Virus record (IMG/VR): IMGVR_UViG_3300031705_000005
Span: 1-53,572 of that record
Source of the DNA: a virus
Reading direction: 5' to 3' (one strand)
DNA: 53,572 nt
The notes under the pieces are model-generated. The model was not told the origin of the DNA and did no database searches. It saw only the letters and a program-made list of their open reading frames with translations. Positions 1-53,572 of the stretch are shown here, one piece after another. Within the stretch, counting starts at the first letter, position 1, and each line of letters starts with the position of its first letter. Both the position numbers and the translations under genes were made by a program.

Positions 1-2
1 AT

Positions 3-335
3 TACTATGGTACATCTAAATTCGAATCCGAAACACCTTATGTAGAATACGAACGAAGTATCTATGAAAGGTTAAGTGGTGAGGATGATGATGGAACGAC
101 TGGTGATGATTCACCACAGGCTGAATTCGATAGGATAGATAATTCCATTGTACTCTATTACCCTAAGATGGTTAGTAGAAAACATATCATTCAATGTTTA
201 GTGCATGAGTATCAACATTACCTTCAGTCACCTATCTGGATGAAACGTTACTATACTATGGGTCATTCTTATTCCAGCCACCCATACGAAGTAGCTGCAT
301 ATAAGGAAGAGGATAATTATAAATTATTCTCATAA
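3..335 (+). CDS. HEXXH metallopeptidase-like protein (5' truncated)
   Basis: Open frame entering from the left edge and ending at TAA 333-335; 110 residues are visible. Near the C-terminus it reads LVHEYQHYLQS, an HEXXH zinc-metallopeptidase signature, followed about 30 residues later by HPYEVAAYKEE, which could supply a third zinc ligand. An acidic Gly/Asp stretch precedes the catalytic region. The motif and its helix context fit a zincin-type peptidase of unknown substrate. The start and any N-terminal domain lie outside the window. Promoter P1 begins just after the stop, so this gene ends an upstream unit. Confidence 0.7.
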   Translation, partial: YYGTSKFESETPYVEYERSIYERLSGEDDDGTTGDDSPQAEFDRIDNSIVLYYPKMVSRKHIIQCLVHEYQHYLQSPIWMKRYYTMGHSYSSHPYEVAAYKEEDNYKLFS

Positions 336-342
336 TGAAACC

Positions 343-398
343 TTAACAATTTGTTAACATTAGAAATTAGGAATACCGATACAATTGTTGTATCTTTA
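343..398 (+). promoter_or_regulatory. Promoter P1 with upstream palindrome
   Basis: Palindrome TTAACAATTTGTTAA at 343-357, 9 bp gap, -33-like TTAG at 367-370, exactly 20 bp, then TATCTTTA at 391-398. The downstream TTATGTAATAAGAAA is shared with several other promoters here. It precedes the small-gene operon starting at 465. Bacteroidetes-type promoter. Confidence 0.85.
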
Positions 399-464
399 TT
401 ATGTAATAAGAAAACGGGTTAGTTGTATCCCCATAAGATACCTCAGAATATAAACCATTAATAT

Positions 465-647
465 ATGTCAGATTTAAAAGAGTTAAATGAGTATGTAAAC
501 GAAGTGATGATGAGACACCCATCGCTTAAAGAAGAGGTAGTTGATTTGTTTCAACTAGCGATATCCGAAATCTCTGATGGGGAATCGGAATGGAATGAGT
601 GCCAGTTAGCAACAGGCAGTATAATGGATTTAATAGAAGAATTATGA
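465..647 (+). CDS. Small acidic hypothetical protein (60 aa)
   Basis: First gene after promoter P1. Glu/Asp-rich, probably all-helical, with no recognised domain. Its stop overlaps the next start in an ATGA junction (644-647), showing translational coupling in an operon. Function unknown; likely an early host-interaction or accessory protein by position only. Confidence 0.65.
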   Translation: MSDLKELNEYVNEVMMRHPSLKEEVVDLFQLAISEISDGESEWNECQLATGSIMDLIEEL

Positions 648-916
648 GATACACAACAGACAACAGAGAGTTAACCGAACTTAAATCGGTAGGTGCTTGG
701 TTAGATACCGATAACATAATCGTTTATCCAATTCAAATTTCAGGCGCATTCTCCCCAGAGGATGGAGTATCCCTTATAGAAGAAGGGTTAAACCAAGAGT
801 GGTGGGATACATTATCCAAAGAGGATAAAACTATAATCGATAAAGCCCAATTAGCTAAAGTAGATATGATTGGATTCGAAGGAACTTGGAAAGCATTGGA
901 TGCTATTAAACTATAA
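644..916 (+). CDS. Hypothetical protein (90 aa)
   Basis: I place the start at ATG 644 because it overlaps the previous stop (ATGA). An upstream in-frame ATG at 599 would run through most of the preceding gene's 3' part. The product has a Trp-rich, acidic middle (EEGLNQEWWDTLSKEDK) and no domain I recognise. Function unknown. Confidence 0.65.
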   Translation: MRYTTDNRELTELKSVGAWLDTDNIIVYPIQISGAFSPEDGVSLIEEGLNQEWWDTLSKEDKTIIDKAQLAKVDMIGFEGTWKALDAIKL

Positions 917-920
917 CAAT

Positions 921-1145
921 ATGAAAACATTACAAATGAAAGAGTACGAAACTGAGATTAATGTGAATAACATAATCACATTACTGAACCACATAACTGA
1001 TAATTTAAGTTGTGTAGATGGTGAAACCTTACAATACATTATAGAGAAGGTTGGTATGAAAGAACAAATGTTAAGACAGTTAATGATGAGTTCCAATCTC
1101 AATGAGGTATCATCTTTATATAATGAACGTAAAACTATACTATAA
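921..1145 (+). CDS. Hypothetical helical protein (74 aa)
   Basis: Start chosen at ATG 921, preceded by an A-rich leader after the stop at 916; a longer version from 870 would overlap the preceding gene. Predicted mostly helical, Met- and Asn-rich. Overlaps the next gene by 1 nt (TAATG at 1143-1147). Function unknown. Confidence 0.6.
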   Translation: MKTLQMKEYETEINVNNIITLLNHITDNLSCVDGETLQYIIEKVGMKEQMLRQLMMSSNLNEVSSLYNERKTIL

Positions 1146-1345
1146 TGAAAATTACTAAGAAATCAATGTTATCGGGTGTTACACATACAATGGATATGGA
1201 TGTAACTACCGACCAAATGAAACGATATGAACTAGGTGTGGAATTAACCCAACTTATATTTCCAAATGTAACTCCAAACGAAAGGGAGTTTCTAATCTCT
1301 GGTATTACACCAGAAGAGTGGACAGAAGCTTTCGGTGATGAATAA
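1145..1345 (+). CDS. Hypothetical protein (66 aa)
   Basis: ATG overlaps the stop of the preceding gene by one base. The C-terminal part (GITPEEWTEAFGDE) is acidic. No recognised family. Member of the P1 small-gene operon. Confidence 0.6.
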   Translation: MKITKKSMLSGVTHTMDMDVTTDQMKRYELGVELTQLIFPNVTPNEREFLISGITPEEWTEAFGDE

Positions 1346-1355
1346 ATTATAAGCA

Positions 1356-1712
1356 ATGGATTTAAAAGAAAATAAGATGAAAAAATTTAAAATGATAGAT
1401 GTAGAAGAACAAAGAGAAATGGTTTGGGAAATCGTTAGAGATTATTTCAATGATAATAGTATGCATGTTGGGCTTCATAAATTATTTGAAGATAGTGTAG
1501 AGCATGTTATTGATACCGGAGCAAGTATTTTATGTACCAAATGGGGTATTGGATATGAAGGTGGTAGTTTTGTACAAGCCGTTGTCGCTAATGATTTAAT
1601 GAGAGCAGTAGGTTCTGCTGATTACATTAACGCTAACGCATTAAAGTTCTATACTCAACTAATGTATAATGTAGGTAAACCAATTTGGAATGAATCTACC
1701 ACAACCGTTTAA
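1356..1712 (+). CDS. Hypothetical protein (118 aa)
   Basis: Start at ATG 1356; an alternative ATG at 1377 (MKKFKMID) would remove seven lysine/asparagine-rich residues, and the sequence does not decide between them. The body has a Gly-rich middle (GIGYEGGSF) and a helical C-terminus. No family recognised. Confidence 0.65.
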   Translation: MDLKENKMKKFKMIDVEEQREMVWEIVRDYFNDNSMHVGLHKLFEDSVEHVIDTGASILCTKWGIGYEGGSFVQAVVANDLMRAVGSADYINANALKFYTQLMYNVGKPIWNESTTTV

Positions 1713-1716
1713 TGAT

Positions 1717-1920
1717 ATGAGAAAGAAAGTCGAAGGGAATGAATTAAGAGAGTTAGCCAAACAGATTGTACTAACTACAAATGAATGTACGAATGATTAT
1801 GATGCCGTTGATGATGTAATGGTATTACTATCTAAACATTTCAAAAGAGAGAAACGAATGGCAATGAGTTTTTCACACAAACTAAAATTAACTAAACTGA
1901 ATAACCTATGGGAATCGTAA
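1717..1920 (+). CDS. Hypothetical protein (67 aa)
   Basis: Start placed at ATG 1717, four bases after the preceding stop; the longer reading from 1690 would overlap the upstream gene. Lys/Glu-rich and helical, with a basic C-terminus. The 3' end overlaps the next gene by 13 nt. Function unknown. Confidence 0.55.
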   Translation: MRKKVEGNELRELAKQIVLTTNECTNDYDAVDDVMVLLSKHFKREKRMAMSFSHKLKLTKLNNLWES

Positions 1921-2093
1921 AGAAACTGAAGAGTAAATTATTAACCAAATTATTTGTAGATTGGGTAAGTGAAACGAAGGATTTAGAAGCACTACAATTT
2001 TCAAAAGAGTTGTTAGAGAAAAGATACAATAGCGTTAACGGACACAGACCTATAATGGGATTTGTGATGAACAGTACAACCGTAATTGAGTAA
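1908..2093 (+). CDS. Hypothetical protein (61 aa)
   Basis: ATG lies inside the end of the previous gene, typical of this compact operon. N-terminus is basic (MGIVKKLKSKLLTKL), possibly an amphipathic helix. No known domain. Confidence 0.55.
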   Translation: MGIVKKLKSKLLTKLFVDWVSETKDLEALQFSKELLEKRYNSVNGHRPIMGFVMNSTTVIE

Positions 2094-2097
2094 GGGT

Positions 2098-2463
2098 ATG
2101 AAGAGTGATTATGGACCAACAGTAAGTAGTAGGATGTGGAAGTGTTTAGCGATACTCACCGATAACTGTATCGGTACACCATGTTCGATTAACTGCCCGA
2201 TTCAAGGTAAATGGGAATTGGTTTGTAATAGAGAAGATACTATAGTAGAGTACGGTTCATTCCGATTAAATAATCTCATAGATACGGAAATGTTCTCTCA
2301 CTTCATTAACCCTTCCGATTTATATAAGGAACTAAGAAAACACCCACGGATGAGAATCGTACTTAGAACGATGATTGAATACTATAACCATTCCGTTGAA
2401 ATAAATAAAACAGTAAAAAACAAAGATTATTATGAAAGCAGAAATATTAAAACATTACGGTGA
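2098..2463 (+). CDS. Cys-containing hypothetical protein (121 aa)
   Basis: Start at ATG 2098, preceded by TAAGGGT; a TTG four codons upstream is less likely. The N-terminal third has five cysteines (in CLAILTDNC, GTPCSINC and ELVC), possibly a metal-binding or disulfide-bonded fold. The C-terminus overlaps the next gene by 32 nt in a different frame. Function unknown. Confidence 0.6.
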   Translation: MKSDYGPTVSSRMWKCLAILTDNCIGTPCSINCPIQGKWELVCNREDTIVEYGSFRLNNLIDTEMFSHFINPSDLYKELRKHPRMRIVLRTMIEYYNHSVEINKTVKNKDYYESRNIKTLR

Positions 2464-2701
2464 TACTGATACCATTCTATTTGCGGATGGGTTTGATAAA
2501 TGTATAATTGGATTCGAACCTAACCTATGGAAAGTGGTGTACTCTCGGAACTTATGTATCCAGCTGATGGTGGATGATTTAATGGATGAGGTGGAAGCAG
2601 TTGAGTATTTAGAGTTTAATACATTCAACGCACATATGGGTGATAAGACTCCTATATGGGTTGAGGATTTTAAATGGAATACACAAACTAATAGTTTCTA
2701 A
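2432..2701 (+). CDS. Small phage hypothetical protein (89 aa)
   Basis: Starts inside the preceding gene. The segment ILFADGFDKCIIGFE resembles a motif I associate with small uncharacterised proteins in tailed phages. Highly acidic after it. No function known. Confidence 0.65.
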   Translation: MKAEILKHYGDTDTILFADGFDKCIIGFEPNLWKVVYSRNLCIQLMVDDLMDEVEAVEYLEFNTFNAHMGDKTPIWVEDFKWNTQTNSF

Positions 2702-2720
2702 ATTAAAACAAAAGTAAACT

Positions 2721-2831
2721 ATGAGAAAGTTAATATTTGAGTTATACAGTACGAATCAAATTTCAGAAGAAGTAGCTCATCAACTTTTAGATGAGTTGTA
2801 TAATAGAAAAAGTAAAGATTATAAATTATAA
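2721..2831 (+). CDS. Very small hypothetical protein (36 aa)
   Basis: ATG at 2721 follows an A-rich leader (AAAACAAAAGTAAACT). Encodes a 36-residue helical peptide ending DYKL. Placement in a gap of the operon, with a 3-nt distance to the next ATG, supports it as a real gene. Function unknown. Confidence 0.5.
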   Translation: MRKLIFELYSTNQISEEVAHQLLDELYNRKSKDYKL

Positions 2832-2834
2832 GAT

Positions 2835-2990
2835 ATGGAAGAGATGTATAAGCAAGGTCAATTAGATTTGATACGTAAGATTAAAGAAGATGTAGCTAAG
2901 CTAGTTGCATCAGAACCAGAAGGGTTTGATTTAGCATTGGATATAATCCATCTGTTACAACGTATCAAGCCAATCGAAATTGTAAATTAA
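2835..2990 (+). CDS. Small hypothetical protein (51 aa)
   Basis: ATG 2835, three bases after the preceding stop; TAA 2988-2990. Helical and amphipathic (Lys/Glu with Leu/Ile repeats). Fits the continuous operon spacing. Function unknown. Confidence 0.5.
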   Translation: MEEMYKQGQLDLIRKIKEDVAKLVASEPEGFDLALDIIHLLQRIKPIEIVN

Positions 2991-2995
2991 AGGAT

Positions 2996-3271
2996 ATGAA
3001 AATAACAGAAAATCAATTAGCAGCGTTACAACGAATGTGTGATTCAGATGGTGCTTATAATTGTGATGGGTATCGTATAGTGAGGTATGGTGTGGATGTA
3101 TTCCAATTAGAATTAGGAACGGGTACATACGCAGTTCCACAAGTATGTGGAATCAAGCGTGATACAAAGTTACCTATTAGCATTCAATCAATACTCAGAC
3201 AATTATACAATAGCTGGGAACGAACTCCATCTAGATTAACTGATAACACAGAGCAACCTTTAGAATTATGA
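2996..3271 (+). CDS. Hypothetical protein (91 aa)
   Basis: Begins MKITENQLAALQRMC; central Tyr/Gly-rich beta-like segment. The stop overlaps the next start (ATGA 3268-3271). No family recognised. Confidence 0.6.
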   Translation: MKITENQLAALQRMCDSDGAYNCDGYRIVRYGVDVFQLELGTGTYAVPQVCGIKRDTKLPISIQSILRQLYNSWERTPSRLTDNTEQPLEL

Positions 3272-3405
3272 AGATAACAACACAAAGTATATGTGGGCAG
3301 ATTTATATAATCCCTACTATAAAAATAACATATGATAAATTCCTTAACGGAGATTATGAAGTGATATTCGTTTGGTATAAAACCGCATTGGTAATATCAT
3401 TTTAA
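3268..3405 (+). CDS. Small hypothetical protein (45 aa)
   Basis: Translationally coupled to the upstream gene by ATGA. Encodes a short, hydrophobic, beta-rich peptide ending ALVISF. The last gene before promoter P2, probably closing the P1 operon. Confidence 0.5.
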   Translation: MKITTQSICGQIYIIPTIKITYDKFLNGDYEVIFVWYKTALVISF

Positions 3406-3409
3406 TAAC

Positions 3410-3465
3410 TTAACAATTTGATAACATTAGAAATTTGGCAGTCTCAACTATTATCTGTATATTTG
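3410..3465 (+). promoter_or_regulatory. Promoter P2 with upstream palindrome
   Basis: TTAACAATTTGATAA at 3410-3424 (one mismatch to the palindrome), 9 bp gap, TTTG at 3434-3437, 20 bp, TATATTTG at 3458-3465. A perfect match to Bacteroidetes TTTG/TAnnTTTG. Drives 3530-4015 and possibly the RNA region beyond. Confidence 0.88.
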
Positions 3466-3529
3466 TATTGTAGGTTAGAGAGGGGGGAGATACCACCCGA
3501 ACCGATTACTAATTAAAAAATAAATAGAA

Positions 3530-3721
3530 ATGGAAAATAACAAATTTGAAGAGCAGGTGTTTTGGAAAGATGGATTTAGTGGGGAAGCCGAAGGTGGAAT
3601 GCACTTCCGTTCATTTGATTTAAACAAATTCATTAAGAAGGTCGAATCCGCTGAAGAAAATGGTGAGGTCGTAGGGATTAAGTTTGAAGGTAATAATTTA
3701 GAATTAATCATTAAAAAATAA
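3530..3721 (+). CDS. Hypothetical protein (63 aa)
   Basis: First gene behind promoter P2, with an A-rich leader (AAAAAATAAATAGAA) and no Shine-Dalgarno sequence. Acidic with a central Gly/Glu loop (SGEAEGGMHF). Function unknown. Confidence 0.65.
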   Translation: MENNKFEEQVFWKDGFSGEAEGGMHFRSFDLNKFIKKVESAEENGEVVGIKFEGNNLELIIKK

Positions 3722-3724
3722 CAT

Positions 3725-4015
3725 ATGAAATCATTTAAAGATTTAACATTCAAACCTCATCAGATGGGTGAGGGTATTCAAGCTCATTATGTATTCGATA
3801 ATGATTACGAAATTAGTGTTGCAGCTGGGAAGTTTTGTTACTCAACACCAAAAGCTGAAGTTCCATTAGGGGCATATACCGCATTTGAAGTAGCAATCTT
3901 TAATTCAGATGGTGATTTCTGTACAGGTGAATTATGTGCTTCTACTGATGATGTTGTAGGTTGGTGTAGTAGAACTGATATCGATAATTTGATGGAAATA
4001 GCACAAGAACAATAG
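3725..4015 (+). CDS. Hypothetical protein (96 aa)
   Basis: Three bases after the preceding stop. Compact, predicted alpha/beta, with three Cys residues (FCYSTP, DFCTGELC) plus one in GWCSRTD, and an acidic C-terminus. Resembles small uncharacterised phage proteins; no function assigned. Followed by about 620 nt without genes. Confidence 0.65.
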   Translation: MKSFKDLTFKPHQMGEGIQAHYVFDNDYEISVAAGKFCYSTPKAEVPLGAYTAFEVAIFNSDGDFCTGELCASTDDVVGWCSRTDIDNLMEIAQEQ

Positions 4016-4522
4016 GTTAAACCAATGACCAAACGTGATGAATGATTCTTAATTGATGATTAGCGTTAAATAAAGGTAGAATATAAATTGTGTTAAAGTA
4101 GATTAAGTTCGAATATATACTGTTTGGTATGTGCATAATAAATCTACCAAGTGTACCAACTGTATTGTAATATGTTGGATAAATAAATTTATAGGATGCT
4201 CAATTTGCGAGGGAAGGCTTACACAACCCCTGCACCAAAGGACAACTGTTAAGACAACCATTTGAGAGTTTAGTGTGGGTAAAGTCACAGGAAGCTAATT
4301 TATTAATACACTTAGGAGTTTACAGCAAGAGATAATAGTAAAGCTGATTAAATTGAGATTAAGGTAAAGGTTAACCTCTCATTCATGCAGTAACCTCGAA
4401 AGACCCGAAAGATTATCTCGTGACCATTTATAGTAGTGATAACCAGAACAAAGCTAAATAGCACAAAAGGTTATAGGAGATGCTAGCTATTATAGATGGT
4501 GCTAATAAAGAATCTTAATTGT
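4016..4522 (+). ncRNA. Gene-free region with structured RNA potential
   Basis: About 500 nt without an acceptable ORF between two promoter-led operons. Visible pairings include GGTAGA (4075) with TCTACC (4143), ATAACC with GGTTAT (about 4439-4475), and the well-supported 4329-4419 element listed separately. No tmRNA, RNase P or group I intron core motif was recognised. It is co-oriented with P2 and could be the 3' part of that transcript. Boundaries are approximate. Confidence 0.45.
4329..4419 (+). ncRNA. Two-copy structured RNA element, copy 1
   Basis: Terminal stem GAGATAAT (4329-4336) with ATTATCTC (4412-4419). Inside are a conserved GGT/ACC pair, AGGTTA/TAACCT, a CATTCATGCAG loop and an internal CGAAAG. 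Copy 2 at 9565-9660 keeps the inner sequence but has an entirely different terminal stem that still pairs, which is compensatory covariation. RNA class not recognised. Confidence 0.7.
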
Positions 4523-4552
4523 TAATAACTTTTGAAAATAAACTGAAAACCA

Positions 4553-4584
4553 TTAGGAATTTCAATTTAAATTGCGTATCTTTA
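4553..4584 (+). promoter_or_regulatory. Promoter P3
   Basis: TTAG 4553-4556, 20 bp, TATCTTTA 4577-4584. The upstream sequence (TTGTTAATAACTTTTGAAAA at 4519-4538) lacks the palindrome but is shared almost exactly with P9. Followed by TTATATAATAAGAAAGGGGCAGAG. Drives the 4635-8421 operon. Confidence 0.85.
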
Positions 4585-4634
4585 TTATATAATAAGAAAG
4601 GGGCAGAGTTGAATCTAATTAACAAATATAAATT

Positions 4635-4949
4635 ATGAACAAAATAGAAAACTATTCACTTCTAAATGGAACAAGCTTTCATGGTAGTGTAATTAAAACA
4701 ACACCAAATGCTTTAATCAAATTAGCCGAATCACTTGGTGGGGATTATAATTCTGATAACGGTGGTGATGATAAAACTAATTTCGATTTTGGATTTGAAA
4801 CTGATAATGGAATTTCGTTCTCAGTATATGATTGGAAAGAATACAGGTCATTAGACTTGTCCGAAGTGGTAACGTTCCATATAGGAACTCACTCAAAGAT
4901 GGATGGGATAACGGCTAAAGAGGAACTTACAAATACATTAAATAAATAA
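4635..4949 (+). CDS. Hypothetical protein (104 aa)
   Basis: First gene after promoter P3; A-rich leader ending AAATTATG. The middle is rich in Asp/Gly/Asn (DYNSDNGGDDKTNFDFGF), suggesting a loop or a Ca-binding-like turn, but no EF-hand consensus is evident. Function unknown. Confidence 0.65.
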   Translation: MNKIENYSLLNGTSFHGSVIKTTPNALIKLAESLGGDYNSDNGGDDKTNFDFGFETDNGISFSVYDWKEYRSLDLSEVVTFHIGTHSKMDGITAKEELTNTLNK

Positions 4950-4953
4950 GATT

Positions 4954-5640
4954 ATGAAAATATGGCACATAAGTGATACACATACTTATCACGACTTACT
5001 AACAATTCCAACGGGAATAGATATGGTTATCTTTAGTGGTGACTGTTCTAACCCAAGAGACCCATATACCAATGAACCTGAAGTAAGAGGGTTCATCGAT
5101 TGGTTTGGCTCGTTACCTATTAAACATAAAGTGTTTGTAGCAGGTAACCACGATACCTCAATTGAAAAGGGATTGGTGACTAAAGATGATTTTGATTCTA
5201 ATTGTATTCACTACTTAGAGAATACCCATATTACTATTGAAGGTATTAAAATATTTGGTTCACCATATACTCCATCATTTGGAATGGGGTGGGCATTTAA
5301 CAAAGCAAGAAATAAGTTAGATAGAATTTGGGCTAGTATAATTGATACTGATTCAGATATTATTATAACACATGGACCACCAAAAGGAATATTGGATATG
5401 GGTATTGATAGACTGAACGTAATGGAGTTTTGTGGATGTAAAAGTTTATGGAACGTTGTTAAATCAATCAACCCTCAACTGCAGTTGTTCGGTCACATAC
5501 ATAACTGTAAAGACATTATCAACGCAGGGACTCGAACTGTTGATGGATTGGATACTATCTTTTCAAATGGCTCAGTAATAACCGATGGAAAATTCGGTAA
5601 GTTAAGTAGTAACGGAAATATATTAGAAATAAACAAATAG
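4954..5640 (+). CDS. Calcineurin-like metallophosphoesterase
   Basis: 228 residues with the ordered metallophosphoesterase motifs: SDTH near residue 8, SGDCSNPRD (GD box), VAGNHD, ITHGPP and a C-terminal GHIH. These supply the dinuclear metal site that hydrolyses phosphomono- or diesters. The size matches single-domain phosphoesterases widespread in phages; substrate (nucleotide, RNA 2',3'-cyclic end or protein phosphate) cannot be deduced. It is separate from the Mre11-like domain at 46372. Second gene of the P3 operon. Confidence 0.9.
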   Translation: MKIWHISDTHTYHDLLTIPTGIDMVIFSGDCSNPRDPYTNEPEVRGFIDWFGSLPIKHKVFVAGNHDTSIEKGLVTKDDFDSNCIHYLENTHITIEGIKIFGSPYTPSFGMGWAFNKARNKLDRIWASIIDTDSDIIITHGPPKGILDMGIDRLNVMEFCGCKSLWNVVKSINPQLQLFGHIHNCKDIINAGTRTVDGLDTIFSNGSVITDGKFGKLSSNGNILEINK

Positions 5641-5646
5641 AAAGTT

Positions 5647-6078
5647 ATGGCAACATTAGAAGTAAACAATAAGCAATTGAGATTAATTCAATCAGCATTA
5701 GATTTATATTCAAGGATAGGTATCGGACAATTTGAGGTGATTAAAGAACACCCAACATTTGAAAGACATTTAGCAAACCAACTTATAGATAAGGATGGAA
5801 AAACTGATTATGGACAATACCATACAGTTAGAGATTCAGTAGATTTGATGTTAGTTCAACCTAGGAATATGTTAATACAAGAACCTAACCACCCACAGAA
5901 TGGGAGTTGGGGTATTCATAATCCAAAGGTAGACGAAACCTGTAGAGATGCATATGATTTGATTCAAGTAATCAGACATGAATTTTGGAAAGCTCAGAGT
6001 GAACCAACTAATCACACAGTCGATTCATCGGTTCATTTAACAAATGAGGATTCAAATAATATAAAAGTAACGCTATGA
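5647..6078 (+). CDS. Hypothetical protein (143 aa)
   Basis: N-terminal helical half (NKQLRLIQSALDLYSRIGIGQ) and a middle with a conserved-looking NHPQNGSWGIHNPKV segment, a type of small protein seen beside metabolic genes in tailed phages. No enzymatic motif. Overlaps the next gene by 4 nt (ATGA). Confidence 0.65.
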   Translation: MATLEVNNKQLRLIQSALDLYSRIGIGQFEVIKEHPTFERHLANQLIDKDGKTDYGQYHTVRDSVDLMLVQPRNMLIQEPNHPQNGSWGIHNPKVDETCRDAYDLIQVIRHEFWKAQSEPTNHTVDSSVHLTNEDSNNIKVTL

Positions 6079-6407
6079 GTAAATTAGAACAGAAAAAGCT
6101 ACACTTAACTTTAGATGAGCTATTTGATACAGTCGCTAGGCCAATAGAAGATGATAATTGGAAGTTGGTAAGAGAGAGGGATGATTTAACTTTATATTCA
6201 GCCGATGTAATGTGGTTAGAATTTAATGAAGATAGGACGTACAAAGCAAAGCAAGAGCAAATTGGTATTGGGTGTAGTTTACTCATGTCACCATTCACCT
6301 TCCAATTCACATGGCAGACTACAATGGTAACTGAAATTGTAGAGGTTACTAAAGAATATACTAAATTCAAAACAAAGAATAGTAATTACATATTATATAA
6401 GATATGA
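6075..6407 (+). CDS. Hypothetical protein (110 aa)
   Basis: Coupled to both neighbours by ATGA overlaps. N-terminal acidic helix, C-terminal half beta-rich (FTFQFTWQTTMVTEIVEVT). No family recognised. Confidence 0.6.
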   Translation: MSKLEQKKLHLTLDELFDTVARPIEDDNWKLVRERDDLTLYSADVMWLEFNEDRTYKAKQEQIGIGCSLLMSPFTFQFTWQTTMVTEIVEVTKEYTKFKTKNSNYILYKI

Positions 6408-6811
6408 AAACAGAAACAATTACAAATAGATATAACGATGAATTTACATTCACCGAATTAAAGGATGGGAACATCCAATGGGCTGGTAACTTTGAGTACG
6501 CTCGTTGTGGATTTCCAAATGATTACTCAAACGCATATAAAGTATTTAGTGAGAATAAAGATGAAGATTCATTATCATTAGAAGAATTTATATTTGAAGT
6601 ACATCAAAGTATACATGATGAAGATGGTAAGTATATATCACCCGGACCAATCGCTGATGGGTATAGGAATTTAGTTACCTCCAAAATACACGTTATAGAT
6701 ATGGTTGACCCAAGTGGTGGACCATACATGTCAGCGGGAATGAACTTGATGGGTAAAACTATTGTAGAATTTAAATCTAATAAAGACGGATACTTAATTA
6801 TAACTAAATAA
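6404..6811 (+). CDS. Hypothetical protein (135 aa)
   Basis: Starts within the previous stop (ATGA). Begins MKTETITNRYNDEFTF, predicted beta-rich, with a Gly/Pro loop (VDPSGGPYMSAGMN). No known domain; part of the P3 operon. Confidence 0.6.
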   Translation: MKTETITNRYNDEFTFTELKDGNIQWAGNFEYARCGFPNDYSNAYKVFSENKDEDSLSLEEFIFEVHQSIHDEDGKYISPGPIADGYRNLVTSKIHVIDMVDPSGGPYMSAGMNLMGKTIVEFKSNKDGYLIITK

Positions 6812-6817
6812 AAAGAA

Positions 6818-6967
6818 ATGAAAAAGAATATAGATAAAAACTTAACACAGGGTAGAACTCATAAGCAAGTAGAGGATAACGAACTGACGATGGGATTGAT
6901 ATTAAAAGCAGCTGTTGCTTTCATATGTGGTTCAATTATTTACAACGTAGTTACATACGGTATTTAA
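6818..6967 (+). CDS. Small membrane protein (49 aa)
   Basis: ATG 6818 after an AAAAGAA leader, TAA 6965-6967. Hydrophilic Lys/Asn-rich N-terminus followed by one transmembrane helix (LILKAAVAFICGSIIYNVV) at the C-terminal end. Single-span inner-membrane protein of unknown role. Confidence 0.55.
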   Translation: MKKNIDKNLTQGRTHKQVEDNELTMGLILKAAVAFICGSIIYNVVTYGI

Positions 6968-6971
6968 TAAT

Positions 6972-7100
6972 ATGGATATATACAAACACATTAAAACTGA
7001 ATCTAAATATAACGAGCTTTTAGCAAGTGGTATGTTTTGGGAATTTCACCCTGAGCTTATGGGGACTTGGAAAATCGATACGCTTGTAATAAACAAATAG
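6972..7100 (+). CDS. Small hypothetical protein (42 aa)
   Basis: ATG 6972 four bases after the previous stop; TAG 7098-7100. Trp/Phe-containing peptide (GMFWEFHPELMGTWK). Supported by spacing only. Confidence 0.45.
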   Translation: MDIYKHIKTESKYNELLASGMFWEFHPELMGTWKIDTLVINK

Positions 7101-7117
7101 GTTACATTATTAATACA

Positions 7118-7288
7118 ATGGGAATGAATAAATCATATGTGCCTGAATTAGAAGTAATCAGAGAGTGGAGTATTGAACGTATTTATAAACGATATCACAA
7201 AACAGAAATGTATGTAGGTAGCTCGGATAGCATTAGATACATAGAAGAACAGTTAATCAAATTTGAAAAATCAAAAAACGATGAGTGA
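7118..7288 (+). CDS. Hypothetical protein (56 aa)
   Basis: The frame is open from a TTG at 7067, but that would overlap the upstream gene; ATG 7118 or 7124 is more likely. Basic and helical C-terminus (IEEQLIKFEKSKNDE). The end overlaps the next start by 8 nt. Function unknown; start uncertain. Confidence 0.5.
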   Translation: MGMNKSYVPELEVIREWSIERIYKRYHKTEMYVGSSDSIRYIEEQLIKFEKSKNDE

Positions 7289-7667
7289 GGAATCAACAGA
7301 AACACAGAGCCCGATTTATGTAAGACGGTGTGAGACTTGGACAACAACTGCAGCCACCAAACCAATCAAAGTGGATGTAATTAAACTCCGAAAATGTACA
7401 CCACCATATAGTGGGACAATGAACGATGAGCTAATGTTATATCTTACCGATGAGGTATGGAAAAGCGAAGATTGGTATGAACGAAATAAAGAAACCTATG
7501 GGGATGGAGAAGCTTGGGACTTGGTATTTGTGTTTGGTTCGTTAGATGAGTATTGGGATTCCCGCAACAAAGGTTGTGATGATTGGATAGAAGTTGGTGT
7601 TCCAAATAAAATACTCAGCAAGCGTGGGGACTTCGAATGTTTCGAAGGTTCAAATTTATATAGTTAA
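7281..7667 (+). CDS. Hypothetical protein (128 aa)
   Basis: Start at ATG 7281 (MSEESTE), overlapping the end of the previous gene. Rich in Trp and acidic residues, with a motif-like EAWDLVFVFGSLDEYWDSRNKGCDDW. No family recognised; likely cytosolic. Confidence 0.6.
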   Translation: MSEESTETQSPIYVRRCETWTTTAATKPIKVDVIKLRKCTPPYSGTMNDELMLYLTDEVWKSEDWYERNKETYGDGEAWDLVFVFGSLDEYWDSRNKGCDDWIEVGVPNKILSKRGDFECFEGSNLYS

Positions 7668-7678
7668 AAAAAGAAGTT

Positions 7679-8242
7679 ATGGCAAATCACATTACAAATT
7701 ACATTGAAATTAGAAATAGTAATCCATCTGTATTAGCAGAAGTGGAGAAGATATTTAAAACAAAAGAAGGTCAGTACGATACTGATACTGAACAATTAGC
7801 TCAAGGAGTTTATGGGGATGAGTATCCCGGTGAATACGAAAGGAGTTGGATAATTGAAAACTGTGGCGCTAAGTGGTTTCACGGAATGATTGATGAGGGT
7901 GGAGAAGATTATATCAATATTCAGATGGAATCCGCATGGGATGCCCCATCCGAGTGGGTTGTAAAACTTACTGAGAAGTTGGTAGCAATCAAATCTGATA
8001 TTATTATTACTAACACATATGAAGATGAGGGTTATAATTTCGTAGGTGTACACTTATGTGCTAAGCATGAGGATGAACATTTACAATTAGATATGGAAGA
8101 GTACGATTTAGAGAAGGTATGGGATGATGATGACGTGCGTGATAGGTTATATGATGACCAATATACATTAAAAGATGAATTACTTGCTAATTATGCTGAG
8201 TTATTATTAGATATGGAGAAGAATCCCGCAGATTATAAATAA
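7679..8242 (+). CDS. Api92/YubB-like ferredoxin-fold protein
   Basis: 187 residues beginning MANHITNYIEI, the characteristic start of the Api92-like (YubB/DUF1281) proteins found in phages and plasmids. A Trp-rich middle (GAKWFHGMI, ESAWDAPSEW) and very acidic C-terminal half are visible. Molecular function is unknown in the family. Preceded by an A-rich leader (AAAAAAAGAAGTT). I am fairly confident of the family and make no claim on the role. Confidence 0.65.
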   Translation: MANHITNYIEIRNSNPSVLAEVEKIFKTKEGQYDTDTEQLAQGVYGDEYPGEYERSWIIENCGAKWFHGMIDEGGEDYINIQMESAWDAPSEWVVKLTEKLVAIKSDIIITNTYEDEGYNFVGVHLCAKHEDEHLQLDMEEYDLEKVWDDDDVRDRLYDDQYTLKDELLANYAELLLDMEKNPADYK

Positions 8243-8247
8243 ATATT

Positions 8248-8421
8248 ATGACAACATACCAACATTCAGTAGCAATACTACTAATATCACTATTATTATC
8301 AGGTAGTGATTTGATATCATTTAAAATAGTAGGTGGAATTTTATCAGTAATAGCACTCCGTTTAGCCAGAAGGTCTGGTATTAACGATGGAAGTGAGTAT
8401 GATGAGGAAAATAATGAATAA
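8248..8421 (+). CDS. Small membrane protein (57 aa)
   Basis: ATG 8248, TAA 8419-8421. Two hydrophobic segments (VAILLISLLLSG and VGGILSVIALRLA) followed by a charged acidic tail ending DEENNE: probably a two-span or hairpin inner-membrane protein. Last gene of the P3 operon. Confidence 0.55.
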   Translation: MTTYQHSVAILLISLLLSGSDLISFKIVGGILSVIALRLARRSGINDGSEYDEENNE

Positions 8422-8445
8422 AATTAACGATTTTTGTCAATAAAA

Positions 8446-8477
8446 TTAGGAAATTCAATAATTAATTCGTATATTTG
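8446..8477 (+). promoter_or_regulatory. Promoter P4 (RNA island)
   Basis: TTAG 8446-8449, 20 bp, TATATTTG 8470-8477. The downstream TAAAAGAAATGAT and following bases resemble those after P5 (TAAAAGAAATAAT), so the start of the transcript is conserved too. Drives the tRNA-Ser/Glu/Gln segment. Confidence 0.85.
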
Positions 8478-8669
8478 TAAAAGAAATGATAAAACGGCCT
8501 GATTCCGATGCATAGGATAGGGAACGAAGCTCACGGATGACGGATTTACTTAATATTAAACCTCAACTATCTTCGGATTGATTGAACTGTTAAGTAGATT
8601 GGCTCGGAGGCCGGTCGAATCGTTTGTCGGATTAGTTGGTAACTCTAAGGCGTTTTTAAAAGTTACAAT
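8478..8669 (+). ncRNA. Structured leader RNA upstream of tRNA-Ser
   Basis: About 190 nt between promoter P4 and the first tRNA with no good ORF. A long-range stem pairs CGGCCT (8495-8500) with AGGCCG (near 8610), extended by CCGA/TCGG across a bulge. GC content is locally higher than in neighbours, as expected of a structured RNA. It might be a processed leader or an independent RNA; class unknown. Confidence 0.45.
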
Positions 8670-8751
8670 GGAAGAGTGGACAATGGTTGTTAAACTGTCT
8701 TGAAAACAGTCGGGTGTTAAAGCTTTGTAGGTTCGAATCCTATCTCTTCCG
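8670..8751 (+). tRNA. tRNA-Ser(UGA)
   Basis: Acceptor GGAAGAG pairs CTCTTCC; anticodon arm ACTGT-CTTGAAA-ACAGT gives UGA; T-arm GTAGG-TTCGAAT-CCTAT. A long variable region of about 16 nt fits the serine class. No encoded CCA. Confidence 0.93.
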
Positions 8752-8881
8752 CAGCGATTGCCTGACTCCTAATATGTACGGCAATAGTCATTTAGATTTT
8801 AGGAAGTCTGAGAATGATACGTTACTAAGGCTCACTTTAGTAGTAGGTACGTTATTGAACATTATGTTAAAACCTACAAAC

Positions 8882-8953
8882 GGCCCGTTCATCTAACGGT
8901 TAGGATATACGGTTTTCATCCGTAAAATGGGAGTTCGATTCTCCCACGGGCTA
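8882..8953 (+). tRNA. tRNA-Glu(UUC)
   Basis: GGCCCGT pairs ACGGGCT (G1-U72 wobble). Anticodon arm TACGG-TTTTCAT-CCGTA gives UUC. T-arm GGGAG-TTCGATT-CTCCC. The 5' end matches the typical bacterial tRNA-Glu start. CCA not encoded. Confidence 0.94.
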
Positions 8954-8959
8954 CAAAAT

Positions 8960-9160
8960 ATGAAAGATAAGATAATAATTATTCTAACTGCGGGTATTAT
9001 ATTTATACTAGCTATGTTAGTGATTGGGGATTTTATAATTTCCCTAAAAGAAAACAGACCAGCCGATGAATCAATCGTACATTTGGTACAAGTTGCTATT
9101 GCTGGAATTATAGGAATTGTGGGGGGTTACTTCGGTAATAGTAATAATAATAAAATCTAA
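8960..9160 (+). CDS. Small two-span membrane protein (66 aa)
   Basis: Starts at ATG 8960, seven bases beyond the 3' end of tRNA-Glu. Helix 1 IIIILTAGIIFILAMLVIGD, a charged linker (KENRPADES), helix 2 VAIAGIIGIVGGYFG. The topology is holin-like, but the position in a tRNA cluster gives no support for lysis; role unknown. Confidence 0.65.
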   Translation: MKDKIIIILTAGIIFILAMLVIGDFIISLKENRPADESIVHLVQVAIAGIIGIVGGYFGNSNNNKI

Positions 9161-9178
9161 ATAAAAAAAAGGAAAATT

Positions 9179-9412
9179 ATGGATGTAGTAAAATGTTTAT
9201 TAGCAATTAATGATGCAAAGAGTAGTGTTGAGGGAAACGACCCAAGAACATGGATGAAAGCTTGTGCAGAAGAAACTTTAATAAAAGGTAAATCAGGAAA
9301 ACATTTTAAAAAGTGTTTAATAGGTAAGATGGAAACAGCTAAACATCATATAGAAAACCCAGTACAGTATGCTGATGAATTGTATGATAGTATTAAGAAA
9401 TCTTGTAGGTAA
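9179..9412 (+). CDS. Hypothetical protein (77 aa)
   Basis: A-rich leader (AAAAAAAAGGAAAATT) then ATG. Four Cys residues (VKCLL, KACAEE, KKCLIG, KSCR) spread over a helical basic protein; could be metal-binding or disulfide-bonded. It lies between tRNA-Glu and tRNA-Gln and probably shares the P4 transcript. Confidence 0.6.
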   Translation: MDVVKCLLAINDAKSSVEGNDPRTWMKACAEETLIKGKSGKHFKKCLIGKMETAKHHIENPVQYADELYDSIKKSCR

Positions 9413-9419
9413 CATTAAT

Positions 9420-9492
9420 TGTCCTATGGTGTAACTGGCAACACGTCTGCTTTTGGTGCAGAAGAGTCGAGGTTCGAGCCCTTGTGGGACAA
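9420..9492 (+). tRNA. tRNA-Gln(UUG)
   Basis: TGTCCTA pairs TGGGACA; anticodon arm TCTGC-TTTTGGT-GCAGA gives UUG; D-arm GTGT/ACAC; T-arm CGAGG-TTCGAGC-CCTTG. U1-A72 is typical of tRNA-Gln. CCA not encoded. Confidence 0.94.
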
Positions 9493-9493
9493 C

Positions 9494-9553
9494 AATAGGA
9501 AGTAAGGTAAGCGCACCTTTTTAATGTCAGAACACATTAAACCTATTTTTTAG
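9494..9553 (+). terminator. Branched hairpin followed by T-run
   Basis: AATAGG (9494) pairs CCTATT (9542-9547); within it are AGGT/ACCT and AATGT/ACATT hairpins, forming a possible three-way junction immediately followed by TTTTTT-like sequence. It lies directly after tRNA-Gln and may terminate the P4 transcript or be a small RNA. Confidence 0.5.
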
Positions 9554-9564
9554 TAGTAAATTAA

Positions 9565-9660
9565 TAAAGGGGTGAGTGAAACTGATTAAATTGACAACAT
9601 CTGTGGTAAAGGTTAACCCGTCATTCATGCAGTAACCTCGAAAGACCCGAAGCCCCTTTA
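9565..9660 (+). ncRNA. Two-copy structured RNA element, copy 2
   Basis: Terminal stem TAAAGGGG (9565) with CCCCTTTA (9653-9660), followed by TTTTTT. The core shares CTGATTAAATTGA, GGTAAAGGTTAACC, TCATTCATGCAGTAACC and CGAAAGACCCGAA with copy 1 at 4329-4419. Different closing stems that both pair show selection on structure. The 3' T-run could end transcription. Confidence 0.72.
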
Positions 9661-9695
9661 TTTTTTAAAATAAAAGTAAAATAAAGTACATTTAA

Positions 9696-9727
9696 TTAGG
9701 ATTAACCGATATTAATTTGTATATTTG
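9696..9727 (+). promoter_or_regulatory. Promoter P5
   Basis: TTAG 9696-9699, 20 bp, TATATTTG 9720-9727. Upstream AAAATAAAAGTAAAATAAAGTA is repeated before P6. It transcribes a short gene-free stretch into P6. Confidence 0.82.
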
Positions 9728-9808
9728 TAAAAGAAATAATTAAAGAGCTTGATTCATTGAGTTAACATTTAGTGAAAGTAAAATAAAAGTAAAATAAAGT
9801 AAAATAAA

Positions 9809-9840
9809 TTAGGATAATTAATAATTAATTCGTATATTTG
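9809..9840 (+). promoter_or_regulatory. Promoter P6 (leaderless)
   Basis: TTAG 9809-9812, 20 bp, TATATTTG 9833-9840. The next start codon is at 9848, only 7 bp after the -7 box, so the mRNA should have little or no leader. Confidence 0.85.
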
Positions 9841-9847
9841 TAATCAT

Positions 9848-10114
9848 ATGACGTGGGATACTATAAACATAACCGATAAAATACACTACCTAAAGAAATT
9901 AATGGGTAATGCAGTTAAAGGAAACTTTGATGATGGGGATAACCAAATAGTTGATGCACTGATTACCGGTTCTTTAAATGAGTTCTTTGATGATGAATTC
10001 GGATTTGATGTAAAACCTCATCATTTAAAATTTATGAGGGAGTTATGGGATGTTGCGATTGATAATCAATTAGATGAATCAGTTATAACATCGATTAAGC
10101 GGGGGAAGTCTTAG
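9848..10114 (+). CDS. Hypothetical protein (88 aa), leaderless
   Basis: ATG 9848 abuts promoter P6. Acidic helical protein (FFDDEFGFDVKPHHL in the middle). The last 16 nt, including the stop, are also the 5' acceptor and D-arm region of the tRNA-Gly-like gene at 10099, so translation and tRNA processing of one transcript compete. Function unknown. Confidence 0.65.
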   Translation: MTWDTINITDKIHYLKKLMGNAVKGNFDDGDNQIVDALITGSLNEFFDDEFGFDVKPHHLKFMRELWDVAIDNQLDESVITSIKRGKS

Positions 10115-10173
10115 GGTAAGATATCTATCATTCCAGATAGAAGGTGTTGGTTCAAATCCAACCCTCCGCTCCA
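10099..10173 (+). tRNA. tRNA-Gly(UCC)-like with 8-nt anticodon loop
   Basis: Acceptor GCGGGGG/CCTCCGC, D-arm GTCT-TAGGGTA-AGAT with the GG pair, T-arm GTTGG-TTCAAAT-CCAAC, discriminator T and an encoded CCA (10171-10173). The anticodon stem TCTAT/ATAGA encloses CATTCCAG, 8 nt rather than 7. The loop contains TCC, so glycine (GGA) is the likely identity. The extra base resembles +1 frameshift-suppressor tRNAs; alternatively the stem extends by one pair to leave a hexaloop. It overlaps the end of the upstream gene by 16 nt. Confidence 0.75.
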
Positions 10174-10220
10174 AAGAGTTTTATGTAGTATATGGCTCTC
10201 TAAAATGAAAACTACTAAAG

Positions 10221-10295
10221 AGAATGATTGAAGCTAATCATAATAAAACCGATGATGTGAACACCTACGGGTAATACAACGCCGGATATTATTCT
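10221..10295 (+). ncRNA. Interleaved hairpin element X1
   Basis: Closing stem AGAATGAT (10221) with ATTATTCT (10288-10295). An inner hairpin ATCAT-AATAAAACCG-ATGAT is present and the 3' side has GCCGGAT. Element X2 (10380-10491) repeats the plan with different but pairing stems and the same ATAAAACCG loop. It lies directly 5' of tRNA-like Y1. Function unknown. Confidence 0.6.
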
Positions 10296-10302
10296 CAATA
10301 CT

Positions 10303-10374
10303 GCGGGAGAAGGGTTAAGAGAAACTCGTTGTACTTCCAGTACAAAGAAGTTGGGGCAGTTCCAACCTCCCGCT
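10303..10374 (+). ncRNA. tRNA-Gly(UCC)-like RNA Y1, non-canonical T- and D-loops
   Basis: Perfect cloverleaf geometry of 72 nt: acceptor GCGGGAG/CTCCCGC, D-arm GGGTT-AAGAGA-AACTC, anticodon arm TTGTA-CTTCCAG-TACAA (UCC), 4-nt variable region, T-arm GTTGG-GGCAGTT-CCAAC, discriminator T. The T-loop lacks TTC and the D-loop lacks adjacent GG, so the standard elbow contacts are missing. All stems covary with Y2 while the three loops are identical. Confidence 0.7.
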
Positions 10375-10379
10375 CTAAA

Positions 10380-10491
10380 AGAACAATTGAAGATTGAGAT
10401 AAAACCGCTCAAGCAATTCGGAAGGTTAAAGCATATAAGACGATTTATCGCATCTGCTAGTTTCCCCGATGGTGTTACCGGCTATTGTTCT
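10380..10491 (+). ncRNA. Interleaved hairpin element X2
   Basis: Closing stem AGAACAAT (10380) with ATTGTTCT (10484-10491), inner hairpin TTGAG-ATAAAACCG-CTCAA, 3' side ACCGGCT. Homologous to X1 with compensatory stem changes and a roughly 37-nt longer interior that holds extra small hairpins (CGAT/ATCG, GGT/ACC). It lies directly 5' of Y2. Confidence 0.6.
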
Positions 10492-10499
10492 TTTCTTAT

Positions 10500-10571
10500 G
10501 CGAGAGAAGGGTTAAGAGAAACCCGCTATACTTCCAGTATAGAGAAGGTGGGGCAGTTCCACCCTCTCGCT
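10500..10571 (+). ncRNA. tRNA-Gly(UCC)-like RNA Y2, non-canonical T- and D-loops
   Basis: Same layout as Y1: GCGAGAG/CTCTCGC acceptor, D-arm GGGTT-AAGAGA-AACCC, anticodon arm CTATA-CTTCCAG-TATAG, variable AGAA, T-arm GGTGG-GGCAGTT-CCACC, discriminator T. Compared with Y1, changes fall in stems and are mostly compensatory, whereas AAGAGA, CTTCCAG and GGCAGTT are unchanged. No encoded CCA. Confidence 0.7.
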
Positions 10572-10590
10572 CAAATTAATAAATACATAT

Positions 10591-10755
10591 ATGACAAGTT
10601 CAGACCAAATCGAAGAAATATTGATGGAAGCAAGTGGGTATGGTATCCGACAAGAAGTAATGGATGCCGCTAAGATACTAAGGGGGCATAACCCAAAAAT
10701 CAGTTTGGTAATTTCATATGAAACTGCAATACACACATTACTAAAAAATAAATAA
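10591..10755 (+). CDS. Small hypothetical protein (54 aa)
   Basis: ATG 10591 about 20 bases after RNA Y2; TAA 10753-10755. Helical with an acidic N-terminus (MTSSDQIEEILMEAS). No family recognised; probably on the same transcript as thyA. Confidence 0.55.
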   Translation: MTSSDQIEEILMEASGYGIRQEVMDAAKILRGHNPKISLVISYETAIHTLLKNK

Positions 10756-10756
10756 T

Positions 10757-10882
10757 ATGACTGATAAGAAAGCTAAAGAAGTAGCTGATTTAATATCGTT
10801 TCGATTATTAGCTACAATAAAGCATACTGATTATGAGTGGTTATTTGAATTACTAAAGAAATCGAATGAACAAATTAGATAA
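10757..10882 (+). CDS. Small hypothetical protein (41 aa)
   Basis: ATG 10757 two bases after the previous stop; its 3' end overlaps the thyA start by 17 nt in another frame. Lys-rich helical peptide. The tight nesting suggests translational coupling to thyA. Confidence 0.5.
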   Translation: MTDKKAKEVADLISFRLLATIKHTDYEWLFELLKKSNEQIR

Positions 10883-11966
10883 ACAATATCAGGATTTATT
10901 AGATACTATACTTGAGTATGGGGTTGATAAGGGTGATAGGACTGGTACTGGTACAAAATCAATATTTGGATATACCATCAGGCATAAAATGTCAGATGGA
11001 TTTCCTTTGCTTACTACTAAGAAAATGCCATTCAAAATTATTGTAACAGAATTACTTTGGTTTTTAAGAGGTGATACTAATATTAAATATCTCGTTGATA
11101 ATGGATGTAACATCTGGAATGGTGATGCATATAAAAAGTACAAATCATTTAATGGAAATTATTTAACGGAACGTACCTTCATTGATAAGATTAAAACTAA
11201 TGATAAATTTGCCCAACAATGGGGTGAGTTAGGTAATGTTTACGGAGCACAATGGAGAAATTGGGGTGGTACTACTGAGGTTAACTCAATATTAGAAACA
11301 ACGAAACAAAGTAAGCCGGGTATAGACCAAATTGATAATTTGATAACTCAACTGAAATCTAATCCAGATTCTAGAAGACTTATGGTTAATGCATGGAATG
11401 TGGGGGAACTCGAAGGAATGACTTTACCACCATGTCATTATGGTTTTCAGATGTACTCTACACCACTATCATCAATTGAGGTTATAGCTCAAGCAAAGGC
11501 TGATGGTCTTTGGGATGATGGTTCTGGATTTGATGGAACTGATGGGTTCAGTAGAAATTCTGATGGAGAATTATTCCATGAATATCTTGGTAGAGTTCAA
11601 TCTACATTTAGAAAAAGAAAACTATCACTAATGTGGAATCAACGTTCAGTTGATACATTCTTAGGGTTACCGTTTAACATTGCATCATATGGATTACTAT
11701 TAGAACTTATAGCAAAGGAAGCTAATATGGTTGCTGATGAGTTGGTTGGTAATTTAGGTGATGTACATTTATACTCAAATCACTTAGAACAGGCTAAAGA
11801 ACAAATTAGTAGAACTCCATTTGATTTACCTCAACTGGTAATCAATGATGAGTTTTGGAATCCCGATGTAGATATAATGCAGCAGTTACCTTATATAGAG
11901 ATAGATGATTTCTTTGTAACTCAATACCAACATCAAGAACGAATTAAAGCACCCCTAAGTAATTAA
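10866..11966 (+). CDS. thyA: Thymidylate synthase
   Basis: Converts dUMP to dTMP with methylenetetrahydrofolate, supplying dTTP for phage replication. Motifs in order: DRTGTGTKSIFG (phosphate-binding region), LLTTKKMPFK, LLWFLRGDTN, the nucleophile in LPPCHYGFQ (Cys190), LMWNQRSVDTFLGLPFN and GDVHLYSNH. At 366 residues it is about 100 longer than the common 264-residue enzyme. The extra length lies between the NGCNIW region and VYGAQWR, and between FQMYS and KLSLMWN (about 50 residues, Asp/Gly-rich). The core is intact, so it should be active. Confidence 0.96.
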   Translation: MNKLDKQYQDLLDTILEYGVDKGDRTGTGTKSIFGYTIRHKMSDGFPLLTTKKMPFKIIVTELLWFLRGDTNIKYLVDNGCNIWNGDAYKKYKSFNGNYLTERTFIDKIKTNDKFAQQWGELGNVYGAQWRNWGGTTEVNSILETTKQSKPGIDQIDNLITQLKSNPDSRRLMVNAWNVGELEGMTLPPCHYGFQMYSTPLSSIEVIAQAKADGLWDDGSGFDGTDGFSRNSDGELFHEYLGRVQSTFRKRKLSLMWNQRSVDTFLGLPFNIASYGLLLELIAKEANMVADELVGNLGDVHLYSNHLEQAKEQISRTPFDLPQLVINDEFWNPDVDIMQQLPYIEIDDFFVTQYQHQERIKAPLSN

Positions 11967-11967
11967 T

Positions 11968-12372
11968 ATGGTAAAAGGCGTAATAGCAGGTAACTTTGAT
12001 GTGATACATCCCGGTTACATTAAAATGTTTCAACAATGTAAAGAGAATTGTGATATCCTAATTGTGATGTTACATAAAGACCCTTCACTTGAGCGCCCGA
12101 ATAAATTACCACCAATATTATCAGTAGATGAGCGTACCGATATACTAATGGAACTTAGGTCCATTGATGGTGTGTTCGTTTACGGATATGAAGCAAGCTT
12201 GTATAGTTTGTTAGAACATGGGGAATTTGATATACGATTCTTAGGTGATGACTATATAGGTAAACCATTTACGGGAGATAACTTAAATATCCCTATTCAT
12301 TTTTTAAACAGGGACCATGGATGGTCTACTACCAAATTTAAAACTCTAATTGCATCCTCGCTAAAAGCTTAA
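11968..12372 (+). CDS. Cytidylyltransferase-like nucleotidyltransferase
   Basis: 134 residues of the HxGH/GCT superfamily: GNFDVIHPGYIKM at the N-terminus, a DERTDIL segment, and WSTTKFK near the C-terminus, equivalent to the ISTT nucleotide-binding signature. Enzymes of this kind join CTP (or ATP) to a phosphorylated small molecule such as glycerol-3-phosphate. The second His of the HxGH motif is Tyr here, so substrate or activity may be altered. One base separates it from thyA. Confidence 0.75.
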   Translation: MVKGVIAGNFDVIHPGYIKMFQQCKENCDILIVMLHKDPSLERPNKLPPILSVDERTDILMELRSIDGVFVYGYEASLYSLLEHGEFDIRFLGDDYIGKPFTGDNLNIPIHFLNRDHGWSTTKFKTLIASSLKA

Positions 12373-12424
12373 CAATTTGTTAACATTGGAAGCTTGGAAT
12401 TCCAACAAAAATTGCTTATCTTTA
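12369..12424 (+). promoter_or_regulatory. Promoter P7 with upstream palindrome
   Basis: Palindrome TTAACAATTTGTTAA 12369-12383 (overlapping the upstream stop), 9 bp gap, cTTG 12393-12396, 20 bp, TATCTTTA 12417-12424. Drives the small membrane gene at 12478. Confidence 0.85.
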
Positions 12425-12477
12425 TTATGTAATAAGAAAGGGGGATAATTAACCTTCGTTCGTAAAACATAAAAAGT

Positions 12478-12675
12478 ATGAAAAATTATCAAGCAATTTT
12501 AGTATCGGTGGTTGGTTTAGTAATCACTACCAAAACCCTTAACGGGTCAATCCTTAACTACATACACTTCGAAGGCATTTTAAATGAAATGGCTTTTGGA
12601 TTTCTGGCGCTGATGTTATCTATTAGTGGGTTACTATCCATAGACTATAAGAAGTTAATCAAAGCTCTATTCTAA
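12478..12675 (+). CDS. Small membrane protein (65 aa)
   Basis: Lies between promoters P7 and P8, so it has its own transcription unit. Two hydrophobic helices (ILVSVVGLVITT and MAFGFLALMLSISGLLSI) and a basic end (KKLIKALF). Unknown inner-membrane role. Confidence 0.65.
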   Translation: MKNYQAILVSVVGLVITTKTLNGSILNYIHFEGILNEMAFGFLALMLSISGLLSIDYKKLIKALF

Positions 12676-12699
12676 ATTGTTAATAACTTGTTGATAACT

Positions 12700-12755
12700 T
12701 TAACAAAATATTAACACGAAACATTAGGATAACCAAGAAAAATTGCTTATCTTTA
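12700..12755 (+). promoter_or_regulatory. Promoter P8 with degenerate palindrome
   Basis: TTAACAAAATATTAA at 12700-12714, 9 bp gap, TTAG 12724-12727, 20 bp, TATCTTTA 12748-12755, then TTATGTAATAAGAAAGGGACAGAG. Drives the VWA gene at 12819 through an A-rich leader ending AAATTATG. Confidence 0.86.
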
Positions 12756-12818
12756 TTATGTAATAAGAAAGGGACAGAGTTGAATACTATTAATAATAAA
12801 AATTAAAAAATATAAATT

Positions 12819-14999
12819 ATGATTAAAAAACAAAACAAATACTCAAGCTATTGGATTAGTAATGATTTATTTGAAACTGATGACTCTACTACGTTAGTAG
12901 ATAAATCAACTCAAAAATCATCAAACCTAATGGCTCTTGCCTCTTATAAGAGAGCAATAAGTAACTTCGTTAACATTGTTACCAATGATAACATTGAAGT
13001 TAAATTTGATGAGCGTGGTAACTCCTATACTGATGGTAAAACTGTTACCATATCGGCTAAGATGGATGGGAAGGATTTTGATTCAACTGTTGGGTTGGCG
13101 TTGCATGAGGGCTCTCATATCAAACTAACCGACTTTACTACCTTAGAAGATTTAAGAAGTAACAACTACCCAAATCACATCACTTATGATTATTTGGAAT
13201 CATTAGAAGATAAGCACAGTATGACTTTTAATGAATCTCGTTCTTACGTTCAGGGAATTGTTAAAGACTTAATCAATATTATTGAGGACAGGCGAATTGA
13301 TTACTATATCTACTCTACCTCTCCCGGTTATAAAGGTTACTACCACGCAATGTATGATAAATACTTTAACGCTAAAATTATCGATAAAGGATTAACATCT
13401 TCCGAATATCGAACTGATGACTGGGATTCGTATATGTTTCGTATTGTTAATATTATTAATGAGAATCGTGACTTAAAGGCTCTACCAATGTTACAAACGG
13501 TATGGGATTTGATTGACCTTAAACATATCAACCGATTGGAAAACACCAAACAGGTGATGGAATTGGCTTGTGAGATTTTTACAATCATTGAAGATACATT
13601 ACCAAAGCAAACTAAGCCTGAAGAAACTGAAGGTGGTGAAGGTGGTGAAGGTTCTGATGAGAATGAGGAAAATGAGAATGAAGATGGTGAAGGTAGTGGT
13701 AGTGGTGGTGGAGGTGATTCGACTGAAACTGATGGTACTGATAACTCTGAAGGAAATGGTGATTCTGAATCAAAGCAAGATTCCAATGATACTGATGAAA
13801 CTAAAGGTGATGCTGATGGTGATTCTGTTAAAAAAGGAACTCCTTCATTCAATCCCAATGGGGCTGGTGGTGATGGTGGTAATATGGATATCGCTACTAA
13901 TGAAGTTGATGGAGGTGATGGTAAATTTACAGACCGTCAAAAGAAAATGTTAGAAAACGCTATTGATAAACAAAAGAAGTTTCAGAACGGCGATATCACT
14001 AAAAAGAAAGTTACCAAAACTGAACAACAGAAATTAGAAAGTTTATCTAAGGCTGGAATTGAAGAGAAGATGTGTGGTTCTGATTATAATTCCGATTATA
14101 GTTGGAAAGCCCATAAGAAAACTCCGGTGATTGTTATTCGTAACTTTACCAAAGGGTTGGCTGAATCCGGAACGATTGGGATGTTAGAAACTTATTCTTG
14201 GACTTGTGAACGAAATCAGACCTCAATTAACAAAGGGTTACAAATTGGTACAATGTTAGGTCGTAAATTGAAACTACGTTCTGAAGAACGTTCGTTAACT
14301 ACACCTCGAATGAAAAATGGTAAAATATCAGGCCGACTACTACATGAGCTTGGTATGGGTAACACTAATATATTCGACCAAACGATTATTGATAAACATA
14401 ATCCGGCGCTTGTTCACATATCAATTGATGCTAGTTCTTCAATGGGTGGTAGTAAATGGGAAAACTCACAAATTTCGGCCGTTGCAATCGCTAAGGCGGC
14501 TTCAATGACTACGAACTTAGATGTGGTGATTTCTTACAGAGCAATTCAGGGTACTACGATTCAGAATGTTCAACCACTAATGTTTATCGCTTACGATTCT
14601 CGAAAGGATAAGATTACAAAAATCCAACAACTATTTAAGTATATAAATTCAACGGGTACAACACCTGAAGGTTTATGTTTTGAGGCTATCTTAGATGATA
14701 TCGTTAAAACTAACAAAGGTGTTGATTCATACTTCATAAACTTCTCCGATGGTTTCCCAGGGTTTAGTAATTCAGATATTGAGTATGGTGGTGAAGGGGC
14801 TGTGAATCACACATCAAAACAGGTTAAGAAAATGGAGATGGCTGGTGTAAAGGTTTTATCTTACTTCATATCATCTAACAATTATGGCTCGGAATATGGG
14901 ATGGAATCATTCAAAAAAATGTATGGTAAAGCATCACAAAATATTAATGTGGCGAGTTTGATACCATTGACTAGAACTTTGAATAAATTATTCCAATAG
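12819..14999 (+). CDS. VWA-domain CobT-like protein
   Basis: 726 residues. An N-terminal metallopeptidase-like segment contains LHEGSH (His96, Glu97, His100); an acidic Gly/Glu/Asp low-complexity linker runs from about 265 to 350; the C-terminal von Willebrand A domain has the MIDAS motif DASSS starting at Asp537. This matches CobT/VWA partners of MoxR-type AAA+ ATPases, of which one is encoded just downstream (15803). Such pairs remodel proteins or insert metals; cobS/cobT-like genes occur in T4-like marine phages. True cobalamin synthesis is not implied. Confidence 0.82.
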   Translation: MIKKQNKYSSYWISNDLFETDDSTTLVDKSTQKSSNLMALASYKRAISNFVNIVTNDNIEVKFDERGNSYTDGKTVTISAKMDGKDFDSTVGLALHEGSHIKLTDFTTLEDLRSNNYPNHITYDYLESLEDKHSMTFNESRSYVQGIVKDLINIIEDRRIDYYIYSTSPGYKGYYHAMYDKYFNAKIIDKGLTSSEYRTDDWDSYMFRIVNIINENRDLKALPMLQTVWDLIDLKHINRLENTKQVMELACEIFTIIEDTLPKQTKPEETEGGEGGEGSDENEENENEDGEGSGSGGGGDSTETDGTDNSEGNGDSESKQDSNDTDETKGDADGDSVKKGTPSFNPNGAGGDGGNMDIATNEVDGGDGKFTDRQKKMLENAIDKQKKFQNGDITKKKVTKTEQQKLESLSKAGIEEKMCGSDYNSDYSWKAHKKTPVIVIRNFTKGLAESGTIGMLETYSWTCERNQTSINKGLQIGTMLGRKLKLRSEERSLTTPRMKNGKISGRLLHELGMGNTNIFDQTIIDKHNPALVHISIDASSSMGGSKWENSQISAVAIAKAASMTTNLDVVISYRAIQGTTIQNVQPLMFIAYDSRKDKITKIQQLFKYINSTGTTPEGLCFEAILDDIVKTNKGVDSYFINFSDGFPGFSNSDIEYGGEGAVNHTSKQVKKMEMAGVKVLSYFISSNNYGSEYGMESFKKMYGKASQNINVASLIPLTRTLNKLFQ

Positions 15000-15048
15000 A
15001 ATATCAATATGAAATTGTTAATAACTTTTGAAAATAAACTGAAAAACA

Positions 15049-15080
15049 TTAGGAATTCCGATTTAAATTGCGTATCTTTA
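15049..15080 (+). promoter_or_regulatory. Promoter P9
   Basis: TTAG 15049-15052, 20 bp, TATCTTTA 15073-15080. Upstream bases (15014-15048) nearly duplicate those of P3. First of two tandem promoters before 15249. Confidence 0.85.
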
Positions 15081-15135
15081 TTATGTAATAAGAAAGGGAC
15101 AGAAATGAATGATGTTAATAATAACAAAGGAAAAC

Positions 15136-15191
15136 TTAACAATTTCTTAACATTGGAAGTTAGGAATTTCAATTTAAATTTCGTATCTTTA
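15136..15191 (+). promoter_or_regulatory. Promoter P10 with upstream palindrome
   Basis: TTAACAATTTCTTAA 15136-15150, 9 bp gap, TTAG 15160-15163, 20 bp, TATCTTTA 15184-15191, then TTATGTAATAAGAAAGGGGG. Second tandem promoter, about 110 bp after P9. Confidence 0.87.
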
Positions 15192-15248
15192 TTATGTAAT
15201 AAGAAAGGGGGATAAATAATCCCAATACGAACCATTAAAAATTAAGAT

Positions 15249-15698
15249 ATGAAAAATGTAAAAATTGTAAATGTGAGTGGGTTAAATACTGTTAACTATG
15301 TTGATGGTAGAGAAGGTAAATTCAGAATGATTTCCAAATGTAAAGCTGGCTATGTTACTTGTAGTAATGCTAGAGAGTTTGAAAATATTCAATTGAATAA
15401 ATCTAAAGCTGGTATCCTTAGTGGGTATAAGAAAGGCGCTCTTCAAACGGTTGAATTTTCACCAAATAATTCTGAAGGTTCTGAGTATTGGTTAACCATT
15501 TTCGCTAGAGTTGGTAAGAAGATTAAAGTAATTGATGAATCAATTCTAATGGAATTAGAAGTTGGGGTTATCAATCAACTATGGGACACTACTGAACTTT
15601 ATAATCAGAATCAATATAAGGCTGTTAATTCTAAGACATGGGCTGATAAAGCATATGTGATGAATGAAACGGTAAATGAAGACTTAACAATTTCTTAA
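15249..15698 (+). CDS. Hypothetical protein (149 aa)
   Basis: Predicted beta-rich basic N-terminal half (KNVKIVNVSGLNTVNYV) and helical C-terminus. It sits between the VWA and AAA+ genes with tandem promoters of its own, which suggests high expression and a role with that pair, possibly as substrate or adaptor. No domain recognised. Promoter P11's palindrome overlaps its last codons. Confidence 0.68.
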   Translation: MKNVKIVNVSGLNTVNYVDGREGKFRMISKCKAGYVTCSNAREFENIQLNKSKAGILSGYKKGALQTVEFSPNNSEGSEYWLTIFARVGKKIKVIDESILMELEVGVINQLWDTTELYNQNQYKAVNSKTWADKAYVMNETVNEDLTIS

Positions 15699-15739
15699 CA
15701 TTGGAAGTTAGGAATTCCAATTTAAATTGCGTATCTTTA
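15684..15739 (+). promoter_or_regulatory. Promoter P11 with upstream palindrome
   Basis: TTAACAATTTCTTAA 15684-15698 (inside the preceding coding end), 9 bp gap, TTAG 15708-15711, 20 bp, TATCTTTA 15732-15739. Drives the AAA+ ATPase gene with an A-rich leader (AAAAATAAAAATTATG). Confidence 0.87.
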
Positions 15740-15802
15740 TTATGTAATAAGAAAGGGACAGAAATGAATAGTATTAATAATAAAAATTAAAAAATAAAAA
15801 TT

Positions 15803-17080
15803 ATGAGTAAAGCACAAAGAAGCGTATTTTGTAAAGTTGTTAGAAACGCGAACAACGAATTGATATTGGTAGATACCAATGGAGTTGAATTTTTAGTACC
15901 TCAATTGAATGAGGTTGGTAGTTCTCTTTATAAGAGAGCAGTTGCTTCGGCTAACAACCCAACTAAGTACTGTTTCAAAGTTAGAGTTAATGGTAACCTT
16001 ACTGAAGGTTCGGTTGAATTCGGTAGAGTGCCGGGTGAGAAGTTCAATGGAGCAGAGCCGGTTGGAAATTTCGATAAACCAAATGGTGGGTTGGAACAAT
16101 ACCAAATGAAATCAACTTCGAACTCAACACCCACAGAGGCTGTTGCGGCTCCATTAGAAGAAGAATTCTTTAACTTTATTCATAACGAAGCTAAGGATTT
16201 AAAACCTCAAATGTTATTTATGAATGAATTGAAATGGAAATATTTAATTCGTAACATTATCAGAGGTAAAAATATAATGATGACTGGGCCAGCTGGTTGT
16301 GGTAAAACAATGGCCGCTAAGGCAGCAGCGAATTCAATTGAAGGTTACCATATGGAAATCTTTAACTTAGGTTCAACGCAAGACCCCAGGGCAACGTTAA
16401 TCGGAAACACTCAGTTCGATACTAAAAAAGGAACTGTGTTTTCACCTTCACCATTTGTTCAGGCGATTCAAACACCAAATACGGTTATCGTATTGGATGA
16501 GATTACCAGAGCACACCCTGAGGCTCACAACATTCTGATGAGTGTGCTTGACCAGGGACAACGTTACCTTCGATTGGATGAGGCCGCTGATTCACCTGTT
16601 GTGAAAGTTGCTGATGGAGTTTCCTTCATCGCATCGGCTAACATCGGAAATGAATACACCGCCACTCGACAATTAGATAGAGCAATTATTGATAGGTTTC
16701 AAATTATTGAAATGGATACCTTAACTAAGGATGAGGAAACTAATCTACTTCAAATGATGTACCCATCAGTTGATTTAACCCAACTTGAAAATGTGGCTAA
16801 CATCACTTCAATGACTCGGTTAGAAGTTAAGAAAGACGCACCACAGTTAACTAATTCACTTTCAACTCGTACCGCAGTTGAGATTGGTTCTCTACTTTAT
16901 GATGGATTCACATTGGAGGACGCTGCTGAAATCACAATCTACCCACTATTCGATGATGCTGGGGGAGCACAATCTGAAAGAACTTATATCAGACAATTCG
17001 TTCAAAAGTTCGTTGGAACTGTTGATGAGGAAAATCTTTTCAATGTTGATTCTGATGACTCTTTAAATAACCCATTTTAA
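15803..17080 (+). CDS. MoxR/CobS-like AAA+ ATPase
   Basis: 425 residues. Walker A GPAGCGKT at 162-169, Walker B VIVLDE with Asp232-Glu233, sensor-1-like SFIASAN, and an arginine-finger-like LDRAIIDRF. The N-terminal ~120 residues form a separate domain of unknown function. The sequence follows CobS/MoxR ATPases that assemble into hexamers and work with VWA-domain partners, here the product of 12819. It likely couples ATP hydrolysis to remodelling of a phage or host complex. It heads the P11 operon continuing to about 19.8 kb. Confidence 0.9.
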   Translation: MSKAQRSVFCKVVRNANNELILVDTNGVEFLVPQLNEVGSSLYKRAVASANNPTKYCFKVRVNGNLTEGSVEFGRVPGEKFNGAEPVGNFDKPNGGLEQYQMKSTSNSTPTEAVAAPLEEEFFNFIHNEAKDLKPQMLFMNELKWKYLIRNIIRGKNIMMTGPAGCGKTMAAKAAANSIEGYHMEIFNLGSTQDPRATLIGNTQFDTKKGTVFSPSPFVQAIQTPNTVIVLDEITRAHPEAHNILMSVLDQGQRYLRLDEAADSPVVKVADGVSFIASANIGNEYTATRQLDRAIIDRFQIIEMDTLTKDEETNLLQMMYPSVDLTQLENVANITSMTRLEVKKDAPQLTNSLSTRTAVEIGSLLYDGFTLEDAAEITIYPLFDDAGGAQSERTYIRQFVQKFVGTVDEENLFNVDSDDSLNNPF

Positions 17081-17101
17081 TAATTAAACAATAATTAAAC
17101 T

Positions 17102-17311
17102 ATGCATGAATTAAATCAAACGTATGAAATACAATCAGCTGAGCCTGAGTTACACTACGAAAAAGAATTACTAAATGCCTTGGATATGATATGGAAAAAT
17201 CGTATGTTTGTAGAACCTTCTGATATAGGATTCTTAGAACGGTTCTCTAATAAGGGAAGTGAAGTGAATTGGCTAGGTAGCCAGAAAATTAAAAATAATA
17301 ATCAAAAATAA
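17102..17311 (+). CDS. Hypothetical protein (69 aa)
   Basis: ATG after an A/T-rich gap of 21 nt. N-terminal acidic helix; C-terminus Asn/Lys-rich (KIKNNNQK). No family recognised; in the P11 operon. Confidence 0.6.
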   Translation: MHELNQTYEIQSAEPELHYEKELLNALDMIWKNRMFVEPSDIGFLERFSNKGSEVNWLGSQKIKNNNQK

Positions 17312-17316
17312 CAATT

Positions 17317-17724
17317 ATGAACAAAGATGAAAATCAGATTCCGGAAGATTATTGGAATCAACTATCGGATACCGATAAAGAATTAATGGCTAAGGCTATG
17401 GATGAGGCAGAAGATTACCTTATGGATGAGCAAGAATGGGTGGAAATGGATGAGGGTTACTACTCGCATCTTAGAGAACGATTTGGTAAAGGTGCCGATG
17501 AGATTGGCCCTAGGAATTTTAAAACTTACCTTTCAAAGGGTATCCCATTTTGGATGATGGTTATACCAGCCGGTAAACAGGCCCTAAGTGATAATCCGGA
17601 TGTAAATGTTCAACACTTCCATACTATATGTGAAGATATGGAGCTTGGTGAGTGTAACGGAGCATACGAACTTATTACAGAACAACAATTAGAATCGAAA
17701 TTTAACATTAAATATAACAATTAA
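17317..17724 (+). CDS. Acidic hypothetical protein (135 aa)
   Basis: Highly acidic N-terminal half (KAMDEAEDYLMDEQEWVEM), then a segment with GIPFWMMVIPAGK. Possible DNA-mimic-like charge but no recognised family; five bases after the previous stop. Confidence 0.6.
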   Translation: MNKDENQIPEDYWNQLSDTDKELMAKAMDEAEDYLMDEQEWVEMDEGYYSHLRERFGKGADEIGPRNFKTYLSKGIPFWMMVIPAGKQALSDNPDVNVQHFHTICEDMELGECNGAYELITEQQLESKFNIKYNN

Positions 17725-17735
17725 AAAAAACAATT

Positions 17736-17936
17736 ATGAAATATTATATCGCAAAAGTAAAAGTAGTAATGGTAGATGATAAAGGTCGCCAAAAGAAAAT
17801 CGTAGAACAGTATTGTGTAAACGCAGTATCCGTAACAGATGCAGAAACAAAGGTGCATGAGGAATTTAAAACTGATGGATTGGAGTTTGAAGTAACGCAT
17901 GTTAATGAAACTAAGATTATTAAGGTTATAAAGTAA
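17736..17936 (+). CDS. DUF4494-like small protein (66 aa)
   Basis: The pattern KYYIAKVKV...KKIVEQYCVNAVSVTDAETKV resembles the DUF4494 family found in Bacteroidetes and their phages, where a beta-sheet N-terminus precedes a helix. No biochemical role is known. Overlaps the next start by 1 nt. The host-linked family fits the promoter-based host inference. Confidence 0.6.
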   Translation: MKYYIAKVKVVMVDDKGRQKKIVEQYCVNAVSVTDAETKVHEEFKTDGLEFEVTHVNETKIIKVIK

Positions 17937-18157
17937 TGATAACTCAGTACACATCCGGTGACACAGTCATCGTTTCAGCATTCGACACGTTAAAGGTTGG
18001 AATAATAATAGAGAAAACTTTAGTGAAAGCTGGTCAACGTTACCTCGTTGAAACCGAAGATGGTAGAACATACGATAATGTGTATGTTGATGTCACCGAT
18101 GGTGTTGATACATATATTAATAGTTCATTTACAAAACACTTTTTAAAAAAACAATAA
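17936..18157 (+). CDS. Hypothetical protein (73 aa)
   Basis: Beta-rich (TSGDTVIVSAFDTLKVGIII), possibly a small barrel. One-base overlaps on both sides link it to its neighbours. No family recognised. Confidence 0.6.
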   Translation: MITQYTSGDTVIVSAFDTLKVGIIIEKTLVKAGQRYLVETEDGRTYDNVYVDVTDGVDTYINSSFTKHFLKKQ

Positions 18158-18456
18158 TGATAATAGATAAATCCAAATTTAAACGAATCAAAAACAAAGT
18201 TCTAAAGAAATACCCATTAGCATCAACTAAGATGAACGCCAGTGGTAAGTTTATTGTATCGGATGGTGAGGGTAATACTTTACTTGACCAATATATGATA
18301 CCACCACAACAATCAGTTGCAATGGCATGGTTTTGGCTAGGGGAGATTGTTCGTATCGATAAAAATATTGAGAGAACTAATCCAATTAGAACCGGGTATA
18401 CGTTTGATGAAAAGAAATTCAATAGAGTTTCCAATCGTAATAAACGTAAAAAATAG
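18157..18456 (+). CDS. Basic hypothetical protein (99 aa)
   Basis: Lys/Arg-rich at both ends (KFKRIKNKVLKKY; RVSNRNKRKK), suggesting nucleic-acid contact. The middle includes MIPPQQSVAMAWFWLGEI. No family recognised. Followed by an AT-rich gap with a late-type motif. Confidence 0.6.
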   Translation: MIIDKSKFKRIKNKVLKKYPLASTKMNASGKFIVSDGEGNTLLDQYMIPPQQSVAMAWFWLGEIVRIDKNIERTNPIRTGYTFDEKKFNRVSNRNKRKK

Positions 18457-18475
18457 GTTTGTTTAACTATGGGTT

Positions 18476-18485
18476 TATATTTATT
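18476..18485 (+). promoter_or_regulatory. Late-promoter-like motif TATATTTATT
   Basis: An AT-rich -10-like block with no -33 box at 20 bp, 22 bp before ATG 18507. Similar blocks precede 28503, 39228 and 40596. Confidence 0.35.
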
Positions 18486-18506
18486 AATAACTAATTAAGG
18501 ATAAAT

Positions 18507-18932
18507 ATGAAACCAGATGAACTGTTTCAACAACTTGGGCATGGTGATGCTGAAATGAAGGAGGCTCGTGATTGGGTTTCATATAAGAAATTTGGCGACA
18601 CTATTCCTGAGGTGTTATTATTAGATGAGTATGTGAATACTGTATTTAAGAAAACTTTCTCAGCTGAACAGAAACCACAGTTATGGTTTTCTGAGCGGTA
18701 TATGATTGAGTTATATTTACAGAATGATATTCCAGCATCAGATGATTATATTCGTAAGATGTTGGCTCGTATTGAAATATTAAAGAATGATATTCAAACT
18801 ACAGAGGCATTCTTACATCTACACCAATTTTTAAAGGTGCTTACTGAGCACATTTCTACTAAGAGAACAATCGTATCCAAAGATGTTTTAGAATATTTAA
18901 ACAAATTGTATAAGACAAAAGGGATAAAATAG
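18507..18932 (+). CDS. Hypothetical protein (141 aa)
   Basis: Predicted all-helical (LQNDIPASDDYIRKMLARIEILKND in the middle) with a basic end (KLYKTKGIK). No domain recognised. It may be transcribed from the late-type motif just upstream. Confidence 0.62.
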   Translation: MKPDELFQQLGHGDAEMKEARDWVSYKKFGDTIPEVLLLDEYVNTVFKKTFSAEQKPQLWFSERYMIELYLQNDIPASDDYIRKMLARIEILKNDIQTTEAFLHLHQFLKVLTEHISTKRTIVSKDVLEYLNKLYKTKGIK

Positions 18933-18944
18933 ATATCTATATAT

Positions 18945-19154
18945 ATGAAAGTAAACGACATCAGCGAACCGTACAAGTCTAAAGTAATAGACATATTAAC
19001 ATCAGAAAACGATTCTGATGCAATAGCTAACGCATTAAAGTTGTATGTTCTTAGAGAACCGTACTTCAAAGAATTGTATTCCGAACCAACTTATATAGCT
19101 AATAGCATTTTTATAGAAAATAAGGGATATTATGATGGCAACAATCGAAGATGA
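18945..19154 (+). CDS. Hypothetical protein (69 aa)
   Basis: Begins MKVNDISEPYKSKV; helical, mixed charge. The 3' end overlaps the next gene by 23 nt. Function unknown. Confidence 0.58.
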   Translation: MKVNDISEPYKSKVIDILTSENDSDAIANALKLYVLREPYFKELYSEPTYIANSIFIENKGYYDGNNRR

Positions 19155-19536
19155 TTATTGGGATAATAGTGAATTTAAATTCTTTAATACATTAGAGGAT
19201 GAGGATAAGTTATTATATTTATATGATTTACTTATAGGGGCTGATTCTAATGGGTTTTTTGAATTAGATGGCTCTGAGGAGATGGATTTCCCAGACTTTG
19301 AGTTTGAGTTTGATGACAATGAATCGGAAATACGACAAGAAGTAACTGCAATATATGATGATGATGGGTATCTTGCCTTAACCGGGGCTCGGATTGAGGT
19401 TTTAGAAAAAGTAGCACATGATATGATGATGAATGGTGTAATTTTAACGGACCGGGAAGATAGGATTGCAGAATCGGGCCTGGCGTTAATCACATATAAT
19501 GTAGTGGGGACGGGACCACCAATTTCAGTTAACTGA
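19132..19536 (+). CDS. Very acidic hypothetical protein (134 aa)
   Basis: Start at ATG 19132 or the adjacent ATG 19135. Long Asp/Glu-rich stretches (DFPDFEFEFDDNESEI) give a strongly negative protein; such charge is seen in DNA-mimic anti-host proteins, but that is speculation here. No family recognised. Confidence 0.58.
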   Translation: MMATIEDDYWDNSEFKFFNTLEDEDKLLYLYDLLIGADSNGFFELDGSEEMDFPDFEFEFDDNESEIRQEVTAIYDDDGYLALTGARIEVLEKVAHDMMMNGVILTDREDRIAESGLALITYNVVGTGPPISVN

Positions 19537-19598
19537 CAATTTGACAGTTTTTCTGACAGAATTACCGATATAAATATTATAAATGAAAAGGTTAAAAA

Positions 19599-19817
19599 AT
19601 GTTTTGTAAAGAAGTTTTAAACATATCAGATACATTGTATATTGTCTTACGAAAAATAAGGATTAGTGATAATCCTATTACGGCGACATGGAAGGAACAT
19701 CTAAGAGCTGATAAGGTTTTTAGGAAAGAACCATACTTTTATTTCTGCGAAGAGATTATTGAAGTAGTTCCTATAGAAGATGATGAATCTATAGAAGAAA
19801 ATATTACATCAACTTAA
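19599..19817 (+). CDS. Hypothetical protein (72 aa)
   Basis: Preceded by GATATAAATATTATAAATG, which contains TATAAATA (19569-19576), the T4 late -10 sequence. Beta-rich N-terminus and acidic tail (EDDESIEENITST). Followed directly by a strong terminator. Confidence 0.6.
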   Translation: MFCKEVLNISDTLYIVLRKIRISDNPITATWKEHLRADKVFRKEPYFYFCEEIIEVVPIEDDESIEENITST

Positions 19818-19821
19818 CCAT

Positions 19822-19853
19822 ATGGGGGGCTTTTAATTAAGCTCCCCATTTTT
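19822..19853 (+). terminator. Rho-independent terminator
   Basis: ATGGGGGGCTT (19822) pairs AAGCTCCCCAT (19839-19849) across a short TTAATT loop, followed by TTTTT. Ends the operon that includes the AAA+ gene. Confidence 0.85.
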
Positions 19854-19864
19854 ATGCGAAAGAT

Positions 19865-19920
19865 TTAACAATTTCTTAACATTGGAAGTTTGGTAATACC
19901 ACATTTTAATCTTACATTTA
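19865..19920 (+). promoter_or_regulatory. Promoter P12 with upstream palindrome
   Basis: TTAACAATTTCTTAA 19865-19879, 9 bp gap, TTTG 19889-19892, 20 bp, TACATTTA 19913-19920. Drives uvdE right after the terminator. Confidence 0.85.
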
Positions 19921-19963
19921 CATAGTAATAAAAATTAATAGTTAAACATTAAAAATAAACAAT

Positions 19964-20872
19964 ATGCAGAATTTAGGATACGCATGTATCAACGAAACAT
20001 TGGGTTCACAGAAACCCAAAATTACTACCAATCGTAGTATGATTAAGAGAACGTTCAAAGAGCGTGGTGTAGAATACGCATCAGAGCTGGCCATTCAGAA
20101 TTGTAGAGATTTGATTGAGATTATCAAATGGAATCATCAAAATGGTATTAACTTCTTTAGAATGACTTCAGGTTTATTTCCGTGGTATTCTGAATATAAG
20201 TTATCAGATATGCCACATGCCAATCGTATCAAAATCCTATTAGAAGGTGCTGGTGCTCTTGCTACTAAGTACGGTCAACGTATTACAACTCATCCTGGCC
20301 CATTCAACGTATTACCATCACCAACTGATAGTGTAGTACAAAATACTATCAATGAACTAACAGACCATGCTGAAGTGTTCGACCTTATGGGGTTATCACA
20401 AACTCCATACAATAAGATTAATATCCATTGTAATGGTGTTTATGGTAATAAGATTACTGCTATGGATAGATTCTGTAAGAACTTTGATAGACTCCCTCTA
20501 TCTGCACAAAACAGATTGACAGTAGAGAATGATGATAAGGCTAGTATGTATTCTGTAACAGATTTAATGTACATTCACGAACGTATCGGTATTCCAATTG
20601 TTTTTGATTATCATCATCATAAATTCTGTACAGGCGGTTTAACTGAAGAAGAAGCTCTTAAACTTGCAGCTAGTACTTGGGGTGATATTAAGCCTGTAGT
20701 TCATTATTCAGAATCTAAATCATTACACGAAGAGAATGATAAGATTAAACCACAAGCACATTCAGATTACATTTCAGAATATATAAATACTTATGGATTA
20801 GATGTAGATATTATGATAGAAGCTAAAAAGAAAGAATTAACCCTATCTCAGTACAAAAACGTGCACGCATAG
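19964..20872 (+). CDS. uvdE: UV damage endonuclease (UVDE)
   Basis: 302 residues matching the UvdE family, a TIM-barrel metal-dependent endonuclease that nicks DNA 5' of UV photoproducts. Visible hallmarks: LGYACINETL start, FFRMTSGLFPW, THPGPFNVLPSP, INIHCNGVYG, LTVENDD, and FDYHHHKFC with metal-ligand histidines, then VVHYSESK. Length is about that of bacterial homologues. It has its own promoter (P12). A repair role on the phage genome is the straightforward reading. The gene ends in the first copy of a ~50-bp direct repeat. Confidence 0.93.
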   Translation: MQNLGYACINETLGSQKPKITTNRSMIKRTFKERGVEYASELAIQNCRDLIEIIKWNHQNGINFFRMTSGLFPWYSEYKLSDMPHANRIKILLEGAGALATKYGQRITTHPGPFNVLPSPTDSVVQNTINELTDHAEVFDLMGLSQTPYNKINIHCNGVYGNKITAMDRFCKNFDRLPLSAQNRLTVENDDKASMYSVTDLMYIHERIGIPIVFDYHHHKFCTGGLTEEEALKLAASTWGDIKPVVHYSESKSLHEENDKIKPQAHSDYISEYINTYGLDVDIMIEAKKKELTLSQYKNVHA

Positions 20873-20919
20873 TATCCGGTTTAGCTTGTTTTATTATTTA
20901 TTTTATTTAATTCTTTTAT
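20861..20919 (+). repeat. Direct repeat, copy A
   Basis: GTGCACGCATAGTATC, then GGTTTAGCTTGTTTT and a T-rich tail ending TTTAATTCTTTTAT. Matches copy B at 21671-21722 except for a small insertion. It straddles the uvdE stop. Confidence 0.75.
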
Positions 20920-20928
20920 ACGAAAGAT

Positions 20929-20984
20929 TTAACAATTTGTTAACATTAAATGTTTGGAAAAGTACAAAATATGTATTATCTTTA
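20929..20984 (+). promoter_or_regulatory. Promoter P13 with upstream palindrome
   Basis: TTAACAATTTGTTAA 20929-20943, 9 bp gap, TTTG 20953-20956, 20 bp, TATCTTTA 20977-20984. Drives 21012 and 21157. Confidence 0.87.
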
Positions 20985-21011
20985 CAATGTAATGATAAAG
21001 GGGGAAATACT

Positions 21012-21164
21012 ATGAGCGATAAAACAGAAGAGGGTAAAGGTAAATTAAAATTAATTGAACTAACGATTCAAGAGTGGTTCGATGGGATGAGAACCCCAGC
21101 ACCACATAGAAATAAAAAGAAATTCTATAGAAAAACTAAACATAAAAATAAAACAAATGAATAA
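21012..21164 (+). CDS. Small basic hypothetical protein (50 aa)
   Basis: Start at ATG 21012 after AAAGGGGGAAATACT, which has a G-rich Shine-Dalgarno-like element. C-terminus strongly basic (KKKFYRKTKHKNKTNE), suggesting nucleic-acid or ribosome binding. Overlaps the next gene by 8 nt. Confidence 0.6.
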   Translation: MSDKTEEGKGKLKLIELTIQEWFDGMRTPAPHRNKKKFYRKTKHKNKTNE

Positions 21165-21618
21165 ATCAGTAATTTTTGACTTAGATGGAACGCTTGCTCT
21201 TATAGATAAGAGGAGAGCCCTATCAGAGAAACCAAATGGGAAAATAAATTGGAATACTTTTTTTGACCCTGAGAATATTAAGTTGGATGAGCCTAACCAC
21301 TCGGTGATTAAAATGGCTCAGGTACTCAACGAATCCGGTCATACTATAGTTATACTTAGTGGGAGGAGTAAAGCTACTAAGGAAGCAACTGTAGATTGGC
21401 TGAAGCAATATGATGTTCCTTATAATGTTCTAAAGATGAGACCTACAGGTCAGCATTGGGCTTATATGCCTGATGATGATTTAAAAAAGGGATGGCTCGA
21501 TGATTTATTCCCTGATAAGAATAATATCCTATGTGTATTTGACGATAGAGATAAGGTCGTGAATATGTGGAGAGATATGGGGTTAACTTGTATGCAAGTT
21601 GCTCCAGGTGATTTTTAA
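21157..21618 (+). CDS. HAD-family polynucleotide 3'-phosphatase (PseT-like)
   Basis: 153 residues: DLDGTL (catalytic Asp8/Asp10), ILSGRSKA, GWLDDLF and VFDDRDKVVNMWRDMG, the arrangement of the C-terminal phosphatase domain of T4 polynucleotide kinase/phosphatase. The kinase P-loop domain is absent. Likely removes 3'-phosphates from nicked RNA or DNA, preparing ends for ligation; its nearness to UVDE suits repair, and the nearby tRNA island suits tRNA repair. A nucleotidase role is also possible. Confidence 0.8.
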   Translation: MNKSVIFDLDGTLALIDKRRALSEKPNGKINWNTFFDPENIKLDEPNHSVIKMAQVLNESGHTIVILSGRSKATKEATVDWLKQYDVPYNVLKMRPTGQHWAYMPDDDLKKGWLDDLFPDKNNILCVFDDRDKVVNMWRDMGLTCMQVAPGDF

Positions 21619-21640
21619 CATTAAAAGAAAGAAAGGAAAG

Positions 21641-21772
21641 ATGTGGAAATTAAGCTTTAACAAGTCATCCGTGCTAACGCATAGTATCGGGTTTAGCTTG
21701 TTTTTTTATTTAATTCTTTTATTTTTAATATTTATTAGTCAAGTTGTCGTTGTTATCAACTCTGCTTATTAA
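21641..21772 (+). CDS. Possible small membrane peptide (43 aa)
   Basis: ATG 21641 preceded by GAAAGGAAAG (Shine-Dalgarno-like); TAA 21770-21772. It encodes a short basic N-terminus then one long hydrophobic helix (SLFFYLILLFLIFISQVVVV). The DNA contains direct-repeat copy B and a possible terminator hairpin (AACAAG/CTTGTT then T-run), so coding is uncertain. Confidence 0.4.
   Translation: MWKLSFNKSSVLTHSIGFSLFFYLILLFLIFISQVVVVINSAY
21671..21722 (+). repeat. Direct repeat, copy B
   Basis: GTGCTAACGCATAGTATC, then GGTTTAGCTTGTTTTTTT and TTTAATTCTTTTAT; matches copy A at 20861. Includes GCTAA/TTAGC and AACAAG/CTTGTT pairings before a T-run, so it may act as a terminator. Confidence 0.7.
21727..21736 (+). 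promoter_or_regulatory. Late-promoter-like motif AATATTTATT
   Basis: AT-rich block about 100 bp before ATG 21837, like those before 28503 and 39228. No -33 box at 20 bp. Confidence 0.3.
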
Positions 21773-21836
21773 TTATAATAGATTTATATATACATATCAT
21801 TTACAAAGTTAGTAAAACTAAAAAATAGAAAAAAAT

Positions 21837-22925
21837 ATGGGAATTGTTAATAACTTTTTTACAAAACGTACTGGATTCGGTGTTTTGATGGTAATATCCA
21901 CAATAACATTATCAGGTTCAGCAGCTTATTATTCAGTCATTGGATTAAGCTCATTATTTGCAGGAGCAAAAACAGAAGTAATCATAATGGCATCAGCGCT
22001 GGAATTCTCAAAGCTAATAGTAGCCTCCTATTTACATAACAATTGGAGTAAAATTGGAATACTGTTAAAGGGATATCTGACTACGGGTGTTGTTATCCTA
22101 ATGTTAATTACATCAGCTGGGATATATGGATTTCTTACATCGGCATATCAGATTACATCAGACCAATTAACTATTATGGATAAGCAAATCGCAGTAGTTG
22201 ATTTAAAGAAAGGTAGGTTTCAGGAATCATTAGATGATTATAAGTTGGAAAAGATTCAATTGAACGAATCAATTTCGGAATTATCAAAAGGACTCTCTAA
22301 CAACACTATTCAGTATAAAGATAAAGAGACAGGGGAAATCATTACGACTACCTCATCCTCAACAAGAAGAGTTCTACAAGCACAATTGAAGGAGAGTAAA
22401 TCTCAGAGATTAATTGTATCTACTAAAATGGAATCATTGAATGACTCTATTACAAAATTAGATATTCAAGTACTTGATATGGAATCGAATAATGATGTTG
22501 CAGCAGAAGTTGGTCCATTACGTTACCTATCTAAGATTACTGGGAAATCGATGGATGTGATTGTAAATTGGTTTACATTATTAATTGTATTTGTATTTGA
22601 CCCGCTAGCTGTAGCAATGGTGATTGCAATAAATAAATATTTCGGAAACACTACACCACCAAATCCAATACGAGATGAAGATGTAGATGAAGATGAAGAT
22701 GAAGATGAGTTCGATGAAGACCACGCCCTTGATATGGTACTGAATGGAATGGTTGATGATATGACTGATGATGAAATCGCAGAACTTATTGATAATACAC
22801 AAGATGAAGTCGAAGTGGTTACTGATGTGGTTACTCCTAATAAGCCGGATACAGTTTACGGTGGGTTATCAAGGAAATATAATGATTCATTGGGTACTCA
22901 AGGTGATGGTGGAAATAAATCATAA
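21837..22925 (+). CDS. Multi-span membrane protein with coiled coil (362 aa)
   Basis: N-terminal helices at about residues 13-45, 48-65 and 76-100, a long Lys/Glu/Ser/Leu-rich stretch (about 115-230) predicted as coiled coil, another membrane helix (WFTLLIVFVFDPLAVAMVIA) and a very acidic C-terminal tail. The topology leaves the coiled coil on one side of the inner membrane. No named family recognised; a phage membrane remodelling or host-envelope role is speculative. Confidence 0.7.
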   Translation: MGIVNNFFTKRTGFGVLMVISTITLSGSAAYYSVIGLSSLFAGAKTEVIIMASALEFSKLIVASYLHNNWSKIGILLKGYLTTGVVILMLITSAGIYGFLTSAYQITSDQLTIMDKQIAVVDLKKGRFQESLDDYKLEKIQLNESISELSKGLSNNTIQYKDKETGEIITTTSSSTRRVLQAQLKESKSQRLIVSTKMESLNDSITKLDIQVLDMESNNDVAAEVGPLRYLSKITGKSMDVIVNWFTLLIVFVFDPLAVAMVIAINKYFGNTTPPNPIRDEDVDEDEDEDEFDEDHALDMVLNGMVDDMTDDEIAELIDNTQDEVEVVTDVVTPNKPDTVYGGLSRKYNDSLGTQGDGGNKS

Positions 22926-22929
22926 AAAG

Positions 22930-22961
22930 TTTGGTAATTCGGATTATTTTTCGTATATTTG
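22930..22961 (+). promoter_or_regulatory. Promoter P14
   Basis: TTTG 22930-22933, 20 bp, TATATTTG 22954-22961: a perfect Bacteroidetes match, no palindrome. Drives the clpP-groES operon. Confidence 0.88.
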
Positions 22962-22990
22962 TATAACAAATTAAATAAAGACAAACTGTT

Positions 22991-23629
22991 ATGAGTGATT
23001 TATACAATGATAGTCGTAATACGACAGCCGGAAACGTAGATGTTAGCTATGATAAGGTAATGAAGGACGGAACGGAGAAATGGTTTCAAGAGTTCAGAGA
23101 ATTAGATTACGGAATTGATATTAAGGATAACCTTATATTAGTACAAGATGAGATATCAGCTGGATTAACATTTGATATTATATCTAAAGTGAGATTATTA
23201 AAAAAGATTAACCCATCATTAGAATCATTAACTATGTTACTTAACTCACCCGGTGGTGATGTTGTTGAAACACTTGGGTTAATAGATTACATCAGAACAC
23301 TAAAAGATGAGGGTATCAAAACAAACATAGTATGTAGAGGTTCAGCAATGTCTGCTGCAGCATTACTACTAACCGCTGGGACTGGTCTTAGAGCAGCATC
23401 CAAACATTCTAAAATAATGGTACATCAATTATCATCTTATGCAGTAGGAAAGTTATCTGATTTAAAATCAAATGCTAAATTCGCTGAATCATTAGAAGAT
23501 GATTGTAATAACATTATGGCTGAGTGTACAAATAAGGATAAGCAGTGGTGGATGGAAAAGCAACAGAATGATTACTTTCTCAACGCAGAGGAAGCATTAG
23601 AATTAGGAATAATAGATAAAATAATATAA
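22991..23629 (+). CDS. clpP: ClpP-like serine protease
   Basis: 212 residues with the Clp protease fold: NSPGGDV (oxyanion strand), GSAMSAAA with nucleophile Ser121, IMVHQ with His145, and NDYFLNAEEALELG with Asp194, completing the triad at the usual spacing. Phage ClpP-like proteins are known as prohead maturation proteases in some lineages or as modulators of host proteolysis. The neighbour is groES rather than portal and capsid genes, so a proteostasis role seems as likely as head maturation. Confidence 0.88.
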   Translation: MSDLYNDSRNTTAGNVDVSYDKVMKDGTEKWFQEFRELDYGIDIKDNLILVQDEISAGLTFDIISKVRLLKKINPSLESLTMLLNSPGGDVVETLGLIDYIRTLKDEGIKTNIVCRGSAMSAAALLLTAGTGLRAASKHSKIMVHQLSSYAVGKLSDLKSNAKFAESLEDDCNNIMAECTNKDKQWWMEKQQNDYFLNAEEALELGIIDKII

Positions 23630-23632
23630 GTT

Positions 23633-23941
23633 ATGGAAGTAAATTACAGACCCTTAGGGGATAGAGTAGTCGTAGAGATTACAAAAAGAAATGATGATAA
23701 AACATCAGGTGGATTATACAAACCACAAGGAAACGATACAACTATGACAGGGACTGTTGTAGCAATTGGTATCGGATTATATACACATACTGGGATGCAG
23801 ATTCCAATGAGTGTAAAAGTTGGAGATGTAGTATTGTTAGATGGTACTGGATTCAAACATAAGAATGGTAAGAAAACATATAACATTTACAGAGAGAGCG
23901 AGTTGTTCTCTATATTAGATGAAGTTGTAACTAATTCATAA
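23633..23941 (+). CDS. groES: GroES-like co-chaperonin
   Basis: 102 residues: PLGDRVVVE near the N-terminus and VKVGDVVLLDGTG in the second half are co-chaperonin 10 signatures; the stretch between (KPQGNDTTMTG) is the mobile-loop region. It would cap host GroEL, as T4 gp31 does for capsid folding. Four bases after clpP and under promoter P14. Confidence 0.9.
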   Translation: MEVNYRPLGDRVVVEITKRNDDKTSGGLYKPQGNDTTMTGTVVAIGIGLYTHTGMQIPMSVKVGDVVLLDGTGFKHKNGKKTYNIYRESELFSILDEVVTNS

Positions 23942-24023
23942 TCAGTTAGTTACCACTATCATAGCAATCATAGTAAACACAACAACAATAAAAATTAATT
24001 ATTTAAAATAAAAAATAAAAATT

Positions 24024-24797
24024 ATGGTACATTTATTAGATGAAACACAAATCGCAGATAACTACGAAAAACTTCGTAAGTTAATTAATCAAACGTTTAC
24101 AGGCGAACGTTTAGAATCCCTTAATAAGATGTATGACCATCTTGAGGATAGGATTGTTTTAACACCAGCCTCATCAACTGCACATTTTCATAACGCATTT
24201 GCTGGTGGTTATATAGACCACGTTTTAAGAGTTACTCTTAATGCAGTAAAGGTGTTTGAGTTATATTCAGAAGCTGGTATAGGGATTGGTGACTATGATA
24301 AAGAAACTGTAATCTTTACCGCATTACATCATGATTTGGGTAAGATTGGGAATGCTGATGAAAGTTGGTATATCCCAAACGATTCCCAATGGCATGTTGA
24401 GAATCAGGGGAAAGTATATAAAACTAACCCAGAAATGCATTGGATGAATCTTAATGATAGAACGTTTTGGATGTTAAATCATTTTGGTATAACAATTTCA
24501 GAAGTAGAGTACTTAGGTATCAAACTTACTGATGGGCTATATGATGATGGTAACAAGCCGTACTTTATAGCATATGGTGCTGATAACGCTTTGAAATCAT
24601 CACTACCATTTGTAATGCATCAAGCCGATATAATGGCTGCTCGATTTGAAAATGAGAGATGGGTGAAATTACAAAGTGGTGGAAAGCCAACAAAGAATGT
24701 TGGTGGTAGACCCGCAAAGAAAACAAAATTAGAAACTATTAAAATGCCAGAGAAAGTTGATTTCAAATCAATCTTTGGTGATATAGAGGAATCATAA
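24024..24797 (+). CDS. HD-domain phosphohydrolase
   Basis: 257 residues. HFHNAFAGGYIDHVLR gives the first metal His and ALHHDLGKIG the HD dyad, followed by conserved helices; the C-terminus is basic (GGRPAKKTKLE). HD proteins cleave nucleotides or other phosphoesters; a dNTPase or nucleotide-signal hydrolase role is possible. A-rich leader (AAAAATAAAAATTATG) as for 12819 and 15803. Confidence 0.83.
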   Translation: MVHLLDETQIADNYEKLRKLINQTFTGERLESLNKMYDHLEDRIVLTPASSTAHFHNAFAGGYIDHVLRVTLNAVKVFELYSEAGIGIGDYDKETVIFTALHHDLGKIGNADESWYIPNDSQWHVENQGKVYKTNPEMHWMNLNDRTFWMLNHFGITISEVEYLGIKLTDGLYDDGNKPYFIAYGADNALKSSLPFVMHQADIMAARFENERWVKLQSGGKPTKNVGGRPAKKTKLETIKMPEKVDFKSIFGDIEES

Positions 24798-24798
24798 T

Positions 24799-25095
24799 AT
24801 GGAATATATAATTTTAGGTTTAGTGGTATTGATATTAATAATAACTTACGCTCTATGGAACTCATTACGAAAGTATGAGATTCTGGAGCTAGAGTTGAAT
24901 GATACTGATACACTAATTGAAACAGCACACGCTTCAATGAAGAAAGCATTTTTAAGAATGACATCAATCGATAGATTGGGTGCATTTGAAGCAGATGATG
25001 AGAGTGGATACATCTTTGAGCAAATTAAAGATGCAATGGAACTATTAAATAACGAATATAACTTAGATGGCGAAGAGCAGAAAGAAACGAAGTAA
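24799..25095 (+). CDS. Membrane-anchored hypothetical protein (98 aa)
   Basis: One N-terminal membrane helix (IILGLVVLILIITYALW) followed by a helical acidic region. One base after the HD gene; its end overlaps the sigma-factor gene by 29 nt. Similar small anchored proteins precede gp55 genes in some T4-like phages, but the role is unknown. Confidence 0.65.
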   Translation: MEYIILGLVVLILIITYALWNSLRKYEILELELNDTDTLIETAHASMKKAFLRMTSIDRLGAFEADDESGYIFEQIKDAMELLNNEYNLDGEEQKETK

Positions 25096-25789
25096 AAGAT
25101 ACTTTACACAAATAACTGAAATCGCTATTAATGCGTATAATAATTGTGATGATGATAGACTTAAGAATAAAATCTACAACAGATTTATTCACTACCCATT
25201 TGATAAATTATCAGAAAACGTAATTCATACTTATAAGACGTACTACTTTAATGACCCATATGAGGATATCAAAGCAAATGTAGTAGCATTCTTAAATGAA
25301 AAGATTGATAGGTTCAATGGGGATAACGGTAGGGCATTTTCATACTTTACAGTAGTAGCTCGTAACTATTTATTTAATGAGAACAACGCTAACTACGCTA
25401 GAATGAAATCGAGAGATGACTTAACAGCAGTTGATTCATCCAGAAATATTATCAATGAAGTAGTAAGTGAGGCAATGAAGGAAACTAAATCCGATTTTAT
25501 GGATTACTTCGTTGAGTATATTGATTATCATTTATATGAATTATTCACTAAAGATAGAGACCGTGCAATTGCAGATGCAATAAACGAGTTATTTAGAACA
25601 CGTGCTGATTTATATTCGTACAATAAGAAGGCATTGTACATACTTATAAGAGAACGTACAGGCGTTCATACACAATACATAACTAAGGTGGTTGGTAAAT
25701 TAAAAGGATTATACGCTGAATTATTTGAAGAGTATAATAAAAATGGATATTTATCAGTAACACATACGTTGAAGGAGAAAAATGGATAA
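25067..25789 (+). CDS. 55: Late transcription sigma factor (gp55-like)
   Basis: 240 residues with a basic N-terminus (MAKSRKKRSKRYF) and a core, NGRAFSYFTVVARNYLFNENN, resembling sigma-70 region 2 as retained in T4-type gp55 (the PFAYFT...NAF pattern). Preceded by DRLKNKIYNRFI-type helices. It would direct host RNA polymerase to late promoters, which begin in the virion genes directly downstream. The C-terminal half is more divergent. Function assigned by motif and position. Confidence 0.7.
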   Translation: MAKSRKKRSKRYFTQITEIAINAYNNCDDDRLKNKIYNRFIHYPFDKLSENVIHTYKTYYFNDPYEDIKANVVAFLNEKIDRFNGDNGRAFSYFTVVARNYLFNENNANYARMKSRDDLTAVDSSRNIINEVVSEAMKETKSDFMDYFVEYIDYHLYELFTKDRDRAIADAINELFRTRADLYSYNKKALYILIRERTGVHTQYITKVVGKLKGLYAELFEEYNKNGYLSVTHTLKEKNG

Positions 25790-26144
25790 GGATACTGAAT
25801 TATTTAAAGGTAAGACATTTGCAGATATAATGTCGGATGTATATCACAATTCTAAAAAGAAAGATAGGCAACTGAAATTACTAATAGCTCAACTCGAACC
25901 GTTAGTTAAAAACATTAATGATGCTACTATTGTCGTGCCGTTAATAAAAGAGTATATGGAAGTTTCCATTAGAAATGATGAACAAATAGTTAAACTTGCC
26001 GCAATCGTTCAGAGAATGATGAAAGATGCAAACTCCGATGATGGTGGTGGTTTAGGTTTATCAGAAGAAGAGAAAAAACAATTAATGGCAAACGCTAAAG
26101 CTATTGATGAAAAAATAGATGTATTACAATCGGGAGATGAGTAA
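25782..26144 (+). CDS. Helical hypothetical protein (120 aa)
   Basis: Overlaps the sigma gene by 8 nt and abuts the hub gene. Mostly helical with an amphipathic middle (VPLIKEYMEVSIRNDEQIVKL) and a Gly-rich turn (DDGGGLGLSEEE). Possibly a virion assembly factor by position; no family recognised. Confidence 0.62.
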   Translation: MDKDTELFKGKTFADIMSDVYHNSKKKDRQLKLLIAQLEPLVKNINDATIVVPLIKEYMEVSIRNDEQIVKLAAIVQRMMKDANSDDGGGLGLSEEEKKQLMANAKAIDEKIDVLQSGDE

Positions 26145-27857
26145 ATGGCTAGTACAAAAATAACCAACGCAACTGTAGTCAGTTATAGTTTAGTTGATGA
26201 TGATGTAAATAACATATACGAAATAAGTGCAGCATCAGTTGGTAGTAATAATACAATTACGAAGGCATACCCCCTTGATGTCAATATAAAGCGAGTACCT
26301 ATTCTTGGTGAATCCGTAATACTAATGACATCAGATTCAGCTGAAACGGCAGGTGGTTCGAACACAACTCGAACTTACTATATGAATTCAGTTGGGATTC
26401 AAAACAACATACATACTAATGCACTTCCTGGTTCTAAGGCTACTAAGTCCGGTGAATCTGATGCTGGGTATTCTAAAACAGCCGCTGGTAATCCAAACGC
26501 ATCGGGAAATTCCGATGGTGATGTTGATTTAGGTGATGGGTTTGAAGAGCGTGATGATGTGGGTTCATTACAGCCATTCTTAGGTGATATATTAATTGAA
26601 GGTAGATTCGGACATTCTCTTCGATTCGGATACTCTCCCAAAGGTTCGGGTGGTACGCTAGACCCTTCTTGGTCGGCATCAACAACTAATGACCCAATTA
26701 CAATTCTATCCAATGGGCGTGGTTCTGCTGGAAGTTATAATAAATTTACTATTGAGGATATAACCGCAGATAAATCATCTATATGGTTAACCTCATCTCA
26801 AAAAATTAAATTAGGGGTATCAAATAAAATCCCATCTGATATCAAATCACAAGCTGATTTCGATACTCCAACAATAATATTAAATTCAGACCGACTTGTA
26901 TTAAACTCCAAAACTGATTGGGTTGTATTAAGTGGTGCTAAATCAGTTGCCGTAGCAACTCCGGGTTGGGCAATGGATATGGATAAAATGTTCACAATCA
27001 TAGAGGGATTAATACAACAACTTTCAGATTTAACATCAGCTAAAGCAACATATGCTACTGGTGTAGGTCCAACTGGGCCTGCCACAAACGCAGCAGATGT
27101 TGCAAAGCTACTTAGTGAATTTCAATCAATGGGTGGTGGTTCTAATGAATCCCCAACCCCATCGGCTGGTTCCGGTGGTGGTTCATCTAATGGGGGTTCA
27201 TCTAATGGGGGTTCATCCCAATCGGGTCGAGGTCCTCGAACATCTACTAAAAGTGGTAATGATTCTAATTCAAACGCGGGTTCAGCAAACCCATTCACAC
27301 CAACCTCTGATGCAATGGGTGGTGATGATACAGGTGGGCTTGACCCTACAATTGGGTTAAGTGATTCTGTATGTGAGGGTGGGATTCCACCAACATGGGA
27401 TACTAAATATACGGATAAGAGAATATTAAAATTACACCCAATCATTAGATGTGATGCTGCAAATATGATTAATGAAGCAGCTGCGGCTGGCATGAATTTC
27501 AGAGTATCACAAGCATTACGAACAATCGAAGAGCAGAATAAATTATACGCTAAAGGTAGAACTACGGCTGGTGGTATTGTAACCAACGCTAGGGGTGGTT
27601 CATCCTATCATAATTATGGGTTAGCATTTGATGTGGTACTAATTAAAAATGGTGGCGTAGTATGGAAAGGGCCTGATTACGCAAAATTAGGACAAATCGG
27701 TAAGAAGTATGGATTTGAGTGGGGTGGTGATTGGACTAGTTTCAAAGATAAACCACACTTTCAAAAGAAATTCGGAAAAAGTACACGACAATTAATGGCA
27801 TCAGTATCACATCAATCATCTCCGTATCCATCGGAATCATCATTGGGGATAGCATAA
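26145..27857 (+). CDS. Baseplate hub protein with VanY-type peptidase (gp5-like)
   Basis: 570 residues. N-terminal region (about 1-300) resembles gp5-type hub proteins with an OB-like start. A Gly/Ser/Asn-rich linker follows (about 331-395), then a VanY/L-alanyl-D-glutamate peptidase domain from about 405. The zinc site is complete: SSYHNYGLAFD (His489, Asp496) and KPHF (His538). In T4 the hub carries a lysozyme; here a peptidase would open peptidoglycan cross-links during injection. First gene of the virion block. Confidence 0.82.
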   Translation: MASTKITNATVVSYSLVDDDVNNIYEISAASVGSNNTITKAYPLDVNIKRVPILGESVILMTSDSAETAGGSNTTRTYYMNSVGIQNNIHTNALPGSKATKSGESDAGYSKTAAGNPNASGNSDGDVDLGDGFEERDDVGSLQPFLGDILIEGRFGHSLRFGYSPKGSGGTLDPSWSASTTNDPITILSNGRGSAGSYNKFTIEDITADKSSIWLTSSQKIKLGVSNKIPSDIKSQADFDTPTIILNSDRLVLNSKTDWVVLSGAKSVAVATPGWAMDMDKMFTIIEGLIQQLSDLTSAKATYATGVGPTGPATNAADVAKLLSEFQSMGGGSNESPTPSAGSGGGSSNGGSSNGGSSQSGRGPRTSTKSGNDSNSNAGSANPFTPTSDAMGGDDTGGLDPTIGLSDSVCEGGIPPTWDTKYTDKRILKLHPIIRCDAANMINEAAAAGMNFRVSQALRTIEEQNKLYAKGRTTAGGIVTNARGGSSYHNYGLAFDVVLIKNGGVVWKGPDYAKLGQIGKKYGFEWGGDWTSFKDKPHFQKKFGKSTRQLMASVSHQSSPYPSESSLGIA

Positions 27858-28465
27858 TGGCAGTAATATGGCCCACATTCATATCATCCGTTGGTGAATA
27901 TCTTAATGATTCATCTGAGGGGAAATCCCACGATGAAACGGCGGAGAAGATTGCATCTGAATATCATAATGCAGTAAAGGCTGCCACTACATCCCTTCAT
28001 ATGAATGGTGTAATGGTTCAAGCTCCATATACTCCTATTAAAATGGCAATAGAAAGGGTATTTGATGATATTAGAAATTCAGAGGGAAATCCTCAACTAA
28101 TCCATTTTATGGATTGGGCAACGCAAATATCAACATATTGGTTATCAGCAACAATGAACCCAATGCCATTTCACCCAATTAATATGACAACATCAACTGG
28201 AACGGCCGGAGTACCAATCCCAATATCACATATCATAAACAATGGAGGAGTAATCCCAGCGCTACAATCTGATTTATTGAACGCATTTACACATACATCC
28301 GTAAATCAGCCATATGGGATACCATTCGCTACGAAATTATCAACTGCATTCATAAACCACCTATCGATGGTTGGTGGTTTACAAACAGCAACAGTCATAC
28401 CCGGAACACCAACAACACCGGGCCCACCATTTCCATTACCATCTATGTGGCTTGGCATGGTGTAA
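27857..28465 (+). CDS. Virion-associated hypothetical protein (202 aa)
   Basis: Overlaps the hub gene stop by one base (TAATG). Contains STYWLSATMNPMPFHP and Pro-rich C-terminal sequence (PTTPGPPFPLP). The position between hub and gp25 suggests a baseplate or tail component. No family named. Confidence 0.65.
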   Translation: MAVIWPTFISSVGEYLNDSSEGKSHDETAEKIASEYHNAVKAATTSLHMNGVMVQAPYTPIKMAIERVFDDIRNSEGNPQLIHFMDWATQISTYWLSATMNPMPFHPINMTTSTGTAGVPIPISHIINNGGVIPALQSDLLNAFTHTSVNQPYGIPFATKLSTAFINHLSMVGGLQTATVIPGTPTTPGPPFPLPSMWLGMV

Positions 28466-28478
28466 AACAAAAGTTTTT

Positions 28479-28488
28479 AATATTTATA
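28479..28488 (+). promoter_or_regulatory. Late-promoter-like motif AATATTTATA
   Basis: Preceded by AAAAGTTTTT, no -33 box at 20 bp; 14 bp before ATG 28503. Same block before 39228. Confidence 0.4.
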
Positions 28489-28502
28489 TAAAAGTAAAAC
28501 AA

Positions 28503-29024
28503 ATGAAAGCAAAAGAATTAGCACAACTATTAGAATTAATCGTAAGAAAGGTAGTACGAGAGGAACTAAAACCGTTATTAAAAGAGGTTAAATTAAACTC
28601 TAAGCCTATTATTAAGGAGGTTCGTAAAACTCCCCACGTTATTACTCGTAAAACTAAAGAGGTAGACCCATTGGATGTATCTCATATTTTAGGTGCCGCT
28701 CCAACTACTATAGTAGAAAAGAAGCAAACTGAATATACCAAAAACTCAATGTTAAATTCTATATTAAATGAAACCGCAGATGAGGGTGAATGGAAAACTA
28801 TGGAAGGTACATTCAAACAGAATCAATCTCAAGGGTTTAATTATAGAGCTGGAATGCAAGAAGCAATTGGGTATGGTGATGCTCAATCGAATATGATGCC
28901 AACTACTGATATAGATGGTAGACCGGTTGATACTAACAATGCACAGGTTGCTGCAGTTGGCGCTGCATTAACAAAAGATTACTCAGCATTAATGAAAAAC
29001 ATTAACGCTAAAAAGGGGAAGTAG
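28503..29024 (+). CDS. Hypothetical virion-module protein (173 aa)
   Basis: Start at ATG 28503, just after the late-type motif; the frame is open further upstream but overlaps the previous gene. Basic coiled N-terminus (LLELIVRKVVREELKPLL) and a low-complexity C-terminal half. Three bases separate it from gp25. Probably a baseplate or chaperone protein by position. Confidence 0.62.
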   Translation: MKAKELAQLLELIVRKVVREELKPLLKEVKLNSKPIIKEVRKTPHVITRKTKEVDPLDVSHILGAAPTTIVEKKQTEYTKNSMLNSILNETADEGEWKTMEGTFKQNQSQGFNYRAGMQEAIGYGDAQSNMMPTTDIDGRPVDTNNAQVAAVGAALTKDYSALMKNINAKKGK

Positions 29025-29027
29025 TAA

Positions 29028-29468
29028 ATGGCTAAGCAACGTAAGGAATTTAAAATCAATCCTAATGATTTTCAAAAGGATGTAGCCGTTGGTATTAAAT
29101 TACCATTCGGTAAAGTTAAAGGTGTATTTGCTCAGAGTTATACAACTGAAGAGCAGGTTATTTCTAACTTAAAGAACTTATTATTAACCCGAAAGGGTGA
29201 ACGTCCGTTCCAACCGTTGTTCGGTGCAGATGTATATACCTTAATGTTTGAGCCAATTGAATCTGGGTTAGCCGGTCAAATGGAAACTTCATTAGCAGAG
29301 GATATTGAATATTGGTTACCATATATAATCATCAGTAAGATTAACGTAGAATTCCAACCTGATAGGAACTATGTAAGTATATCATTGAAATTTAAAATAT
29401 CAGAAGAGGGTGCAAACCAGGAAATAATAATATTTATAGATTCAGCAGGTGTAGGTTCTATACAATAA
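29028..29468 (+). CDS. 25: Baseplate wedge protein gp25
   Basis: 146 residues of the gp25/lysozyme-like wedge family: KGERPFQPLFGADVYTLMF is the family core, with a beta-rich C-terminus (VSISLKFKIS). In contractile tails gp25 sits at the inner baseplate and starts sheath assembly. Directly followed by the gp6-like gene as in T4-type and other contractile systems. Confidence 0.9.
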   Translation: MAKQRKEFKINPNDFQKDVAVGIKLPFGKVKGVFAQSYTTEEQVISNLKNLLLTRKGERPFQPLFGADVYTLMFEPIESGLAGQMETSLAEDIEYWLPYIIISKINVEFQPDRNYVSISLKFKISEEGANQEIIIFIDSAGVGSIQ

Positions 29469-29481
29469 TAGGTAAACAATT

Positions 29482-31422
29482 ATGGCAAAAGCAAATAAAA
29501 CGGATATAGTCCAAAAGGATGTATCATTAATCGGTAAAGATTTCGGAGAATTAAGAAAAACATTAATTGATTTTTCAAAGAATTACTTTCCAGAAACTCA
29601 TACTGATTTTAACGAATCATCACCTGGTATGATGTTTATAGAAATGGCATCGTATGTAGGTGATGTTCTTTCATTCTATACCGATGTTCAATTAAGAGAA
29701 TCTCTATTAACTACAGCAGAGGAAAAACCAAATCTATTTAACCTTGCATCCGCATATGGGTATAAACCAAAAAACGTAACACCTGCCGCTACTGTAATGG
29801 ACGTGTTCCAACTAATCCCAGCAATGGGTAGTGGTGATGATGTTAGACCCGATTACTCATACGCAATGACGGTTGATAAAGGGATGCAAATCGGTTCTAC
29901 TGAATTCTCGGATGTTGAGTTCAATACAGTATCTCAAATTAATTTCGGATTTTCATCATCGTTTGAACCAACTGAAGTATCGGTATATCAAATTGATGAA
30001 TCCACTAATGAGCCTGTATATTATCTTTTAAAGAAAAAGGTAAAAGCTTCAAGTGGTAAAACTAAAACAGCAACGTATGAATTTGGTTCTCCAAAAATAT
30101 ACGATAAGATAAAATTAGAAGAACCTAAAATTATCAGAGTAACTTCTATTAAAGATGAAGATGGTGATGTTTGGACTAATGTACCGTTCTTAGCACAGGA
30201 TACTGTGTTTGAGCAAATAGAAAACAACGAAGATAACTCAAATGATATGAGTCAATTCAATAGTGATACTCCATATCTATTATCATTGAATAGAGTTCCA
30301 AAACGATTTATAACTAAATTCGAAGATGAAAAAACAATGGTTATACAATTTGGAGCTGGTATATCATCAAATGCAGATGAGGAAATTATTCCCAATCCAG
30401 ATAATGTGGGTTCATCATTATATAATGTTGTTGGTGATATTGACCAAGGAATTGACCCATCAAATTTCCTATATACTAAAACATACGGAGTTGCTCCATC
30501 AAATACTACACTTACAGTTAAATATTTAATTGGTAATGGTTTAATTGATAATGTACCTGCGAAGGATTTGGTAAATATTTTAGGGGCATCTAAAGAAGTT
30601 GCCAATGAAATTAATTTAGATAAAGATTTATTACGATTTATAAAAGGTTCATTGGCAGTATCAAACCCTGAAGCCGCAATTGGTGGGAGGAGTGAAGAAT
30701 CGATGGATGAAATTCGTAACAACGCAATGGCGTGGTTCGCAGCTCAAAATAGAACGGTTACTAGAGAAGATTATGTAATGAGATGTTACGCATTACCACC
30801 ACAATTTGGTTCGGTAGCAAAAGCATACTTAGCACAAGATTATCAAATGGAAACTAAGAAGAAAGATGGTACAACATTATCAGAAGAGATTCCAAACCCA
30901 TTAGCATTGAATTTATATACAATGGGGTATAATAATCAGAAAAAGGTAGTACCATTAAATAAAGCAACTAAAACTAATCTTAGAAATTACATATCATATT
31001 ACAGAATGTTAACTGATGCAGTTAATATTAAAGATGCACATATTGTTAATTTAGGAATTGATTTTGAAATAACAGTATTACCTGAATATAATTCTAATGA
31101 AGTTCTATTGAGAAGTATAGCAGCATTAAAGGATTATTTTAATATTGACAATTGGAGAATTAATGAACCAATTAATTTATCTAAGGTTTATGTATTATTA
31201 GATAAAGTTGATGGTGTACAGAGTGTACCAAGACCCGATAAAGAGGGTAATGGTGGATTGCAAATATACTGTAAATTTAATGGTAATTATGCACCTAATA
31301 AATATAGTACCAAAAACGCAACTAAGGGTGGTATTATATACCCACCGAAAGACCCATCAATATTTGAAATTAAATTCCCTAATAGTGATATTAGAGGACA
31401 GGTTATTACCCAATCATTCTAA
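29482..31422 (+). CDS. 6: Baseplate wedge protein gp6-like (baseplate J family)
   Basis: 646 residues. N-terminus FPETHTDFNESSPGMMFIEMASYVGDVLSFYTD is typical of gp6/baseplate J proteins. Later comes NAMAWFAAQNRTVTREDYVMRCYALP, the conserved core, and a C-terminal region with LRNYISYYRMLTDAV. It forms the wedge ring of the contractile baseplate with gp25 and gp7. Length is close to T4 gp6. Confidence 0.88.
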   Translation: MAKANKTDIVQKDVSLIGKDFGELRKTLIDFSKNYFPETHTDFNESSPGMMFIEMASYVGDVLSFYTDVQLRESLLTTAEEKPNLFNLASAYGYKPKNVTPAATVMDVFQLIPAMGSGDDVRPDYSYAMTVDKGMQIGSTEFSDVEFNTVSQINFGFSSSFEPTEVSVYQIDESTNEPVYYLLKKKVKASSGKTKTATYEFGSPKIYDKIKLEEPKIIRVTSIKDEDGDVWTNVPFLAQDTVFEQIENNEDNSNDMSQFNSDTPYLLSLNRVPKRFITKFEDEKTMVIQFGAGISSNADEEIIPNPDNVGSSLYNVVGDIDQGIDPSNFLYTKTYGVAPSNTTLTVKYLIGNGLIDNVPAKDLVNILGASKEVANEINLDKDLLRFIKGSLAVSNPEAAIGGRSEESMDEIRNNAMAWFAAQNRTVTREDYVMRCYALPPQFGSVAKAYLAQDYQMETKKKDGTTLSEEIPNPLALNLYTMGYNNQKKVVPLNKATKTNLRNYISYYRMLTDAVNIKDAHIVNLGIDFEITVLPEYNSNEVLLRSIAALKDYFNIDNWRINEPINLSKVYVLLDKVDGVQSVPRPDKEGNGGLQIYCKFNGNYAPNKYSTKNATKGGIIYPPKDPSIFEIKFPNSDIRGQVITQSF

Positions 31423-31433
31423 GGAGATAAATA

Positions 31434-33479
31434 ATGATATATAGAACATACGCACAAAAAGATACTACCATATACGAGGAACGCTCTCGTACAAACCAAA
31501 ATACTGGAGGTGACCAGATATTAGAAGTATCTAAGATATTTAATCCGATTACTAATAACTGGGTTGGTAACAGTCGGATACTTTCTAAATTTGATATAAG
31601 CGCCATATCACAATCAATTGTGAATGGTTCGATATCCGGTAGTGGTGATACTGAATTCTACCTTAACCTAACATCAGTTGAGGAAGTGGAAGTAAATGCT
31701 GAGTATAGCTTGGAGGTATTCCCTATATCACAAAGTTGGGATGGTGGTGTTGGTCAATATAATTACAACCCACACTCGAACGATGGTGCAAGTTGGGTAT
31801 ATAGGACTGGTAATACTAAATGGAACATAACTAATCCGAGTGTATTTAATGAGGTATCCGACCGAGGAGTACCACTCGATGGTATTATTTTATATGAAGG
31901 GTTTGGTACTGTATCGACTGGTTCGGCTTATTTAACCGAGTCAATTAATGATATGGCGGGTAATCCCCCATTTGCGTTTGTACAAGATGATAAATTAATT
32001 ATATCAGCATCGCAATTCTCCGGAACAACATTAGTATTCCCAGCTCAATTAGAAGAAAACAAAACATACGGATTACAATTCCAATTGGATCCAGGTACCT
32101 TTACTGATGTTCAGTTTAGACTTGAAGACCCGACTGGTGTTGTAAAAACTGATGGTGCGTTTGGGAACTATGAAAGTTTTACAATGACACAGCCTGCTAC
32201 TCAATCATTTCAATTAACATCAACAATGAGTGGTGTTCATAAACTTAGATATACATTCTTTGATGCAAATGAAACACTATATCCAACTAAAACTGCATCA
32301 TTTGATGAGGTATATGTATATGAGATAGAGGGTGATACTGTAGCTTGGGAAACGTTCGCATTAAACACTGGTGGATTTGCATTGAAAAATGTTATCAAAA
32401 ACACTAATGGGGTGTTACCAACGATGGCTGTATCTGAATCCAAATTAACATTGGAATCAAGTAATATAGGTGGCGGTGATGCTACATTTAATAAGATATT
32501 AGATTCTACATTAGAATACACAGTAACGACCTTAATTGATAATGGGACATTCCCTGAAATCGGATTTGCTCTATATAATCCATATGGTATAAAGATGAGA
32601 AGTGGGATTACAAACCTCACATCATCATTCACAACACCAACAACACAAAGTATCACATTCACTCCGTTACAATCTGGTAACTATACATTTGCATATACTT
32701 TCTTTGAAAGTGGTTCAATCGTAGGTGGTAGGACTGGTTCGATTGATGATTTTAAAATAACATCATCAGGCTCATTACCAACCGTAGAAACTTCTGCTGC
32801 TGGATATCATCAACAATCGGGTGGTGCAACTTGGTACACATCATCAGTTGATAACACAAATGTATCACAGATATTCAACAAATACACAACCGATTTAAGT
32901 GTAAACGTTACATCATATGTTAATGATTGGATATCGGGTGGTAGACCTAATGATGGGTTCATTGTAAAAAGACCAGCAACCGCAGAGAGTGGTTCAACTC
33001 GATATGGTTCATCTAAATTCTTTTCATCTGAAACGAATACTATTTATGTTCCAACATTGGATGTTCGATGGGATGATTCACAATTCAACACCGGTTCACT
33101 ATTACCATTGGTATCTACTAACATTATAGTATATCCAAAGAACTTATTGGCAGAATATAAAGAAACATCAAAAGCTCGTATAAGAGTGCTTGGTAGAGAG
33201 AGATTCCCACAACGAACTTTCTCATCAACATCTCTATTAACTGATGTAAAATATTTACCACAAACTACTTATTACCAGATAAGGGATGCAGAAACAAATT
33301 TAGTGATAGTTCCATTCGATACAAAATATACCAAAGTGAGTTGTGATGCTGATGGTAATTATTTTGACTTTTGGTTTAACACATTTCAACCTGAACGATT
33401 TTATCAACTTGAATTTAGAGTTGATAATGGAAGTACAAAATCGTATTATGATGGTAACGTATTTAAAGTAGTTAGATAA
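31434..33479 (+). CDS. Large beta-rich virion protein (681 aa)
   Basis: Starts 11 bp after gp6 with an AAGGAG Shine-Dalgarno-like sequence. The N-terminus (DTTIYEERSRTNQNTGGDQILEV) resembles DNRLRE-type beta domains; two internal segments share SFTTPTTQSITFTP/SFTMTQPATQSFQLT patterns, pointing to duplicated beta-sandwiches. Probably a peripheral baseplate or adhesion component. Exact T4 equivalent unclear. Confidence 0.7.
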   Translation: MIYRTYAQKDTTIYEERSRTNQNTGGDQILEVSKIFNPITNNWVGNSRILSKFDISAISQSIVNGSISGSGDTEFYLNLTSVEEVEVNAEYSLEVFPISQSWDGGVGQYNYNPHSNDGASWVYRTGNTKWNITNPSVFNEVSDRGVPLDGIILYEGFGTVSTGSAYLTESINDMAGNPPFAFVQDDKLIISASQFSGTTLVFPAQLEENKTYGLQFQLDPGTFTDVQFRLEDPTGVVKTDGAFGNYESFTMTQPATQSFQLTSTMSGVHKLRYTFFDANETLYPTKTASFDEVYVYEIEGDTVAWETFALNTGGFALKNVIKNTNGVLPTMAVSESKLTLESSNIGGGDATFNKILDSTLEYTVTTLIDNGTFPEIGFALYNPYGIKMRSGITNLTSSFTTPTTQSITFTPLQSGNYTFAYTFFESGSIVGGRTGSIDDFKITSSGSLPTVETSAAGYHQQSGGATWYTSSVDNTNVSQIFNKYTTDLSVNVTSYVNDWISGGRPNDGFIVKRPATAESGSTRYGSSKFFSSETNTIYVPTLDVRWDDSQFNTGSLLPLVSTNIIVYPKNLLAEYKETSKARIRVLGRERFPQRTFSSTSLLTDVKYLPQTTYYQIRDAETNLVIVPFDTKYTKVSCDADGNYFDFWFNTFQPERFYQLEFRVDNGSTKSYYDGNVFKVVR

Positions 33480-34501
33480 TGGCAGAAAAGACAATAGATA
33501 TAGTAGCTGAAAAGCTAGAACGATTGGAGATTAGACGTAACACTTCTAATCAAATAATCTCATATACATTACCTGAAGAAACTCCAATGAGTTATGGGTA
33601 TGTAAAATTAGGGGGACATCGAACCTCATTTGTAATTACCGATTATAATAAGGTGTTACATTCAGCTCCATATATGCTAGTTGAACCGATACCGGAATTG
33701 GAACTTGATATTATACGAAGTTCTCATTTAGCATTAAATAAGTTCGTACCACCAAGCGCTCCATTTGTAGATGATACTGAGCTTGATTTCGAAGATGAAG
33801 ATGGGGTAGAATTCATTGATACATTCAGCGCTAGGTATATGATAGATACATCACACAACACCCCACCAAATGGGAATGTATGGGGGTTATTGAACTTTCC
33901 GAATCTAATTAATAACAACTCAGCTGTAAATCATAACCACGCCGTATATCAAACTTTGAAATTTACAAAAGTGGTATATGGACCAACTCAAGTGACTCCG
34001 GGTAGATATCTAATCACCCCTGAGCTTATTGAATCTGGTCGTGATTTAAAAATGAAATATGTGACTAGCCTTAAAAATCAAAATATAACTGGGAATGTGG
34101 AAAACTCAGTAGGGTTACATCGATTCAGAGCAAGTGGTAATTCAGCCCATATGGGGGAATCGTATGAAACAACCAACGCAACTACTGATTATAAATCAAT
34201 GACATTACAAAGTGATATTGTTATTAAAAATGAAGATATGATTGCATATGATGAGTGGCAATTACAAGGTAAGTCATCAGCACCAACGGGTCAGTTCATA
34301 CGAAGTGAAACGAGTGTTTGGGAAATTGAAGTATCAGATGAGGGTGAGGTATATAATACACAACCCACTAATGTGGTTAGTGAGGCACCCGAAATCACTA
34401 TGAGTGCTGGTTCAAGTGTAGCAGCAAGTAGATATAATACAACATCACATCAATCATCGGAAAATCGAAGAGACGATAGAAGAGATAATAGAAGAGGTTA
34501 A
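33479..34501 (+). CDS. Virion protein, possibly baseplate wedge gp8-like (340 aa)
   Basis: Overlaps the previous stop (TAATG). Mixed beta/alpha sequence without a clear motif and a strikingly basic C-terminus (RRDDRRDNRRG). Its place between the wedge proteins suggests a wedge subunit such as gp8; no sequence signature confirms this. Confidence 0.6.
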   Translation: MAEKTIDIVAEKLERLEIRRNTSNQIISYTLPEETPMSYGYVKLGGHRTSFVITDYNKVLHSAPYMLVEPIPELELDIIRSSHLALNKFVPPSAPFVDDTELDFEDEDGVEFIDTFSARYMIDTSHNTPPNGNVWGLLNFPNLINNNSAVNHNHAVYQTLKFTKVVYGPTQVTPGRYLITPELIESGRDLKMKYVTSLKNQNITGNVENSVGLHRFRASGNSAHMGESYETTNATTDYKSMTLQSDIVIKNEDMIAYDEWQLQGKSSAPTGQFIRSETSVWEIEVSDEGEVYNTQPTNVVSEAPEITMSAGSSVAASRYNTTSHQSSENRRDDRRDNRRG

Positions 34502-34502
34502 T

Positions 34503-37500
34503 ATGGCAATAGATAGATTTGAAAATAAAAATATATTAACGACATCAAAAGTACCAGTTGAACACACTCAAGTGTATTCAAAGAGTGATACAATTCGAAT
34601 GGGTAAAACTACTACATCAATCCCATCGGATGATTTAGTATTTGCTAAGGTTGAGAAGCACGTTTATTCGGGTGATATTTTATTATCATCGACTGAGGAA
34701 TCTTTAAATTGGATACCATCAACTGATACTGAAACTAAATCAACTTATGATATATTAATAAACCCAGAGTATGATGTAAGGTTAGCTGATATACAAAAGG
34801 GTTATTACAGTATTGTATATAATTTTGTTGATACATTAACTGACTTCGTAGATATACATAGGATTTCATCAGACCGAACTGAAATCGAATTATCGGTAGA
34901 TGGTGGTAATTCATTTGGTGATTTATACTCAGCTATAAACCCAACCACACCATTACCTTATAAAGATGAATTGGTTTTAAATTTTGGAGAAAATGAAATA
35001 ATTCCCATAATTGGTATTGATTTTAATAATAATCCTAGAGTAGGTGAAACTGTATCAGATATACCGTATCCAAAAAGTACGGCTGAAAACGGAGTTACTA
35101 CTACATTCTACCCCATAACCAATAATGATGATAACTTTTGGATAGAAGTTAGAGATGCTGTATTATTAGATAGCCCACTTCAACGTGAATCATTTGGTCC
35201 AATGAGTAAGAGGTATATTAAAAATAAAACGGAACGTACTGCTACTGGTCGTGCTGCAAAGTTTAATCTTATAGCAGCCGGTGCTATCCCCGAATTTATG
35301 CAAGAGCATGATACGAACAATGAACCAATATATTATACACCCGGTGATATGGAAGGGCGTGATTGGGATGGTCCAACTGATGGTTATAGAACTAATCAAG
35401 CATATAAAGATACGGCTAAAGTTCGTTACTTCAATCCAACGTTAACTAACACATCTGAACTACAACGAGTTGTGGTTAAACTATATAAGCCATTAAAAGA
35501 TTCACTACATATACACCGACCATCAATAGCACGATTAGTTAGAGATTCGTATATAGAGCGATTATTAGTATATCCATTTGCAGTAGCTGAGGTGACTGAT
35601 AACTTCTCATCTCCAAACTTTAAGATAGATATGGGTAACTATGGTAAATCACAGGGTACGGATTTAAAGACATGGAATACTTTATTAGATACTAACTTAT
35701 CAACATCACAGCAGATTATAGATAAATATGTGAGTTCATCATCAGGTGGTTCAACATTAAATATCGATTATTCAAACTTTACAAACTTTGTTAATTACTC
35801 ATCGGCCGTAGAGCGAGTTAATAATTTAAAATATAAATTAGAACTAATAGAATCGTATGAGAAGAGAATTAATACACTTAACCATACATCAGGTTCTGAA
35901 GCGCTAACTAACATATCACAATCATTAAATAGAAAATCAAATGTAATAAGTGGTTTTGATGGATGGGAAAAGTGGATGTACTATGAATCGACTGGTTCGT
36001 TATATACACATTATAGTTCATCTGCATATACAATGGAGCCGTGGCCTAAATACCAAGAATACCCTAACATAAATTATAGTGTAACAGCATCACAAGCTAT
36101 AACTCATTATAATGGGTTGATTGATTCGGCTAGTATATTTGATGCATTTAATGATGCTCGTTTAACAAAAATGATTCCTGCTGCAATTGTAGAGGACCCG
36201 CAGAATAGTGATTATGTTTTATTTATTGATATGATAGGACATCATTATGATATAACTTGGAGTTATATTAACTCATTAACTACCCTTAACGAACGTGAGG
36301 AGCATCCATATGATGGTATGCCGAATGAGATGTTATATGAAGTTGCATCAAGTATGGGTTGGAAATTAACTCAAAGTAAAGACCGTTCTGAATTATGGAA
36401 TTATGGGGTGGGTACTGATAAGTTTGGTAACTACATTCAAAGTGGAAGCTTACCTACTAAATCACATGAACAGTATAATAATGAAATTTGGAGAAGGATT
36501 GTAAACAACATCCCGTATCTATTGAAATCAAAAGGTTCTGCTAGAGCAGTAAAGGCATTAATTGCAACGTATGGTATCCCACAAACATTTCTATCGATTA
36601 GAGAGTATGGTGGTCCGATGGTTGATGATGTTAGACCGATATGGGAACATGATAAGTTTGTATATCATTTAAGATTTGATACTGATAACTACATTACGGC
36701 ACCTTGGGGTAAGATAAATGATATTGACCCTGAAACGTATAATAATCGTGAACCTAATCCAATTGATACGTTGGAATTACAATTTCAACAAAATGAGTTA
36801 AGTAGAACCACATCAGTATTACATAAGGGTGATGACTTTGCAGTTACATTAGAACCATCTGGAAGTAAAGTTGGTAGAGGTAATATTCATATGTACCTTA
36901 GTGGTAGTGCTGGGTATAAATCAGCATCTATATTAGATGTACCTATCTTTGATAGACAAATGAGTACTCTATTAGTACAACGTGAAGTATCTGTAGATGA
37001 TATCACTAAAGATAATACATATAAATTACAGTACAGACGAAATCGAAAGGATGTTATTACTATATCCAAATCAGCTAGTATTGATATCGATGGTTCAACT
37101 GAATCATCATACAATGCTGCGTGGACTGGTAGTGGGGTTCTTAATATAGGTAAAGCTGTACCAGCCTCATTAATCCCACATTGGGGTTCAGCAAATACAT
37201 TAAGTGGTTCTATACAAGAGATTCGTTATTGGGCAAATCCATTAAAAGATATCGTTGTTGATGAGCATACCTTATCGAGAGAAACGTATCATGGTAACTC
37301 AGCAACCTCATCTTACTTCGATTTAAAATTTAGATTCATTCCAGATTCTCAACTTAAAAATGTAATACACTCATATGATGGTATTGTATCTCAACACCCA
37401 AATAGGAAAATAACTACATTAGAGGATGGTATCACGATACTATCAGCATCTCTTTTCAATTTTGAGCCGGATGATTTAAGAGGAGTTACTGAGGAGTACT

Positions 37501-39203
37501 ATACAAAAGTACCATCGGCTGGAGCTAACAATATTATGAATAATAAAGTTAGACTTGAAGCGAGTGAATTAACTGGGATATTAGACCCCGAACATAAAAA
37601 GGAAAAATCCAAATATGATTCAGCACCCGTTGATTCAAATCAAGTTGGTGTATATCTATCTGCTACAAAAATGTATAATGAAGATATCTACAATCATACT
37701 GGGTATTTTGAAATAGATGATTATATTGGCGACCCGGACAGACGAAAGGGATACACCGAACAGAACGAGGATTTAGACCACGTTCGTAGACAGGTATTTA
37801 AAAAATATAGTTCTAGGAATTTAATCAATACTGTAATTGATACACTATCGAAATATGACTTTTCGGTGTTTGAACAGATTAGACAAACTATGCCCGCTAG
37901 AGTTGATTACAATTCGGGTATCTTAATTGAACCACATATATTAGAACGACCTAAAGAAAAATCACAAACTAACTTAGGATACACAAATCCACAGTATAGT
38001 ACTGTTATTACGCCGGAAATGCCAATATCAAGTGTATTCATACAACATGAGGCTGTGATACCAACTCCATACAGCCAATCAGCTGATTATATATTACATG
38101 AGGGTAAAATTCTACCAGCATACAGTCAAAGTGCTGAGTATATTAATCATAACGCTAACATATCGTTAATCGATAAGGCTTATGTTATAAACGCATCAGT
38201 ACATGATTATACTTCGAGTATTAGTACAATCCCACTAAACGCAATAACATCTAATAGAGTTGATTTAGAAAGCATGGGTAACCCAATTGTTAGGTCGATG
38301 TATGACGCATCTGTATATCAATATACTATATTAACACCATCGGCTAGCGCTGATGTTGGTTATGGTATTGGGTGGAACACTGGTTCAAATGGATATTGGA
38401 ACTACAACGCTATTGCAACATCCGTTGTGGATAGTAAAAAATCAAAGTACGGTATGAAGCCTGTTTATTTCTATAGTACAGCAGCATCGGCATCGTTACG
38501 ATTGAGTAGCTCATCATCATTAGTACCATCGGATACTTCAACTGATGAATTATCATTAGCATCAGCTAATCTTAGATTCAATGGGTGTAAAATGACATCC
38601 GATTCGTTAACATCAAATTCACCGGATACCCCGGATGGGCGTGGTGTAATTGAATTATTCACAGCAGACCCTAGTGTATTAATTTACACATCACAGACTG
38701 GTGATAAGGGTAATTTAAATGTGGATTCTAAAACAAATATATCTACAGTAGATTTAAAAGAACTGTATGTATGGAAATATATTGTATATGAGCTTAGAAA
38801 GGAGTATGATATTGAAGTAAGAGCATTTAGACGTAAATTGGCAAAGCTAATAGAAATTGAAAATGCTAGACATGATGAATTTTTAGTTCGAATTAAAAAA
38901 GAACAGTTTAGAGGTGATAAAGAAGAACGAAGGCGAGCTGAATTTGATATAATCAATAAACCACAATTCACAGGTGGGGTAAAACCACTTCCAATGAGTG
39001 AGGATATATTAACTACAGAGGATGAAATGAATATATCCATAGAGAATGATAAAATGCGTGATGCTAATGATCGTGGTTTAAATCCCGATGATATCAGAAC
39101 CGTTAAGCGTGATACGTTTAATCATAGTGTAAGGAATTCTCGCCGAACTGATGGTAGAAAAGAAAATGATGATAGTGATAACCACAAACCACTTAGTAGA
39201 TAA
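34503..39203 (+). CDS. Giant baseplate wedge-like protein (1566 aa)
   Basis: The longest complete gene here. N-terminal ~450 residues mixed, then SGFDGWEKWMYYE, NNIPYLLKSKGSARAVKALI and a middle beta-rich region; the C-terminal 200 residues are charged and helical (EVRAFRRKLAKLIEIENARHD). By order (gp25, gp6, then the largest protein) it may take the place of T4 gp7 although it is much longer; similar large proteins occur in marine T4-like phages. Assignment is inference. Confidence 0.68.
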   Translation: MAIDRFENKNILTTSKVPVEHTQVYSKSDTIRMGKTTTSIPSDDLVFAKVEKHVYSGDILLSSTEESLNWIPSTDTETKSTYDILINPEYDVRLADIQKGYYSIVYNFVDTLTDFVDIHRISSDRTEIELSVDGGNSFGDLYSAINPTTPLPYKDELVLNFGENEIIPIIGIDFNNNPRVGETVSDIPYPKSTAENGVTTTFYPITNNDDNFWIEVRDAVLLDSPLQRESFGPMSKRYIKNKTERTATGRAAKFNLIAAGAIPEFMQEHDTNNEPIYYTPGDMEGRDWDGPTDGYRTNQAYKDTAKVRYFNPTLTNTSELQRVVVKLYKPLKDSLHIHRPSIARLVRDSYIERLLVYPFAVAEVTDNFSSPNFKIDMGNYGKSQGTDLKTWNTLLDTNLSTSQQIIDKYVSSSSGGSTLNIDYSNFTNFVNYSSAVERVNNLKYKLELIESYEKRINTLNHTSGSEALTNISQSLNRKSNVISGFDGWEKWMYYESTGSLYTHYSSSAYTMEPWPKYQEYPNINYSVTASQAITHYNGLIDSASIFDAFNDARLTKMIPAAIVEDPQNSDYVLFIDMIGHHYDITWSYINSLTTLNEREEHPYDGMPNEMLYEVASSMGWKLTQSKDRSELWNYGVGTDKFGNYIQSGSLPTKSHEQYNNEIWRRIVNNIPYLLKSKGSARAVKALIATYGIPQTFLSIREYGGPMVDDVRPIWEHDKFVYHLRFDTDNYITAPWGKINDIDPETYNNREPNPIDTLELQFQQNELSRTTSVLHKGDDFAVTLEPSGSKVGRGNIHMYLSGSAGYKSASILDVPIFDRQMSTLLVQREVSVDDITKDNTYKLQYRRNRKDVITISKSASIDIDGSTESSYNAAWTGSGVLNIGKAVPASLIPHWGSANTLSGSIQEIRYWANPLKDIVVDEHTLSRETYHGNSATSSYFDLKFRFIPDSQLKNVIHSYDGIVSQHPNRKITTLEDGITILSASLFNFEPDDLRGVTEEYYTKVPSAGANNIMNNKVRLEASELTGILDPEHKKEKSKYDSAPVDSNQVGVYLSATKMYNEDIYNHTGYFEIDDYIGDPDRRKGYTEQNEDLDHVRRQVFKKYSSRNLINTVIDTLSKYDFSVFEQIRQTMPARVDYNSGILIEPHILERPKEKSQTNLGYTNPQYSTVITPEMPISSVFIQHEAVIPTPYSQSADYILHEGKILPAYSQSAEYINHNANISLIDKAYVINASVHDYTSSISTIPLNAITSNRVDLESMGNPIVRSMYDASVYQYTILTPSASADVGYGIGWNTGSNGYWNYNAIATSVVDSKKSKYGMKPVYFYSTAASASLRLSSSSSLVPSDTSTDELSLASANLRFNGCKMTSDSLTSNSPDTPDGRGVIELFTADPSVLIYTSQTGDKGNLNVDSKTNISTVDLKELYVWKYIVYELRKEYDIEVRAFRRKLAKLIEIENARHDEFLVRIKKEQFRGDKEERRRAEFDIINKPQFTGGVKPLPMSEDILTTEDEMNISIENDKMRDANDRGLNPDDIRTVKRDTFNHSVRNSRRTDGRKENDDSDNHKPLSR

Positions 39204-39214
39204 TAATTATTTCC

Positions 39215-39224
39215 AATATTTATA
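39215..39224 (+). promoter_or_regulatory. Late-promoter-like motif AATATTTATA
   Basis: Identical to the 28479 block; ATG 39228 follows after 3 bp, so a start here would give a leaderless transcript if this is a promoter. Confidence 0.35.
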
Positions 39225-39227
39225 GAT

Positions 39228-40433
39228 ATGGCAAGAAGCAATAGTAGAGGTAATGGCAGAATTAGTAGTAACTCACGTAATAAGCGTAATGTTACTACTA
39301 AACAGAGTGCTGTAGTTAATGATAATATCAGTTTGGTTAAACCACAACGTGATGTTGTAACTGAGTATTTAGAAGAAGCATATTCAAAGCCTTTAATTAA
39401 AATTAAAAACGAACATCAAACTGAGGATATTAAATTAGCTGATATTATAAAACCAGCCGAACCTATAGTGGATACTGGTATTGTAATTAAAGACAATATA
39501 ATAGTGGATGATTCGGATAAAACCAAGTTAGATGATTTAATCAAAATATTATCAACTGAGGTAACGCCAGACCCATCACCACCAAAGGTTATTCGTGTAT
39601 TTGGTTATTCTGATGAAGAAGCTGAACGTATCTTTAAGGAAGAGGAAAAGCGAAGGTTAATAGAGGCTGAACGTAAGTTGGACTATGAGAGAGCTATTAC
39701 TGATGAAAATGTACGACATTCTTTATTTTTAGAGAAAATCGAACTAATGCAGTTAGAATTCAATATACACCTTCAGAAAACATACCCATGGTTTGTGGCT
39801 GAGCGTACTATTAAAACTATCGATATTGATAGGAAGGTAGAAGAAGTAGAAAAGCGAAAGAAGGAAAATAAGGCTCAGCAAATTATAATTCAAAAATTAA
39901 AGATTGAACGATTGGCTAATGAGAAGAAGCGAAAGCAGAAAGAGTTGGGGTTACAATTAAATAAATTAGATGAGAATGAAATTCAATCTTTTTTCGAAGA
40001 GGATATACTTATAGAACATAGAGTAAAACATGCTGAGAATGAAGAGTTAGATGGCCTTACTAAAGTTGAGAGGTCAATCAAAGAAATGAAGGAAATGGAA
40101 CTACGATTGGGTCGACCTATAATTCCACATAGGGATATAGTTGAGAGTGATGAATCCGATTTCGATGTGAATTCAATAACAACTTCAGATGATATACTTA
40201 TACGACCTTCTAATAGAATTGAGTTAGCAAATGATGATATCAAAAAGGAGCTCATATTTACGGATTTAAGGGAACGGTTGAATGCTAATAACACCGAATC
40301 TGATTACATTTTACTAAAAGAAAGTGGTGTATCGGTTAGAGAGCTTGAGATGATGAAAGTTCAATTAACATCCGATGAAGTTCAATTACAATTAATGGAA
40401 CGAGCTGGTGTATCGATGGATAGGCTTAGCTGA
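39228..40433 (+). CDS. Coiled-coil virion-module protein (401 aa)
   Basis: Basic N-terminus (RSNSRGNGRISSNSRNKRN), long Lys/Glu/Arg helices from about 130 to 260 predicted as coiled coil (EEEKRRLIEAERKLDYERA), and an acidic-rich C-terminal half. Could be a scaffold, tape-like or assembly protein. No family recognised. Followed by a 160-nt AT-rich gap. Confidence 0.65.
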   Translation: MARSNSRGNGRISSNSRNKRNVTTKQSAVVNDNISLVKPQRDVVTEYLEEAYSKPLIKIKNEHQTEDIKLADIIKPAEPIVDTGIVIKDNIIVDDSDKTKLDDLIKILSTEVTPDPSPPKVIRVFGYSDEEAERIFKEEEKRRLIEAERKLDYERAITDENVRHSLFLEKIELMQLEFNIHLQKTYPWFVAERTIKTIDIDRKVEEVEKRKKENKAQQIIIQKLKIERLANEKKRKQKELGLQLNKLDENEIQSFFEEDILIEHRVKHAENEELDGLTKVERSIKEMKEMELRLGRPIIPHRDIVESDESDFDVNSITTSDDILIRPSNRIELANDDIKKELIFTDLRERLNANNTESDYILLKESGVSVRELEMMKVQLTSDEVQLQLMERAGVSMDRLS

Positions 40434-40552
40434 TTATTACATAGGTAATGGTAAAATAATTAAGATTTATATTAAATACAACACAAACTAAAAAAGTTTT
40501 TATCTTTAAAGGAAGGTAAATTCTAAAAAATTAACTTAAAAAGATTTATTCT

Positions 40553-40562
40553 CATATTTATT
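40553..40562 (+). promoter_or_regulatory. Late-promoter-like motif CATATTTATT
   Basis: In the gap before ATG 40596. A second candidate, AAGTTTTTATCTTTA at 40495-40509, shares the AAAAGTTTTTA lead-in of the 28479 site. Neither has a -33 box at 20 bp. Confidence 0.35.
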
Positions 40563-40595
40563 ATTAGAATAAAATTGTAAACAGAGAAACACATT

Positions 40596-41258
40596 ATGGG
40601 ATATTTAGACAATTCATCGATAACAGTAGACGCAATTCTAACCAAAAAGGGTAGAGAGTTACTGGCAAAAGGTAGGGATTATTTTGTAATTAGTCAATTT
40701 GGATTGGCTGATGATGAGGTAGACTACGAACTATGGAATCCAGCACATCCGCTAGGTTCTGATTACTATGGTATAATCATAGAGAATATGCCGGTGGTAG
40801 AATCTGTTACTGATGAGAACTACTCATTAAGATACAAGCTATTAACATTACCGAAAAATACAATCCGTATTCCAATTCTACAAACGAATCCAGGAACACT
40901 TAAATTAGAAGAAGGTGGTAGACGTCAAATCGTTACTATTGAAACTAAAAACGGTGGGAATGAATCATTAGGATATACTGTTACATTATTAAACTCAGAT
41001 GCAGCAACACTTATTGGTGATGGTGCTGGAATTGGGCCGAATGAAGATTCAGTTGGTTCAAATGAAGATAGAAGAAGTGTAACTGTTAGTACAAGTGCAA
41101 CGTTTACAATACTTTCTAAAGTATTAGCAGATAACACAGATATCCAAACTAAGATATTCGTAGTAGGAAATGAAACAGGTGGTCGTTCGGAAATAGAATT
41201 GACTGTAACAAATAACCCAGATATATCGGTAGGTAATACAATCGATTCAACATTATAG
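40596..41258 (+). CDS. Virion protein (220 aa)
   Basis: N-terminus MGYLDNSSITVDAILTKKGRELLAKG resembles a conserved structural protein of T4-like marine and Bacteroidetes phages, with a beta-rich C-terminal half. Begins a new late unit after a 160-nt gap. Probably an abundant virion protein; exact role unknown. Confidence 0.68.
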   Translation: MGYLDNSSITVDAILTKKGRELLAKGRDYFVISQFGLADDEVDYELWNPAHPLGSDYYGIIIENMPVVESVTDENYSLRYKLLTLPKNTIRIPILQTNPGTLKLEEGGRRQIVTIETKNGGNESLGYTVTLLNSDAATLIGDGAGIGPNEDSVGSNEDRRSVTVSTSATFTILSKVLADNTDIQTKIFVVGNETGGRSEIELTVTNNPDISVGNTIDSTL

Positions 41259-41280
41259 AAAATATTAAAAGGAAATAGAT

Positions 41281-42363
41281 ATGGCAGTTTTACCAGCAGG
41301 TTCGTTTAATACATCAAAAAGAGTTTACACAGCATTCAAAGTGGGTGATGTAGTAGAAGGTGGTGTAGAGAAAGTAACAAGAGGTTTATGGAGTGGTAAC
41401 GTTGGTACGTTAACTACATTTCATACATCATCAGCACAATCATCAACTCAAAAACAATACTATTATGAAGTTTTTGATGGAATTTCAACAGATTCTACAT
41501 CTGAAGCACAGTTCTCAGTAACATACGGGCATAACGCTGGTAGTGGTTCATTAGGATTGAATGAAGATTCACCATCAAACGCAATATATTCACAATACGC
41601 TCAAATATTACTTCCTGATAATCAGAGAGTATTTAAATTTAAAAACATAGCATCACAACACATTTACGCTATAAATATTAACAGAGCGAGATTAAAGGAT
41701 AGATTAGATCCTGGTAACTTCCAATTGAATTTGGCAAAGTTAAGTGATACTACTGTAAACAGTTCAAACACTGGTTCGAACGTTTCACCTCACGCATCTA
41801 ATACAATCACATCATTAATTGATGATTCAGCTGATACACAACAAGCATCAACACAGATTGGTAGACACTACAACTTAGTATCGGGTTCTATTTTAAATGG
41901 GGTTCACTCAGCATCTCCTGTATATGGAACTGTATTCCCAGAGCAGGGTGTTATTATATTAAACGCTGATGCAATGAATAAGGAGAATTTAAACTTCGGT
42001 GCTGTGACTGGTTCAAACATTAACGGTGATAATCATATGAAAGTACTAACCTCAATCAGCCATTCGGCTACAGTTGATGTTAATTTAGGATTTGCTGCAA
42101 GAAATGAAGAGAGAGTTCAATCTACTTATTATTTCGTAAGAGCTAAAAATGGTGAATATAACTTTTCAAATAACCCATCATTTGTAACTGGTTCTAATGG
42201 TTCATTTAAACAACCAACATTCGCAAACAATCCAAAAACATATATAACAACAGTTGGTTTATACAACAGTAATCAGGAACTTTTAGGAGTTGCTAAATTA
42301 TCTAAACCAATTTTAAAATCATTCGCAAACGAAGTATTAGTTAAAGTTAAATTAGATTTTTAA
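41281..42363 (+). CDS. Virion protein, paralogous C-terminus with 42382 (360 aa)
   Basis: Beta-rich. The segment FKNIASQHIYAININRARLKDRL lies mid-protein. The C-terminal ~60 residues (YITTVGLYNSNQELL...KVKLDF) match the C-terminal part of the next protein (YITTIGLYNPNGDLI...KVRLDL), indicating a shared attachment or assembly domain. Appendage or tail protein by context. Confidence 0.68.
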   Translation: MAVLPAGSFNTSKRVYTAFKVGDVVEGGVEKVTRGLWSGNVGTLTTFHTSSAQSSTQKQYYYEVFDGISTDSTSEAQFSVTYGHNAGSGSLGLNEDSPSNAIYSQYAQILLPDNQRVFKFKNIASQHIYAININRARLKDRLDPGNFQLNLAKLSDTTVNSSNTGSNVSPHASNTITSLIDDSADTQQASTQIGRHYNLVSGSILNGVHSASPVYGTVFPEQGVIILNADAMNKENLNFGAVTGSNINGDNHMKVLTSISHSATVDVNLGFAARNEERVQSTYYFVRAKNGEYNFSNNPSFVTGSNGSFKQPTFANNPKTYITTVGLYNSNQELLGVAKLSKPILKSFANEVLVKVKLDF

Positions 42364-42381
42364 GAATTACAATGATTTCAA

Positions 42382-44238
42382 ATGGCCGAAGCACTAAAAC
42401 CAATAAATGGGGGTGGGTTACAACTCACTCCCTTTAACACCCATAAACGATGGATTGTTACTGATGTTAATTTTCGAACAGATTATCATCAGATATCTGT
42501 CCTAAAGGGTGTATCTCCTGGATTTAATGAGAAGATAAACGTTTCAGAATCAGTACACTTACCTGCATATAGGGAAGTTGACCAGCAGGATAATACATTA
42601 TCCAACTCTACTTCATTTTTACAATCAAAACATCAAAAGGTAATTTACTCTGGATTAAATCAGATGTTCTTTAAGCATAGAACAAATTCCGAAAGGGATT
42701 TATATGCATCGGCATCTATATTTTCAATTCCCCATAATAGAATGGGTGATGGTGTAAAACCTGGAAGTGTATCCATTACGGATTATAGTATTAGTTCATC
42801 ACTTTTAGATGAATTAAATATCATTGATGTTAAATTGGATGAATACCATGGATACCTTACTGATACTAATCTAAACACCAGCTCATATGTAGCATTTGGT
42901 GATTTAATTGGATATTGGGGATTCAATGATGAGGTTGTTTCTAGGAACGCTAATACTGATTCGGTTATACAAGATAGAAGTGGTCATTCAAATCACGCAT
43001 CCGGAAAGAGTTTATGGTACAATGATGGAATTTTAACAACTGGTCAGGAGCAAACTCCGACTGGAACTAAAGTAACATTTAATGGCTCGGACTCGTATAT
43101 TAGAGTAGACCATAATAAACAGTTAGATTTCTTCAAATCTAGCGATTACGCCATTTCATTATGGACGATATTACCAACATCACAATCAGATACTACATCT
43201 AACTATAATTCTATTATAAGTAAGAATGGTACTGAGAAAGATTATGGTATGACTAAAAAGGGCACGAATATACTACGACGTAGAAATATCGAAAGTCCTA
43301 TATTCCCATTCGATTTAAAAGTTGTTAACCAAAACGGTGAAGCTGATAATGGTAAAATTGTAGCATCTATTTCAGATGGAATCAAAACCGTTGAAGCTAT
43401 ATCAACTACCCAAGTAAACGATACAGCACAACATCATATTGTTTTTAATAAAACCGGCTCTCTTTTAGAGTTATATATTGATGGTGTTAAGGAAGTATCT
43501 TCTTCGGTAAATTTAAAAGAGCAAACATCAAATACATATGATATGTTATTTGGCTCAAAGTTCACATCAGATAAAGACTGGGATAAGAAATCAAACTTCA
43601 ATTCATTAAGCGGCTCATTAGATGAGATTCGTATATATAGAAAGGGGTTAACTCAAACTCAAATATCAAGCCTATCGAATAACGATTACGTTACAGGCTC
43701 AGCATACCAATCAAATGTTATAGGTGAAGTATTCTATAAACATGGTATTATGGTCGTATCAGACCCAAGACCAATATATAAAAACGTATGGGTAGGTGAT
43801 GATAATTGGGAATACGGTTCTAATAATGGATTTGTTACTAAATATAAATCATCAAAGCAACTACATGAAATCGCATTATTATGTGAGATTGGTGCTAATG
43901 AATTTAACGTATCACAAAATCCATCATTAAAAAAGAATAACGATATAAATAGTGAATTTCTACAACCATTCGTAACAGGTTCAGATTTCGCACCATATAT
44001 TACAACAATTGGGTTATATAATCCAAATGGTGATTTAATAGCAATTAGTAAATTAGCATCTCCTATCAAAAATAGAGGTGATGTTGATATTACAATCAAA
44101 GTACGATTAGATTTAGATGGACCATTCGGAACACCTAATACTGGTTCATTACAACCAAATACTAACACTACTGTTTATAAGAGAACTGATGGTAAGTTTG
44201 TTTGGAACAAATTAGATAAGCCGGATATAGGCGTTTAA
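42382..44238 (+). CDS. LamG-domain virion protein (618 aa)
   Basis: Middle region (about 170-430) has the laminin-G/concanavalin pattern: GYWGFNDE, DRSGHSNHA, VTFNGSDSYI, DYAISLWT, LYIDGVKE and GSLDEIRIY. Such domains bind glycans and are found in host-recognition proteins. The C-terminus is shared with 41281. Likely a receptor-binding or decoration protein on the virion. Confidence 0.78.
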   Translation: MAEALKPINGGGLQLTPFNTHKRWIVTDVNFRTDYHQISVLKGVSPGFNEKINVSESVHLPAYREVDQQDNTLSNSTSFLQSKHQKVIYSGLNQMFFKHRTNSERDLYASASIFSIPHNRMGDGVKPGSVSITDYSISSSLLDELNIIDVKLDEYHGYLTDTNLNTSSYVAFGDLIGYWGFNDEVVSRNANTDSVIQDRSGHSNHASGKSLWYNDGILTTGQEQTPTGTKVTFNGSDSYIRVDHNKQLDFFKSSDYAISLWTILPTSQSDTTSNYNSIISKNGTEKDYGMTKKGTNILRRRNIESPIFPFDLKVVNQNGEADNGKIVASISDGIKTVEAISTTQVNDTAQHHIVFNKTGSLLELYIDGVKEVSSSVNLKEQTSNTYDMLFGSKFTSDKDWDKKSNFNSLSGSLDEIRIYRKGLTQTQISSLSNNDYVTGSAYQSNVIGEVFYKHGIMVVSDPRPIYKNVWVGDDNWEYGSNNGFVTKYKSSKQLHEIALLCEIGANEFNVSQNPSLKKNNDINSEFLQPFVTGSDFAPYITTIGLYNPNGDLIAISKLASPIKNRGDVDITIKVRLDLDGPFGTPNTGSLQPNTNTTVYKRTDGKFVWNKLDKPDIGV

Positions 44239-44253
44239 ATAAAATAGTTATAA

Positions 44254-44679
44254 ATGACAGTAGGGAAATATTTACAAAAAATCAAAGATGTCTTAGTCTA
44301 TTTTGACTTTGAACCTCTTTTATTCATGTGGGTAGCTAGTGATATTCTAAATAATATGGTTCTGTGGACAACATACTCATATTGGGAAGATTTAGGACAA
44401 CCGAATACATACTGGTTATACTTTACTTATCTGATAGGCAGTTTAGGTATGTTGGTATTTTTACATAACAAAAAATGGTTAGCAAGATTCATATCATTTT
44501 ATTTAATAATTTACCTATTCTCTACAATCAGATACTTAGTAAATATATTTGGTGCAGACGGAGAGGCTTTTACTGTTCTTGATGCTAAGAATATTCTTAT
44601 TACATGTTGGTATGCTTCTATGTGGGTATGGGTATTATTTAAAGTAAAAAAAGAAATATTACATAAATCGCTATTATGA
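44254..44679 (+). CDS. Multi-span membrane protein (141 aa)
   Basis: About four hydrophobic segments (FMWVASDILNNMVLW, LYFTYLIGSLGMLVF, FISFYLIIYLF, CWYASMWVWVLF) separated by charged loops; overlaps the next gene by 4 nt. Position after the virion genes and before a small anchored coiled-coil protein suggests holin or envelope function, unproven. Confidence 0.62.
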   Translation: MTVGKYLQKIKDVLVYFDFEPLLFMWVASDILNNMVLWTTYSYWEDLGQPNTYWLYFTYLIGSLGMLVFLHNKKWLARFISFYLIIYLFSTIRYLVNIFGADGEAFTVLDAKNILITCWYASMWVWVLFKVKKEILHKSLL

Positions 44680-44966
44680 GTGAAAATTTAACTACAATTA
44701 TAATTACAGCAATATCTGTTATCTTCGGGGCAGGTGGTTGGAAGTTCTATGAATTTTTGATTCGTAATAGACGCGAGACTGCAAAAGAGGCTAAATCCGA
44801 ACAAACTATTTATAGAGATGATTTAATCTCAAGAGTAGAACGCTTGGAAACGGATAAAGATAATTGTACTGATGTACTTATGGAAGTACGAGCCGAAGCA
44901 GCTGCCCTATCGGTAAAAGTAGAGTTTTTAGAACGAGAACTTGATAGGATAAAGTACAAACACTAA
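44676..44966 (+). CDS. Membrane-anchored coiled-coil protein (96 aa)
   Basis: N-terminal helix (IIITAISVIFGAGGWKFYEF) then Glu/Arg/Lys-rich coiled coil (ISRVERLETDK...FLERELDRIK). The layout resembles an i-spanin or a holin partner, and it is coupled to the preceding membrane gene by ATGA. A lysis role is a reasonable guess only. Confidence 0.62.
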   Translation: MSENLTTIIITAISVIFGAGGWKFYEFLIRNRRETAKEAKSEQTIYRDDLISRVERLETDKDNCTDVLMEVRAEAAALSVKVEFLERELDRIKYKH

Positions 44967-44986
44967 TTAATAAAACAAAATAAGTT

Positions 44987-45409
44987 ATGGCAAAAGGTAA
45001 TTGGAGCCACATTCAAAAATCAAAAGGCCACAAAAGTGGACTTGAGACACGAATCAATGAGCAACTTTCAGCTCAAGGGATTGATGGTGAATACGAACAA
45101 CACGATATAAAATATATCATACCACAAACAAATCATACTTATAAGCCTGATTTTAGATTACCAAATGGTATCTTTATAGAATCAAAGGGGTGGTTTCTCC
45201 CAGAGGATAGGAAGAAGCATTTACTTATCAAAGAACAGAATCCTGATATTGATTTAAGGTTTGTTTTACAATCACCCAATGGTAAGATATATAAGGGTTC
45301 AAAAACCACATATTCCCAATGGTGTGATAAGCACAAAATCAAGTGGGCCGCTAAGGTGATACCCCAAGAATGGATAGACGAAAAAGAAAATGTGAATTTC
45401 TTTGGATAA
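44987..45409 (+). CDS. T7-type endonuclease I (Holliday junction resolvase)
   Basis: 140 residues aligning well with T7 gp3: SGLETRINEQL, NHTYKPDFRLPNGIFIESKG, DRKKHLLIKEQ and KWAAKVIPQEWI. The four catalytic residues keep the T7 numbers exactly: Glu20, Asp55, Glu65, Lys67. Resolves branched DNA during recombination and packaging, the task done by gp49 in T4. It is next to primase and Mre11/Rad50 genes, a recombination cluster. Promoter P15 overlaps the last codons. Confidence 0.93.
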   Translation: MAKGNWSHIQKSKGHKSGLETRINEQLSAQGIDGEYEQHDIKYIIPQTNHTYKPDFRLPNGIFIESKGWFLPEDRKKHLLIKEQNPDIDLRFVLQSPNGKIYKGSKTTYSQWCDKHKIKWAAKVIPQEWIDEKENVNFFG

Positions 45410-45432
45410 CTCAATTATTATTCGTATATTTG
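45401..45432 (+). promoter_or_regulatory. Promoter P15 (leaderless, inside preceding gene)
   Basis: TTTG 45401-45404, 20 bp, TATATTTG 45425-45432. The -33 box lies in the end of the endonuclease I gene; ATG 45440 is 7 bp after the -7 box, as at P6. Confidence 0.87.
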
Positions 45433-45439
45433 TTCTCAT

Positions 45440-46375
45440 ATGGAAGATAGACTATTAACCTTACTGGAATCGGTGATAGGTGTTTCGAAGAAAACATCGG
45501 GAAATAACTATGCGTTTTACTCTCCATTCGTAGACCACTACAAGCCAAAGTTAGAAATTAACATTAAGTTAAACGCTGAGGGTAATAACCCATGGCACTG
45601 TTGGATATCGGATGAAAAGGGTAAGACTATTAATTCACTATTCAGAAAGCTAAAGGTATCTAAGGATGTTTGGGATGAGCATAACTCAATATTCAGTAAG
45701 AAATACAAATATCAAACTACACCCACTACTGAGCAAGTTGATACTGTAGTAACACTTCCAGCTGAATACCAACCATTATGGAAATCAACCACATCGGTAT
45801 ATAGAAAGCATGCGTTAAATTACTTAGATAAGAGGGGAGTTTCCCCATCTGATATTGTTAAGTATAATATTGGGTTTTGTGAGGAAGGTGTTTATAAGAA
45901 CAAAATAATCGTACCATCATACGATTCCAGTGGTAGATTGAATTATTTTGTAGGTAGAAGTTTTTATGAAAGTGCATACAAACATAAGAATCCTGATGCA
46001 TCTAAAGATGTAGTTGGATTTGAGATGCTTGTTAATTGGGATTTACCAATTGTTATATGTGAGGGTGTTTTTGACGCAATCGCAATTCGTATGAACGCAA
46101 TACCGCTATTTGGTAAATCACCACAATCGGAATTACTTAAACAAATACTATCTAAGGGTGTAAAGAAAATTTACATCGCATTAGATTCGGATGCATTCAC
46201 CAACGCACTAAGATTCGCACAGAATCTAATGAATGAGGGGATTGATGTCCATATAATAGAAATGAACGATTCAGACCCATCGGATTTAGGGTTTGATGAT
46301 TTTTATAAATTAATGATGAATACAAAAGAACTTACTCTAATGAAATTAATGGAGTACAAGCTAATGGGAGTATGA
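45440..46375 (+). CDS. DNA primase (DnaG/gp61-type, Toprim)
   Basis: 311 residues. The N-terminus (GNNYAFYSPFVDHYKPKLEI, NPWHCWISDE) matches the truncated zinc-region of phage primases but I see no full CHC2 set of four ligands. A DnaG-type core (LNYFVGRSFYE) precedes the Toprim domain with CEGVFDAIA (Glu208) and ALDSDAF (Asp249, Asp251). It would make RNA primers at the fork. Starts at ATG 45440 immediately behind P15 and overlaps the next gene by 4 nt. Confidence 0.85.
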   Translation: MEDRLLTLLESVIGVSKKTSGNNYAFYSPFVDHYKPKLEINIKLNAEGNNPWHCWISDEKGKTINSLFRKLKVSKDVWDEHNSIFSKKYKYQTTPTTEQVDTVVTLPAEYQPLWKSTTSVYRKHALNYLDKRGVSPSDIVKYNIGFCEEGVYKNKIIVPSYDSSGRLNYFVGRSFYESAYKHKNPDASKDVVGFEMLVNWDLPIVICEGVFDAIAIRMNAIPLFGKSPQSELLKQILSKGVKKIYIALDSDAFTNALRFAQNLMNEGIDVHIIEMNDSDPSDLGFDDFYKLMMNTKELTLMKLMEYKLMGV

Positions 46376-49300
46376 GGAAAATAACTAAAATTAAATACGC
46401 TGGAAAGATAATTAAGATTTATCATATAGCAGATGTGCATATTAGAAATTTAAAAAGACACTCTGAATATAGAGAGGTATTTGAGAATTTATATAAACAT
46501 ATCGAAGAAACAAAAACGGATGATTCAATTATAGTTTTAGCAGGTGATATAGTTCACGCTAAAACTGATATGACACCTGAAGTAATAGAAATGACACAAA
46601 CATTTCTAAAAACATTATCGGATTTACTACCAACGGTATTAATACCAGGGAATCACGATGCAAACTTAAATAACCCATCGAGGTTAGATGCACTAACTCC
46701 AATTGTTAATGCGCTAAATCATTCAAATTTACATTATCTAAAAGATGATGGTGTATGGGAAATGGGTGGATTGACATTTTCACATTCATCGGTATTCGGT
46801 GAATCAAAGGAAATAATCCCATCGGATGAAGTTGATGGTGATTTTAAAATAGCACTATATCACGGGCCTGTAGATAGAGTTGAAACAGAACATGGATTCC
46901 AAATTGAGAATAAAAATGTAAACGTAGAATCATTTGATGGTTACGATTTAGTTCTATTGGGAGATATTCACGTCCCAAACCAATCACTAAATTCAGAGGG
47001 TACTATTAAGTATTGTGGTTCAACTATTATGCAAAACCACGGAGAAGCTAAATACCCAGAGCATGGTATCTTAGTATGGGATGTTCCAACTAAAAAATCT
47101 GAGTTCGTTCCTATTCACAATGATTATGGGTACGTTACAGTAGATGTAGAGGGTGGAACTATAGTTGGTAACCCAATCATACCAAATAAGCCTAGAATGA
47201 GGGTTAGAGTGAAGGATACAACTCAATCTGATTTAAAGAAACTATTATCGGATATTAGAGTTGGTAGAAAGGTACAAGAAGTTGCTATCCAAAAGGTAAT
47301 AACTGATACAAAGGATTCAAACGGAAGTGGTTCTGTGATTTTACAAAACGTAAGAGATGTAGGGTTTCAGAATAAACTTATTGAAGATTTCCTATCAGAC
47401 CGATTTGTGGTAAGTGATGAGCATTTAGAGGTAATTCGTAATATAAATACCGATATAAACTCTAAACTAACACCAGCCGTTGGTATGAAGAATATTATGT
47501 GGAAACCAAAAACATTTGAGTTTTCTAATATGTTTTCATATGGAAGTGATAACACAATAGACTTCAGCCAAATGAAAGGTACATATGGAATCTTTGCTCC
47601 AAACGCTAGTGGGAAATCATCTCTATGGGATGCACTTTCATTTTGTATATTTGATAAATGTTCCCGAACGGCTAAAGCACTTGATGTTTTAAATTATTCA
47701 AAGAATTCATTTGAATGTAAGTTTAACTTCGAAATCAACGGAATTGATTATTTTATTGAACGTGTTGCTAAGAAATCACCAAAGCGTGGTACTGTTAAAG
47801 TTGATGTTAATTTCTTCAGAATAAATGAAGATGGGGATACTGAATCATTAAATGGTGAAGAGCGTAGAGAAACAAATTCAATAATTAGACAGTATGTAGG
47901 TTCATATGAGGACTTTACGTTAACTGCGATGTCAAATCAATCTAATAATAGCGGGTTCATTGAGAAAACACAAAAAGAAAGAAAAGAGTTATTAGCTCAA
48001 TTCTTAGACATGGATGTATTTGAGGAGTTATATTACGTTGCAAACGAAGAAATCAAAGAATTAAGTACTTTACTTAAAGATTATAAGAATCAAAACTTCA
48101 CAGAGAAATTAGCAGAAGCTAAGGATAGTTTAGTAGAAAATGAATCTGTGTTAGCTGGAGTACAATCTAAGTTAGATACACATCGTGTATCGAAAGTGAA
48201 GATATCTTCACAAATTGAGTTATTAATTCAAAAGTTAATATCAGTAGATTCTACTATAATTGATATCAAAAAGTTAAAGATTCTCAGAGATTCATATAAA
48301 TCTTTATCAGAATCAAAGATTGATGAGTGTAGTAAATTTGCCGATACATTGGTGTTCACGTTGGATTCTCTATCAAAAGTAGAAACGGAATATGATACAT
48401 ATGATTTGCCTGATTTAAAGCAAAAGCATTTAAGATTCGTTAGATTCACTAATTTGAAATTAGATATACAGTCTATCATTACTAAGTTGGATTCTGATAT
48501 ATTGCATAAACAGACTCATTTAGATGGGATTGGTTCATTATCATTCGATGATGGGTGTGAGCATTGTATAGCAAATAAAAACACACCATTCGCAGAACAA
48601 GCGAAGACATTGGAAATTGATATTGCTGACTTAACTAAACTCAAAAAAACAAAATCGGCTGAACTTGCTGATGTTACTATCAATAAAATCAAATTTGATG
48701 TTACATCTACATTAGAGGTAGTTGGTAACTTAAAAGTTCAAATTGATAATTATGAGAATAAAATTGATAGATTGGAGTTAGAAAGTAAGTCGTGTAATTT
48801 AGAATTAACTGAACTACATTCCCGAGCAACTGCAATTAATGTCGATATTCAAACTTCAAAAGAGCAGAGAGAATCCGTAGAGTATAACACCACAATTCAA
48901 TTTGAAATTGATAGTTGGAAAGAAAACCTAAAAGAAATAGATGAACTTATTGATGAAACTAATGGTGAGTTAATTGATGTAAGTGGTAATATTCGTATTG
49001 CTAAGAACACAATTGAAACGGTTGATGATTCAATTAATAAGTTAGATTATATGGAACGTAAGTATGAGGGGTATGAGTATTACCTTAAATGTGTTAAGAG
49101 GGATGGGATACCATACGAACTAATATCAGATGTATTACCTAAGTTAGAAGTTGAAATTAATAATATATTACAACCCATAGTGGACTTTCAGATACTACTT
49201 AATACCGATGGGAAAAACATTAACTCATACATCGCATATGGTGATGAGGAGTATTGGCCGTTAGAATTGACAAGTGGTATGGAGAAGTTTATATCATCGG

Positions 49301-49545
49301 TGGCAATTCGTACCGCTCTAATTAACGTTTCAAACTTACCAAGACCAAACTTCATTGCAATTGATGAAGGATTCGGTTCATTAGATAGTGATAATTTCAA
49401 CTCTCTATATTTATTATTTGATTACCTAAAGAGTCAGTTTGATTTTTTAGTAACAATTTCCCATATCGATAAGACGCGGGATATGGTAGACCAGATTATA
49501 GATATATCAAAAGTTGATGGATTTTCATCTATTAGATATTTATAA
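46372..49545 (+). CDS. Fused Mre11-Rad50 (gp47-gp46) recombination nuclease/ATPase
   Basis: 1057 residues. Residues 1 to about 350 are an Mre11/SbcD phosphoesterase: IADVHIRN, AGDIVHAK, IPGNHDANL, YHGPVD, LGDIHVPNQ. From about 375 follows a Rad50/SbcC ATPase: FAPNASGKSS (Walker A, 408-417), long coiled coils with zinc hook CEHC (Cys729, Cys732), signature LTSGMEKF, and Walker B IDEGFG (Asp998). In T4 these are two genes, 47 and 46. The linker contains no stop and the frame is continuous. It would resect DNA ends for recombination-dependent replication. Confidence 0.93.
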   Translation: MRKITKIKYAGKIIKIYHIADVHIRNLKRHSEYREVFENLYKHIEETKTDDSIIVLAGDIVHAKTDMTPEVIEMTQTFLKTLSDLLPTVLIPGNHDANLNNPSRLDALTPIVNALNHSNLHYLKDDGVWEMGGLTFSHSSVFGESKEIIPSDEVDGDFKIALYHGPVDRVETEHGFQIENKNVNVESFDGYDLVLLGDIHVPNQSLNSEGTIKYCGSTIMQNHGEAKYPEHGILVWDVPTKKSEFVPIHNDYGYVTVDVEGGTIVGNPIIPNKPRMRVRVKDTTQSDLKKLLSDIRVGRKVQEVAIQKVITDTKDSNGSGSVILQNVRDVGFQNKLIEDFLSDRFVVSDEHLEVIRNINTDINSKLTPAVGMKNIMWKPKTFEFSNMFSYGSDNTIDFSQMKGTYGIFAPNASGKSSLWDALSFCIFDKCSRTAKALDVLNYSKNSFECKFNFEINGIDYFIERVAKKSPKRGTVKVDVNFFRINEDGDTESLNGEERRETNSIIRQYVGSYEDFTLTAMSNQSNNSGFIEKTQKERKELLAQFLDMDVFEELYYVANEEIKELSTLLKDYKNQNFTEKLAEAKDSLVENESVLAGVQSKLDTHRVSKVKISSQIELLIQKLISVDSTIIDIKKLKILRDSYKSLSESKIDECSKFADTLVFTLDSLSKVETEYDTYDLPDLKQKHLRFVRFTNLKLDIQSIITKLDSDILHKQTHLDGIGSLSFDDGCEHCIANKNTPFAEQAKTLEIDIADLTKLKKTKSAELADVTINKIKFDVTSTLEVVGNLKVQIDNYENKIDRLELESKSCNLELTELHSRATAINVDIQTSKEQRESVEYNTTIQFEIDSWKENLKEIDELIDETNGELIDVSGNIRIAKNTIETVDDSINKLDYMERKYEGYEYYLKCVKRDGIPYELISDVLPKLEVEINNILQPIVDFQILLNTDGKNINSYIAYGDEEYWPLELTSGMEKFISSVAIRTALINVSNLPRPNFIAIDEGFGSLDSDNFNSLYLLFDYLKSQFDFLVTISHIDKTRDMVDQIIDISKVDGFSSIRYL

Positions 49546-49571
49546 TAAACAAAAGAATATATGGAGTGTAA

Positions 49572-52500
49572 ATGCCGTTAATATTTAAGAAAGTAGCAAG
49601 AGAAGATTTAAGTAAGAGTTTAGCGATGGTTAGTGATAATTCACCAACATCACCACAATTCTTCAGAGTATCAGATGTACCGCAGGTTTTAACCAAAGGT
49701 AAGAATTTACTACGGATATCAGCACATCCTACTAACTTAGTGGATAACTCCCCTATATTAGTAGATGTGCGTGATTCTAATGGTAACCCTATTTATTTTG
49801 AAATTCCTGATTATTTAGAGGAAGATAAAAGTAGGGTGATTTCTATTTGGATTTATCACGATAAGGGTGATGATAATACACCAAATGGTGATGCTGTCAT
49901 TACATTGATGGGTATATCAAAAGTTGATATGAGCGGTTCATCGGTGCCAGCTGAGTGGATGGGTAAACCAAATGTAAAATGGCAAACTGTAGTTAATGTT
50001 GACCGTAATCGGCAAAACACATCAACTGTAATATTCAAATCTGATAATACGCCTGTTGTATTTATTTCTGAAAGTATAGAATCATATTCAAATTTACCAT
50101 CGAATGGGACTGGGGTTGAACTCACAACATTAACGGGTTTAAGTGCATCTTACATAAATAAGGGTACAACTCCGATTATTCAATTAGATAAGGGTAGTGC
50201 TACTTCGTTCAATTCTGAAATGGTAGGTTCTTCAATTATATTATCATCATTTGTAAAACCAGCAACTCCAATAGCAACGAAGGTAAACGCATTAAGCTCT
50301 ACATTCTATAGCGCATCAATATCAAAGGTAATAAATTCTAATACCATATTGCTGGAAACTCCGTTTACAACTTCATTCGATGGGTATGTTAATGAAACAC
50401 ATACATACGATGCCATAGAATCAGCTACATTTAATATACAGTACTTTCATAGTGGTTCAAATACCACAACGGAAAATCAACGCTCATTTGCTAATCTTAC
50501 TTTAAATTCAATCGACCCGATAGCCGGTGTAGTTGATAAGGTAAAGATACTGATAAAATCCGATGGATTGCCTGGTGATTATGAATTATTGAATGAGGTA
50601 ACAATCCCATTCAGCTCATCGATTAATGTAAAAGTACCAATCCCATCAGAAAACTTAGATGACCCAAAGCGATTAAAAATACAATACTTAAACGCATCCG
50701 GTGGAATTTCACGAACTGAAAGTGTAACTGAACCATTCGTATTCGCTGGTGGTAATTCTTACATTGGTGGTTCGAATAACCTTATAAGTGGTTCTATGTT
50801 TATCTCCAATGCAGTTGGGACTGGAATTGAAATGGGTGGAGTATCATCCGGATTTATTCGCTCAGTTGGATTTGATGGGAAAACCAACGCTGCAGCAGGA
50901 ACGGCACCCGGTGGATTTATAATCTATAGTGGTTCTGGTAATATGCAGATGGGGGAAGATACTCTTCATGGTGTAGGTATGCAGATGGTTGGTGATAATG
51001 ATGATAGGCATTTCATATTTTCAACGCATGATGGTGGTAATTTAGATATTAAAACTGATAAATTCTACATTGGTACAAACGATACTCAATTCATAAGTGG
51101 TTCTAATAATAACATTGAAATCAGTTCATCCTTATTTCACTTAGACCCAAAAAACAATAAATTAATAATTGGAGCAGGTACTGTAATAAACGCTGATTTA
51201 TCAGTTAATTCATTATTCACTCCAGCGACAATTGATGGTAATCAATCCACAATATTAAACGCATCATCATCAATCACATCAGATGGTTTCGCTAAATTCA
51301 CATCCGCTAGTATCGGTGGTTGGGATATAACATCCAATTCTATTGAAGGTGGTAATCTTTTAATGAAGCCGGAAGGTATATTACAAACAAAGGATTTCGC
51401 TAGTGGTTTAAAGGGTTGGAAGATATCATCGGCTGAAGGTGGTACTGCTGAATTCGAAAATGTTCGAATTAGAGGTACAATGAGAACTACTACATTCGAA
51501 AAGGAATCGGTTAATGCCGTTGGTGGTCAGTTATGGATTGCTAACTCAACAACAACAACAGGCTCAGTATCAGCTACTGATACAACGATGTCTGTGAAAA
51601 ATGTAAAGGGATTTGTAAGTGGTGAGGTATTATTAGCAAAGAGAGTTGATAGTACTGGATTCCAAACGGAATATATATTAGTTAATTCATCATCTATTGA
51701 GGGTAACCAAAGTAACGAAGATGAGAACTACGGTAACATTTATGTAACCCGAGCACATGGTAGTGGTTCAACTGGGAATTATGTAGGTGATATAGCATCA
51801 TCGGCTCAATCATATGAAGATGGGCAAGTTGTTGTATCTACTGGGAAAATTGGGACTGGGTATATTAAATTAAACGCTAATCCATCTGACACCGCTACAC
51901 CTTATATGGATATAGTTGAAAGAACCGGGTCATCTATATACGATGTAGCACTTGCTACTCGAATTGGTGATTTAAGTGGTTTAGCTGGCTCCGATTATGT
52001 TTTTGGTAACCCAACACCGGGGTATGGATTGGCTACAAATAACGTATTCCTACAAGGTGGGATACGGGCTAACACAGGTTCAATTGCTGGAATCAAAATG
52101 GATGCAGGTAAATTATTTACCGGAACAGGAACACATAACAATTCTAATACTGGGTTCTATATAGATTCGGATTCAAACATGTCACTTGGTGATAAGTTGG
52201 TTTGGGATGCATCCGCTCAGAGTTTATCAATATCAGGTTCGAACGCAACAATAGAAGTTGATACATTCTTTGTAGGTAAAAAAACATCACAGTATATTAG
52301 TGGTTCGAATGGGAATATTGAAATCAGTTCATCAAACTTCCATTTAAATAACAATGGTGATGTAACAATGCAGGGGACTGTAACCGCAACTGCTGGTAAA
52401 ATTGGTGGTATTAGTATGGGTTCTGGGAAACTATTTACCGGAGTGGGGACGCATAATAATTCTAATACCGGGTTCTATGTAGATTCTGAATCAAATCTAT

Positions 52501-53572
52501 CACTTGGCTCCAAATTAGTATGGGATGCTGACGATAGTACATTAACAATAACAGGTCATCTTAATTTAGCTAGTGGGATATCGGTTGAAGAATCCATTAA
52601 TTCGGTTACTGAATCGTTTACTGCTAAATCATTAACAATAGGAGTTGATTCTCAAGTATACGCATTTGATGATAATACTGATAATACAGCATCTCCTGAT
52701 AATATAATATTCACAATTTCACAACAGAACCTTTCATCAGATGTAATTGCTAGTGATATTATAATTACAAAAGCCGGTGGTGGTGTTATATCTACTCCGA
52801 ATGTAAGTGGTACAATATCAAGTGGTTCAGGTCAATTGACTGGTGCTATTTCATATAAAAATTTATCACTTTCTAAATCCGATTTACCATTAGCGGTAGT
52901 AGTTTCAAAAGATACTATATCAGATACAACCACTATTTTTAAAGTAGAAGGTGGTACTGATGGTACTGCTGGTAGTAAGGGTAATGCTGGAGCAGATGCA
53001 CTAACCACATTCTTAACCAACGAATCACATACGTTTGCATCAGCATACGATGGGAATGTTGTGAGTTTTGTGGGTGGTTCGACTGATATGGTGGTTTATC
53101 AAGGTATTACTGATGTAACTACACAATTCACAATTTCAGCATCAAATGGTATTGGGGTAACCTCGACCACATCCCCATCGGGGACAGTAACCGTAAATAC
53201 ATTAACTCACGATAGTGGTTCTGTAATAATTACAGCAACATCTGCTAGTGTTAGTTTAACTAAAACCATGTCGCTATCTAAATCAAAGCAGGGTGATGGG
53301 GGTGTTGATGGAATAACCCCTGTAAAGGGGACTGACTATTTCGATGGTTCGGATGGAATATCACCCGTTAAAGGTGTTGACTATTTCGATGGTTCGAATG
53401 GAACTGATGGTTCGAATGGAATATCACCCGTTAAAGGTGTTGACTATTTCGATGGTTCGGATGGAATATCACCCGTTAAGGGTGTTGACTATTTCGATGG
53501 TTCGGATGGTTCGAATGGAACTGATGGTTCGAACGGAATATCACCCGTTAAAGGTGTTGATTATTTCGATGG
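49572..53572 (+). CDS. Tail-fibre-like protein with collagen-like repeats (3' truncated)
   Basis: Open from ATG 49572 to the window edge (1333 codons) with no stop. The N-terminus MPLIFKKVAREDLSKSL begins a beta-rich fibre. Internal repeats include ISGSNNNIEISSS/ISGSNGNIEISSS (about 51090 and 52290) and GTHNNSNTGFYIDSDSN/GTHNNSNTGFYVDSESN (about 52130 and 52450), each followed by similar LVWDA text. From 53309 it enters GISPVKGVDYFDGS units. A long tail or side fibre for host recognition; the adhesin tip lies beyond the window. Confidence 0.82.
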   Translation, partial: MPLIFKKVAREDLSKSLAMVSDNSPTSPQFFRVSDVPQVLTKGKNLLRISAHPTNLVDNSPILVDVRDSNGNPIYFEIPDYLEEDKSRVISIWIYHDKGDDNTPNGDAVITLMGISKVDMSGSSVPAEWMGKPNVKWQTVVNVDRNRQNTSTVIFKSDNTPVVFISESIESYSNLPSNGTGVELTTLTGLSASYINKGTTPIIQLDKGSATSFNSEMVGSSIILSSFVKPATPIATKVNALSSTFYSASISKVINSNTILLETPFTTSFDGYVNETHTYDAIESATFNIQYFHSGSNTTTENQRSFANLTLNSIDPIAGVVDKVKILIKSDGLPGDYELLNEVTIPFSSSINVKVPIPSENLDDPKRLKIQYLNASGGISRTESVTEPFVFAGGNSYIGGSNNLISGSMFISNAVGTGIEMGGVSSGFIRSVGFDGKTNAAAGTAPGGFIIYSGSGNMQMGEDTLHGVGMQMVGDNDDRHFIFSTHDGGNLDIKTDKFYIGTNDTQFISGSNNNIEISSSLFHLDPKNNKLIIGAGTVINADLSVNSLFTPATIDGNQSTILNASSSITSDGFAKFTSASIGGWDITSNSIEGGNLLMKPEGILQTKDFASGLKGWKISSAEGGTAEFENVRIRGTMRTTTFEKESVNAVGGQLWIANSTTTTGSVSATDTTMSVKNVKGFVSGEVLLAKRVDSTGFQTEYILVNSSSIEGNQSNEDENYGNIYVTRAHGSGSTGNYVGDIASSAQSYEDGQVVVSTGKIGTGYIKLNANPSDTATPYMDIVERTGSSIYDVALATRIGDLSGLAGSDYVFGNPTPGYGLATNNVFLQGGIRANTGSIAGIKMDAGKLFTGTGTHNNSNTGFYIDSDSNMSLGDKLVWDASAQSLSISGSNATIEVDTFFVGKKTSQYISGSNGNIEISSSNFHLNNNGDVTMQGTVTATAGKIGGISMGSGKLFTGVGTHNNSNTGFYVDSESNLSLGSKLVWDADDSTLTITGHLNLASGISVEESINSVTESFTAKSLTIGVDSQVYAFDDNTDNTASPDNIIFTISQQNLSSDVIASDIIITKAGGGVISTPNVSGTISSGSGQLTGAISYKNLSLSKSDLPLAVVVSKDTISDTTTIFKVEGGTDGTAGSKGNAGADALTTFLTNESHTFASAYDGNVVSFVGGSTDMVVYQGITDVTTQFTISASNGIGVTSTTSPSGTVTVNTLTHDSGSVIITATSASVSLTKTMSLSKSKQGDGGVDGITPVKGTDYFDGSDGISPVKGVDYFDGSNGTDGSNGISPVKGVDYFDGSDGISPVKGVDYFDGSDGSNGTDGSNGISPVKGVDYFD
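53309..53572 (+). repeat. In-frame tandem repeat GI[ST]PVKG[TV]DYFDG
   Basis: Five copies start near 53310, 53354, 53417, 53462 and 53535, separated by SDG/SNGTDGSNG spacers. DNA copies are nearly identical (GGAATATCACCCGTTAAAGG), indicating recent expansion. Continues past the window end. Confidence 0.9.

What the first reader, a model, noticed from the sequence alone, without database searches (positions are those of the whole stretch)
10303..10571. Two covarying tRNA-Gly(UCC)-like RNAs without T-loop and D-loop consensus
Y1 (10303-10374) and Y2 (10500-10571) fold into exact 72-nt cloverleafs with CTTCCAG anticodon loops. All four arms differ between the copies in mostly compensatory ways, yet the loops AAGAGA, CTTCCAG and GGCAGTT are identical. 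The T-loop has no TTCRA and the D-loop no GG, so both halves of the tRNA elbow are lost together. Non-decoding tRNA-Gly(UCC) species used in cell-wall synthesis are known in staphylococci; here a non-translational role, a decoy for anticodon nucleases, or a new RNA fold are all possible.
Basis: partly seen in the sequence, partly recalled or inferred. Interest (0 to 1): 0.85.

Follow-up and report, generated by a model that had tools for sequence, protein, structure and literature searches.

The report
Phage glycine tRNAs for DNA modification
The two odd tRNA-like RNAs belong to a large, previously unnamed family of phage-encoded glycine tRNAs that keep the marks for being loaded with glycine but mostly not those for reading codons, and they travel with Mom, the phage enzyme that puts a glycine-derived group on DNA, which suggests that a charged tRNA feeds a DNA modification.

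Summary
Y1 and Y2 are exact 72-nt cloverleaves that ARAGORN and Rfam miss, and they belong to a new RNA family (75 distinct cloverleaves, 72 of them glycine-type, in dozens of IMG/VR phage contigs; 99% of pair cells paired, 15 of 22 pairs with two-sided changes). The elbow is not lost but re-keyed: A18-G19 with G54-G55-C56-R57-G58 replaces G18-G19 with TTCRA. Glycyl-tRNA-synthetase identity is kept (G1-C72, C2-G71, U73, C35, C36), while bases 33 and 34 drift, so many members cannot decode normally. The partner is new: all 8 R1-bearing contigs over 120 kb and 18 of 19 GC-rich ones encode Mom (PF25680), against 0 of 49 other viral contigs and 0 of 6 other large ones. Three layouts put the RNA at the edge of mom. 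Mom makes N6-carbamoylmethyl-adenine, a glycinamide. Best reading: a dedicated non-decoding glycyl-tRNA that donates glycine to Mom-type DNA modification (about 0.6); that it is a chargeable tRNA kept out of translation is firmer (about 0.9). Donation to DNA is inferred, not shown. The window holds no mom; it is probably a fragment, but its closest relative lacks both RNA and mom.

The parts
10303..10374 (+). Y1: tRNA-Gly-like RNA of the R1 family; loop CTTCCAG, T-loop GGCAGTT, D-loop AAGAGA; U73 followed by CTA (no encoded CCA)
   Evidence: R1 94.2 bits, E 2.4e-22; fold; homologues
10500..10571 (+). Y2: second R1-family RNA; U73 followed by CAA (no encoded CCA)
   Evidence: R1 95.2 bits, E 1.3e-22
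10099..10173 (+). tRNA-Gly(UCC)-like gene with canonical elbow (GGG D-loop, TTCAAAT T-loop), an 8-nt anticodon loop CATTCCAG and encoded CCA; probable less-derived relative of Y1/Y2
   Evidence: ARAGORN tRNA-???; Rfam tRNA 46.7 bits; R1 54.6 bits. Homologue in L002 is already half re-keyed (TGCGATT with AG)
9848..10114 (+). Small conserved ORF (88 aa) upstream of the array; its 3' end overlaps the gene at 10099 here and the first R1 RNA in most relatives. A positional neighbour only: the GC-rich phages have mom in this place instead
10375..10499 (+). Spacer with a conserved hairpin-like element (AAGATTGAGATAARRCCGCTCA...ACCGG), also between the RNA pair in other contigs; function unknown
   Evidence: similar motif in L002, L037, L058, L035

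Best explanation
Y1 and Y2 are dedicated glycine tRNAs kept out of translation. Host GlyRS charges them, because G1-C72, C2-G71, U73, C35 and C36 are kept. The re-keyed elbow (A18/G55, G54/G58), the anticodon loop closed by C32-G38 and, across the family, the free bases 33 and 34 keep them from the ribosome. Their glycine goes to Mom, a GNAT-fold enzyme of the same phages, which uses glycyl-tRNA to make N6-carbamoylmethyl-deoxyadenosine (alpha-N-(purin-6-yl)glycinamide) in phage DNA and so protects it from restriction. A chemically simple route (inference): glycyl is transferred to adenine N6, giving N6-glycyl-adenine, an isomer of the product; the glycine amine then attacks C6 through a five-membered ring (Smiles-type rearrangement), so the old N6 becomes the carboxamide. 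Shown here: the RNA family, its covariation, retained GlyRS identity, loss of decoding features across the family, the re-keyed elbow, linkage to Mom, and conservation of the Mom Ser124 position. Inferred: charging, escape from EF-Tu and ribosome, donation to Mom, and a mom gene in the unseen part of this phage.
For: RNA family and covariation. In a scan that constrained neither acceptor nor anticodon, of 75 distinct cloverleaves 72 have C35-C36, 73 C2-G71, 74 G1-C72 and 73 U73, while position 33 is A/U/G/C (35/34/4/2) and 34 is U/C/A (44/20/11). These are the GlyRS determinants: C35 mutants lose charging 105-1500-fold, C36 21-41-fold, the first base pair 11-43-fold; U73 is contacted directly (PMC9908026). 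CCA follows U73 in 14 of 83 tallied copies, mostly GC-rich. Mom: the ORF ending at the RNA in GC-rich phages is PF25680, E 4e-28 and 4e-26. PF25680 is in 30 of 61 R1-bearing contigs and in all 8 over 120 kb; in 0 of 49 other IMG/VR contigs and 0 of 6 large contigs without the glycine RNA, one a 169-kb relative of the window; Fisher 3.7e-10 and 3.3e-4, uncorrected for kinship. Three layouts: RNA in frame over the 3' end of mom, RNA just after the mom stop in L129/L169, RNA over the 5' end of mom in G353. In large phages mom is far from the RNA, so the RNA acts in trans. The model matches Mu Mom 8bv8 (E 9e-14) and GNAT enzymes; the S124 mutated in that inactive-mutant structure is Ser or Thr in these Moms. 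Mu Mom makes a glycinamide (Swinton 1983, cited in PMC3874153 and PMC4461284). GNAT-fold transferases DhpK and Orf11 use Gly-tRNA(Gly) (PMC12945691).
Against: No mom in the window, nor in most AT-rich contigs under 112 kb (exceptions G027, G047, G050, G353); these are fragments, so absence says little, but mom in this very phage is a prediction. The closest sampled relative, G051, lacks both RNA and mom. Twelve isolate Mom phages, including Mu, A511 and P12002L, carry no R1 RNA, so Mom does not always need it. The contigs are related, so the counts are not independent. In GC-rich phages the RNA overlaps mom in frame, so part of its conservation there could be protein-level (AT-rich copies are mostly intergenic). 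Published work on Mu Mom, as I remember it (Karambelkar 2020, not held), reports acetyl-CoA and iron binding; a 2021 review assumes an acyl-CoA such as glycyl-CoA (PMC7824862). One GC-rich contig (G023, 11 kb) has the RNA beside another gene. Y1 and Y2 themselves keep U33 and a UCC anticodon.
Confidence: 0.6

Rival explanations
1. The RNA is a tRNA mimic that regulates mom or Mom (for example by recruiting GlyRS or binding Mom), rather than a glycine donor.
For: It abuts mom in three layouts. Mu mom is tightly regulated because its expression is toxic (PMC4461284).
Against: In the large phages the RNA lies in tRNA clusters tens of kilobases from mom and often in pairs, so it acts in trans; regulation alone does not explain the kept GlyRS identity and the encoded CCA in some copies.
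Confidence: 0.15
2. A decoy or nuclease-resistant tRNA that counters a host defence acting on tRNA-Gly or on canonical elbows, linked to Mom only because both are counter-defence genes.
For: Some phages carry decoding tRNAs of other identities with a related elbow (L217, L233, L211, L245), so elbow re-keying also occurs outside glycine.
Against: Positions 33 and 34 vary freely while GlyRS determinants are fixed; adjacency to mom recurs in different phages; the two Lys-type contigs with this elbow have no mom.
Confidence: 0.12
3. Ordinary or reduced translation tRNAs for glycine codons that have drifted.
For: Y1 and Y2 keep a UCC anticodon with U33; many relatives sit in tRNA clusters with canonical tRNAs.
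Against: U33 is absent in about half the family, base 34 varies and C32-G38 can pair; ARAGORN and Rfam do not recognise Y1 or Y2; strict conservation of the unusual loops argues against drift.
Confidence: 0.06
4. The glycyl-RNA serves some other acceptor, such as a phage or host peptide, lipid or cell wall, and the Mom link is indirect.
For: Staphylococcal non-proteinogenic tRNA-Gly feeds peptidoglycan (PMC4052509).
Against: No FemX-like domain (PF13480) in 27 contigs; Mom is the gene that recurs beside the RNA, and its product contains a glycine unit.
Confidence: 0.07

Closest known systems
Non-proteinogenic tRNA-Gly isoacceptors of Staphylococcus (peptidoglycan pentaglycine)
   Same: Glycine identity kept, D-loop G18-G19 altered, thought to escape EF-Tu, feed a GNAT-fold (FemABX) transferase (PMC4052509, PMC12945691).
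   Different: Phage-encoded; A18-G19 with G54-G55-C56-R-G58 instead of UU/CU at 18-19; bases 33 and 34 not kept across the family; no FemX-like partner found; the partner is the DNA-modifying Mom.
Phage Mu Mom DNA modification (PF25680, PDB 8bv8)
   Same: The linked protein is a family member with the S124 position (Ser or Thr) and the GNAT fold.
   Different: Mu and 11 other isolate Mom phages have no such RNA; a tRNA donor for Mom was not found in the literature held here.
Gly-tRNA-dependent GNAT-fold transferases DhpK and Orf11 (natural products)
   Same: GNAT-fold enzymes that take glycine from Gly-tRNA (PMC12945691).
   Different: Small-molecule acceptors; FemX-like double-GNAT proteins rather than Mom.
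Phage-encoded canonical tRNAs (RF00005)
   Same: 72-nt cloverleaf, often in the same gene clusters.
   Different: All 140 tallied tRNAs with T-loop TTC have GG in the D-loop; the R1 family has GGC with AG.

Membership tests
Canonical decoding tRNA (RF00005) | Recognised by ARAGORN or Rfam tRNA | tested here: not met
   (Y1 and Y2 absent even at E up to 5)
Canonical decoding tRNA (RF00005) | T-loop TTCRANN with D-loop G18-G19 | tested here: not met
   GGCRGNN with A18-G19
Canonical decoding tRNA (RF00005) | U33 and a defined base 34 | tested here: not met
   present in Y1/Y2, not kept across the family: position 33 A35/U34/G4/C2, 34 U44/C20/A11
Glycine-accepting tRNA | G1-C72, C2-G71, U73, C35, C36 | tested here: met
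   determinants from PMC9908026
Glycine-accepting tRNA | Actually charged with glycine | not testable with these tools
   needs acid gel or in vitro aminoacylation
Staphylococcal non-proteinogenic tRNA-Gly | G18-G19 replaced | tested here: met
   A18-G19 here (UU or CU in staphylococci, PMC4052509)
Staphylococcal non-proteinogenic tRNA-Gly | A49-U65 and A51-U63 that weaken EF-Tu binding | tested here: not met
   49-65 is G-C in all; 51-63 is U-A or C-G (model columns 48-64 and 50-62)
Staphylococcal non-proteinogenic tRNA-Gly | FemABX-type partner enzyme | tested here: not met
   PF13480 in 0 of 27 contigs; PF02388 itself not searched
Mom protein family (PF25680), for the linked protein | Profile match above gathering cut-off | tested here: met
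   98.8 and 92.5 bits against 27.1; 31 contigs
Mom protein family (PF25680), for the linked protein | Position equivalent to Mu Mom S124, mutated in the inactive structure | tested here: met
   PRN[ST]E[ST] in all ten aligned
Mom protein family (PF25680), for the linked protein | N6-carbamoylmethyl-adenine in the phage DNA | not testable with these tools
   needs mass spectrometry of DNA nucleosides

The most novel reading that the evidence does not exclude
Aminoacyl-tRNA-dependent DNA hypermodification: phages encode a dedicated glycyl-tRNA kept out of translation, whose glycine is moved by the GNAT enzyme Mom onto adenine in DNA and rearranges to glycinamide-adenine; this would identify the unsettled donor of the Mom modification.
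Probability: 0.55. Interest if true: 0.97.

Novelty: categorically new. Interest (0 to 1): 0.9.

Why it matters
The source of the glycine-like group in the Mom modification, whose structure was published in 1983, is in the held literature an assumed acyl-CoA. A phage RNA that keeps glycine-charging identity, drops decoding features and recurs beside mom makes that question directly testable. If right, charged tRNA becomes a donor for chemistry on DNA, and tRNA-like genes in phages need not serve translation. The re-keyed elbow is also a natural experiment in tRNA architecture: it shows which elbow contacts can be exchanged together while the fold is kept. The covariance model gives a simple way to find more such phages and to predict which carry glycinamide-modified DNA.

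Tried and rejected
Two collection scans used a pattern with one base too many; their hits are chance, and the only genome-contig scan was lost that way, so host genomes were not surveyed except 289 of one phylum, where two weaker hits appeared. A FemX-like partner was searched and not found. Isolate phages with a similar RNA: none by blastn. Isolate Mom phages with an R1 RNA: none; the weak hit near Melnitz mom (27.7 bits) reads as a tRNA-Trp by its CCA anticodon and G73. The anticodon-nuclease decoy was set low because positions 33 and 34 drift. I worried that the GC-rich copies were only a conserved protein C-terminus: the Moms of L129/L169 lack that tail and have a separate RNA just downstream, Mu Mom ends at the YPK motif, and AT-rich copies are mostly intergenic, so the RNA is real. 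Decoding by the 8-nt anticodon loop gene at 10099 was not pursued.

Full report
OBSERVATION. The window is the whole of an IMG/VR virus contig. ARAGORN finds four other tRNA genes, one of them '???' at 10099. Rfam tRNA finds the same four and neither Y1 nor Y2, even at E up to 5.

THE FAMILY. A pattern of the three loops found true homologues in eight other IMG/VR contigs, usually as pairs. A conserved small protein upstream and wider patterns extended the set. The first sets gave 62 distinct 72-nt cloverleaves. A last scan that left acceptor and anticodon free brought the total to 75, of which 72 have C35-C36. On 47 diverse members, 99.0% of pair cells are paired, 15 of 22 pairs have changes on both sides and 234 cells have such changes, against 3-9 pairs and 6-30 cells for slid controls. 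A covariance model (R1) scores Y1 94.2 and Y2 95.2 bits and rings in 50 of 50 contigs from which members came. Two groups dominate: AT-rich contigs with TTTG-type promoter motifs as in Bacteroidetes, several over 120 kb, and GC-rich contigs with phage tail genes such as a tape-measure-like protein.

ANATOMY. Acceptor 1-7/66-72, D arm 10-14/21-25, anticodon arm 27-31/39-43, four-base variable loop, T arm 49-53/61-65, base 73. In the unconstrained set G1-C72 holds in 74 of 75, C2-G71 in 73, U73 in 73, C35-C36 in 72. These are the bacterial GlyRS determinants (PMC9908026). Position 33 is A35/U34/G4/C2 and position 34 U44/C20/A11, never G; 32-38 is C-G in 61. Normal decoding needs U33, so about half of the family lacks a decoding loop; Y1 and Y2 still have U33. 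A CCA is encoded after U73 in 14 of 83 tallied copies.

ELBOW. In the loci scanned, all 140 tRNAs with T-loop TTC have GG in the D-loop, 8 of 9 tRNAs with TGC lack GG (most of these read AG), and the R1 family has GGCRG with AG. G19-C56 can still form (contacts as in PMC4810234); G18-Psi55 becomes A18-G55, and T54-A58 becomes G54-G58. This is a coupled replacement; the pairing geometry is inferred. The gene at 10099 in the window still has the canonical elbow but an 8-nt anticodon loop, and its homologue in L002 is already half-way (TGC with AG).

THE PARTNER. In GC-rich contigs an ORF runs in frame into the RNA. It is PF25680, Mom (E 4e-28 and 4e-26). Its conserved core ends at YPKxxDLxWxID, where the RNA begins; Mu Mom ends at the same YPK, and the Moms of L129/L169 have another tail and a separate RNA just after the stop. 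In G353 the RNA overlaps the 5' end of mom. Searching 71 contigs for PF25680: 30 of 61 R1-bearing contigs have it, including all 8 over 120 kb, where mom occurs in two or three copies far from the RNA. None of 49 other IMG/VR contigs has it, nor do six large contigs without the glycine RNA, one of them G051, a 169-kb relative of the window without R1. Fisher tests give 3.7e-10 and 3.3e-4, not corrected for kinship. The window is syntenic with Mom-bearing G011 and G022 (47-70% identity) but closest to G051, so mom in this phage is a prediction.

MOM. The AlphaFold model (mean pLDDT 79.4) matches Mu Mom 8bv8 best (E 9.1e-14) and then GNAT acetyltransferases. The residue mutated in the 'inactive mutant S124A' lies in the motif PRNSES, which is PRN[ST]E[ST] here. 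Mu Mom's product is alpha-N-(purin-6-yl)glycinamide (Swinton 1983, as cited in PMC3874153 and PMC4461284). [quoted passage not shown] From memory, a 2020 study reported acetyl-CoA and iron; it is not held. No held paper that I found links Mom to tRNA, though preprints and many journals are missing. GNAT-fold DhpK and Orf11 do use Gly-tRNA(Gly) (PMC12945691).

READING. A chargeable glycine tRNA that has shed decoding features and recurs beside the one enzyme known to put a glycinamide on DNA is most simply the glycine donor. N6-glycyl-adenine and N6-carbamoylmethyl-adenine are isomers (both add C2H3NO), and an intramolecular rearrangement would connect them without another nitrogen donor; that is my inference. 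In Mu and other Mom phages without the RNA the host's tRNA-Gly could serve.

LIMITS. There are no expression, charging or modification data. Contigs are fragments and related. Positions fixed in a search pattern cannot count as independent evidence of conservation; C35-C36, acceptor and U73 can, from the last scan.

Noticed in passing
L217 (G349, 161 kb) 377-452, 5947-6030; L245 (G295:C35) 308-2046: Decoding tRNAs of several identities (Ile, Leu, Pro, Met, His, Gln, Arg) with T-loop TGCRANN and mostly AG in the D-loop instead of TTCRANN and GG: tRNA sets with a swapped A18/G55 elbow.
   Followed up: partly
L233 691-762, L217 4529-4600, L211 2326-2397, L219 802-873: Lys(UUU), Lys(UUU), Thr(UGU) and Gly(UCC) tRNA-like genes with the full GGCRG/AG elbow and ordinary anticodon loops; the two Lys contigs have no mom.
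   Followed up: partly
window 10099-10173: tRNA-Gly(UCC)-like gene with an 8-nt anticodon loop (CATTCCAG) and encoded CCA; possibly a frameshifting reader or a further non-decoding member.
   Followed up: partly
window 10215-10302 and 10375-10499; L002, L037, L058: Conserved hairpin-like spacers between the RNAs (AAGATTGAGATAARRCCGCTCA...ACCGG with flanking GAGAATGAT/ATCATTCTC in some).
   Followed up: no
window about 9570-9660; L012 270-560; L003 5453-5755; L005 3416-3720: Long intergenic stretches in the tRNA clusters that look structured and recur (CGAAAGACCCGAA and relatives); no Rfam family matched in the window.
   Followed up: no
G009, G011, G015, G017, G019, G022, G044, G046: Two neighbouring, diverged mom genes (a third elsewhere in three contigs) in large phages, suggesting a heteromeric Mom or two specificities.
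   Followed up: partly
L003, L004, L005, L006 and window 9848-10114: The stop codon of a conserved small ORF lies inside the D arm of the first RNA (KLREKS*), so coding and RNA sequence overlap.
   Followed up: partly
window 19964-20872: UvdE-type UV endonuclease homologue (PF03851, E 1.5e-61).
   Followed up: no
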